Shown here piece after piece: positions 1 to 35,509 of a DNA stretch of 35,509 nucleotides. Source of the DNA: a virus. The stretch's first letter is position 1. The number at the start of each line of letters is the position of its first letter. Where the stretch lies: positions 1 to 35,509 of the IMG/VR virus record IMGVR_UViG_3300020573_000190; one strand, 5' to 3'. The notes under the pieces are model-generated. The model ran no database searches, was not told the DNA's origin, and saw nothing but the letters and a program-made list of their open reading frames with translations. Made by a program: the position numbers and the translations under genes.

Positions 1-1
1 T

Positions 2-166
2 TGGGGAACCCTGCATAGCACCGAACATGAGCTAATGAATAATCTTCGCAACTTCGAACGTGATGATAAGAAGATTGAAGATGCCTACGATTATGTGATG
101 GCAAATCATACCGTTCAGGATACCTGTAATGATATAGAAGACGTTTTGTTGGAGACTTTACGATGA
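2..166 (+). CDS. C-terminal end of an unidentified protein (partial)
   Basis: An open frame runs from the left edge and ends in TGA at 164-166, overlapping the ATG of the next gene (ATGA), as many genes here do. The visible 54 residues are acidic and helical-looking (ELMNNLRNF, IEDVLLETLR) with no recognisable domain. The position in front of the sugar genes suggests the same operon. The N-terminus lies outside the window, so the function cannot be judged. Confidence 0.6.
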   Translation, partial: WGTLHSTEHELMNNLRNFERDDKKIEDAYDYVMANHTVQDTCNDIEDVLLETLR

Positions 167-1401
167 AGGTAGCAGTTATTGGTGCAGGTGGTCATGTTGG
201 CTTTCCATTCTCTTGTGTTATCGCTAATGCTGGTCACACAGTTTATGGTATTGATATCAATCAGGACGCTGTAGACTTACTAAACAGAGGCATTGTTCCT
301 TACATAGAGGAAGGCGCCGCAGATATTCTAAATGAGAATCTACGAAAAGAGCGCCTACTATTTACAACAGATTTTGATTTCATCAAAGATGCTGACGTGG
401 TTGCTATTATGATTGGCACGCCAGTTGATGGCGAAGGTAACGCCAGACTAGATGACTTATTCAACTTTGTTGATGCTACTCTTATTCCTCGCATGAAGAC
501 AGGTCAGTTGATTGTTCTACGGTCTACTGTATCACCAGGAACAACAGAGGTTCTTCGCAAACACATTTCATATAAGCATGGATGGGCAGAAGGAGGCGAT
601 TATCATCTTGTATTCTGTCCTGAAAGAGTTGTTCAAGGCAAGTCTATGGTCGAAACATCTAAACTGCCACAGTTGATTGGCGCATTCAATCATCATTCAT
701 TTGATGTTGCTAAGGACTTTTTTAGCACATTCATCAAGAATGAAATATTTTATCTAACGCCAAGAGAAGCAGAAGTTGGTAAACTCATGACGAACATGTA
801 TCGTTATGTTACCTTTGCTTTCGCTAACGAGTTTTGGATGATCGGAGAGAAACATGGAATCAACATTGACAAAGTTATTGACGCATGTAACCACGATTAT
901 CCTCGTATGTCTGTACCACACCCTGGTCCTAATGTGGGTGGTCCTTGTCTTTTCAAAGATGGTAAGTTTCTTCTTTCTGACATTCCTTTTGGCGATCTTA
1001 TCAATACTTCGTTCCTTATCAACGAAGGCATGCCGGATTATATCTTCAATCGGATCAGAGAAATCAATCCAAAGGTAGATAAGGTTCTTATTCTAGGTGC
1101 GACATTCAAGAAAGATTGCGACGATACAAGAAACAGTCTATCATTCAAGATGCGTAAGGTATGTAAGAAGCACGGTGTAGAAGCATATATGGATGATAAG
1201 TTTTACATCGATAGTCTAGCAAAGTTTCCAGATGCTATCAAGTTTGATGCTGTTATTGTTATGACACCTCATACAGGAACGGAAGTTGATTGGCCATTAG
1301 ACCAGTTTAGAAAAGATTGTATCATTGCTGATATCTGGAAGATGTATCCAGAAAGCAAACTAAGTAATACGGGCATTTATAAAGTTGGAGATGTGCTATG
1401 A
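163..1401 (+). CDS. Nucleotide-sugar dehydrogenase (UDP-Glc/UDP-ManNAc dehydrogenase family)
   Basis: Oxidises the C6 hydroxyl of a nucleotide sugar to a carboxylate in two NAD-dependent steps. The N-terminus has the Rossmann signature VIGAGGHVG (residues 5-13). The central domain carries FCPERVVQGK (151-160) and VGKLMTNMYR (from 205, with the catalytic-type Lys207). GPNVGGPCLFKDG (255-267) holds the thiohemiacetal cysteine, Cys262. Length 412 aa is normal for the family, and the sequence looks closer to the WecC (UDP-ManNAc) branch than to plain Ugd, but the substrate is not certain. It starts in an ATGA overlap with the preceding frame and ends in an ATGA overlap with a 43-aa ORF. It heads a run of four sugar enzymes, so surface-glycan remodelling or phage glycosylation is the likely use. 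Confidence 0.88.
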   Translation: MKVAVIGAGGHVGFPFSCVIANAGHTVYGIDINQDAVDLLNRGIVPYIEEGAADILNENLRKERLLFTTDFDFIKDADVVAIMIGTPVDGEGNARLDDLFNFVDATLIPRMKTGQLIVLRSTVSPGTTEVLRKHISYKHGWAEGGDYHLVFCPERVVQGKSMVETSKLPQLIGAFNHHSFDVAKDFFSTFIKNEIFYLTPREAEVGKLMTNMYRYVTFAFANEFWMIGEKHGINIDKVIDACNHDYPRMSVPHPGPNVGGPCLFKDGKFLLSDIPFGDLINTSFLINEGMPDYIFNRIREINPKVDKVLILGATFKKDCDDTRNSLSFKMRKVCKKHGVEAYMDDKFYIDSLAKFPDAIKFDAVIVMTPHTGTEVDWPLDQFRKDCIIADIWKMYPESKLSNTGIYKVGDVL

Positions 1402-1529
1402 GCGATGAAATCAAAAAGGCAATAGAGTTTGCTGTTATGAAAACCCTTCGTGAAATTGGATTAGAACAGTTCAAAAAGACTTCCTTTTTCGTCGGTAGTA
1501 AAAAGAAAAAATATAAGAAAGGATTATAA
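1398..1529 (+). CDS. Small basic hypothetical protein (43 aa)
   Basis: The ATG overlaps the stop of the dehydrogenase (ATGA), and the stop is one base before the next gene. The product starts MSDEIKKAIEFAVMKTL and ends in a lysine-rich tail (GSKKKKYKKGL), which suggests nucleic-acid or membrane-surface binding. No family is recognised. The exact fit between two enzymes and the ATGA coupling support a real gene. Confidence 0.55.
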   Translation: MSDEIKKAIEFAVMKTLREIGLEQFKKTSFFVGSKKKKYKKGL

Positions 1530-1530
1530 A

Positions 1531-2517
1531 ATGCGAGTTCTGGTTACAGGCAGTGAAGGTTCACTAATGCAGGCGGTCATTCCGCTACTACTAAAGAAGG
1601 GTCATGTTGTTTATGGTGTGGACAATCTAGCCCGATACGGCGAGCGCCTAGGTATTGCTGGTAATGATTATCAGTTCATCAAGTGTGACTTGACTGATGG
1701 TATTAGTGTTTTAAAACTATTTGAACAGGTGAAGCCTGATTATGTTATTCAGGCGGCTGCTACGATCTACGGAGTCGGCGGTTTCAATAAGTATTGTGGT
1801 GAGATGTATAAGGACATTTCTTTACATGATAACGTCCTTCGTGCCGCCGCCGCATATAGTGTATTGAAGGTTATCTATATTTCATCTTCTATGGTCTATG
1901 AGAACTGTCCACAAGATATCGCATATCCTGTAAAAGAAGATATTGTTGGAAACTATCCTGCGCCTTATACAGATTACGGACTCTCAAAGTTTGTTGGTGA
2001 AAGAGTATCCCATGCTTATCATAGACAGCATGGTCTAAAGTATACCATCTGGCGCCCATTCAACATCATTACACCATATGAAAAGAGTGAATCCGAAGAA
2101 GTTGGTATCTCACATGTCTTTGCTGATTACATCAAAAACATTGTGATTGAAAAGAAGAAGCCGCTACCTATCCTAGGTGATGGTTATCAGATTCGGTGCT
2201 TCACATGGATTGATGAAGTTGCCGCTGCTATTGCTGACTATTCTTTCTCCGAAAAGACTGATAACAAGACTTACAATCTAGGTAATCCAGAGCCAATCTC
2301 TATGCGTGTTCTGGCAGAGAAGATCAAAGACATTGCTGCTAAGGAGTTTATGCTTCTTGATGATTATTTCTTGCTTTATGAAACGATTGGTGATTATACA
2401 AATGATGTTCGTGTTCGTATTCCAGATTGTGAAAAGGCGAAAAATGAACTTGGTTGGGAAGCACGAATGAAAGTTGACGACTCTATTCGTATGTGTCTAA
2501 AGCATGTTGTATCATAA
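1531..2517 (+). CDS. NAD-dependent epimerase/dehydratase (extended SDR family)
   Basis: A 328-aa extended short-chain dehydrogenase acting on nucleotide sugars. The N-terminal Rossmann motif is VTGSEGSLM (5-13), where the usual third glycine is replaced. The catalytic set is visible as the Ser run SSSMVYE (118-124) and YGLSKFVGE (Tyr149, Lys153). A strong RBS (agaaagga) lies just upstream. The gene lies between a sugar dehydrogenase and a His-type DegT enzyme. It could be a 4,6-dehydratase or 4-epimerase feeding the dehydratase, but the substrate cannot be read from sequence alone. Confidence 0.83.
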   Translation: MRVLVTGSEGSLMQAVIPLLLKKGHVVYGVDNLARYGERLGIAGNDYQFIKCDLTDGISVLKLFEQVKPDYVIQAAATIYGVGGFNKYCGEMYKDISLHDNVLRAAAAYSVLKVIYISSSMVYENCPQDIAYPVKEDIVGNYPAPYTDYGLSKFVGERVSHAYHRQHGLKYTIWRPFNIITPYEKSESEEVGISHVFADYIKNIVIEKKKPLPILGDGYQIRCFTWIDEVAAAIADYSFSEKTDNKTYNLGNPEPISMRVLAEKIKDIAAKEFMLLDDYFLLYETIGDYTNDVRVRIPDCEKAKNELGWEARMKVDDSIRMCLKHVVS

Positions 2518-2527
2518 GGAGAATAAA

Positions 2528-3694
2528 ATGAGTTATGTGTGGCCTCTAATGAAAGATACTATTACGTGGAACGATAAGTTGGCGATGATAAAGTTCATCC
2601 TTACAACAAAACAGTTCACAAATGGTCCTCGTGTTCGTGATTTTGAAAATGAATGGAGCAAGTGGTTAGGATGTAAGTATTCTCTTTATGTTAGCAGCGG
2701 AAGCACAGCAAATCTTCTTCTAATGGCTAGCGTAAAGGAACGATACAATTTAAAAGATGGAGACAAAGTTCTCGTTCCTTCTTGTACCTGGGTAACTAAT
2801 ATATCACCAGTTATTCAGTGTGGTTTTGAACCGATCTTTTGTGACGTTAATTCTACAAATTACTCTTTTGATCCAGATCATCTTATGGATATTGCACGTA
2901 AACACAATATCAAGGTTGTTTTCACATCACATCTTCTCGGTTATTCCGCTGACTTGGCTTTCTACAAAAAGATACTTCCGAACGCAATTTTCCTAGATGA
3001 CGTTTGTGAGAGTCATGGTTGTTTGAATCCAGATGGATCAAAAGTTGGTTCGAACAGTATAGGTGCGACTTTTAGTTTTTATTTTGGTCATCACATGACA
3101 ACCATTGAAGGTGGTTTTGTTTGTACCAATGATTATGAATTGTATTCCATTATGAAAGCAAAGAGAAGTCATGGACTAGCCCGTGAGTTACCTCCTCAAG
3201 ATTTTGAAAAGGCAAAGAAGAATTATCCATATCTTCATCCTCAATTTTTGTTTATCACAGAAGGTTACAATGTTCGTAATCATGAAATTTGTGCAGTCCT
3301 TGGACTAAGTCAATTAAAACGTCTAGATAACATGATTGCGATTCGTCGTAAGAATGCTGCATTGTTCAATGATATACTGAGTAAATATTCGGATCATTTT
3401 TATATTCCTTCAAACTCTGATACTAATTCATCATTTTGCTTTCCTTTGTTGGCCAAAGATGATGATGTAGCTGATAGATTAAAGTCTAATCTAGTTGCTG
3501 CGGGTATCGAAACACGTCCTATAGTGAGCGGAAACTTATTAAAGCAGCCTTTTTTACGAAACTATAAGATACAGCCTAATGGAAAAGATTTTATTGATTT
3601 GATCCATAAGAATGGAATTTATGTCGGCAACAATCACTTTATTGGTACAAAAGAACTAAATCTATTAGATAAAGTCATAAGAGAATCTATATGA
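2528..3694 (+). CDS. DegT/DnrJ/EryC1-fold sugar 3-dehydratase, His-type (ColD/RfbH-like)
   Basis: A PLP/PMP-dependent fold-type I enzyme of 388 aa. An upstream ATG at 2504 exists, but the RBS aaggag at about 2516-2521 places the start at 2528. The key feature is SFYFGHHMTTIEGG (from residue 183): the position of the PLP-binding lysine of DegT aminotransferases is a histidine (His188). That change is the hallmark of ColD (GDP-4-keto-6-deoxymannose 3-dehydratase) and RfbH/E1 enzymes, which remove the C3 hydroxyl instead of transaminating. Other DegT landmarks are SGSTANLL (57-64) and LDDVCESHG (156-164). The predicted role is making a 3-deoxy or 3,6-dideoxy sugar nucleotide. RfbH-type enzymes need a reductase partner, and none is visible here. 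It overlaps galE by 4 nt. Confidence 0.85.
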   Translation: MSYVWPLMKDTITWNDKLAMIKFILTTKQFTNGPRVRDFENEWSKWLGCKYSLYVSSGSTANLLLMASVKERYNLKDGDKVLVPSCTWVTNISPVIQCGFEPIFCDVNSTNYSFDPDHLMDIARKHNIKVVFTSHLLGYSADLAFYKKILPNAIFLDDVCESHGCLNPDGSKVGSNSIGATFSFYFGHHMTTIEGGFVCTNDYELYSIMKAKRSHGLARELPPQDFEKAKKNYPYLHPQFLFITEGYNVRNHEICAVLGLSQLKRLDNMIAIRRKNAALFNDILSKYSDHFYIPSNSDTNSSFCFPLLAKDDDVADRLKSNLVAAGIETRPIVSGNLLKQPFLRNYKIQPNGKDFIDLIHKNGIYVGNNHFIGTKELNLLDKVIRESI

Positions 3695-4635
3695 GCAAAG
3701 TGTTTGTAGTAACAGGTTGTAATGGATATATTGGCAGTCATATGTGCCATGAACTTGGCGCTATGTATAACGACTGCCACATCATCGGTATTGATAGAGT
3801 TGAAAAGAAACATCTAAGGCATCTTTATGATACTTTTTTGAACATTGATCTTGCTTTGGATTCATTCATGTTTCTCAAAGATAAATCAATAGATGCAGTG
3901 TTTCATTTTGCCGCTGACATATCAGTAGAGGAAAGTGAAAGAGAGCCGTGGAAATACTATTACAATAATGTAGTGGGTTCCATGAGGTTGATTGATAAAG
4001 CTAGATCACTAGGTGTAAAGAACTTCATCTTTTCATCAACTGCGGCTGTCTATGGTGAAAGAAAGGATGCTGCCTTCGGTCATCTAACAGAAGAAATGCC
4101 TATGCAGCCTCATTCGGTCTATGCTAAAACAAAAGCAATGGTCGAACAGATACTATCCGAAATTCCTGATATGAATACAGCCCGACTTCGGTACTTCAAT
4201 GCCGCTGGTAGGGATGTAAAAGCCAATCTATATGAGGAACATGATCCAGAAACTCATTTGATTCCTCTACTAGCACGAAACAAAGAAGCAACGATTTATG
4301 GTGACGATTGGCCGACAAGAGATGGAACTTGTATCAGAGATTATGTCCATGTGAAAGATATTTGCCGAGCCCATACACTAGCCTACAGATATATGGAACA
4401 GAACAATGAAAGTGTGGTATTTAACGTTGGTAGTGGGAAAGGACATACTGTCAAGGAAGTTGTTGACAAGACGAATAAAATACTACATAATGGTGAAATG
4501 AAGGTAAATATCGCACCTCGTCGGGAAGGAGATGTGGCGTATCTCGTAGCGGATACGACTTCCATTCAGACCAAGTTGGATTTTACTCCACAATACACGT
4601 TGGATGATATACTGGAAAGTATGAAGAATGGATAA
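3691..4635 (+). CDS. galE: UDP-glucose 4-epimerase (GalE-like)
   Basis: An extended SDR enzyme interconverting UDP-glucose/UDP-galactose or their N-acetyl forms. It has the Rossmann motif TGCNGYIGS (8-16), FSSTAAVYGE (114-123) and SVYAKTK with Tyr144 and Lys148. The GalE hallmark YGDDWPTRDGTCIRDYVHV lies in the C-terminal half. At 314 aa it is slightly shorter than the usual ~335 aa. The start overlaps the dehydratase stop (ATGA). It is the last of the sugar genes and probably supplies a galactose-type donor for host surface or phage glycosylation. Confidence 0.88.
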   Translation: MSKVFVVTGCNGYIGSHMCHELGAMYNDCHIIGIDRVEKKHLRHLYDTFLNIDLALDSFMFLKDKSIDAVFHFAADISVEESEREPWKYYYNNVVGSMRLIDKARSLGVKNFIFSSTAAVYGERKDAAFGHLTEEMPMQPHSVYAKTKAMVEQILSEIPDMNTARLRYFNAAGRDVKANLYEEHDPETHLIPLLARNKEATIYGDDWPTRDGTCIRDYVHVKDICRAHTLAYRYMEQNNESVVFNVGSGKGHTVKEVVDKTNKILHNGEMKVNIAPRREGDVAYLVADTTSIQTKLDFTPQYTLDDILESMKNG

Positions 4636-4798
4636 GTGGGAAAAACTAAAATCACTGATTGAGGCAGACTTGTCGTGGATGGTTCATTACTCCCATGACA
4701 AGAAGTTTGATAGAACGATGACCGAGAGATATCTCAACATGATGCGGAATTTGGAGCAGGAAGAAAATGAAAATGACAAAGACGAAACCAGAAAGTGA
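4628..4798 (+). CDS. Small charged hypothetical protein (56 aa)
   Basis: The ATG lies within the last codons of galE, and the frame stays open to TGA at 4796-4798. The product begins MDKWEKLKSLIEADL and ends in an acidic/lysine-rich tail (QEENENDKDETRK). No domain is recognised. It overlaps the next gene start (4767) by 32 nt, so one of the two starts may be later. Support is operon position and length only. Confidence 0.5.
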   Translation: MDKWEKLKSLIEADLSWMVHYSHDKKFDRTMTERYLNMMRNLEQEENENDKDETRK

Positions 4799-5051
4799 TT
4801 TCATTTTTGTAAGACGTGAAAAGCCAAATTTCAATACTTCGGAACATACTATTATGTTTAGTATCGAAAGAAATAATGAAAAAACGGATTTGACAGATTT
4901 AGTTTATCTAACAACTCATGCTAATGGCGTAGAGGAATGGGTTCATAAAGATACTTATCAATTTTACTATGACCTTATGCATAAGCATGATAATATAAAA
5001 GAATGGGTGGGATCCGAAGATCATAAAGATTTTTTGGAAGGATTATCATAA
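4767..5051 (+). CDS. Hypothetical protein with an EEWV motif, paralogue of 6732-6953
   Basis: A 94-aa protein with no recognised domain. The segment DLVYLTTHANGVEEWVHKDTY (about residues 41-62) resembles YVCLGVRKDGMEEWVPERQY in the small gene on the other side of the acyl-CoA dehydrogenase, so the two look like diverged paralogues. The RBS (ggaagaaa) precedes the ATG; a second in-frame ATG at 4773 is also possible. Its stop overlaps the first base of the dehydrogenase ATG, which suggests translational coupling. Confidence 0.65.
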   Translation: MKMTKTKPESDFIFVRREKPNFNTSEHTIMFSIERNNEKTDLTDLVYLTTHANGVEEWVHKDTYQFYYDLMHKHDNIKEWVGSEDHKDFLEGLS

Positions 5052-6730
5052 TGAAATACACAGCACCAGTAGAATCGTCAACGTTTCTTCTTCGTGACGT
5101 TCTAAAGTTCGACAATGAACTTACAGAGCCGATTCTAACCGAAGCAGCAAAACTATGCGAAGAAGTTATTGCTCCTACTAATCAAGCAGGAGATTATGGA
5201 TGTCAACATCATCAATATGTGGCAGAAAAATACTTCGTTCTTGTTCCAGAAGAGTTCCATGAACCTTGGAAGAAATTCAAAGAAGGTGGTTGGCTTGGTT
5301 TATCGGTTCCTGAACAATATGGTGGCCAAGGTCTACCCTATACACTTGCGGCTGCGGTCAACGAGTTTGTATCCTCGTCTAACATGGCTTTCTCTCTTTT
5401 TCCTGGCCTTACTCGTGGAAATATTCAAGCACTCCTAGAAGTTGGTTCCGAATATCAGAAAGCAGAGTTCATTCCTAAGATGGTATCTGGTAAATGGACA
5501 GGCACCATGAACCTGACAGAACCACATTGTGGAACTGACCTTGGTTTGATTAGAACTAAGGCTGTCCAGGACGATGCTGCCGGTGGATATAGAATCACAG
5601 GACAAAAGATTTTCATTTCGTGTGGCGAGCATGATCTAGCAGATAACATTGTTCATCTTGTTCTGGCACGTATTGAAGATGATCCAGAAGGCGTCAAGGG
5701 CATTAGCATGTTTCTTGTGCCGAAGTTTTGGATGGACGGTGACGAGAAGATTCGTAACAATGTCTCTTGTGGTTCTATTGAAGAAAAGATGGGCATTCAT
5801 GGTTCACCTACTTGCGTTATGAACTATGATGGTGCTATCGGTATTCTTGTGGGCGAACGCTGCAAAGGTCTAAATGCCATGTTCATTATGATGAATGAGG
5901 CACGTCTCGGTGTTGCTGTTCAAGGTCTATCACAATCGGAGTTGGCTTATCAAAATGCTCTTGCTTATGCCAAAGATCGTATTCAGAGTGCCAAGATTAC
6001 AGATCCCAAAGGTAAGTCTGTTGCTATCATAGAACATCCTGACGTTCGCCGTATGCTTATGGATATCAAATGTATCAATGAGGCTGGACGACTTCTTGTT
6101 CTAGAAGCGGCAATGCTTTGCGATGATAAATCACAAGAAGCACAGGATCGTCTTGGTCTACTAACTCCAGTTCTCAAAGGTGTTCTAACGGATTATGGTT
6201 TTGAGAATGCTGTAAAAGCGCAACAGGTCTTCGGTGGTCATGGATACATCAAAGAGTGGGGTATGGAACAGATTGTTCGTGACGCTCGTATCTGCCAAAT
6301 CTATGAAGGTGCCAATGGTATTCAGGCACTAGACTTGGTTGGTCGTAAGTTGCCAAAGGATATGGGTCGTGCTATTATGACTTTCTTCAATGACAGTGAA
6401 GCATTCTTGACCAGTTCTTATGACAAGGACATCAATTCAATAGTTCAGCCAGTTACAACTTCTCTAAATGAATTGAAACAGGCCACAGAATGGCTGGTTG
6501 CTAATGGTTTGATTAACCCAAACAATGCCGGTTCTGCATCTTATGACTATATGAAGATGTTTGGTCTTGTGTTACTTGGTATGGCGCATATTCGTATCTG
6601 CCTTGCTACTGACGATAAGGACAGACACAATACCGCAGAATACTTTATGAACCGTATTATTCGTGAAACAAACTTTTTGTTATATCGTATTCGTTGCGGT
6701 TCACAGTCGATGATGAAGGCGGAGTTATAA
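5051..6730 (+). CDS. Acyl-CoA dehydrogenase (long form, DmdC/FadE5-like)
   Basis: An FAD enzyme that desaturates an acyl-CoA thioester at C2-C3, passing electrons to an electron-transfer flavoprotein. It is 559 aa, close to the ~590-aa long form (3-methylmercaptopropionyl-CoA dehydrogenase DmdC and FadE5-type) rather than the ~390-aa short form. Visible motifs are GLSVPEQYGGQG (83-94), the FAD-binding TMNLTEPHCGTDLG (152-165), MNEARLGVAVQG (281-292) and QVFGGHGYIKEWGMEQ (392-407). The catalytic base is in ICQIYEGANGIQ, Glu419. A C-terminal helical domain follows. The frame is intact with no missing key residue. The RBS is aagga. In a phage this is an unusual auxiliary metabolic gene; the substrate is unknown and the host would have to supply ETF. 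Confidence 0.92.
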   Translation: MKYTAPVESSTFLLRDVLKFDNELTEPILTEAAKLCEEVIAPTNQAGDYGCQHHQYVAEKYFVLVPEEFHEPWKKFKEGGWLGLSVPEQYGGQGLPYTLAAAVNEFVSSSNMAFSLFPGLTRGNIQALLEVGSEYQKAEFIPKMVSGKWTGTMNLTEPHCGTDLGLIRTKAVQDDAAGGYRITGQKIFISCGEHDLADNIVHLVLARIEDDPEGVKGISMFLVPKFWMDGDEKIRNNVSCGSIEEKMGIHGSPTCVMNYDGAIGILVGERCKGLNAMFIMMNEARLGVAVQGLSQSELAYQNALAYAKDRIQSAKITDPKGKSVAIIEHPDVRRMLMDIKCINEAGRLLVLEAAMLCDDKSQEAQDRLGLLTPVLKGVLTDYGFENAVKAQQVFGGHGYIKEWGMEQIVRDARICQIYEGANGIQALDLVGRKLPKDMGRAIMTFFNDSEAFLTSSYDKDINSIVQPVTTSLNELKQATEWLVANGLINPNNAGSASYDYMKMFGLVLLGMAHIRICLATDDKDRHNTAEYFMNRIIRETNFLLYRIRCGSQSMMKAEL

Positions 6731-6731
6731 T

Positions 6732-6953
6732 ATGAGTAAATCTTGTGATTTTACTATGGTGAGACAAGTAATTGACGAAGATGGAACGGGTTGGGGATTC
6801 CAATTCTATAAGAAATCTGCCTTACCTGACCTAACAGGTTATGTTTGTTTAGGTGTTCGCAAAGATGGTATGGAAGAATGGGTGCCTGAACGGCAATACA
6901 AAGGTTGGAAAATAATCTTTGATAAAAATCACGGAAATTCTGATGAAGGCTGA
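6732..6953 (+). CDS. Hypothetical protein with an EEWV motif (73 aa)
   Basis: Starts two bases after the acyl-CoA dehydrogenase stop. It shares the pattern VCLGVRKDGMEEWVPERQY with the gene at 4767-5051, so small paralogues flank the dehydrogenase on both sides. No known domain. Both are cytoplasmic-looking and acidic. The pairing suggests duplication, or insertion of the dehydrogenase between copies. Confidence 0.65.
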   Translation: MSKSCDFTMVRQVIDEDGTGWGFQFYKKSALPDLTGYVCLGVRKDGMEEWVPERQYKGWKIIFDKNHGNSDEG

Positions 6954-6959
6954 TCTGTA

Positions 6960-7088
6960 ATGTTTTATATTCTTTACATCATAGACAATGAAGGTACAGG
7001 ATATTTTATGCGTAAGTTTGTAAAAAGACAAAGAGATATAAATCCAGCAACATCATATTGGATGGTACCAGGAACATACGAACTATGA
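6960..7088 (+). CDS. Small hypothetical protein (42 aa)
   Basis: An open frame MFYILYIIDNEGTGYF... with an ATGA overlap at its end (7085-7088) to the next gene. The N-terminus is hydrophobic and the rest basic (MRKFVKRQRD). No family recognised. Supported by coupling and by filling the gap between genes. Confidence 0.5.
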   Translation: MFYILYIIDNEGTGYFMRKFVKRQRDINPATSYWMVPGTYEL

Positions 7089-7291
7089 AAAAGATAACAG
7101 AACATGTTTACGCTACAGATGATGAAAAATATTTGTCCGCTAGAATACTAGAAGGCGGTTATATCATAGTCGCAAAACAAACATCGAAATATGATGCTGC
7201 TACTGTCGCCGCTAGATTTCAAACCTTAGAAGAAGCGAAAGATTGGATTATAAAATATGAAACTGAAACCTTGTCCATTTTGTGGAAATGA
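7085..7291 (+). CDS. Hypothetical protein (68 aa)
   Basis: The start at 7085 (MKKITEHVYATDDEKY) is chosen over an upstream in-frame ATG at 7058 because it forms the usual ATGA overlap. The pattern of beta-strand-like segments followed by a helix ending TLEEAKDWIIKYE is common in small T4-like phage proteins, but no named family is recognised. Confidence 0.6.
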   Translation: MKKITEHVYATDDEKYLSARILEGGYIIVAKQTSKYDAATVAARFQTLEEAKDWIIKYETETLSILWK

Positions 7292-7631
7292 CGCATTGAT
7301 AGAGCGATATGGTAATACCAGACAATCTACCAAATATTCTTGTACCTATTGTGGTTGTAGATTAGAAACTGGTGAAACGTTCGATCATGGTGCCGCCTGG
7401 AACATAAGAGAGAATTATAGTGACGAATCTATAGAAAATTATGAACGATTTCTTGATGCCGCCCACAAACGATGGGGACGTATTACTATAGATGCGAGTA
7501 TCGCTAGAACGATGGCTGATTGGATAGAGAAAGGAGAAAATCTGGATCTGGTTGTAAAATGTGTTCGTGATTTGTGTGATTTAGTTGAATGTGAAGAGAA
7601 ACAGACTGATGACAGAATACTATTATCCTAA
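7257..7631 (+). CDS. Zinc-ribbon protein with a Lar-type N-terminus
   Basis: A 124-aa protein that begins MKLKPCPFCGNDALIERYGN and continues YSCTYCGCRLETG...HGAAWNIRE. The two CxxC pairs (Cys6/Cys9 and Cys29/Cys32) and the closing WN match the Lar (restriction alleviation) zinc-ribbon family. The second half (about 60-124) is helical and acidic and is not part of that family, so the architecture is a ribbon plus an extra domain. Whether it counters host restriction is unknown. It overlaps the upstream gene by 35 nt. Confidence 0.7.
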   Translation: MKLKPCPFCGNDALIERYGNTRQSTKYSCTYCGCRLETGETFDHGAAWNIRENYSDESIENYERFLDAAHKRWGRITIDASIARTMADWIEKGENLDLVVKCVRDLCDLVECEEKQTDDRILLS

Positions 7632-7797
7632 TGAAGTCAAAATCGTTGTAGAGAATGGTAAGCGAGTTGCTTATCTTAAGGATAACTGGCGAGAGATTAG
7701 AGAAAAGAATGAACGCAAAACATCACCAGCGGTGTTGCGTGATACCAAAGTTCCCTGGTCTTTCTGGAAGCCGCCGAACTACTATTGGGGAGCATAA
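7609..7797 (+). CDS. Hypothetical protein (62 aa)
   Basis: The start at 7609 (MTEYYYPNEVKIVVENG) follows aagagaaacagactg; an in-frame ATG at 7585 would overlap the upstream gene more. The C-terminus is aromatic and proline-rich (VPWSFWKPPNYYWGA). No family recognised. Confidence 0.55.
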   Translation: MTEYYYPNEVKIVVENGKRVAYLKDNWREIREKNERKTSPAVLRDTKVPWSFWKPPNYYWGA

Positions 7798-7842
7798 GAC
7801 GATTTTACAGAATGAAAAACGTCCTTGAATGGAAAGAGACTA

Positions 7843-8148
7843 ATGAGTGAAAAAATATTCTTTGTAACGAGAGACCATGAAGCTGGACCCGGAGAATGGT
7901 GCCTTCGATCCACCAGAGTAAGTGGATGGAAGGAACACATAGGACCAAGGACATATGCAATTCTTATTTCTATGATTCTGAACAATAAAGATAAGTATCC
8001 AGAACTTGAATCTTTGTTATCTGGTATAGCATATTCTGAACATGTAAATTTTATACACAAAGATGATATTCCACCACGCAAAGTTCAAGAAGAACTTATC
8101 AACGCTATCAACAATATAATTGAGACAAAAGGGACTAAAGATGTATGA
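7843..8148 (+). CDS. Hypothetical protein (101 aa)
   Basis: The start at 7843 (MSEKIFFVTRDHEAGPGEW) is preceded by ggaaagag; an ATG at 7825 is less likely. A compact alpha/beta-like protein with no named family. It ends in an ATGA overlap with an exported protein. Confidence 0.6.
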   Translation: MSEKIFFVTRDHEAGPGEWCLRSTRVSGWKEHIGPRTYAILISMILNNKDKYPELESLLSGIAYSEHVNFIHKDDIPPRKVQEELINAINNIIETKGTKDV

Positions 8149-14122: not shown

Positions 14123-14787
14123 GAGTAAAAATCGGGCCGTATAAGAATTGGTATGGACCATATCAGATTGCTGAATGGGTTACATTTCTAAACGACGACC
14201 AGAAGGATAGACTAGGTGATTGGCTAGCCCAGACTTGGCTTACCAATATCTGCGACTGGATTTATAAAATTCGTGGTGAACGCACCATTAAGGTTCGTAT
14301 TGATCCATATGATACTTGGAATATGGACAATACTCTTGCCCACATCATTCTACCTATGCTCAAGCAGCTAAGAGATACCAAGCATGGTTCTCCTATGGTT
14401 GATGACGAGGATCTTCCTCCACATATGCGTTATAGTGATCCCAAGGTTGATGAAAATGGTTGGGATATGGGTGACAACTGGGTTCACTATAAGTGGGAAT
14501 GGGTTCTCAATGAAATGATTTGGACATTTGAGCAGGAACTTATTCCTTATGAAAACTGGCAGGAACAGTTCTATCATGGCACTCCTAATTATGTAGAAAT
14601 TCCAGTGCCTTGTGAAGAAGATGGATTTAAAATACATCGACACGTAGATGCCTCTAAGGATTGTTTCAAACTAGAACAAACTAATCCTGATTATTGGGTT
14701 GACTATGAAGGCATGAAGCGTTATAATGAACGCATTCAGAACGGCTTCCGACTATTCGGAAAGTATTATCAGAACCTGTGGGACTAA
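14119..14787 (+). CDS. Conserved phage hypothetical protein (222 aa)
   Basis: Starts MRVKIGPYKNWYGPYQIAEW. It has a Trp-rich middle (NMDNTLAHIILPMLKQLRDTKHGSP) and a DDEDLPPHMR segment. I recognise this as a family common in T4-like phages near replication genes, of unknown function. No catalytic motif is evident. Coupled upstream by ATGA. Confidence 0.7.
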   Translation: MRVKIGPYKNWYGPYQIAEWVTFLNDDQKDRLGDWLAQTWLTNICDWIYKIRGERTIKVRIDPYDTWNMDNTLAHIILPMLKQLRDTKHGSPMVDDEDLPPHMRYSDPKVDENGWDMGDNWVHYKWEWVLNEMIWTFEQELIPYENWQEQFYHGTPNYVEIPVPCEEDGFKIHRHVDASKDCFKLEQTNPDYWVDYEGMKRYNERIQNGFRLFGKYYQNLWD

Positions 14788-14799
14788 GGAGAATATGGT

Positions 14800-14982
14800 A
14801 TGCACATTCTAGAAAGATATTATCTTGTTGATGATAATGGTAACGAACATGAATTGAAATGTAAGGTTCAGACAGATATTGCTATGTTGAGAGAAGAAAC
14901 GAATCATACTGCAAATAAAGAATTGCTAAAAATTAGAAACAACGAGTTGTTAGCTGAATTGTCATTGATGGGTGTTCAGTAA
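14800..14982 (+). CDS. Small hypothetical protein (60 aa)
   Basis: The RBS aaggag precedes MHILERYYLVDDNGNEHELK. It has a strand-turn-strand start, then one long helix (LREETNHTANKELLKIRNN). No family recognised. Confidence 0.6.
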   Translation: MHILERYYLVDDNGNEHELKCKVQTDIAMLREETNHTANKELLKIRNNELLAELSLMGVQ

Positions 14983-14994
14983 AAGGAGAATAAC

Positions 14995-15204
14995 ATGGTA
15001 CCTTCAAGTGAAAGCAACATGCACGTCCTAGAGACTGCATTCAAGCAGCGTGCCTTTGATGGCAAGTGGGAACGAATTGTCAAGATTATGGATCTTGATA
15101 ACTCTTATTCATTCGTGAATGAGAATGGTAATCGCACTACTCTAATTCCAGAGAAGTGGGTAACGGTCGGTGTTTACGACCTTTTGATGGAGATTGTTGA
15201 CTAA
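14995..15204 (+). CDS. Small hypothetical protein (69 aa)
   Basis: The RBS aaaggag precedes MVPSSESNMHVLETAFKQRA; a later ATG (codon 9) is an alternative start. The core WERIVKIMDLDNSYSFVNENG looks beta-rich. No family recognised. The stop overlaps the start of the Sm-like gene. Confidence 0.6.
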   Translation: MVPSSESNMHVLETAFKQRAFDGKWERIVKIMDLDNSYSFVNENGNRTTLIPEKWVTVGVYDLLMEIVD

Positions 15205-15515
15205 TGGCTAAGACAGAAAATCTAAAACTTGTTCACATGATGACTGGCGAGGAGTTCATTGGAGAACTTATCAGCGAGACAGAGACCACTATCACGGTAA
15301 AGAATCCGGTTCGCATCGTTGTTATTCCAACTGCGGATCAGAACAATCCAAAGGTGGCATTCGGTCCTTATACACAGTGGACTGACGATAAACACTTGAC
15401 AATCAATCGTCATCATGTTACATATATCGCTGCACCAATCAATGAGTTTGTCAATCAGTATACCTCTATGTTTGGTGGTCTAGTCCTTCCAAGATCAGAG
15501 ATTATTAAGCCTTAA
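15204..15515 (+). CDS. Sm/LSm-like protein
   Basis: A 103-aa protein whose first 40 residues, LKLVHMMTGEEFIGELISE then TTITVKNPVRIVV, follow the Sm1 fold pattern (strand, GEEFIGEL turn, strand) seen in phage Hfq/Sm-like proteins. The C-terminal part includes FGPYTQWTDDKHLTINRHH. Sm folds bind RNA and form rings, but RNA binding here is inference. It sits directly before gp43 with a 1-nt overlap, a placement conserved in some T4-like phages. Confidence 0.65.
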   Translation: MAKTENLKLVHMMTGEEFIGELISETETTITVKNPVRIVVIPTADQNNPKVAFGPYTQWTDDKHLTINRHHVTYIAAPINEFVNQYTSMFGGLVLPRSEIIKP

Positions 15516-18058
15516 TGAAAAAACTTTATACGAGCGTTGAGGTATGGGGTGGCAAAATCCTATACCGTGGAATCGAAAACGGTCGTCGTGTGCGACACAA
15601 GGTGGATTACAACCCCACCTTGTTCGTCGCTGCGAATAAGCCTATCAAGTATACCACCATTTACGGTGAGTATGTCGCACCTATAAAACCAGGCAACATC
15701 CGAGAGTGCCGAGATTTCGTAAAACAGTATGAAGGTGTGGATAACTTCAAGGTTTATGGCAATCAGAAATATCATTATTGTTTCATCGCCGACGAGTTTC
15801 CTGGTACGATTGACTGGGACGCCTCGCAAATCCGTATAGCCAATATCGATATCGAAGTTGGCTCCGAGAATGGCTTTCCAGAACCAGAACTCGCCAATGA
15901 ACCGTTGACAGCAATCACGGTATTGGTTGATGGCGTCTTCCATACATTTGGAACAGGTCCATATAACACCAAGCGCCATGATGTGGTGTATTATAGATGT
16001 GCCGACGAGTTTCAACTTGTTAGCATGTTTCTTGGCTGGTGGCAACAGGATCATCCGGATATCATTACAGGTTGGAACGTAGAACAGTTCGATATTCCTT
16101 ATCTTGTAAATCGTATTTCTAAACTGTATGGTGATGAAGTAAAGAAACTTTCGCCATGGAACGTTATCAATGCCAAGACACTGGATCTTGGCATGAATCG
16201 TAAGGGACAGGGTTATTCCATTCTTGGTGTGGCTACTCTGGACCTAATGGCACTATATAAGAAATATGCTCCTGATGGCAAATCGCAAGAAAGCTATCGT
16301 CTAGACAACATTGCGAATGTTGAGCTAGGTGAGCGTAAACTATCATATGAAGAATTTGGTTCACTTCATAATCTCTACAAGGAAGATTATCAGAAGTTCA
16401 TTGACTATAACATCAAAGACGTTGATCTTGTGAACCGACTTGATGAAAAGCACAAGTTTATTGAACTTGCTCTAACTCTTTCATATGATAACAAATGTAA
16501 CTACGAGGACGTGTTCGCACAAGTCCGTATGTGGGACGTTATTTGCTTTAATCATTTGAAGGCGAAAAACGTGGTCGTCCCTCCTATTGAAAGACACGAA
16601 AAGGAGGCTGCCTATGTTGGCGCTTATGTTAAAGACCCTATTACTGGTTTCCATGATTGGGTGGCTAGTTTTGATGTTAACTCAGAGTATCCGTCTGTTA
16701 TTATGGGGACCAATATCTCTCCTGAGACGATTATCGAACCTAGTGCTTATAGCGATTGTATGCGGTCTATTATATCCGCTAATGTCACTGTTGATGGCCT
16801 TCTTAATAAGTCTATTGATACATCATGTCTAAAGGAAGAGAACGTTTGTTTGGCTGCTAACGGTCAGTTCTATCGCCGTGACAAGCAAGGCTTCATGGCT
16901 GAAATGGTTGAAAAGATGTTCGCTGATCGTAAGATATACAAGAAGGCAATGTTGGATGCACAAGCACAATATGAAAATGAAATCGACGAAGCAAAGAAGA
17001 AAGAACTTAAAAAGACCATTGCAAAATACAACAACCTGCAACTCTCCAAAAAAGTATCGCTCAACTCGCTATACGGTGCGATGGGTTCACAGTATTTTCG
17101 GTTTTTCGATTTACGAAATGCGATTGCAATCACGACTACGAGCCAATTGTCAATACGCTGGATCGAAAGATCACTTAATAACTATCTCAACAAACTACTG
17201 AAAACGGAGAGCGATTATGTTATTGCAGTCGATACTGATTCAGTTTACCTTGCACTTAAGGATGTGGTATGCCAGACGTTGCGTGGCGATGTTAAGGATA
17301 CTGCAAAAGCCATCGCTTTCATGGACAGAGTATGCGAAAGTAAATTGCAACCTGTTATTGATAAGGCTTGCGGAGAGCTTGGCGAATACACTAACGTCTT
17401 TCAGCAAAAGATTGTCATGAAGCGAGAGGTCTTGGCAGACAAAGCAATCTGGACTGCCAAGAAGCGATACATTCTAAATGTCCATAACTCCGAGGGTGTG
17501 CAGTATGCCAAACCCAAGAAGAAGGTTATGGGTCTAGAGATGATTAAGTCATCGACACCGACCGCATGTAGAGACAAACTAAGAGAATCCATTGATGTTA
17601 TCTTTGACGCAAATGAAGAAGCTATCCAAACTTTCATTCAAACTTTCCGTAGTGAATTTGAAACTCTGCCTTTGGCGGACATTGCATTTCCTCGTGGCGT
17701 CAATGGACTGGATAAGTATTCAGACAAGAAAAGCATATATGGATCCGGTTGTCCTATCCATGTTCGTGGTTCTCTCATATACAATCACTTTCTATCTACT
17801 CATAAACTTACTAATAAGTATCAACTAATCAAAGGTGGTGAGAAGATCAAGTTTGTGTTTCTGAAAGAACCAAACACAGTGCAATCAAATGTGATTGCAT
17901 TTCCACAAGGAGATATACCTAAAGAGTTTGACTTACACAAGTATATCGACTATAATACGCAATTCGAGAAATCGTTCCTCGAACCACTCAAGATCATTTT
18001 GGATGCTATTGATTGGAAAACAGAACGAACATCAAGTTTGGAGGACTTCTTTTCATGA
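15515..18058 (+). CDS. 43: B-family DNA polymerase, T4 gp43-like
   Basis: The replicative polymerase with 3'-5' proofreading, 847 aa (T4 gp43 is 898). Exonuclease motifs: IANIDIEVG with Asp112/Glu114 (Exo I), GWNVEQFDIPYL with Asp194 (Exo II), YNIKDVD with Asp303 (Exo III). Polymerase motifs: A, FDVNSEYPS (387-395, Asp388); B, KKVSLNSLYG (513-522); C, VDTDS (573-577, Asp574/Asp576). All catalytic acids are present and the frame is unbroken. It is followed by uvsX and gp41, as in T4. The start overlaps the Sm-like stop. Confidence 0.97.
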   Translation: MKKLYTSVEVWGGKILYRGIENGRRVRHKVDYNPTLFVAANKPIKYTTIYGEYVAPIKPGNIRECRDFVKQYEGVDNFKVYGNQKYHYCFIADEFPGTIDWDASQIRIANIDIEVGSENGFPEPELANEPLTAITVLVDGVFHTFGTGPYNTKRHDVVYYRCADEFQLVSMFLGWWQQDHPDIITGWNVEQFDIPYLVNRISKLYGDEVKKLSPWNVINAKTLDLGMNRKGQGYSILGVATLDLMALYKKYAPDGKSQESYRLDNIANVELGERKLSYEEFGSLHNLYKEDYQKFIDYNIKDVDLVNRLDEKHKFIELALTLSYDNKCNYEDVFAQVRMWDVICFNHLKAKNVVVPPIERHEKEAAYVGAYVKDPITGFHDWVASFDVNSEYPSVIMGTNISPETIIEPSAYSDCMRSIISANVTVDGLLNKSIDTSCLKEENVCLAANGQFYRRDKQGFMAEMVEKMFADRKIYKKAMLDAQAQYENEIDEAKKKELKKTIAKYNNLQLSKKVSLNSLYGAMGSQYFRFFDLRNAIAITTTSQLSIRWIERSLNNYLNKLLKTESDYVIAVDTDSVYLALKDVVCQTLRGDVKDTAKAIAFMDRVCESKLQPVIDKACGELGEYTNVFQQKIVMKREVLADKAIWTAKKRYILNVHNSEGVQYAKPKKKVMGLEMIKSSTPTACRDKLRESIDVIFDANEEAIQTFIQTFRSEFETLPLADIAFPRGVNGLDKYSDKKSIYGSGCPIHVRGSLIYNHFLSTHKLTNKYQLIKGGEKIKFVFLKEPNTVQSNVIAFPQGDIPKEFDLHKYIDYNTQFEKSFLEPLKIILDAIDWKTERTSSLEDFFS

Positions 18059-18228
18059 CAGAAGACAATAGGTATTCGCCGGGTAAACTTTATGAGTTCA
18101 AGCCTGACGAAAAGATCACATCCGAAAATATGGTGGAACTTTGTAATGTCATCCGTATTGGCGTAGGTGGTCATGTTCTAAAGGAAATGAGTGAGGAGTT
18201 ACAAAACTATTTCAAAGAAGTAGCGTAA
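18055..18228 (+). CDS. Small hypothetical protein (57 aa)
   Basis: The ATG at 18055 overlaps the gp43 stop as ATGA; an in-frame start at 18013 is rejected. MTEDNRYSPGKLYEFKPDEK, then a helix (HVLKEMSEELQNYFKE). No family recognised; lies between gp43 and uvsX. Confidence 0.6.
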   Translation: MTEDNRYSPGKLYEFKPDEKITSENMVELCNVIRIGVGGHVLKEMSEELQNYFKEVA

Positions 18229-18268
18229 CGAGATTGTTGCCTACTAACTGACAAAAAGGAGATTCTAT

Positions 18269-19327
18269 ATGTCAGATATTTTTAGTAATCTATTATCAGA
18301 AATCGATAACGAGTATGCAGGCATTGTTGATGATGGTGTTGCCGCTGGTGATGTGTCAGGATTCATTGGCACAGGCAGCTATGCTATGAATGCCTTGCTA
18401 TCTGGTTCAATCTATGGAGGTCTACCACAGAACAAGGTTACAGCATTTGCTGGTGAGCCTTCTGTTGGTAAGACCTTTTACGCATTGAATGTGGTAAAGC
18501 AGTTTCTAGAGGACAACGCAAATGGCTTTGTATTTTACTTTGAGTCCGAGTCCGCTATCTCCAGACAATTCATTGTTGATCGTGGCATTGACGCAAGGCG
18601 TGTTGGCATTGTTCCTGTGGCTACTGTGCAGGAGTTTAGAACGCAGGCAGTAAAGATTCTGGACAAGTATCTTGATGGCAAAGAAAAGCCACCGATGCTT
18701 TTTGTTCTGGATTCTCTTGGCAATCTTTCTACAGATAAAGAAATGGCAGATATTGCTGACGGTAAAGACACAAGAGACATGACCAGAGCCCAATTGGTTC
18801 GAGGTGCCTTCCGTGTTCTTACATTGAAACTCGGTAAGGCTAAGGTTCCACTAATCGTCACCAATCACGTTTATGATGTTGTTGGATCTTATGTGCCAAT
18901 GAAGAAGATGGGTGGTGGTTCTGGTCTAGAGTATGCCGCATCTACAATTATCTTCCTATCAAAGAAGAAAGATAAGGCACTAGACGATGACAATGGCAGA
19001 ACTGGTGCAGTTATTACCGCACATCTAAAGAAGTCTCGTATGACTATTGAAGATAAGAAAGTTGAGACTTGGCTAAACTATCAGGCAGGTCTAGACAAGT
19101 ATTATGGTCTGCTTGATTTGGCAGAACGCTATGGCATCGTCAAGAAGATTTCAAACAAGTATGAGTTTCCTGATGGATCAAAGGCATTCGAAAGCCAGAT
19201 CAAGAAGAACCCAGAGAAGTTCTTTACACCTGAAATACTAGATGCTATCAATGAAGGTTGTCAGGCAGATTTCATGTATGGCAAATATAATGTAGAAGTG
19301 GAGACAGAAGATGGAAATGGGAACTGA
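18269..19327 (+). CDS. uvsX: UvsX-like recombinase (RecA family)
   Basis: Strand-exchange ATPase for recombination-dependent replication and repair. 352 aa (T4 UvsX ~390). Walker A is GEPSVGKT (62-69), and a Walker B-type strand FVLDSLGNL lies near 144-152. GGGSGLEYAASTIIFLSKKK (from about 212) matches the RecA/UvsX loop region. RBS aaaaggag. It lies between gp43 and gp41 as in T4. Confidence 0.93.
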   Translation: MSDIFSNLLSEIDNEYAGIVDDGVAAGDVSGFIGTGSYAMNALLSGSIYGGLPQNKVTAFAGEPSVGKTFYALNVVKQFLEDNANGFVFYFESESAISRQFIVDRGIDARRVGIVPVATVQEFRTQAVKILDKYLDGKEKPPMLFVLDSLGNLSTDKEMADIADGKDTRDMTRAQLVRGAFRVLTLKLGKAKVPLIVTNHVYDVVGSYVPMKKMGGGSGLEYAASTIIFLSKKKDKALDDDNGRTGAVITAHLKKSRMTIEDKKVETWLNYQAGLDKYYGLLDLAERYGIVKKISNKYEFPDGSKAFESQIKKNPEKFFTPEILDAINEGCQADFMYGKYNVEVETEDGNGN

Positions 19328-19655
19328 CTTTCGATTTAGAGATGACCTTTTTGACGAAAAACAAGAAGGTTCTACATGCCCAATTGAATTAATGCTTGAC
19401 CCATTCGCTGGAGTGTGCTATCGTTATACAGTTGTCAAATTCAAGATGGAAGAAGATGGCACGCCGAAACTCCAATATGATTATGAGATTATCAAGACAA
19501 ACGATTTGTCAATGATGACCTTGCGAAAGAATGAGAAGTTCAATACTGTATTAGGTCTAATTCTCAATACACTGTTATTGGATGCATCGGAAGCAGAGAA
19601 TGGGATGAACATTGAGACTCGAACAAACGATACTGAAAAATCTAATCAAGAATGA
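19311..19655 (+). CDS. Hypothetical protein between uvsX and gp41 (114 aa)
   Basis: Overlaps the end of uvsX by 17 nt and the start of gp41 by 44 nt. MEMGTDFRFRDDLFDEKQEG, a beta-rich middle, then an acidic tail. It holds the place of T4 gene 40 (a small gene upstream of 41), but I see no sequence evidence for homology. The long overlap with gp41 suggests tight translational coupling. Confidence 0.65.
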   Translation: MEMGTDFRFRDDLFDEKQEGSTCPIELMLDPFAGVCYRYTVVKFKMEEDGTPKLQYDYEIIKTNDLSMMTLRKNEKFNTVLGLILNTLLLDASEAENGMNIETRTNDTEKSNQE

Positions 19656-20997
19656 GTCCTTTACGAGGAAGGTTCTACCCTTCCTCAAAGAGGATTATTT
19701 CTCTAATGGTGAAGATCGGCTACTTTTCAAAGAAGTGGCCGACTTCATTCTCAAGTATAATCAGCAACCAACTTTTGATGCATTGTCCATTGAGGTGGAC
19801 AATATTCGTGGTTCGACTGACGATACTGTAAAGAATATCCAAGAGACACTAAAACAACTCAAAGATGATACAAATCAAACAAACGAAGATTGGCTTTTGG
19901 ACAACACCGAAAAGTTTTGTCAAGAGAAAGCAATCTACAATGCCATTACACAATCACTGGAGATTATGAATGGGAAGGGAAAACTATCTAAGGGCGCTAT
20001 ACCTACTTTGTTGTCTGACGCTCTGGCTATATCTTTCGATCCGAATGTTGGTCACGATTATCTTGAAAATGCTGTAGAACGATATGAACATTATCACCGT
20101 GTGGAAGAACGCTTGCGGTTTGATTTGGATTTATTCAATAAGATTACAAAGAATGGCGTTCCGAGAAAAACTCTCAATGTTGTTATGGGTGGTGTCGGCG
20201 GTGGTAAATCTCTTACTCTTTGTCATTTTTCTGCTAGTTATCTTGCTATGGGCAAGAACGTTCTTTATATCACATTAGAGTTGGCCGAAGAAGAAGTTGC
20301 CAAGCGTATCGACGCCAATCTAATGAACATTACATTTGATGATTTACAAGCATTACCAAAAGATTTGTATGATAAGAGAATTGATACACTAAAGCAAAAG
20401 ACAAACGGTAAACTGATTATCAAAGAGTATGCCACGGCAACGGCATCAACTATCCACTTTCGTTCCTTGTTGAACGAACTAAACCTCAAGAAAGGATTCG
20501 TACCAGATGTTATCATGGTCGACTATCTCAATATTTGTGCGTCATCCCGTATCAAGCCTGGTAATGGTGTTAATAGTTATACCTACGTTAAAGCGATTGC
20601 CGAAGAGCTTCGAGGTCTAGCGGTAGAGTTCAATGTTCCAATCTGGTCTGCCACACAGTTGACCAGAAGCGGATACACAAGTTCTGATCCAGGTATGGAA
20701 GATACTTCCGAGTCATTCGGTCTTCCCGCTACGGCCGACTTCTTCTTTGCTCTTGTCGTAACGGAACAACTGTCACAACTAAATCAGATTATGGTGAAGC
20801 AGCTAAAGAACCGATACAATGATCCAGGCATAAACAAAAGATTTGTGATAGGGGTTGACAGAGCAAGAATGAAACTATATGATGTTGAAGCATCGGCACA
20901 AGACTTGGCGGACTCTGGACAGGAAGAACCAGAGAGACCAGTTTTTGATAGAAGCAAGACAGACAAAACCAGCAAGTTTAGAGGACTAAAGGTATGA
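19612..20997 (+). CDS. 41: Replicative DNA helicase, T4 gp41/DnaB-like
   Basis: Ring helicase unwinding DNA ahead of gp43. 461 aa. The RecA-like core has Walker A GGVGGGKS (193-200), DVIMVDYLNI (Walker B, about 297-306) and the DnaB-type WSATQLTRSGY. The start must be TTG at 19612: an in-frame TGA (19606-19608) lies just upstream, and no ATG occurs until well inside the protein. The N-terminus LEQTILKNLIKNE fits the usual beginning of gp41 homologues. The helicase therefore starts at a weak codon inside the preceding gene, implying coupled translation. Confidence 0.93.
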   Translation: MRLEQTILKNLIKNESFTRKVLPFLKEDYFSNGEDRLLFKEVADFILKYNQQPTFDALSIEVDNIRGSTDDTVKNIQETLKQLKDDTNQTNEDWLLDNTEKFCQEKAIYNAITQSLEIMNGKGKLSKGAIPTLLSDALAISFDPNVGHDYLENAVERYEHYHRVEERLRFDLDLFNKITKNGVPRKTLNVVMGGVGGGKSLTLCHFSASYLAMGKNVLYITLELAEEEVAKRIDANLMNITFDDLQALPKDLYDKRIDTLKQKTNGKLIIKEYATATASTIHFRSLLNELNLKKGFVPDVIMVDYLNICASSRIKPGNGVNSYTYVKAIAEELRGLAVEFNVPIWSATQLTRSGYTSSDPGMEDTSESFGLPATADFFFALVVTEQLSQLNQIMVKQLKNRYNDPGINKRFVIGVDRARMKLYDVEASAQDLADSGQEEPERPVFDRSKTDKTSKFRGLKV

Positions 20998-21233
20998 GCC
21001 GACATTATACATATTACCATGAGTTCAATGAAAACGAAGAACTGATTTGGTATGTCTTTGAAAAGGCAACCGCACAGGTTGTTGCGGAGTTTTTCTTTGA
21101 GGACGATGCCAAGGAATGGAGTAACTTCTGGTCGAACGGCGGAGGCTTTGCTGGATTCACTCCAAGATTTGTCTTGACAAAGGTCTCCAAAGGTGATATA
21201 AATGAGGCATTCTTGGCAGAGTTTGCGGAATAG
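20994..21233 (+). CDS. Hypothetical protein (79 aa)
   Basis: ATGA-coupled to gp41. MSRHYTYYHEFNENEELIWY; an acidic, aromatic protein (FFEDDAKEWSNFWSNGGG). No family recognised. Ends in TAG, one of few amber stops here. It is the last gene before the tRNA array promoter. Confidence 0.65.
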   Translation: MSRHYTYYHEFNENEELIWYVFEKATAQVVAEFFFEDDAKEWSNFWSNGGGFAGFTPRFVLTKVSKGDINEAFLAEFAE

Positions 21234-21270
21234 ATTCCAAAAAAGTGAAAAAAAAAATCAAAAAAAGTTC

Positions 21271-21299
21271 TTGACTTTCCGTTTTGTGTGCTATATACT
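21271..21299 (+). promoter_or_regulatory. tRNA-array promoter 1
   Basis: TTGACT (21271-21276), 17-nt spacer, TATACT (21294-21299). It is preceded by A-rich DNA from about 21240 and the box AAAAAAGTTCTTGAC, which recurs at the promoters near 21683 and 21790. It drives the first tRNA, 20 nt downstream. Confidence 0.85.
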
Positions 21300-21318
21300 A
21301 TTCAGACAATAGAGATTT

Positions 21319-21395
21319 GGTTCCATAGCTCAACAGGATAGAGCAACCGCCTTCTAAGCGGTAGGTTGAAGGTTCGAATCCTTCTGGGACCGCCA
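21319..21395 (+). tRNA. tRNA-Arg (TCT)
   Basis: Acceptor GGTTCCA/TGGGACC, D-arm GCTC/GAGC, anticodon arm ACCGC-CTTCTAA-GCGGT (anticodon TCT), T-loop TTCGAAT, G73, encoded CCA. Reads AGA/AGG, codons rare in GC-rich hosts. Confidence 0.95.
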
Positions 21396-21401
21396 TTTTA
21401 T

Positions 21402-21492
21402 GGGGGTGGGTGTAAGACACAAGAGGGACTTATAAACCCTTTAGCGGCCGATTACCGTTCTCGACCAGGAGCGTTACCTGGCACCCCTACCA
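21402..21492 (+). tRNA. Aberrant class II (Leu-like) tRNA or tRNA pseudogene
   Basis: Acceptor GGGGGTG/CACCCCT (first pair G-T), A73 and CCA. The T-arm CCAGG/CCTGG has the odd loop AGCGTTA. The long variable arm (CGG...CCG) and GACACAAG after the D-arm are Leu-like. But the D-arm is reduced to GTGT-AAG-ACAC. The anticodon stem has an A-A mismatch giving loop CTTATAA, read as anticodon TAT rather than a Leu anticodon. Either a decayed tRNA-Leu or a tRNA of unusual identity. Confidence 0.5.
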
Positions 21493-21507
21493 ACTTTGGA
21501 GCATGTG

Positions 21508-21636
21508 ATGGAAAAGTTTGAGTTGCTTCTACAGTGTTATAGGTCTGGACAGATGTCCGAGAAGCAATGGCAAGATCATTTGCGAAACGATGAAGGTCTT
21601 GTCGAGTGGTATGTAAACATTCTACAAAATCAATAG
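21508..21636 (+). CDS. Small hypothetical protein (42 aa)
   Basis: RBS ttggag before MEKFELLLQCYRSGQMSEKQ; ends VEWYVNILQNQ with TAG. The pattern SGQMSEKQWQDHLRND resembles a small family found in many large phages. Function unknown. It lies between two array promoters and after the first two tRNAs, so it may be co-transcribed with them. Confidence 0.65.
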   Translation: MEKFELLLQCYRSGQMSEKQWQDHLRNDEGLVEWYVNILQNQ

Positions 21637-21682
21637 ACTAAGGGTGCGTCAAACTGTCGCATCAGATTTTTGAAAAAAGTTC

Positions 21683-21711
21683 TTGACCCAAGCGATTCCT
21701 TGTGGTATGGT
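21683..21711 (+). promoter_or_regulatory. tRNA-array promoter 2
   Basis: TTGACC (21683-21688), 17-nt spacer, TATGGT (21706-21711), behind the shared AAAAAAGTTCTTGAC box. The weaker hexamers suggest lower strength. A terminator follows about 60 nt downstream with no ORF between. Confidence 0.65.
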
Positions 21712-21717
21712 ATGCGA

Positions 21718-21777
21718 ACAGTGAGACGAGAGGGTAGAAGTCAAGGACACGGTGCGACAACCTGACGCACTTTTTTT
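21718..21777 (+). ncRNA. Candidate ~60-nt small RNA
   Basis: The stretch from the expected start of promoter 2 to the T-run of the terminator at 21751-21777 has no RBS/ORF or tRNA. It is purine-rich 5' (GAGACGAGAGGGTAGAAG), then a terminator hairpin, the layout of a short regulatory RNA. Only the promoter and terminator support this. Confidence 0.4.
21751..21777 (+). terminator. Rho-independent terminator
   Basis: GTGCG (21752-21756) pairs with CGCAC (21766-21770) across a short loop, followed by TTTTTTT. The sequence resembles the pmoC terminator (GGTGCGAC...GACGCAC). Confidence 0.7.
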
Positions 21778-21789
21778 CGAAAAAAGTTC

Positions 21790-21818
21790 TTGACTATGCG
21801 TTTTGTGTGCTATATAGT
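21790..21818 (+). promoter_or_regulatory. tRNA-array promoter 3
   Basis: TTGACT (21790-21795), 17-nt spacer, TATAGT (21813-21818), behind the same A-rich box. The spacer GCGTTTTGTGTGCTAT is nearly the same as in promoter 1. It drives the gene at 21848 and probably the main tRNA array. Confidence 0.85.
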
Positions 21819-21847
21819 ATGCGAACGATGACAGAAACGAGGTACGG

Positions 21848-22033
21848 ATGAAAGACGAAACCGTAAAGCGTGACTACTACTGGGTGGTAGAGGCATCCGA
21901 TCCTAACGGTCGGATTAACTACCGCAAAGAGTATCATAATAAAGACGGCTCGGCATTCCGAGATTATGCTCGCTTGAAGGCAACTGGCGCTGTATCTATT
22001 CAGCGTAAGTTCAAGGAGTATAAGATTGCCTAG
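21848..22033 (+). CDS. Small hypothetical protein (61 aa)
   Basis: Starts MKDETVKRDYYWVVEASDPN about 30 nt after promoter 3. Basic and aromatic, with RKEYHNKDGSAFRDYARLKA. No family recognised. Ends in TAG. Confidence 0.6.
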   Translation: MKDETVKRDYYWVVEASDPNGRINYRKEYHNKDGSAFRDYARLKATGAVSIQRKFKEYKIA

Positions 22034-22071
22034 CTACCGCTGTTTGACATTGTGAATAGGGTTATAACTGA

Positions 22072-22148
22072 GGTGCCGTGCCCGGAACTGGTTACGGGGC
22101 GGTCTGCAAAACCGTTTTATGTGGGTTCGAGTCCCATCGGCACCTCCA
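22072..22148 (+). tRNA. tRNA-Cys (GCA)
   Basis: Acceptor GGTGCCG/CGGCACC, anticodon loop CTGCAAA, T-loop TTCGAGT, U73 as expected for Cys, encoded CCA. Confidence 0.93.
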
Positions 22149-22236
22149 ATTACTTTATTGATGGGTGCATCCTTATAAGCCTAAAGATATGGCCTTGAAC
22201 CATATACGCTTAGGGTGCATCTCTCAATAGAGTAAT
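22149..22236 (+). ncRNA. Structured spacer between tRNA-Cys and tRNA-Asn
   Basis: The 88-nt spacer is closed by a 13-bp stem: ATTACTTTATTGA (22149-22161) with TCAATAGAGTAAT (22224-22236), one G-T pair. Inside are CCTAA/TTAGG and ATATGG-CCTTGAA-CCATAT, plus two copies of GGGTGCATC. No tRNA can be drawn. It begins at the base after one CCA and ends 2 nt before the next tRNA. Confidence 0.5.
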
Positions 22237-22238
22237 AT

Positions 22239-22316
22239 TCGGCGATAGCAATCCTGGTGATCGCACTCGGCTGTTAACCGAGATGAAGGTTGGTTCGAGT
22301 CCAACTCGCCGAGCCA
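22239..22316 (+). tRNA. tRNA-Asn (GTT)
   Basis: Acceptor TCGGCGA/TCGCCGA, anticodon arm CTCGG-CTGTTAA-CCGAG, T-loop TTCGAGT, G73, encoded CCA. Confidence 0.93.
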
Positions 22317-22320
22317 ATAC

Positions 22321-22395
22321 CGCCCATTCGTCTAGTGGCTAGGACGCCTGCCTTTCAAGCAGGAAAAAGGGGATCGAAACCCCTATGGGTGACCA
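22321..22395 (+). tRNA. tRNA-Glu (TTC)
   Basis: Acceptor CGCCCAT/ATGGGTG, anticodon loop CTTTCAA, A73, encoded CCA. The T-loop ATCGAAA lacks T54. Confidence 0.92.
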
Positions 22396-22400
22396 ATTAT

Positions 22401-22476
22401 GGACCGATAGCTCAGTTGGTAGAGCAGGGGACTCTTAATCCCTTTGTCGTGGGTTCGAATCCCTCTCGGTCTACCA
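22401..22476 (+). tRNA. tRNA-Lys (CTT)
   Basis: Acceptor GGACCGA/TCGGTCT, anticodon arm GGGGA-CTCTTAA-TCCCT, T-loop TTCGAAT, A73, encoded CCA. Confidence 0.93.
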
Positions 22477-22479
22477 TTT

Positions 22480-22560
22480 GGAACATAACAACAGGACGCT
22501 GACTCTGCGAAGTAAGATATCGGGTTGATCTCCGAGAAGGTATGGAGAGTGTTATGTTCC
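22480..22560 (+). ncRNA. Structured spacer closed by an 11-bp stem
   Basis: GGAACATAACA (22480-22490) pairs perfectly with TGTTATGTTCC (22550-22560), enclosing 59 nt with small internal hairpins (CGC/GCG, CGG/CCG, CTCC/GGAG). It is tRNA-sized, but no T-arm, anticodon arm or CCA end can be drawn. It may be a decayed tRNA or a processing element. Confidence 0.5.
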
Positions 22561-22571
22561 TACTTTATTTT

Positions 22572-22647
22572 GGATCCGTAGCACAATAGGTGGTGCAAGG
22601 GACTTTTAATCCCAAGGCTGTCGGTTCGAGCCCGACCGGATCCTCCA
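22572..22647 (+). tRNA. tRNA-Lys (TTT)
   Basis: Acceptor GGATCCG/CGGATCC, anticodon arm AGGGA-CTTTTAA-TCCCA, T-loop TTCGAGC, encoded CCA. The discriminator is U73, unusual for Lys (normally A73). Confidence 0.9.
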
Positions 22648-22818
22648 ATAGTCGAGCGAAAGCGGTTAAGTTCATAACGACTCAAAATAAGTATGAATGA
22701 GAGTTAGACTAAGTTTTCTTCATTTCAGTGAAGAAAAGACTGGGTCGATGGGAAGTCTCTTTCACTAGGATCAAACTTCCCACTAAGTTTTTTGATGGTC
22801 TGACCGGATCATCCAATT
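22648..22818 (+). ncRNA. Structured 171-nt spacer
   Basis: No ORF or tRNA. It has a perfect 9-bp hairpin TTTTCTTCA/TGAAGAAAA (22714-22737). A 7-bp pair GGGAAGT/ACTTCCC (22750-22781) is followed by TTTTTT (22788-22793), which could be a terminator with a large loop. ACTAAGTTTT occurs twice (near 22709 and 22782). The 3' end GACCGGATC-TCCA echoes the end of the preceding tRNA-Lys, so part may be a duplicated, decayed tRNA. Confidence 0.4.
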
Positions 22819-22892
22819 GCGGGTGTAGCTCAATGGTAGAGCCATAGTCTTCCAAACTAAAGACGAGGGTTCGATTCCCTTCGCCCGCTCCA
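22819..22892 (+). tRNA. tRNA-Gly (TCC)
   Basis: Acceptor GCGGGTG/CGCCCGC, D-arm GCTC/GAGC, anticodon loop CTTCCAA, T-loop TTCGATT, U73 as usual for Gly, encoded CCA. The first anticodon-stem pair is mismatched. Confidence 0.92.
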
Positions 22893-22896
22893 ATAT

Positions 22897-22977
22897 CTTC
22901 ACGTATCCCCCTCGGCTACGAACCGAGAGTAAGGTAACTGGATGAAAATGCAGGTTCGACTCCTGCCGTGAAGGCCA
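22897..22977 (+). tRNA. tRNA-Arg (ACG), aberrant: no recognisable D-arm
   Basis: Acceptor CTTCACG/CGTGAAG, anticodon arm CTCGG-CTACGAA-CCGAG (anticodon ACG), T-arm GCAGG-TTCGACT-CCTGC, G73, encoded CCA. Only 7 nt separate the acceptor from the anticodon stem, so there is no D-arm, while the variable region is about 22 nt. Total length is near normal. Either a D-arm-less tRNA or a rearranged pseudogene. Confidence 0.6.
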
Positions 22978-22983
22978 TTTAAT

Positions 22984-23058
22984 GCTGGTAGGTCGGCAAG
23001 ATGTCGAGGCGCTCTCATAAGGCGTTATAGGTTGGTTTAATTCCAACTATCAGCACCA
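22984..23058 (+). tRNA. tRNA-Met (CAT), elongator or Ile2 type
   Basis: Acceptor GCTGGTA/TATCAGC, anticodon loop CTCATAA, T-arm GTTGG-TTTAATT-CCAAC, A73, encoded CCA. The G1-C72 pair rules out the bacterial initiator. CAT can also be a lysidine-modified Ile tRNA; sequence alone does not decide. Confidence 0.88.
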
Positions 23059-23140
23059 TGTTTGATCTAGATACACAGCCTTTATGGAGTGTCGCAATGC
23101 TAGACAACATTCGTTCCAAGACGTGAGGGACAGCAAGTTT
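23059..23140 (+). other. 82-nt spacer, nothing identified
   Basis: No ORF with RBS, tRNA or strong stem seen between the two CAT tRNAs. Confidence 0.4.
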
Positions 23141-23215
23141 TGCGGTCAGGTGGTCCGGAGACCATTCTTGTCTCATAAGCAAGAGAGCCATGTTCGACTC
23201 ATGGGTCCGCATCCA
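23141..23215 (+). tRNA. tRNA with CAT anticodon (Ile2 or Met)
   Basis: Acceptor TGCGGTC/GTCCGCA with a T6-T67 mismatch, D-arm GTGG/CCAT, anticodon arm CTTGT-CTCATAA-GCAAG, T-loop TTCGACT, U73, encoded CCA. With the CAT tRNA just before it, one is probably Met and one Ile (AUA). U73 fits neither well. Confidence 0.82.
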
Positions 23216-23217
23216 AT

Positions 23218-23291
23218 ATCGGTGAAGTGTTACGGTAGCACGGCAGTCTCCAAAACTGCAAGCCCAGGTTCGACTCCTGGCTCCGGTGCCA
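23218..23291 (+). tRNA. tRNA-Trp (CCA)
   Basis: Anticodon arm GCAGT-CTCCAAA-ACTGC, T-arm CCAGG-TTCGACT-CCTGG, G73 as expected for Trp, encoded CCA. Acceptor ATCGGTG/CTCCGGT has one wobble and a T6-T67 mismatch. Confidence 0.92.
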
Positions 23292-23298
23292 GTTTTAT

Positions 23299-23374
23299 CT
23301 AGGTGTAGCTCAATTGGCAGAGCATCCCGTTTGGGGCGGGAAGGCTGTTGGTTCAAGTCCAGCCACCTAGACCA
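23299..23374 (+). tRNA. tRNA-Pro (TGG)
   Basis: Acceptor CTAGGTG/CACCTAG (C1-G72, typical of Pro), anticodon arm TCCCG-TTTGGGG-CGGGA, T-loop TTCAAGT, A73, encoded CCA. Confidence 0.94.
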
Positions 23375-23389
23375 TTTAGGAAGATATAT

Positions 23390-23557
23390 ATGGATGAAAA
23401 CTATTTGAAGCGCCAAATGATTTTTCGCTTGACAGTGTTCTTTTTATTGAGTATAGTAATAGGGTTCGTTCTATCGGATTTAAATATCCATAGTCAGATT
23501 AGTGGAGATAATCAGAATGTTCAAGATTTCAGAGGAAACCAAGGCAGCGGCAATTGA
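23390..23557 (+). CDS. Small single-span membrane protein (55 aa)
   Basis: RBS aggaag before MDENYLKRQMIF; one hydrophobic span (LTVFFLLSIVIGFVL), then a polar tail with NQNVQDFRGNQGSGN. A start at 23348 would lie in tRNA-Pro and is rejected. Function unknown. Confidence 0.6.
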   Translation: MDENYLKRQMIFRLTVFFLLSIVIGFVLSDLNIHSQISGDNQNVQDFRGNQGSGN

Positions 23558-23657
23558 GGAAATGCGTAAAATTCTAGGTGATGGTCCTACAGACAATCAG
23601 TTGGAAGAGGCATTTGAAGCGGCAGTTGCTATTGTAAAGAAGCAGTTTGGTTTTTAA
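23517..23657 (+). CDS. Small helical hypothetical protein (46 aa)
   Basis: RBS gtggag before MFKISEETKAAAIEEMRKIL; overlaps the end of the membrane protein gene by 41 nt. Acidic and helical (LEEAFEAAVAIVKKQFGF). No family recognised. Confidence 0.6.
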   Translation: MFKISEETKAAAIEEMRKILGDGPTDNQLEEAFEAAVAIVKKQFGF

Positions 23658-23665
23658 TGTATAAT

Positions 23666-23756
23666 GGAGAGTTGGCTGAGTGGTCGAAAGCGGCCGTTTG
23701 CTAAATGGTTGGGCCCTAACCCGGTTCCATAGGTTCGAATCCTATACTCTCCGCCA
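23666..23756 (+). tRNA. tRNA-Ser (GCT)
   Basis: Class II. Acceptor GGAGAGT/ACTCTCC, anticodon loop TTGCTAA, long variable arm (GGGCCC...CCGGTTCC region), T-loop TTCGAAT, G73, encoded CCA. Confidence 0.92.
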
Positions 23757-23760
23757 ATTA

Positions 23761-23849
23761 GGAGTGAGCAACAGGCAAGGAGTCTGCACCGCTTGGAAAG
23801 CGGATGGTCCCCGAAAGGGGATAGGTGTCGGATACCTGCCACTCCGCCA
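23761..23849 (+). tRNA. tRNA-Ser (GGA)
   Basis: Class II. Acceptor GGAGTGA with CCACTCC (last pair mismatched), anticodon loop TTGGAAA, variable arm TCCCC-GAAA-GGGGA, G73, encoded CCA. The T-loop GTCGGAT is atypical (G54, G58). Confidence 0.9.
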
Positions 23850-23855
23850 GTTTAT

Positions 23856-23945
23856 GGAAGAGTAAGCCAGTGGGACTGGCCTTCGTTTCGAAAACGAAAG
23901 GAGCCTGAAATATGGTTTGGGGATCGAGACCTCACTCTTCCGCCA
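23856..23945 (+). tRNA. tRNA-Ser (CGA)
   Basis: Class II. Acceptor GGAAGAG/CTCTTCC, anticodon arm TTCGT-TTCGAAA-ACGAA, long variable arm, G73, encoded CCA. T-loop ATCGAGA lacks T54. Confidence 0.92.
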
Positions 23946-23950
23946 TTTAT

Positions 23951-24025
23951 GCGGGTTTAGTTCAGAGGTAGAACATCGGTGTTACATACCGAGTGTCGGT
24001 GGTTCGATTCCATCAACCCGCACCA
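23951..24025 (+). tRNA. tRNA-Val (TAC)
   Basis: Acceptor GCGGGTT/AACCCGC, anticodon arm TCGGT-GTTACAT-ACCGA, T-loop TTCGATT, A73, encoded CCA. Confidence 0.94.
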
Positions 24026-24033
24026 GAAAGCAG

Positions 24034-24086
24034 AGTTGTCACGCTTCGTCTATGCTTAATAAGGTAGAATAGCGCACCAGACAACT
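24034..24086 (+). ncRNA. Structured spacer closed by a 7-bp stem
   Basis: AGTTGTC (24034-24040) pairs with GACAACT (24080-24086). The interior has GCGCACCA, like a tRNA 3' end, but no cloverleaf. Confidence 0.35.
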
Positions 24087-24095
24087 TATTATAAT

Positions 24096-24172
24096 GCGCT
24101 TGTAGTCCAATTGGTAGAGGCGCTGGTCTTAGAAACCAGATGTTGTAAGTTCGAATCTTACCAGGCGCACCA
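24096..24172 (+). tRNA. tRNA with Leu anticodon (TAG), short variable arm
   Basis: Acceptor GCGCTTG/CAGGCGC, anticodon arm CTGGT-CTTAGAA-ACCAG (anticodon TAG, reads CUA/CUN), T-loop TTCGAAT, A73, encoded CCA. The variable loop is only 5 nt, while bacterial tRNA-Leu is class II with a long arm; the identity is therefore uncertain. Confidence 0.82.
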
Positions 24173-24253
24173 AACGTAGAGGGATTGTAGGTAGACCTGT
24201 AAGAAAACCGTTGCGACGAGTTATGACTGGGTTGTAACCTTCATAGATTTAAT
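24173..24253 (+). other. 81-nt spacer, no gene identified
   Basis: Only short self-complementary stretches (AGGTAGACCT, GGTTGTAACC); no tRNA or ORF with RBS. Confidence 0.4.
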
Positions 24254-24329
24254 GCACTTAGAGGGAGCAGGTGAACCCACTCGGCTGTCAACCGAGTATC
24301 GGCCGGGTCAGTACCGGTTAAGTGCGCCA
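24254..24329 (+). tRNA. tRNA-Asp (GTC)
   Basis: Acceptor GCACTTA/TAAGTGC, anticodon arm CTCGG-CTGTCAA-CCGAG (stem the same as in tRNA-Asn), G73 as expected, encoded CCA. T-loop GTCAGTA is atypical. Confidence 0.9.
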
Positions 24330-24334
24330 TTCAC

Positions 24335-24409
24335 GGGCCTGTAGTTCAGGGGGAGAACGTCTGCTTTGCAAGCAGAATGTCGGCGGTTCGATTCCGTCCA
24401 GGTCCACCA
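24335..24409 (+). tRNA. tRNA-Ala (TGC)
   Basis: Acceptor GGGCCTG/CAGGTCC with the G3-U70 pair that marks Ala, anticodon arm TCTGC-TTTGCAA-GCAGA, T-loop TTCGATT, A73, encoded CCA. Confidence 0.95.
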
Positions 24410-24411
24410 GT

Positions 24412-24544
24412 TTTGTGAGGCAGTATCGATACAAATAATCCGGATGAGCAGAATTGCCACATCGAGGTCGGGAGACGGTGCGAGGCTGTCGTAACCTTGG
24501 GAACCCGGATACTGAAAAGAGGATGCATACTCGTTCCTCACAAA
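24412..24544 (+). ncRNA. Structured 133-nt spacer closed by 9-bp and 7-bp stems
   Basis: TTTGTGAGG (24412-24420) pairs with CCTCACAAA (24536-24544). The adjacent CAGTATC (24421-24427) pairs with GATACTG (24508-24514). An alternative 3' hairpin GAGGA/TCCTC is possible. No tRNA arms are found. It fills the space between tRNA-Ala and tRNA-Glu. Confidence 0.5.
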
Positions 24545-24555
24545 AAAAGTTTTAC

Positions 24556-24630
24556 GCTTCGTTCGTCTATTGGCTAGGACACTCGCCTCTCAAGCGGGAA
24601 AGATGGGATCGATACCCATACGAAGCACCA
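24556..24630 (+). tRNA. tRNA-Glu (CTC)
   Basis: Acceptor GCTTCGT/ACGAAGC, anticodon loop CTCTCAA, A73, encoded CCA. T-loop ATCGATA lacks T54. Confidence 0.92.
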
Positions 24631-24635
24631 TTTAT

Positions 24636-24711
24636 GCTTCTCTGGTGTAGGTGATCCGCACGACTGCCTGAAGAGCAGAAGGACTTAGTTTGATTCTAAG
24701 GGGAAGCACCA
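24636..24711 (+). tRNA. tRNA-Phe (GAA)
   Basis: Acceptor GCTTCTC/GGGAAGC, D-arm GTGT/GCAC, anticodon loop CTGAAGA, T-arm CTTAG-TTTGATT-CTAAG, A73, encoded CCA. The last A of CCA is also the A of the next gene's ATG. Confidence 0.9.
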
Positions 24712-24902
24712 TGATGTTATATTATAAAATCACATATCTTCCGATGTGGAAGAAAGAAGATAAAGAAAACGGTTATGATTGTATAGGTATTGTTATTGGT
24801 GAGCATCGTTGGTATGATACTGATCCTTATAACAATAATCCAATACATAAGATAAAGTATCATCAGTATTCAGAGTTGATGATAGGTGTTATGCCCTCGT
24901 AG
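24711..24902 (+). CDS. Small hypothetical protein wedged between two tRNAs (63 aa)
   Basis: ATGATG at 24711/24714. MMLYYKITYLPMWKKEDKEN, then CIGIVIGEHRWYDTDPYNNN. Its RBS (AAGGGGAAG) lies in the T-stem/acceptor of tRNA-Phe, and its TAG stop lies 10 nt inside the next tRNA. tRNA processing should therefore destroy the mRNA, and translation should compete with tRNA maturation. No family recognised; a start at 24690 is rejected. Confidence 0.6.
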   Translation: MMLYYKITYLPMWKKEDKENGYDCIGIVIGEHRWYDTDPYNNNPIHKIKYHQYSELMIGVMPS

Positions 24903-24969
24903 CCCAATTGGCAGAGGCAGTTGATTCAAACCCAACTTAGTGTCAGTTCGAGTCTGACCGAGGGCACCA
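24893..24969 (+). tRNA. tRNA with Leu anticodon (CAA), short variable arm
   Basis: Acceptor GCCCTCG/CGAGGGC, anticodon arm GTTG with A31-C39 mismatch and loop TTCAAAC (anticodon CAA, reads UUG), T-loop TTCGAGT, A73, encoded CCA. As in the TAG tRNA, the variable loop is about 5 nt, not class II. Its first 10 nt overlap the CDS upstream. Confidence 0.8.
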
Positions 24970-24973
24970 ATTT

Positions 24974-25047
24974 GCTGGGTTAGTGTAATGGTAGCACCCG
25001 AGATTGTGGATCTTGGAGACCAGGATCGATACCTGGACCCAGTGCCA
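24974..25047 (+). tRNA. tRNA-His (GTG), without G-1
   Basis: Acceptor GCTGGGT/ACCCAGT, anticodon arm CGAGA-TTGTGGA-TCTTG, T-loop ATCGATA, encoded CCA. The base before G1 is T and the discriminator is G73, so the universal G-1:C73 pair of tRNA-His is absent. Loss of G-1 is a known alphaproteobacterial trait. Confidence 0.92.
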
Positions 25048-25050
25048 TTT

Positions 25051-25124
25051 GCTCTTGTAGTATAAAGGTATTACACACCCTTGGTAAGGGTGAAAACTCG
25101 GATCGTTACCGGGCAGGAGCACCA
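25051..25124 (+). tRNA. tRNA-Thr (GGT)
   Basis: Acceptor GCTCTTG/CAGGAGC, anticodon arm CACCC-TTGGTAA-GGGTG, A73, encoded CCA. T-loop ATCGTTA lacks both T54 and A58. Confidence 0.92.
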
Positions 25125-25128
25125 GATT

Positions 25129-25202
25129 GCCGGCTTAGTATAATGGTATTACAGTTGACTCGTAATCATCAAACAGAGGTTCGATTCCTCTAGCCGGCAC
25201 CA
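25129..25202 (+). tRNA. tRNA-Thr (CGT)
   Basis: Acceptor GCCGGCT/AGCCGGC, anticodon arm GTTGA-CTCGTAA-TCATC (one T-T mismatch), T-loop TTCGATT, A73, encoded CCA. The D-arm resembles the preceding tRNA-Thr, suggesting duplication. Confidence 0.92.
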
Positions 25203-25234
25203 GAATGTAGACAAACGATTGTAAACATAGCCAC

Positions 25235-25263
25235 TTGACATTCCATTCCGGATGTGCTATTAT
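25235..25263 (+). promoter_or_regulatory. Early sigma-70-type promoter with duplicated leader
   Basis: TTGACA (25235-25240), 17-nt spacer ending TGTGC, TATTAT (25258-25263). The promoter and its ~50-nt leader (GACATAATGA...AAATGGA before the ATG) closely match those at 26864-26920. Confidence 0.85.
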
Positions 25264-25288
25264 AAGACATAATGAGAAAGGAAATGGA

Positions 25289-25762
25289 ATGAATAAGCGG
25301 AACTTGTGGATATTCGATATTGATGGAACGCTGGCTAACAACCTGCACCGTATCAAGCACCTTACCCAGAACACCACGAAGGACTGGGATGCTTTCTTTG
25401 CGGCACAGGATAAGGATGAACCTTACGAAGCCGTTATGCATCTTATGAATACTCTACATAAGACTGGTGATAAGGTTATTGTTATTACTGCCCGTGACGA
25501 GCGTTTTCGTGCGGTTACTCTCCGTTGGTTGCAGCAGCATTGTGATTACGATTTTCCTGATGGCGATCTTTTCATGCGTAAGAGTGGTGATCGTACCGAC
25601 GATGATAAGATCAAGTTGGATATTCTAAATGAGTATCTTTCTCTGTTTCATCCTCGATATAAAGTGATGGGAGTGTTCGAGGATCGGCATCGTGTTATTG
25701 ATGCGTGGCGTGAAGCTGGTTACTATGTGTTTGAGTGTAACCAGGATCGTGCCGATTTCTAA
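25289..25762 (+). CDS. HAD-family phosphatase, polynucleotide kinase 3'-phosphatase-like
   Basis: A 157-aa protein: FDIDGTLANN (Asp10/Asp12) is HAD motif I, VITARDERF (about 71-79) fits motif II, and MGVFEDRHRVIDAW (about 130-143) fits the motif IV region. This is the layout of the C-terminal phosphatase domain of T4 Pnk/PseT, without the kinase half. It would remove 3' phosphates from RNA or DNA ends. Its position inside the tRNA array fits RNA end repair after host anticodon nucleases, but this is inference. The start at 25289 is set by the RBS (agaaagga) and promoter. Confidence 0.8.
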   Translation: MNKRNLWIFDIDGTLANNLHRIKHLTQNTTKDWDAFFAAQDKDEPYEAVMHLMNTLHKTGDKVIVITARDERFRAVTLRWLQQHCDYDFPDGDLFMRKSGDRTDDDKIKLDILNEYLSLFHPRYKVMGVFEDRHRVIDAWREAGYYVFECNQDRADF

Positions 25763-25769
25763 AGTTTAC

Positions 25770-25843
25770 TGTCCCTTAGCTCAAAGGTAGAGCAATGTGC
25801 TGATAACACATAGACACTGGATCGTTACCAGTAGGGACAACCA
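25770..25843 (+). tRNA. tRNA-Ile (GAT)
   Basis: Acceptor TGTCCCT/AGGGACA, D-arm GCTC/GAGC, anticodon arm ATGTG-CTGATAA-CACAT, A73, encoded CCA. T-loop ATCGTTA is the same unusual one as in tRNA-Thr(GGT). Confidence 0.92.
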
Positions 25844-25976
25844 GTTTATCCTGCTTTCTAGATACGCAGGAGAGGCCTAGCGGGAATAACAGAAGGGAAT
25901 GCCCGTGAATATCGGATTGCTGACTTCATTAGCTAAAGGGCTAAACCGATAAGGCGTATGGAATATGTGTGAGCGG
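25844..25976 (+). ncRNA. Structured spacer before tRNA-Tyr
   Basis: 133 nt without a gene. Hairpins: TCCTGC/GCAGGA (25849-25871) and TATCGG/CCGATA (25910-25951), with an inner GCTAAAGGGCT. No long closing stem, no tRNA. Confidence 0.35.
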
Positions 25977-26058
25977 CAACGGCGGTGGTGTTGCAGCGGA
26001 CTGTAAATCCGTTCCCTTTGTGGTAACATTGTAGGTTCGAATCCTACCTCACGCACCA
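25977..26058 (+). tRNA. tRNA-Tyr (GTA)
   Basis: Class II. Acceptor GTGTGAG/CTCACGC, anticodon loop CTGTAAA in CGGA/TCCG, long variable arm, T-loop TTCGAAT, A73, encoded CCA. Confidence 0.92.
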
Positions 26059-26065
26059 TCTTTAT

Positions 26066-26140
26066 TCGGGGATAGTTAAATTGGCATAACGTCGGATTTT
26101 GGTTCCGACTTTCTAGGTTCGAGTCCTAGTCCCCGATCCA
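26066..26140 (+). tRNA. tRNA-Gln (TTG)
   Basis: Acceptor TCGGGGA/TCCCCGA (U1-A72, usual for Gln), anticodon arm TCGGA-TTTTGGT-TCCGA, T-loop TTCGAGT, encoded CCA. U73 instead of the usual G73. Confidence 0.92.
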
Positions 26141-26141
26141 T

Positions 26142-26215
26142 TCAGGAATAGTTCAACGGTAGAACAGCGGACTCTGACTCCGTTAATCTTGGTTCGAATC
26201 CAGGTTCCTGATCCA
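26142..26215 (+). tRNA. tRNA-Gln (CTG)
   Basis: Acceptor TCAGGAA/TTCCTGA, anticodon arm GCGGA-CTCTGAC-TCCGT, T-loop TTCGAATC region, U73, encoded CCA. Last tRNA of the array, 1 nt after the previous CCA. Confidence 0.92.
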
Positions 26216-26233
26216 ATCATTGAAAGGTATTTT

Positions 26234-26383
26234 ATGAACAAAGTGAAAGTTTCTCTAAGAGAAATTATGGAAGATGATCATCATCCCTTGATGGAGAAAT
26301 GGGTAGAAGAACTGCTTCCCTTGATTGAACCTATAATCAAAGCACAAAATCCTAAGTTATTTGAAGAAGAGGATTCAGAATGA
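26234..26383 (+). CDS. Small acidic hypothetical protein (49 aa)
   Basis: RBS gaaagg before MNKVKVSLREIMEDDHHPLM. Helical and acidic, ending FEEEDSE; overlaps the next start as ATGA. A start at 26189 would lie in tRNA-Gln. No family recognised. Confidence 0.6.
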   Translation: MNKVKVSLREIMEDDHHPLMEKWVEELLPLIEPIIKAQNPKLFEEEDSE

Positions 26384-26859
26384 ACAAAGCATTTACCACT
26401 ATAGCCCTTTTCATCGTTCTTACAACTTCGGCCGCTGCCGATCCGTTATCTGATTTTTTCGGTGGTATCTTTGGCGAACAATCCACACGACAAACAAAGG
26501 TGAAAAGAAATAGACATGGCACAAGCGTTCAAAGCTATGACAATAATGATTGGACTGCTAGTTGGGGCCATCATTCTACTGGAGGCAGTCACATGGTTGC
26601 TTCCTTCTACGGTCACGGAGAACATCTTTCCCGTCGAACCGCATCGGGCGCAGTTTTCAATCCTCATGGATACACCGCAGCCCATCGTTCTCTTCCGTTC
26701 GGCACTCACCTAAAGGTATGTCACCATGGATGCGTTACAGTTGTGGTCAATGATAGAGGACCATTTGTCAGGGGCCGTTCTCTTGATCTTTCTTACGGTG
26801 CTGCACGGGCTATTGGCATGGGTAGCACTAGCAATATCTCCGTGGAACGATTGAACTAA
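26380..26859 (+). CDS. RlpA-like double-psi beta-barrel protein, exported
   Basis: A 159-aa protein with a signal peptide (MNKAFTTIALFIVLTTSAAA, cut near 20). The RlpA core follows: ASFYGHGEHLSRRTASGAVF (74-93), HRSLPFGTHLKV (102-113) and VVVNDRGPFVRGRSLDLS (121-138), with the conserved acid in NDRGPF (Asp125). RlpA proteins are periplasmic or outer-membrane, and some are lytic transglycosylases acting on denuded glycan. There is no SPOR domain and no lipobox. In a phage it may help lysis or wall remodelling. Start is ATGA-coupled. Confidence 0.85.
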   Translation: MNKAFTTIALFIVLTTSAAADPLSDFFGGIFGEQSTRQTKVKRNRHGTSVQSYDNNDWTASWGHHSTGGSHMVASFYGHGEHLSRRTASGAVFNPHGYTAAHRSLPFGTHLKVCHHGCVTVVVNDRGPFVRGRSLDLSYGAARAIGMGSTSNISVERLN

Positions 26860-26863
26860 AGAC

Positions 26864-26892
26864 TTGACATTTCCATTCCAATGTGCTAATAT
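26864..26892 (+). promoter_or_regulatory. Early sigma-70-type promoter
   Basis: TTGACA (26864-26869), 17-nt spacer ending TGTGC, TAATAT (26887-26892), preceded by C. Near-duplicate of the promoter/leader at 25235. Confidence 0.85.
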
Positions 26893-26919
26893 TAGACATA
26901 ATGAATGAGGAGAAATGGA

Positions 26920-27183
26920 ATGCCTACCATCACCACGGAAGTTGATGTTGATGTAGACCTGCGTGATTTTCACATAGATGATTTGATGGATGAACTGGAA
27001 GATAGAGGATACTCCGTTATTTGTAGAGACGAGTCCATTCAGGCAAAAGAAAGAATTATGGACGATATTCACAATCTTTATCAGGACTTCATTCTCTGGA
27101 ATGACACTATGATGACGAATGAAAATTTCGGCACAATTCTCAAAAACTTTTTCTCCGAACATCTTGACAAAAATGTCCTATGA
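26920..27183 (+). CDS. Acidic hypothetical protein (87 aa)
   Basis: The start at 26920 (MPTITTEVDVDVDLRDFHID) follows the RBS gaggag; ATG at 26905 overlaps the RBS and is rejected. The FHIDDLMDELEDRGYSVI segment resembles small phage proteins with an acidic helix-turn layout. Function unknown. The next promoter lies in its last codons. Confidence 0.65.
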   Translation: MPTITTEVDVDVDLRDFHIDDLMDELEDRGYSVICRDESIQAKERIMDDIHNLYQDFILWNDTMMTNENFGTILKNFFSEHLDKNVL

Positions 27184-27192
27184 CTATATACT
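27164..27192 (+). promoter_or_regulatory. Early sigma-70-type promoter
   Basis: TTGACA (27164-27169), 17-nt spacer, TATACT (27187-27192), preceded by C. It overlaps the end of the upstream gene and drives the exported protein at 27250. Confidence 0.82.
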
Positions 27193-27249
27193 AGTATGAT
27201 GTTGCAATGCAACATCGGTAAACTTCGCTAACTTTAGGAAGGAAAATAT

Positions 27250-27438
27250 ATGAAGACTGTTACTTTTCTAGCCGCTATGCTTTTCAGTGGTAGCGCATTC
27301 GCTGGCACCGATGTTATCGCTCCGCCAGTTACCAAGTATGTTGAGGCACCTATGCCGCCTAAGCGTCCTACTAATTTCGGTAAACTCGATAATCAGAAGG
27401 TTGCACAGAAGGTTCAGGAACTCACAACCAGAAAGTAA
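27250..27438 (+). CDS. Small exported protein (62 aa)
   Basis: RBS aggaagg. MKTVTFLAAMLFSGSAFAGT is a clear signal peptide (cut near 18). The mature part is proline-rich (VEAPMPPKRPTN), about 44 residues. No family recognised. Ended by a terminator. Confidence 0.65.
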   Translation: MKTVTFLAAMLFSGSAFAGTDVIAPPVTKYVEAPMPPKRPTNFGKLDNQKVAQKVQELTTRK

Positions 27439-27448
27439 TAAATATACA

Positions 27449-27475
27449 GTGGCCCCGCAATGGGGTCACTTTTCT
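27449..27475 (+). terminator. Rho-independent terminator
   Basis: GTGGCCCC (27449-27456) pairs with GGGGTCAC (27462-27469), one G-T pair, loop GCAAT, then TTTTCTC. Lies between two exported-protein genes. Confidence 0.82.
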
Positions 27476-27490
27476 CTATGGAGTCTCAAA

Positions 27491-27841
27491 ATGAGAAACA
27501 AGATTATAGCCCTATTCACCGCACTAAGTCTTTCTCTTGCCATCGCTACGCCTGCCAAAGCACAGTTTATCCCTTGGGGATATGGTGGAATGGGTTGGGG
27601 TTATGGTGCTGGTTTTGGCTACAGTGCCGCTATTGCTGGTATTGGTATTGCTTCCGCTGCTATTGGTGCTGCCGCTATTGCTAACTCTTATCCTTATGGT
27701 GGATATGGTTATGCTCCTGTGCCTGTATATGCTGCGCCGACTTATGCTCCTGCTTATCGTCCGACTGTCCGAAAGCAGATCATTATCAAGAATAGTCCTG
27801 GTGCCCGGGTGTATGAGGAAGACGACATATTCGGTTGGTAA
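27491..27841 (+). CDS. Exported Gly/Tyr/Ala-rich protein (116 aa)
   Basis: MRNKIIALFTALSLSLAIATPAKAQ is a signal peptide (cut after AKA). The mature part is GYGGMGWGYGAGFGYSAA, then an alanine-rich hydrophobic stretch (about 50-70), tyrosine/proline repeats and a basic end. It resembles small host-type glycine-zipper or surface proteins. The in-frame start at 27287 is rejected, as it overlaps the terminator and upstream gene. Confidence 0.65.
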   Translation: MRNKIIALFTALSLSLAIATPAKAQFIPWGYGGMGWGYGAGFGYSAAIAGIGIASAAIGAAAIANSYPYGGYGYAPVPVYAAPTYAPAYRPTVRKQIIIKNSPGARVYEEDDIFGW

Positions 27842-27862
27842 TAACACAGAAGGAGGAAGAGT

Positions 27863-28159
27863 ATGTGCTATTACACTGTAACAATGGATCGTGCTTCAAG
27901 TTCTTCTGGACATACTAGAGCGATTATGATTCTAGATGCAAAAGATAAAACTGAAGCCACGGCCAAATTTCTAAATTCATTTGGTGCAAAGTATTACAAT
28001 GATATCAATGTGAGGGAAGGGATTCATATCGAACAAGATTTTGATCGCCTTCTAACAGAACAAGCTAAAAAGTATATACTAAAAGTTAAGAACAAGACGG
28101 CAGATGCTCCTCCGTTAATGTCTTATCAGAATATGATTCATCTTGATTATGGAGAGTAA
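27863..28159 (+). CDS. Hypothetical protein (98 aa)
   Basis: Strong RBS (aaggagg) before MCYYTVTMDRASSSSGHTRA. Compact alpha/beta-like protein with KTEATAKFLNSFGAKYYND. No family recognised. Overlaps nothing, but its stop is just before the next ATG. Confidence 0.65.
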   Translation: MCYYTVTMDRASSSSGHTRAIMILDAKDKTEATAKFLNSFGAKYYNDINVREGIHIEQDFDRLLTEQAKKYILKVKNKTADAPPLMSYQNMIHLDYGE

Positions 28160-28160
28160 A

Positions 28161-28535
28161 ATGAAAAACGTTTTTATTAGAGGCGGTCTTCAAGGTCTAT
28201 TTGCTGTGCTTGTCATTACACTCGCATCGACGGCGCTACAAGGTGCTCCTGCGAAAAAGGAAACGAATACCGAACAGAAGATTGTTTGCGAAAAGACAGA
28301 GAGCGTCCAGAAAACTATGGACGAAAAGAACTTCTTTCTTCTTCTAAATATGACCAATGACAGTGGTGTTGTCGAGAGTGTCTGGATTTCTGGCACGACT
28401 ATTGTTATCACAGCACAGAAGGGTGAGGATTCTTGCTTTCTCGCCATGATGAATGATGTTACATATAATCCAGATACGCTTCAAGGCCTAGTAAAGGCAT
28501 ATGAAGCACAAAAGGGCAAGCAAAAGGATATCTAA
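28161..28535 (+). CDS. Exported or membrane-anchored hypothetical protein (124 aa)
   Basis: RBS ggagag. MKNVFIRGGLQGLFAVLVITLASTALQGAPA: signal peptide or anchor, cut near residue 27-31. The mature part has two Cys (IVCEKTE and DSCFLAMM) that may pair, with a beta-rich core GVVESVWISGTTIVITAQ. Starts at 28143/28149 lack an RBS. No family recognised. Confidence 0.6.
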   Translation: MKNVFIRGGLQGLFAVLVITLASTALQGAPAKKETNTEQKIVCEKTESVQKTMDEKNFFLLLNMTNDSGVVESVWISGTTIVITAQKGEDSCFLAMMNDVTYNPDTLQGLVKAYEAQKGKQKDI

Positions 28536-28883
28536 ATGGCGTGGGGTTATCATCTTATTCTAGATTGTTATGATGCTGACAAGGCGCTAATCACCAATCC
28601 AACAAACATCGCCGCATTTGCTAAAGTATTAGTAAAGCGCATTGATATGGTGGCATATGGTGAGCCGCAAGTTGTTCACTTCGGCGAAGACGACAAGCAA
28701 GGTTATACACTGGTTCAGTTGATTGAAACTTCCAATATCGTTGCTCATTTCTGTGACGAGTCTGGTAACTTTTACATGGATGTTTTTTCATGTAAACCAT
28801 TTTCAACCGAAGCAGTATTAGAGACAGTAAATCAGTTTTTCGCTCCAAAGAAAATCAGGGAGCGATATGTAGAAAGGGACTAA
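28536..28883 (+). CDS. speD: S-adenosylmethionine decarboxylase-like protein
   Basis: A 115-aa protein aligned by eye to the bacterial SpeD proenzyme, which self-cleaves to a pyruvoyl enzyme making decarboxylated AdoMet for spermidine. It starts WGYHLILDCYDAD (3-15), like the HLLLDLYGC start of SpeD. SNIVAHFCDE holds the likely cleavage Ser66 and catalytic His71, followed by MDVFSCKPF (Cys86). The usual motif reads ESHxSIHTxPE, so it is diverged (N after Ser, V for the second Ser), and activity is not assured. SpeD is known from cyanophages. It starts immediately after the preceding stop. Confidence 0.75.
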   Translation: MAWGYHLILDCYDADKALITNPTNIAAFAKVLVKRIDMVAYGEPQVVHFGEDDKQGYTLVQLIETSNIVAHFCDESGNFYMDVFSCKPFSTEAVLETVNQFFAPKKIRERYVERD

Positions 28884-28884
28884 A

Positions 28885-29349
28885 ATGAGACGTAAACTAG
28901 ACTTGGACGAAGTAAGAGATTTCATCGAGAACTCTTCGGAATCAACCAAGATTTATATTGGTTCTGACTCTGAAAGACATAGACGAGGCGGAGTCTGGTT
29001 TGCGGATTATGCTGTCGTTGTGGTTATTCATAAAGACGGTAAGCATGGTGCTAAAGTCTTTGGTGAGATTACAACCGAACGAGATTATGACCAGGCTAAA
29101 GATAAGCCACGTATGCGATTGATGAATGAGGTTATGAAGGCAGCACAGCTTTATCTAGACCTAGCAGATGTTATTGGTGACAGACAGTGCGAGGTCCACA
29201 TCGATATCAATCCAAATCACAAGCACGGTTCTTCCTGTGTTATCAGCGAAGCAGTTGGCTATATTCGTGGTATGACTGGTGTGACTCCTAGAGTGAAGCC
29301 AGAGGCATGGGCTGCTTCTATCGCCGCCGATAAATTCCCAAGCCTATAG
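28885..29349 (+). CDS. RNase H-like fold protein (DUF458-type)
   Basis: A 154-aa protein: KIYIGSDSERHRRGG (22-36) with an early Asp, YAVVVVIHKDGKHGAKVFGE (42-61), RLMNEVMKAAQLYLDL and VHIDINPNHKHGSSCVISE (about 103-121), giving the spaced acidic residues and strand order of RNase H-like nucleases. DUF458-type proteins are found in phages and bacteria; the biochemical activity is not established. Two bases after speD; ends in TAG. Confidence 0.75.
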   Translation: MRRKLDLDEVRDFIENSSESTKIYIGSDSERHRRGGVWFADYAVVVVIHKDGKHGAKVFGEITTERDYDQAKDKPRMRLMNEVMKAAQLYLDLADVIGDRQCEVHIDINPNHKHGSSCVISEAVGYIRGMTGVTPRVKPEAWAASIAADKFPSL

Positions 29350-29352
29350 TTT

Positions 29353-29427
29353 ACTAAATACTAATTCGCTAGGCAGTCATATTGCCTAGCGATTATCGCC
29401 GCTGACCACGGATGTAATGGCAGCGGC
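29353..29427 (+). promoter_or_regulatory. Late-type element and two hairpins upstream of the M15-like gene
   Basis: ACTAAATACT (29353-29362), the same ten bases as before pmoC. It is followed by a perfect 10-bp hairpin TCGCTAGGCA/TGCCTAGCGA (29366-29375/29383-29392) and a second stem GCCGCTG/CAGCGGC (29398-29404/29421-29427). The rest of 29428-29535 shows no gene. Confidence 0.5.
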
Positions 29428-29535
29428 ACTCAACTCCTACGACCTCGTCGGCACTCGCCAAATCAATCTCACATTTCCTTCATCTTTCGTTATCGTGATA
29501 TTGTGCGTGGTCGTATATAACAGAAAGGTACTATT

Positions 29536-30036
29536 ATGAAGAAGATTTTACTTGCTTTCATTACGGTACTTGCTATTAGCGGTACCGCTGAGGCAAGAAA
29601 TCAATATTCAAACGGAGCAACAGAGCCTAATCTATTAGACTCTATTCTCGGCACTCCGAACGGAAACTGGAGCGTAATGCCCAGACTCCATGGTCGTGCT
29701 AGACTTGCTTCGAGACACCATAACACCCATATGGCAGGACGAGGAAGAAACACTGGTGCTTCGGCATCAATCGTTGCATACGGAAGAATGCTTCAACATT
29801 CTGGTTTCCGTGTGTCGGAACATCCTGCTTTTGGAGGAGTCCATCATGTTCATCATGGTTGGGCTCATTATGCTGGTCGGGCAATCGACATCAACATAGG
29901 TCGTGGTGTAAGAGAGGCATCTAATCGTTCGACAAGATCGAAGTTTGATGCCTTGGCTGCGAGAGCCAGAGCGGCAGGTTATACTGTGCTTTGGAAGGTA
30001 GCAGGCCACTTTGATCATATACATATACAGAAGTAA
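29536..30036 (+). CDS. Exported M15-like peptidase domain protein
   Basis: A 166-aa protein with a signal peptide (MKKILLAFITVLAISGTAEA, cut near 20). The C-terminal zinc-site pattern is HHGWAHYAGRAIDIN (His111, Asp118), then WKVAGHFDHIHIQ (His161/His163), as in D,D-carboxypeptidase/endopeptidase M15-type folds (HxxxxxxD...HxH). A histidine-rich stretch (HHVHHGW) lies beside the site. It would cut peptidoglycan cross-links in the periplasm. Late-type promoter upstream and terminator downstream, so likely a single-gene late unit. Confidence 0.75.
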   Translation: MKKILLAFITVLAISGTAEARNQYSNGATEPNLLDSILGTPNGNWSVMPRLHGRARLASRHHNTHMAGRGRNTGASASIVAYGRMLQHSGFRVSEHPAFGGVHHVHHGWAHYAGRAIDINIGRGVREASNRSTRSKFDALAARARAAGYTVLWKVAGHFDHIHIQK

Positions 30037-30044
30037 TATATAGA

Positions 30045-30072
30045 GGGTGGGGAGAAATTCCCACCCTTTCTT
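30045..30072 (+). terminator. Rho-independent terminator
   Basis: GGGTGGG (30045-30051) pairs with CCCACCC (30060-30066), 8-nt loop, TTTCTT. Ends the M15-like gene. Confidence 0.88.
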
Positions 30073-30087
30073 ATAGGATAAATCATC

Positions 30088-30291
30088 ATGGTCGAACTTG
30101 TAACAAAATGGACAGAACGAGCCAAGAAGGCAAGAGAACGATTGAACATCTGTGTAGAGTGTGAACATTTGGAAAAACAGTTTTACGTTTGTAAGAAGTG
30201 TGGTTGTTTTCTCAAAGGCAAGACTATGTTTCCCAGTTCATCGTGCCCTGTAGGCAAATGGGACAAATACACGGAGGAAAAGGATGTATAG
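30088..30291 (+). CDS. Zinc-ribbon phage protein (67 aa)
   Basis: MVELVTKWTERAKKARERLN, then CVECEHLEKQFYVCKKCGCF and SSCPVGKW. Two CxxC pairs plus a CGC/SCP set fit a zinc ribbon of a small T4-like phage family. Likely nucleic-acid or protein binding; function unknown. Ends in TAG overlapping the next ATG. Confidence 0.7.
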   Translation: MVELVTKWTERAKKARERLNICVECEHLEKQFYVCKKCGCFLKGKTMFPSSSCPVGKWDKYTEEKDV

Positions 30292-30934
30292 AACATTTGA
30301 CATTAAAGAATACTGGCCGCAGCCAAAACCTGGCGAACTTATTCAACACGAATATTATAACCCTGCTGATCAAAAGATTATCGGTAATGTTTTCTACACG
30401 AAGCCAAACGACCGTTATGTCTACCAAGAAGACTATCATGGCGGTGAGTGGAAAGCAACATGGGTTATGGACTACAATCATCCAAATGGTGTGATGGAGT
30501 TGGTCGATATCTATCCTGCCAAAAAGTATCAGTTCTGGACAAAGTTTAGAACAACTGCCTTTGTTGCTGGTAAAGAAATACCATGGGGTAAAGTCCAGAA
30601 GGTCGGTGACATAATCGATCAGGAACTTCAAATCTCCGCAATCAAGTCTACACCATTCATTTGGCCAGAAAAGGGTCGTCAAGTCGTAAACTTCGTTGCT
30701 CACCATGAAACATTTGATGTTGGTAATACTGTTTATAAAGACGTTTTGGAAATCGCTTATGACCAGACATTTGGTAAGATGACTGCTGGTGCCAGATCAT
30801 TTCAAGCCAAAGGAATTGGAATCGTTCAAATGCAGTGGCGTGGTTTTGGAAAAGATGTGGGAACTCATATGGCAGCGGTGACAAAGACTGGTCCCGGAAT
30901 CGTAACGGAAGACAAGAGAATAATTTGGTATTGA
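30284..30934 (+). CDS. Conserved phage hypothetical protein (216 aa)
   Basis: MYRTFDIKEYWPQPKPGELI; beta-rich with many aromatic residues (YVYQEDYHGGEWKATWVMDY, VQMQWRGFGKDVG). No catalytic motif recognised. Overlaps the zinc ribbon by 8 nt and ends just inside the next promoter. Confidence 0.65.
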   Translation: MYRTFDIKEYWPQPKPGELIQHEYYNPADQKIIGNVFYTKPNDRYVYQEDYHGGEWKATWVMDYNHPNGVMELVDIYPAKKYQFWTKFRTTAFVAGKEIPWGKVQKVGDIIDQELQISAIKSTPFIWPEKGRQVVNFVAHHETFDVGNTVYKDVLEIAYDQTFGKMTAGARSFQAKGIGIVQMQWRGFGKDVGTHMAAVTKTGPGIVTEDKRIIWY

Positions 30935-30959
30935 CTTTCTAGATCATCTATGCTATATT
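30931..30959 (+). promoter_or_regulatory. Early sigma-70-type promoter
   Basis: TTGACT (30931-30936), 17-nt spacer ending ATGC, TATATT (30954-30959). The expected start (~30966) falls on the ATG of the deaminase gene, implying a leaderless or near-leaderless mRNA. Confidence 0.8.
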
Positions 30960-30965
30960 ATGAGA

Positions 30966-31376
30966 ATGCGAAAGATCAATAAGAACATTCTCCATACTCT
31001 GGAAAAGATAGCGGCAGCTAATCCGAACCCCACGGAAAAGTTTGCCGCTGCTGTCGTTTGGAATAATAAGATCATTTCCATTGGAATGAATAGTATGAAG
31101 TCGCATCCACTCCAAGCGAAGTATTCCAAGAATGAACATGCGATCTTCCTTCACAGCGAGATTGATGCCATCAAGAATGCGCTCCGTGAGATTGATGTGG
31201 ATGATTTTTCTAAATGCGACTTGTATATCACCAGAGTGAAGAAAGAGAAGCCATTCACCAAAAAGTTTGTGTGGGGTCTAGCAAAGCCTTGTGCTGGTTG
31301 TGAAAGGGCTATAGCAGCCTTTGGTCTAAAGCGAACGATATACACTTGCGATGATGGATATGAGGTGATAGAATGA
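30966..31376 (+). CDS. dCMP/cytidine deaminase-like protein
   Basis: A 136-aa zinc deaminase-fold protein: FLHSEIDAI (His63, Glu65) and KPCAGCERAI (Cys109, Cys112) form the HxE...PCxxC zinc and catalytic site. NPTEKFAAAVVWNNKIISIG is the usual N-terminal strand-turn. Probable role is deaminating dCMP or a related nucleotide for dTTP supply; tRNA or other substrates are possible. The start at 30966 is preferred over 30960 because of the promoter position; no RBS is visible for either. Confidence 0.75.
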   Translation: MRKINKNILHTLEKIAAANPNPTEKFAAAVVWNNKIISIGMNSMKSHPLQAKYSKNEHAIFLHSEIDAIKNALREIDVDDFSKCDLYITRVKKEKPFTKKFVWGLAKPCAGCERAIAAFGLKRTIYTCDDGYEVIE

Positions 31377-31759
31377 GCGATAAAACACTAGAAGACCTTG
31401 TGGAAGAATGTCCATATGAAACGAAACTGGCCGTTACCGCATGGGTAATGAAACATATCGTGGAACATGCTCATAATCCTGGTTCTTTTCGTTATCTAAT
31501 CTATGAACGCCTAGGATTTGGTCCTGACGCCTATGTGCCACTATATATGGCTGGCGGCATGGAAATCTCCAATGAGTTTGATATGGAGAGAATCGACAAC
31601 ATTAGAGCAAAGGTTAGAGAAGAAAAGATTGATGTTCTCAAGCCGATTCTTAGTTTGTGTGATGAACCAGGTTGCTTCAATAGTATTAGCACTGGTTGGC
31701 CTACCAAAGATGGTGGATATCGTATGACTTGCTCCGAACATCATAAGAAAGAAGAATGA
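31373..31759 (+). CDS. Hypothetical protein with possible metal site (128 aa)
   Basis: MSDKTLEDLVEECPYETKLA; helical first half (AVTAWVMKHIVEH), then LCDEPGCFNSI and TCSEHHKKEE at the end, a Cys/His spread that could bind one zinc. No named family. ATGA-coupled on both sides. Confidence 0.65.
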   Translation: MSDKTLEDLVEECPYETKLAVTAWVMKHIVEHAHNPGSFRYLIYERLGFGPDAYVPLYMAGGMEISNEFDMERIDNIRAKVREEKIDVLKPILSLCDEPGCFNSISTGWPTKDGGYRMTCSEHHKKEE

Positions 31760-31896
31760 TATATATTGTTAATGTGTCCGAGTTGGCGAGAGTCAATCGT
31801 GAGTATTGGTGCTGTGAGTATGTTATCACTTACATCGGCTCCGCTGACTGTCCTGCTAGTGATTGCGAACTAAGAATAGGAGAAACTAATGGCTAA
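31756..31896 (+). CDS. Small cysteine-containing protein (46 aa)
   Basis: ATGA overlap with the gene before; ends inside the first codons of the endolysin gene. MIYIVNVSELARVNREYWCC, then CPASDCELRIGE: four cysteines (CC...CxxxxC). No family recognised. Confidence 0.5.
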   Translation: MIYIVNVSELARVNREYWCCEYVITYIGSADCPASDCELRIGETNG

Positions 31897-32554
31897 AACA
31901 TTCAAACAGGCATTTGCCGAAGCACGAAAAGCTGGCAAAGATGTATTTCTTTTTGACGGTAAACTATACACGACCGATGTTGCTGTAAAAGACGCTGACG
32001 AAACAAAGTTTGTTGACGTTACCAACACTGTGGCTGACGCTAAGGTCCCTACTGCTGGTAAACTAAAGAAGAACGTATGGCCGCTCCAGCGAGAACTTCG
32101 TGCCAAGTTCGGCACTCCAGATTACGGCGGAGCATTTAGAAAGCATATGGTTCAGGTCAATCTACCATATACCATGTGGATGGACGATATCAAGATCACC
32201 AAGACATGGATGAATAAGTCCTGTGCTGATTCTCTTGTTCGTGTTCTAACATATGTGTGGGACGAGAATGGCAGAGATTATGATAAGATTAAGGCACAGC
32301 AACTACATGTCTTTTCTGGCACCTGGAACATCCGTAACATGCGTGGCGGTTCTTCTCTTTCTACTCATGCCTTTGGTGTCGCTATTGACATTGCCGCACC
32401 TTGGAACGCTCTTGGTAAAAAGCCAGGATATAATAAGCATTCTTTCACTGAAAAGTCTCTAATCGTTCAGGCATTTGAGGCAGAAGGTTGGATTTGGGGT
32501 GGTCGTTGGGAGCGTCGTCCTGACGGTATGCATTTCCAGGCTGCCCGTATCTAA
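31889..32554 (+). CDS. M15-family peptidoglycan peptidase (probable endolysin)
   Basis: A 221-aa protein without a signal peptide. N-terminal ~60 residues (KTFKQAFAEARKAGKDVFLF, FDGKLYTTDV) form a separate small domain. The C-terminal M15 domain has GGSSLSTHAFGVAID (His160, Asp167) and RPDGMHFQ (His215) as zinc ligands, with PLQRELRAKFGTP at its start. It would cut peptide bonds of murein (L-Ala-D-Glu or D,D). With the holin-like gene and spanins it completes a lysis set, though it lies far from them. RBS aataggag. Confidence 0.85.
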   Translation: MAKTFKQAFAEARKAGKDVFLFDGKLYTTDVAVKDADETKFVDVTNTVADAKVPTAGKLKKNVWPLQRELRAKFGTPDYGGAFRKHMVQVNLPYTMWMDDIKITKTWMNKSCADSLVRVLTYVWDENGRDYDKIKAQQLHVFSGTWNIRNMRGGSSLSTHAFGVAIDIAAPWNALGKKPGYNKHSFTEKSLIVQAFEAEGWIWGGRWERRPDGMHFQAARI

Positions 32555-32571
32555 CAACTGGAGTTTTTGTT

Positions 32572-32862
32572 ATGAAGATGATTCACAAGTATCCGCTTGG
32601 TACGGATATTCATCATAATATGGTGACAGAGATTGAAATGCCCAGAGGAGCACAGATACTATCATTGCAGATGCAGGGTAGTATTCCTGTCCTCTGGGCC
32701 GTCGTCAATCCCAAGAAAGAAAAACGTAAGTATGTGTTTCATGTCTTTGGCACTGGATATGAAATGCAGGATTATGAACGAAAGCATTATGTTTATGTTG
32801 GCACGGTTCAGCAATCAAGTTGGACAACTCTTGTTTGGCATATCTTTGAGGTGATAGAATAA
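32572..32862 (+). CDS. DUF7352-like small phage protein (96 aa)
   Basis: MKMIHKYPLGTDIHHNMVTE, then EIEMPRGAQILSLQMQGSIPVLWAVV and FGTGYEM. The MPxGAxILSxQxQ...PxLWA pattern is typical of a small widespread phage protein family of unknown function. The stop overlaps the next start. Confidence 0.7.
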   Translation: MKMIHKYPLGTDIHHNMVTEIEMPRGAQILSLQMQGSIPVLWAVVNPKKEKRKYVFHVFGTGYEMQDYERKHYVYVGTVQQSSWTTLVWHIFEVIE

Positions 32863-33491
32863 TGACAACATTGAGAACCGCACAGAAGAGAAAAGATTGG
32901 TCATACGATGTTATGACAGATTCGTATCGTCATATTTCTGGTGTCACTGTTGATAGAATAGATATAGCTAGAAACAACGGTGATTTAGAAACGGTACTAG
33001 ATAATGCTTTAAAGATGGCTTCTGTAGGAGCGGCAGGAGCAGTTGGCGCACCATATAATCCGTCGATTGTCTATAATGGAGAACCGTTTGATGTCGATGT
33101 ATCATCGGGATCCGCAATGATAACCTCATCTATCCAAAACGATCAACCTAGACATATTACAATACAAACGAGTCTGGGTGATATAGCTTTAAATCTCAAA
33201 ACCGGAGACATTGCCATACCAGTAGGCGTCGGGCGTGATGATGCTATCCGTGAGTTTTGGCTAGGCTTTCAGAAGAATTTTCAGCCTCTTGAAAAGAAAA
33301 GCTATGAGGATAAGATACTTACTCTAGAAAGAGAATTGGCAAAAGCAAAAACTTCTGCGACACTAATGCGGGCGGAAAATCAAAAAGAAGCCAGTAAGAG
33401 AGTTGCCGAAAAGATTGCCAAGAAGTATGCCAACGAAAAGTTCATCATGGTGAAACCCGCTGACTTAATCAAGTTTATTGAGGAAGAATGA
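32862..33491 (+). CDS. Hypothetical protein with C-terminal coiled coil (209 aa)
   Basis: The N-terminal half (to ~125) looks beta-rich, with GAAGAVGAPYNPSIVYNG and a DIALNLKTGDIAIPVGVGR segment. The C-terminal half is a long charged helix (YEDKILTLERELAKAKTSA, QKEASKRVAEKIAKKYANEK). No family recognised. It may be structural or a scaffold-type protein; unproven. Confidence 0.6.
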   Translation: MTTLRTAQKRKDWSYDVMTDSYRHISGVTVDRIDIARNNGDLETVLDNALKMASVGAAGAVGAPYNPSIVYNGEPFDVDVSSGSAMITSSIQNDQPRHITIQTSLGDIALNLKTGDIAIPVGVGRDDAIREFWLGFQKNFQPLEKKSYEDKILTLERELAKAKTSATLMRAENQKEASKRVAEKIAKKYANEKFIMVKPADLIKFIEEE

Positions 33492-33742
33492 GCGACAATC
33501 AAGAACTAATCGAACAACTACATGAACTAGCGGACTGGGTTGAGAAACACAACTCAGTCCATTGTCATTCTGTGCCACGAAAGGCAGCATATACTATTGC
33601 CAGACTGGAAGAAGACAATCACAGAATGCGACTACAGTTGAATAAGAACTTTTGGTCTATCCGAGACATATATGACAGATGTGTTGGTGCTATTCGACTG
33701 TGGATCTATTTGATAAGAAAAAGACTAAATACTCCTAGATGA
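33488..33742 (+). CDS. Hypothetical helical protein (84 aa)
   Basis: ATGA-coupled. MSDNQELIEQLHELADWVEK, HCHSVPRKAAYTIARLEEDN, then basic/hydrophobic WLIRKRL-type end. Its last codons lie in the hairpin with the late-type element. No family recognised. Confidence 0.6.
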   Translation: MSDNQELIEQLHELADWVEKHNSVHCHSVPRKAAYTIARLEEDNHRMRLQLNKNFWSIRDIYDRCVGAIRLWIYLIRKRLNTPR

Positions 33743-33759
33743 TAAAATTAGGAGTATTT
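33724..33759 (+). promoter_or_regulatory. RBS-sequestering hairpin with embedded late-type element
   Basis: AATACTCCTA (33728-33737) pairs perfectly with TAGGAGTATT, whose AGGAG is the RBS of the TTG start at 33762; a T-run follows, so it can also act as a terminator. ACTAAATACT (33724-33733) covers the 5' arm, so a late start about 7 nt downstream would begin after that arm and free the RBS, as known for T4 genes e and soc. Confidence 0.55.
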
Positions 33760-33761
33760 TT

Positions 33762-34844
33762 TTGGCTGTTAAGAAACCAGACTCGAAAACTATTATAAGC
33801 GAAGTTGCAGGTCTCTTGAATAGTGTTTCTAAAAAGTATAACTTTCAAGTGGCTCCTACACAAAAACTAGGAAAGCCGTCTAAGACCAACTCAATGGTAA
33901 GAGAGTTTAGATTACAGTTGATTAATACTGGTAAGGATACGTCCGAGGCGCTAAAGGCAGCAATCATGAAAGATTTAAAGGCTGCTGGCGTCACAAAAAT
34001 AACATATAATAATATTTCACCAAATAGTAGCAAATATCCTTCAGTATCTTTTACATATGAGAGTATGAAGTTCGATGCCGTTATAGCAAAGGGTGCCAAC
34101 AAAGGTGAGAATTTCGAGAAGAAAACTATCACTGATCTGGCAAGATTCTTTAAAAGTAAAGGTGTAAATAAAACATATCAGCAACTTGTGGAAAAACTCA
34201 TTCAGTCGAATCCTGCGTTTGGCGTAAATGAAATTAAATCTGTGACACAAAGAACAGGTTCAACGAAAAAAGAAGGAGTAGCGACTGCTGATTTGGGAGC
34301 AATTATTGGTGACATTGTTATTGAGGATTCACGTAGTAAAAAGTGGTTTATCTCACTGAAAGATGTGAACGGAGCAACATTTAGTTCTTACTCAGGTGCT
34401 GCTTCTTTGTTTGATGCTACAGGAACTTTACAACCTGATTCAGCTGGTGCTAAGTTTTTAAACTCTTTTGGTGTTGATTTGAATAAAGTCCAAGAAGGCT
34501 TTGATGAAAGAAATAAAATAAAAAAGAAACGTCCTAAGCTAAAAGTTGCTACACCTAATCCAAAAGAGATGAAAGCTATTTTCGAAAGAGCGTGGGGTAT
34601 GAATTACTTTTATGTGAGAAAGATAAATGCTACCGATTGGAAAGTTTTTTGGATGGATGGTTCAAAATTAAAATCGTTGACCGAAAACATGACGGTTACA
34701 AAAGTAAACTATCCTAACACTGGATCAAAACAGATTACTATTTACTGTTCAACACCTTCTGCGGAATATACAATCGAACTAAGAAATAGTAAAGCACAAG
34801 AATATCCAAACGATACTAAGTTTAAGATCGTTAGATTCAAATAA
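33762..34844 (+). CDS. Unidentified phage protein (360 aa), TTG start
   Basis: The frame opens with TTG (33762), read as MAVKKPDSKTIISEVAGLLN, with AGGAG about 8 nt upstream in a hairpin; no nearby ATG exists. The protein is lysine-rich, with an IIGDIVIEDSRSKKWFISLK segment (about 184-203) that recalls nuclease-like or packaging-associated phage proteins, but no catalytic set can be confirmed. Size and likely late control hint at a virion or late function. It is followed by the partial KxDG protein. Confidence 0.65.
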   Translation: MAVKKPDSKTIISEVAGLLNSVSKKYNFQVAPTQKLGKPSKTNSMVREFRLQLINTGKDTSEALKAAIMKDLKAAGVTKITYNNISPNSSKYPSVSFTYESMKFDAVIAKGANKGENFEKKTITDLARFFKSKGVNKTYQQLVEKLIQSNPAFGVNEIKSVTQRTGSTKKEGVATADLGAIIGDIVIEDSRSKKWFISLKDVNGATFSSYSGAASLFDATGTLQPDSAGAKFLNSFGVDLNKVQEGFDERNKIKKKRPKLKVATPNPKEMKAIFERAWGMNYFYVRKINATDWKVFWMDGSKLKSLTENMTVTKVNYPNTGSKQITIYCSTPSAEYTIELRNSKAQEYPNDTKFKIVRFK

Positions 34845-34856
34845 GAGGATTCATTT

Positions 34857-35509
34857 GTGATTAGACTTTCACAGTATATTACAGAAGCAGCGGCCGAAAA
34901 GGATCGCCATCTAACACATATTGAGGACGCCGTTCTGGAAGGTGGTGTTGCTGGCACTCGCAACGCTATTCAGTTCCTAATCTCCCTTAGAGATATGTTT
35001 GCCGATGATGGTCAGACTCTATCAGAAGCAAGAGGCGGCCTTATTCTTAGAACTAAGTTCGACGGCGCTCCTGCTATCTATGCCGGTATCAATCCTGAAA
35101 ACGGAAAGTTCTTTGTTGGCTCAAAGTCTATCTTCGCCAAGAATGCTAAACTAAACTATACAGAAGCCGATGTTAGAGCCAATCACCAAGGCGGTCTGGC
35201 TGATAAACTGTCTGCCGCTCTAAAGTATCTACCAGAACTAGGCATCAAAGGTATCGTTCATGGCGACTTTATGTTCTCCAAAAGCGAACTAAAGGACGAG
35301 ACAATCGACGGCAAGAAGTATATCACATTCCGTCCTAATACAATCACATATGCTGTTCCTGCCGATTCTAAACTGGCACAGCAAGTCAGAGCGGCCAAGA
35401 TTGGTATCGTATTTCATACCACATATCATGGCAAGACGATGCAGACTCTCCAGACACATTTTGATATCAATGTAAATAACTTCAATCCATCACGAAATGT
35501 GTGGTATAG
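34857..35509 (+). CDS. Nucleotidyltransferase/ligase-fold phage protein, KxDG motif (partial)
   Basis: GTG at 34857 after the RBS aagaggat opens a frame to the right edge (217 codons, no stop). It begins VIRLSQYITEAAAEKDRHL. GLILRTKFDGAPAIYAG holds KFDG, motif I of covalent nucleotidyltransferases (RNA/DNA ligases). IKGIVHGDFMFSKSEL (about 120-135) fits the later strand with an acidic residue, and KKYITFRPNTITYAV follows. It resembles a conserved T4-like family (DUF6267-type). It may be RNA or DNA ligase-like; activity is unproven. Confidence 0.75.
   Translation, partial: MIRLSQYITEAAAEKDRHLTHIEDAVLEGGVAGTRNAIQFLISLRDMFADDGQTLSEARGGLILRTKFDGAPAIYAGINPENGKFFVGSKSIFAKNAKLNYTEADVRANHQGGLADKLSAALKYLPELGIKGIVHGDFMFSKSELKDETIDGKKYITFRPNTITYAVPADSKLAQQVRAAKIGIVFHTTYHGKTMQTLQTHFDINVNNFNPSRNVWY

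Follow-up and report, generated by a model that had tools for sequence, protein, structure and literature searches.

The window, by which we mean the whole 35,509-nucleotide stretch analysed here (positions 1 to 35,509 of IMG/VR virus record IMGVR_UViG_3300020573_000190), carries a gene predicted to encode a FadE-type acyl-CoA dehydrogenase (ACAD), together with the features collected in Table 1. Judging from its gene content, the window is a contig of a T4-like phage carrying pmoC, and a related 174-kb record, G032, holds T4-type capsid, terminase and baseplate genes. The initial annotation had placed the ACAD in a phage of a methanotroph, and phage genes do surround it; given the presence of pmoC on ACAD phages, alphaproteobacterial methanotroph hosts are therefore probable, and the host of the window phage was probably a freshwater methanotroph.

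Table 1. Genes and other features of the window
Feature	Coordinates	Strand	Remarks
Sugar-nucleotide gene set	163-4635		
94-aa ORF	4767-5051	+	Function not assigned; stop overlaps the ACAD start (TAATG)
FadE-type acyl-CoA dehydrogenase (ACAD)	5051-6730	+	559 aa, catalytic Glu419; predicted from ORF, Pfam and structure matches
Lar-like ORF	7257-7631		Score slightly below family cut-off
pmoC/amoC, methane monooxygenase subunit C	8562-9335	+	Marks pmoC-phage
Phage family-B DNA polymerase	15515-18058	+	Phage context
UvsX	18269-19327		Phage context
DnaB-like helicase	19612-20997		Phage context
Array of 26 phage tRNAs	21319-26215	+	

A purine-rich GGAAGG precedes the overlap between the ACAD start codon and the 94-aa ORF, and the two ORFs are likely to be translationally coupled. 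The small ORF travels with the ACAD and also has a copy in contig L003 (9720-9998), which is 92% identical and contains an in-frame TGA. Elsewhere in the window, an isolated tRNA at 11930-12004, outside the array, brings the tRNA total to 27; it is called as tRNA-Pyl with a CUA (amber) anticodon and is a possible amber suppressor, and TAG serves as stop codon in just one of 30 genes checked. Two small minus-strand ORFs at 12861-13519 are conserved in 15 of 26 loci, and the first of them bears a weak, sub-threshold similarity to an Rz1-like lysis protein (LysC). The T4 late-promoter-like motif TATAAATA has a single site in the window, at 11604, which is no excess over chance and does not lie near the ACAD.

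The encoded protein

The ACAD ORF fills its interval exactly, with no internal stop codon, and its product scores above the gathering cut-off for each of the Pfam families Acyl-CoA_dh_N, Acyl-CoA_dh_M, Acyl-CoA_dh_1 and Acyl-CoA_dh_C. A C-terminal PF12806 domain is present beyond the ACAD N, M and C domains, and the uninterrupted full-length enzyme described in the initial annotation is thus borne out. Its top solved relative is 6IJC (E 1.7e-163, residues 2-555, 548 bits), identified as the 3-methylmercaptopropionate-CoA dehydrogenase DmdC (PMC11890623), followed by P. aeruginosa FadE2 and FadE1 (455-484 bits), with FadE5 well below all of these at about 220 bits. On these sequence matches, the ACAD identity of the ORF is not due to chance. 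An AidB-like role was also considered and rejected, the similarity being weak (67 bits).

The catalytic residue is intact, as had been claimed: Glu419, in a Y-E-G motif, corresponds in the alignment to Glu441, the catalytic residue of FadE1; the 8pu5 chain (E441A) shows Ala opposite it, and it is invariant in all 27 phage sequences compared. Based on equivalence with the FadE1 CoA-contact residues F289, R296, D450 and R454 (PMC11890623), the window protein has the corresponding F278, R285, D428 and R432, as well as the gate residue Y418, all of them invariant in phages. Loss of catalytic residues in relatives, against which the initial annotation had cautioned, was therefore not found.

Distribution among viral contigs

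Three other viral contigs (L001, L002 and L017), whose names suggest that they come from different metagenomes, agree with the window at 99.99% over its first 13-16.7 kb, with the ACAD included at the same place. These matches make host contamination or misassembly unlikely, and they speak in particular against a misassembly with a bacterial contig, a concern raised in the initial annotation.

Two IMG/VR scans yielded 45 contigs, of which L141 and L148 were left out; the remaining ~43 hold ACAD relatives with 64-100% identity to that of the window. The gene is rare across phages generally, as first proposed, but common in this phage group. L141 falls with Rhizobium FadE outside the phage clade and is likely bacterial DNA labelled viral, and the INPHARED matches at 41-43% ('Acinetobacter phage MD-2021a', CAKLQF/CAKLQH) were rejected as probable bacterial contigs with several ACADs per record.

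On 20 of the 45 ACAD records pmoC is present. Conversely, among 26 pmoC contigs longer than 30 kb, PmoC is at least 88% identical to that of the window in 19; eight of these hold a full ACAD, one an ACAD truncated where the contig stops and one a C-terminal piece only, while in about half no ACAD was found. None of the seven contigs with a distant PmoC (59-64%) has the ACAD. Copies may be hidden by fragmented contigs. Some long phage contigs (107-169 kb, possibly incomplete) carry the ACAD without detected pmoC, and a link to methane oxidation is therefore not required. The basal ACAD phages (L018-L021) are of a different phage type with queuosine-pathway-like genes (QueE-like, GTP cyclohydrolase, weak QueC-like), as in L020 at 1723-20706.

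The substrate tunnel

In P. aeruginosa, the filter residues G129/A295/Q302 of FadE1 are associated with long chains and M130/E296/Q303 of FadE2 with medium chains, and the exchange A295E in FadE1 moved its preference towards C8 (PMC11890623). Our pocket argument is built on these published residue equivalences, according to which the window tunnel is G119/A284/Q291, that is, the long-chain residues of FadE1, as in all alphaproteobacterial sequences sampled. Residue 284, which is Ala in all bacteria sampled, is altered to Leu or Glu in 15 of 27 phage sequences (L284/H291 in 11, L284 in one and E284 in three). Of 162 positions that are 98% conserved in bacteria, 16 are altered in at least 40% of phages, including 117, 120, 284, 288 and 291, the latter three of which would lie on one helix face, whereas the catalytic and CoA-contact residues are unchanged in every phage sequence compared. 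In our reading, relatives have re-tuned the tunnel and the window copy has retained the ancestral filter, a hint that the substrates of those relatives have shifted. The unusual acyl-CoA that the initial annotation had suggested as substrate is thus unsupported for the window copy, with its FadE1-type long-chain tunnel, but plausible for relatives with changed tunnels.

A broader version of this idea is that the phage family uses another acyl-CoA (medium-chain, branched or modified) instead of the long-chain acyl-CoA of the host. The frequent alteration of residue 284, the clustering of changes at 120, 284, 288 and 291 and the effect of A295E at the equivalent FadE1 position all speak for such a shift; however, the ancestral tunnel is retained in the window copy, and we consider this explanation unlikely.

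Ancestry

The phage ACADs form a single clade in the careful tree (support 100/100, 12 phage sequences) and also in a 27-sequence tree. Within the sampled family, the nearest bacterial ACAD shows 57% identity, and the four top bacterial genomes (G236, G181, G063 and G160) each hold five or six pmoC matches. The phages are nested among methanotroph relatives in the quick tree but not in the careful one, and constraining them to join methanotroph FadE gave a tree that outscored the free careful one by 9 log units and was not rejected. Likelihood favours methanotroph FadE as the donor lineage; we claim no donor because the quick and careful trees disagree and some constrained trees outscored free ones.

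The gene might instead encode a DmdC-type enzyme, a 3-methylmercaptopropionyl-CoA dehydrogenase of DMSP breakdown, given that its best solved relative is a DmdC (PMC11890623) and that a union of the phages with Roseobacter DmdC was not rejected (p-AU 0.17 in the careful and 0.56 in the quick set). However, the phage ACADs sit outside the Roseobacter DmdC clade in the trees found, and this union costs 20 log units relative to the free careful tree, whereas that with methanotroph FadE brings a gain. In addition, identity is 48% to DmdC against up to 57% to bacterial FadE homologues, the probable host is a freshwater methanotroph, and the methanotroph homologue adjoins beta-oxidation genes, namely a thiolase in two pmoC-bearing genomes and, in one, an ECH/3HCDH (enoyl-CoA hydratase/3-hydroxyacyl-CoA dehydrogenase) fusion. 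This neighbourhood points to ordinary FadE work, and a DmdC-type function seems quite improbable. As a functional label, the 'DmdC/FadE5-like' of the initial annotation is thus not retained, FadE5 being distant as well.

Selection and exchange between phages

Pairwise dN/dS, a comparison proposed with the initial annotation, is 0.07-0.25 among the phage ACAD copies, in keeping with purifying selection, and 0.14-0.15 in two bacterial pairs. The phage copies have a GC3 of 0.21-0.39, compared with 0.83-0.87 for those of the bacteria, and this phage-like composition (~0.3) indicates that the gene has long been resident in phages. Judging from these patterns, purifying selection has long kept the phage ACAD in working order.

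The gene also appears mobile: window positions 4628-6702 match L003 at 88% with unlike flanks, by which measure the ACAD moves cassette-like between phages. An orphan 41-aa C-terminal ACAD piece in L189 (19047-19169; G032:139047-139169) is 97.5% identical to the tail of the L024 copy and, on this match, is derived from an L024-like donor; it lies 1.3 kb before pmoC in G032, which has a full ACAD as well. A second C-terminal piece is present in L121, and an orphan piece of this kind may also explain the partial ACAD that PMC7674155 reported near pmoC. In L147 (8001-9744), numerous small frameshifts split the ACAD among several reading frames, reflecting either long-read errors or a pseudogene.

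Cassette transfer, orphan C-terminal fragments, the published partial gene (PMC7674155) and the frameshift-broken L147 copy would all be expected of a functionless host gene that hitchhikes by phage-phage recombination. Such hitchhiking is largely disfavoured by dN/dS values well below 1 across deep divergence, and the intact catalytic residues and the single old clade likewise make it very improbable. Serine-cycle methylotrophs use the ethylmalonyl-CoA pathway, and the methylsuccinyl-CoA dehydrogenase of this pathway would suit the probable host and has a length similar to the phage ACAD, but it is scarcely credible here, since 6ES9, which we take to be this enzyme, matches residues 74-433 only, at 102 bits (6IJC: 548 bits), and an extra C-terminal domain takes the place of an N-terminal extension in the phage protein.

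Proposed function

We return to the reading that we prefer, an enzyme of FadE type. A search of 26 phage records found no ETF, ECH (hydratase) or thiolase, and ETF and ETF-QO (ETF-quinone oxidoreductase) are present in all eight pmoC-bearing bacterial genomes checked; the phage enzyme would therefore be a single added step leaning on the host. With a host-type gene, a genuine phage genome and purifying selection all in evidence, we consider it probable that the putative FadE-type ACAD is an auxiliary metabolic gene of large T4-like phages, many of them with pmoC. Its activity, substrate, pairing with ETF, expression and benefit are what we infer from sequence comparison.

Here we propose that a long-chain fatty acyl-CoA would sit between FAD and Glu419; Glu419 would abstract the alpha proton as FAD accepts the beta hydride, giving trans-2-enoyl-CoA. 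Electrons would then flow from the ACAD through host ETF and host ETF-quinone oxidoreductase to ubiquinol, and the host would complete the remainder of beta-oxidation. During infection, more host acyl chains might in this way be converted to acetyl-CoA and ubiquinol, and the latter could feed respiration and possibly pMMO; membrane lipid would be our presumed source of acyl chains, and energy the presumed benefit. The complete scheme, in which a long-retained phage FadE family with some re-tuned tunnels turns host lipid acyl chains into ubiquinol for respiration and for pMMO with phage PmoC in infected methanotrophs, is doubtful and offered tentatively. A working phage ACAD would place fatty-acid oxidation beside a methane monooxygenase subunit among the methanotroph functions taken over by phages, with a bearing on the effect of infection on carbon and electron flow in methane-emitting lakes. 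In addition, the natural series of tunnel variants could provide ready variants for studies of chain-length control in the ACAD family.

Comparison with known systems

P. aeruginosa FadE1 (PA0506) and FadE2 (PA0508) have the same architecture with an extra C-terminal (CII) domain (PMC11890623) and share equivalent catalytic Glu, CoA-contact and tunnel residues with the phage ACAD, the window tunnel being that of FadE1; the window enzyme differs in being phage-encoded and shorter, with no beta-oxidation partners nearby. The FadE proteins of the alphaproteobacterial pmoC-bearing genomes G236, G181, G063 and G160 reach 57% identity, the top value among sampled bacteria, and have the same tunnel and catalytic residues, but are encoded with fadA/fadB at a GC3 of ~0.85, compared with 0.34 in the window, and relative to alphaproteobacterial homologues the phage ACAD has lost loops of 12, 5 and ~10 aa. 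DmdC (6IJC) shares domain architecture and tunnel residues with the window ACAD but is 48% identical, falls in another clade in the trees found and belongs to another pathway context.

Among phages, the closest precedent is that of the Lake Mendota phages LM_1, LM_7 and LM_8, in which a partial acyl-CoA dehydrogenase was reported in 2020 within a 2-kb shared region (PMC7674155). Our search of open-licence papers found no phage ACAD of this kind beyond that report, and an intact, long-held phage ACAD lineage appears to be undescribed. The Lake Mendota phages belong to the same phage group, show the same cassette-like sharing and, by description, carry the same gene family; whereas only part of the gene was reported there, here it is full-length, under selection and spread over ~43 contigs.

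Follow-up and report, generated by a model that had tools for sequence, protein, structure and literature searches.

The window analyzed here, a stretch of 35,509 nucleotides corresponding to positions 1 to 35,509 of IMG/VR record IMGVR_UViG_3300020573_000190, comes from a freshwater T4-like phage and carries a dense tRNA array (30 genes in 4.9 kb) adjoining T4-like replication genes. The main features are the following:

11930 to 12004, plus strand: isolated tRNA with a CTA (amber-reading) anticodon, found by ARAGORN and RF00005; the 31st tRNA, outside the array
12025 to 12111, plus strand: mini-ORF that closely follows the CTA tRNA and has an in-frame TAG at 12043-12045; the ATG of the gene after it overlaps its TGA stop
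21319 to 26215, plus strand: tRNA array, 30 tRNA genes with all 20 amino acids named; gene order is the same in relatives
21402 to 21492, plus strand: class-II-like tRNA, anticodon TAT, with a variable arm made of a 5-bp stem and a 7-nt loop containing GAT
22897 to 22977, plus strand: permuted tRNA-Arg(ACG), whole, with encoded CCA, from the CCA-anchored search; 91.5 bits with model R1, row 1 of alignment A1
22984 to 23058, plus strand: tRNA with a CAT anticodon and T-loop TTTAATT, from the CCA-anchored search and a sensitive RF00005 search
23761 to 23849, plus strand: tRNA-Ser(GGA) with an atypical T arm, from the CCA-anchored search; loci L085 and L031 have one too
25289 to 25762, plus strand: HAD_PNKP phosphatase gene, inside the array

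ARAGORN predicted 27 tRNA genes in the whole window, 26 of them in the array and one being the CTA tRNA at 11930. The CCA-anchored search added the four array genes that ARAGORN missed (Ile-TAT, Arg-ACG, the CAT tRNA, and Ser-GGA), which brings the array to 30. Two extra candidates from this search, 22689-22782 and 23438-23541, were weak and not tRNA-shaped and were left out of the total. The preliminary description had counted about 30 tRNAs for all 20 amino acids; both claims were borne out, the second as the genes are named, and its anticodon tally matches the final set. The two tRNAs that depart most from the norm had been listed there among the ordinary ones or labeled an oddity, and its "Leu-like oddity" is the Ile-TAT tRNA.

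With the generic Rfam model RF00005 at its gathering score, 23 tRNAs were found in the window, 22 of them within the array. A more sensitive search placed 22984-23055 (33.6 bits) and 22897-22974 (30.7 bits) above the cut-off, so that 24 of the 30 array genes exceed it. The Tyr tRNA stays just under it (28.5 bits), and this search gave no match for five of the 30: Ile-TAT at 21402, Met at 23141, Ser-GGA at 23761, Ser-CGA at 23856, and Asp at 24254. Such low scores could be taken to mean that the odd tRNAs are decaying pseudogenes of a degrading array. We consider this extremely improbable: compensatory changes run throughout their stems, and there are copies in unrelated phages. Moreover, the array is syntenic in related phages, which keep the same tRNA order, and decay thus does not explain it.

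Including wobble, the array decodes 57 of the 61 codons, which make up about 96% of codon use in the phage itself. The decoding set is incomplete: ACA, TCA, TTA, and CGG (4.2% of the codons in the window) have no reader in the array. To call such sets rare was too strong; large tRNA arrays in phages are already known, and a phage with 26 tRNAs covering 19 amino acids is described in the available part of PMC12482277. CGN codons account for 63% of the arginine codons in the window. Their sole reader in the array is the Arg-ACG element, and the arginine set is complete only if it is included. Separately, three spacers of the array fold strongly (22149-22238, 24410-24555, and 25844-25966).

The Arg-ACG element is not a cloverleaf. 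Its parts, all on the plus strand, are arranged as follows:

22897 to 22903: 5' strand of the acceptor stem, pairing with 22967-22973
22907 to 22908: 5' strand of the D-stem (C11 C12), pairing with 22933-22934
22911 to 22927: anticodon arm with a 5-bp stem and the loop CTACGAA; the ACG anticodon is at 22918-22920; inside the D-stem
22933 to 22934: 3' strand of the D-stem (G37 G38)
22936 to 22942: AACTGGA, resembling a D-loop and corresponding to A14 A15 Y Y G18 G19 A20; after the D-stem, not within it
22950 to 22966: T arm, loop TTCGACT
22967 to 22977: 3' strand of the acceptor, discriminator G, and CCA

The order therefore reads 5' acceptor, D-stem 5' strand, anticodon arm, D-stem 3' strand, D-loop (AAYYGGA), variable region, T arm, acceptor. 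The acceptor 5' strand comes first and the 3' strand with CCA last, whereas in a circularly permuted gene the 3' half lies upstream. In the folded RNA, the anticodon arm would cap the D-stem, and the D-loop would follow the D-stem 3' strand. Another assignment, with AAGGTAA as the D-loop on a weak AGT/ACT hairpin, was dropped; TCT-type copies pair GG/CG there with C11 C12/G12.

We found about 150 distinct copies of this element in IMG/VR and in phage isolates, most of them unannotated. The isolates include E. coli phi92, PAK_P2, XacN1, and Zooman; in phi92 the element spans 51874-51955. The anticodons are nearly all arginine (ACG, TCG, GCG, TCT): this holds for 149 of the 150 aligned copies, the remaining one carrying TAT, and for all 53 copies recovered by a scan free of any anticodon constraint. 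In 25 of 246 occurrences, ARAGORN detected no other tRNA in the stretch examined. Model R1 scored permuted copies at 61 to 91.5 bits and everything else at 38.7 bits or less (46 sources), while the generic Rfam tRNA model also placed several permuted copies above threshold (38 to 44 bits). T5-like phages, which gave blast matches, share the 3' part alone; they were not counted, because the beppo stretch scored 30.4 bits with R1, within the canonical range. A literature search, thin on subscription papers, returned no phage tRNA built in this way.

In 150 of the 155 distinct copies, the acceptor and anticodon stems lie exactly 7 nt apart, and in the other five 8 nt, which is too short for a D-arm. 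Since the extraction for A1 demanded paired acceptor, anticodon, and T stems, its pairing percentages are inflated. In an unfiltered test, all pattern hits (98 ACG-type and 87 TCT-type) were read at a fixed 7-nt spacer with no pairing filter. All seven acceptor pairs formed in 92/98 ACG-type and 79/87 TCT-type hits, and all five T-stem pairs in 94/98 and 84/87. The anticodon stem was complete in 94/98 ACG-type and 57/87 TCT-type hits (a further 24 of the latter had four of five pairs), and U33 was present in the 7-nt anticodon loop in 95/98 and 87/87. Since TTCGA, GTAA, and GG were built into the search patterns along with some of the anticodon loop, the invariance of these motifs is partly by construction; no pattern included the D-stem 5' strand.

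The element might instead be a tRNA-Arg that lacks a D-arm and has an extended variable region; the D-stem pairs flanking the anticodon arm would then not truly form. D-armless tRNAs are known in mitochondria (PMC7609411, available part), the ACG group forms two D-stem pairs only (CC/GG, with C, G, or A opposite A at the third position), and RNAalifold, run with no structure supplied, recovered the acceptor, anticodon, and T stems but did not predict the D-stem pairs. Pair 12-37 also changes only twice on the tree, so its covariation reflects few events. Against this reading, which we regard as unlikely, the first two D-stem pairs both formed in 94/98 ACG-type and 86/87 TCT-type unfiltered hits, and the third in 85/87 TCT-type hits. 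Four pair types occur among 55 TCT copies (CGG/CCG in 48, CGA/TCG in 4, CGT/GCG in 2, CTC/GAG in 1), and phi92 has CTC/GAG and Francob CGC/GCG. It is also highly improbable that a rearranged gene yields an RNA that is cut and rejoined into a normal cloverleaf. Processing back does occur for permuted tRNA genes (PMC10085705, available part), but here covariation links every stem of the permuted form into one RNA, and because the change of order is internal, circularization and one cut cannot restore a cloverleaf.

Arginine tRNAs are identified by A20 and C35. At the position equivalent to A20, 149 of 150 copies have A, and at that equivalent to U48 all 150 have T; CCA is encoded in 122 of 150. 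Of 84 ACG copies, 52 carry T as the discriminator, which is unusual for an arginine tRNA. The tertiary partners (U8, A14, A15 with U48, G18 G19, TTCGA) and the arginine identity bases are all present; given these, the permuted RNA should fold into the L shape, accept arginine from the host ArgRS, and read CGN codons. Among 16 related loci, ten have only the permuted CGN reader, four only a canonical one, two neither (cut arrays), and none both; in L029 and L037, canonical Arg-ACG occupies the slot of the permuted copy. This shared slot bears on the idea of a decoy: an RNA that carries no amino acid, imitates the anticodon arm of tRNA-Arg, and thereby ties up host enzymes cleaving tRNA-Arg. The almost exclusively arginine anticodons would suit a decoy, and anticodon nucleases such as colicin D, with phage tRNAs in a counter-role, are described in the available part of PMC10264068. 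A decoy, however, would need no acceptor stem, TTCGA loop, CCA, or equivalents of A20 and U48, and relatives carry canonical Arg-ACG in the same slot; we find this explanation quite unlikely.

The HAD_PNKP gene has homologues in relatives at 50-58% identity, for example in L048, between the Thr and Ile genes. An RtcB ligase is carried by a near-identical contig (G001) and by G002. Two family searches, the first of them run without a positive control, gave no match to RNA_lig_T4_1 or RNA_ligase (PF09511, PF09414) in four records. A PNKP-type phosphatase together with RtcB in two related contigs fits tRNA repair. The proposal that the array confers resistance to host tRNA depletion is plausible in view of these two genes.

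TAG terminates 7/114, 5/65, and 11/124 ORFs of at least 150 amino acids in three related contigs and 1/20 in the window; it is rare yet still serves as a stop, and we therefore rejected genome-wide TAG recoding.

What the sequences show is how the parts are ordered, that the stems covary, how widely the element occurs, and that in relatives a canonical tRNA-Arg shares its array slot. The array is probably a translation kit that would renew tRNAs during infection with RNA-repair genes as backup, and its CGN-arginine reader a tRNA-Arg permuted in a non-circular way and functional in translation. Judging from sequence, the RNA is likely to be expressed, charged, and used in decoding, and escape from host tRNases may account for its shape. 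More tentatively, and with the balance somewhat against it, it could be a new natural tRNA topology, arginine-decoding across many phages and selected because host tRNA-cleaving defenses that read shape miss it. For bacteria and the viruses that infect them, the cloverleaf order of parts is treated as invariant; a differently ordered tRNA, if real, would reveal the true requirements of the ribosome, ArgRS, RNase P, EF-Tu, and modifying enzymes. Engineers would also gain a new chassis, and phage genomes many genes that have been overlooked. Phages that are easy to handle in the laboratory (phi92-like E. coli phages, PAK_P2) have copies, which makes direct tests possible, including against tRNA-cleaving defenses.

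With a canonical cloverleaf tRNA-Arg, the element shares the 7-bp acceptor, CCA, the T arm with TTCGA, the 7-nt anticodon loop with U33, the arginine anticodons, and the tertiary partner bases. It differs in that the D-loop and the anticodon arm swap ends of the D-stem, which has just two to three pairs. Allo-tRNA and tRNA-Sec, likewise non-canonical bacterial tRNAs, alter stem lengths and are not known to alter part order. The available part of PMC7609411 covers both, together with D-armless mitochondrial tRNAs, which also have no D-arm 5' of the anticodon arm; the phage element, in contrast, has a covarying D-stem and a full D-loop motif, placed elsewhere. Arrays that counter tRNA-cleaving defense (PMC10264068, available part) have the same role as proposed here, but the systems described there escape by mutation of the anticodon loop, whereas here the architecture would serve instead. 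A rearrangement similar in kind is the non-circular permutation of non-coding RNAs, in which order is altered and three-dimensional places are kept; the available part of PMC10085705, which describes it, mentions tRNA solely in connection with circularly permuted genes restored by processing, whereas the permutation here is non-circular.

The 35.5-kb window, an IMG/VR fragment, comes from a T4-like phage, and genes for a DNA polymerase, a UvsX-like recombinase, and a DnaB-like helicase lie upstream of its tRNA array. Among isolate phages, polymerase identity to the window does not exceed 49%. Two IMG/VR contigs (L002 and L003) encode a 100% identical polymerase, and many further ones encode polymerases with 53 to 89% identity, several of these contigs sharing the tRNA order of the window.

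Features of the window
5051-6730: phage gene whose product resembles acyl-CoA dehydrogenases and has N-terminal, middle, and C-terminal domains
11930-12111: CTA (amber-reading) tRNA, directly followed by a mini-ORF with an in-frame TAG
21319-26215: tRNA array
21402-21492: Ile-TAT element
22149-22238, 24410-24555, and 25844-25966: strongly folding inter-tRNA spacer RNAs, one of them a long, nearly perfect hairpin with a 7-nt tip loop
22897-22977: permuted tRNA-Arg

ARAGORN detected 26 tRNAs in the array, and a search anchored on the encoded CCA added 4, giving a total of 30 with 20 amino acids named, in agreement with the preliminary description of about 30 tRNAs for all 20 amino acids. A sensitive Rfam search placed 24 of the 30 above the tRNA cut-off. 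Under expanded wobble, they read 57 of 61 codons and, across 20 ORFs that are 150 amino acids or longer, cover 95.8% of the 6128 codons, with no reader among the 30 for ACA, TCA, TTA, or CGG; under strict wobble, coverage is 77.4%. Given these unread codons and the strict-wobble value, the array still depends on host tRNAs.

Acceptor, anticodon, and T stems are all present in the element at 22897-22977, with just 7 nt separating the first two. We aligned 150 copies, excluding 5 of 155 that carry an 8-nt spacer. Their parts run in the order acceptor 5′ strand, U8 A9, N C11 C12/G12 N13, and anticodon arm, followed by four bases, the D 3′ strand, UAAYYGGA, a U-ending variable region, the T arm, and the acceptor 3′ strand. 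The anticodon arm thus lies inside the D-stem, whose 5′ CC is matched by 3′ GG, and 5′ CGG, CGA, CGU, and CUC by 3′ CCG, UCG, GCG, and GAG, respectively. Judged from the sequence, the D-loop motif AAYYGGA, together with the U that precedes the T stem, would meet the needs of the normal core contacts (A14, A15-U48, G18, and G19).

Because copy extraction had required paired acceptor, anticodon, and T stems, we recounted pairing directly on the pattern hits, keeping the spacer fixed and applying no filter for pairing. Among 98 ACG-type hits, the acceptor was fully paired (7/7) in 92, the anticodon stem (5/5) in 94, the T stem (5/5) in 94, and both first D-stem pairs formed in 94; 4 of the 98, which come from bacterial genomes, appear to be mere chance matches. 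The 87 TCT-type hits gave 7/7 acceptor pairs in 79, 5/5 anticodon-stem pairs in 57 and 4/5 in 24 more, 5/5 T-stem pairs in 84, both first D-stem pairs in 86, and the third in 85. In an 89-row alignment (A1), whose rows were preselected for pairing in three of the four stems, 97.0% of cells paired in the full structure, as compared to 62.4% after shuffling and 36 to 45% after sliding. The third D-stem pair formed in 38/38 TCT rows versus 30.8 expected from shuffling.

A scan by AGTAAGGTAACTGGA alone returned 53 true copies, every one bearing an arginine anticodon; the 150 copies carry ACG (84), TCT (55), TCG (7), GCG (3), and TAT (1). Our model of the element, R1, separated permuted copies (61 to 91.5 bits) cleanly from other sequences (at most 38.7 bits). 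The generic Rfam tRNA model matched some copies at 38 to 44 bits, scores consistent with a true tRNA relative. ARAGORN calls overlapped just 2 of 246 occurrences, and the next tRNA lay at a median of 9 nt (221 occurrences having one in the stretch examined). A canonical CGN tRNA was present in the examined stretch for 19 of 158 CGN-type occurrences. In all of these occurrence counts, some loci overlap on one contig. At 16 loci of T4-like relatives, the CGN reader was permuted only in 10, canonical only in 4 (in the same slot at L029 and L037, at another place in the array at L060, and in a more distant array at L079), and both in none; contig ends cut the arrays of the remaining 2.

BLAST revealed unannotated copies in unrelated isolate phages, most within tRNA arrays.

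Isolate phages with the permuted element
Mesorhizobium and Xanthomonas: Cp1R7A-A1; XacN1 and X1 (BLAST)
Stenotrophomonas: DLP_6 and RAS14 (BLAST)
Microbacterium and Rhizobium: Zooman; RHph_I1_18 (BLAST)
CM1: record without any annotation (BLAST)
TCT form, Pseudomonas: Bitten, ventosus, UAVern, and PAK_P2
TCT form, others: Stenotrophomonas SOVA965, Limnohabitans DC31, Streptomyces Francob, and E. coli phi92

No annotated tRNA adjoins the element in the stretch viewed of PAK_P2, SOVA965, or DC31, save an edge-cut tRNA-Met in SOVA965, and two phi92-like records label it tRNA-OTHER or tRNA-Undet. Two anticodon-typed pattern scans of IMG/VR yielded at least 120 and 119 stretches. Across 84,980 bacterial and archaeal genomes, we found 8 stretches, of which 4 are real, each of these 4 with 10 to 18 ARAGORN tRNAs in the stretch examined. 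In one bacterial family, R1 matched 10 of 199 genomes, some apparently with single copies, and one plasmid record matched. Two bacterial copies (L433 and L434) have few or no other tRNAs nearby. A Pseudaminobacter soli tRNA array that includes a permuted tRNA-Arg also holds a GOLLD RNA (L301:1139-1605). The T5-like Salmonella phage beppo (L179:1470-1544) shares the 3′ part of the permuted tRNA without its anticodon arm and may hold a remnant.

The Ile-TAT element belongs to a class-II-like tRNA family of 13 distinct sequences (A2), found also at L107, L031, L224, L253, L126, and others, with zero matches among GenBank phages. Its finder demanded paired acceptor, anticodon, and T arms and left the variable arm free; 99.7% of 349 cells pair, with double changes in 18 of 27 pairs. 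The variable arm, in which a 5-bp stem carries a 7-nt loop, resembles a second anticodon arm, with an invariant GAT in the 34-36 slot and U33 absent. One permuted copy (L362:4648-4744, minus strand) combines a TAT anticodon with a long variable region and an acceptor, GGGGGTG, like that of this family.

The TGA stop of the mini-ORF overlaps the start codon of the next gene. Its in-frame TAG is kept in 6/6 IMG/VR stretches in a scan permitting any codon there, and TAG readthrough by the CTA tRNA could control the next gene.

A HAD_PNKP gene lies within the array; homologs in relatives are 50 to 58% identical, and that of L048 likewise occupies the Thr-Ile gap. Full-length RtcB RNA ligase genes occur in two related phage contigs (G001:C1:92967-94106 and G002:C1:25491-26624); a search of G000 and G003 gave no RtcB. 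Together, HAD_PNKP and RtcB support, without proving, that the array kit answers tRNA cleavage.

We propose that the permuted RNA would be processed and CCA-ended as neighboring tRNAs are. It would adopt a two-stack L fold, since the D-stem would still stack with the anticodon arm and the D-loop motif still reach the T loop. C35 and A20 are identity bases for arginine charging, and a host enzyme converts A34 of ACG anticodons to inosine. The permuted tRNA would be charged with arginine through these two bases, have A34 so converted in its ACG form, and read CGN codons. Colicin D is specific for arginine tRNA. The permuted shape might let the tRNA evade tRNases that recognize the normal tRNA shape, which would fit the arginine-only pattern. 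Phage tRNAs are described as directed against enzymes that cleave tRNA, colicin D among them (PMC10264068).
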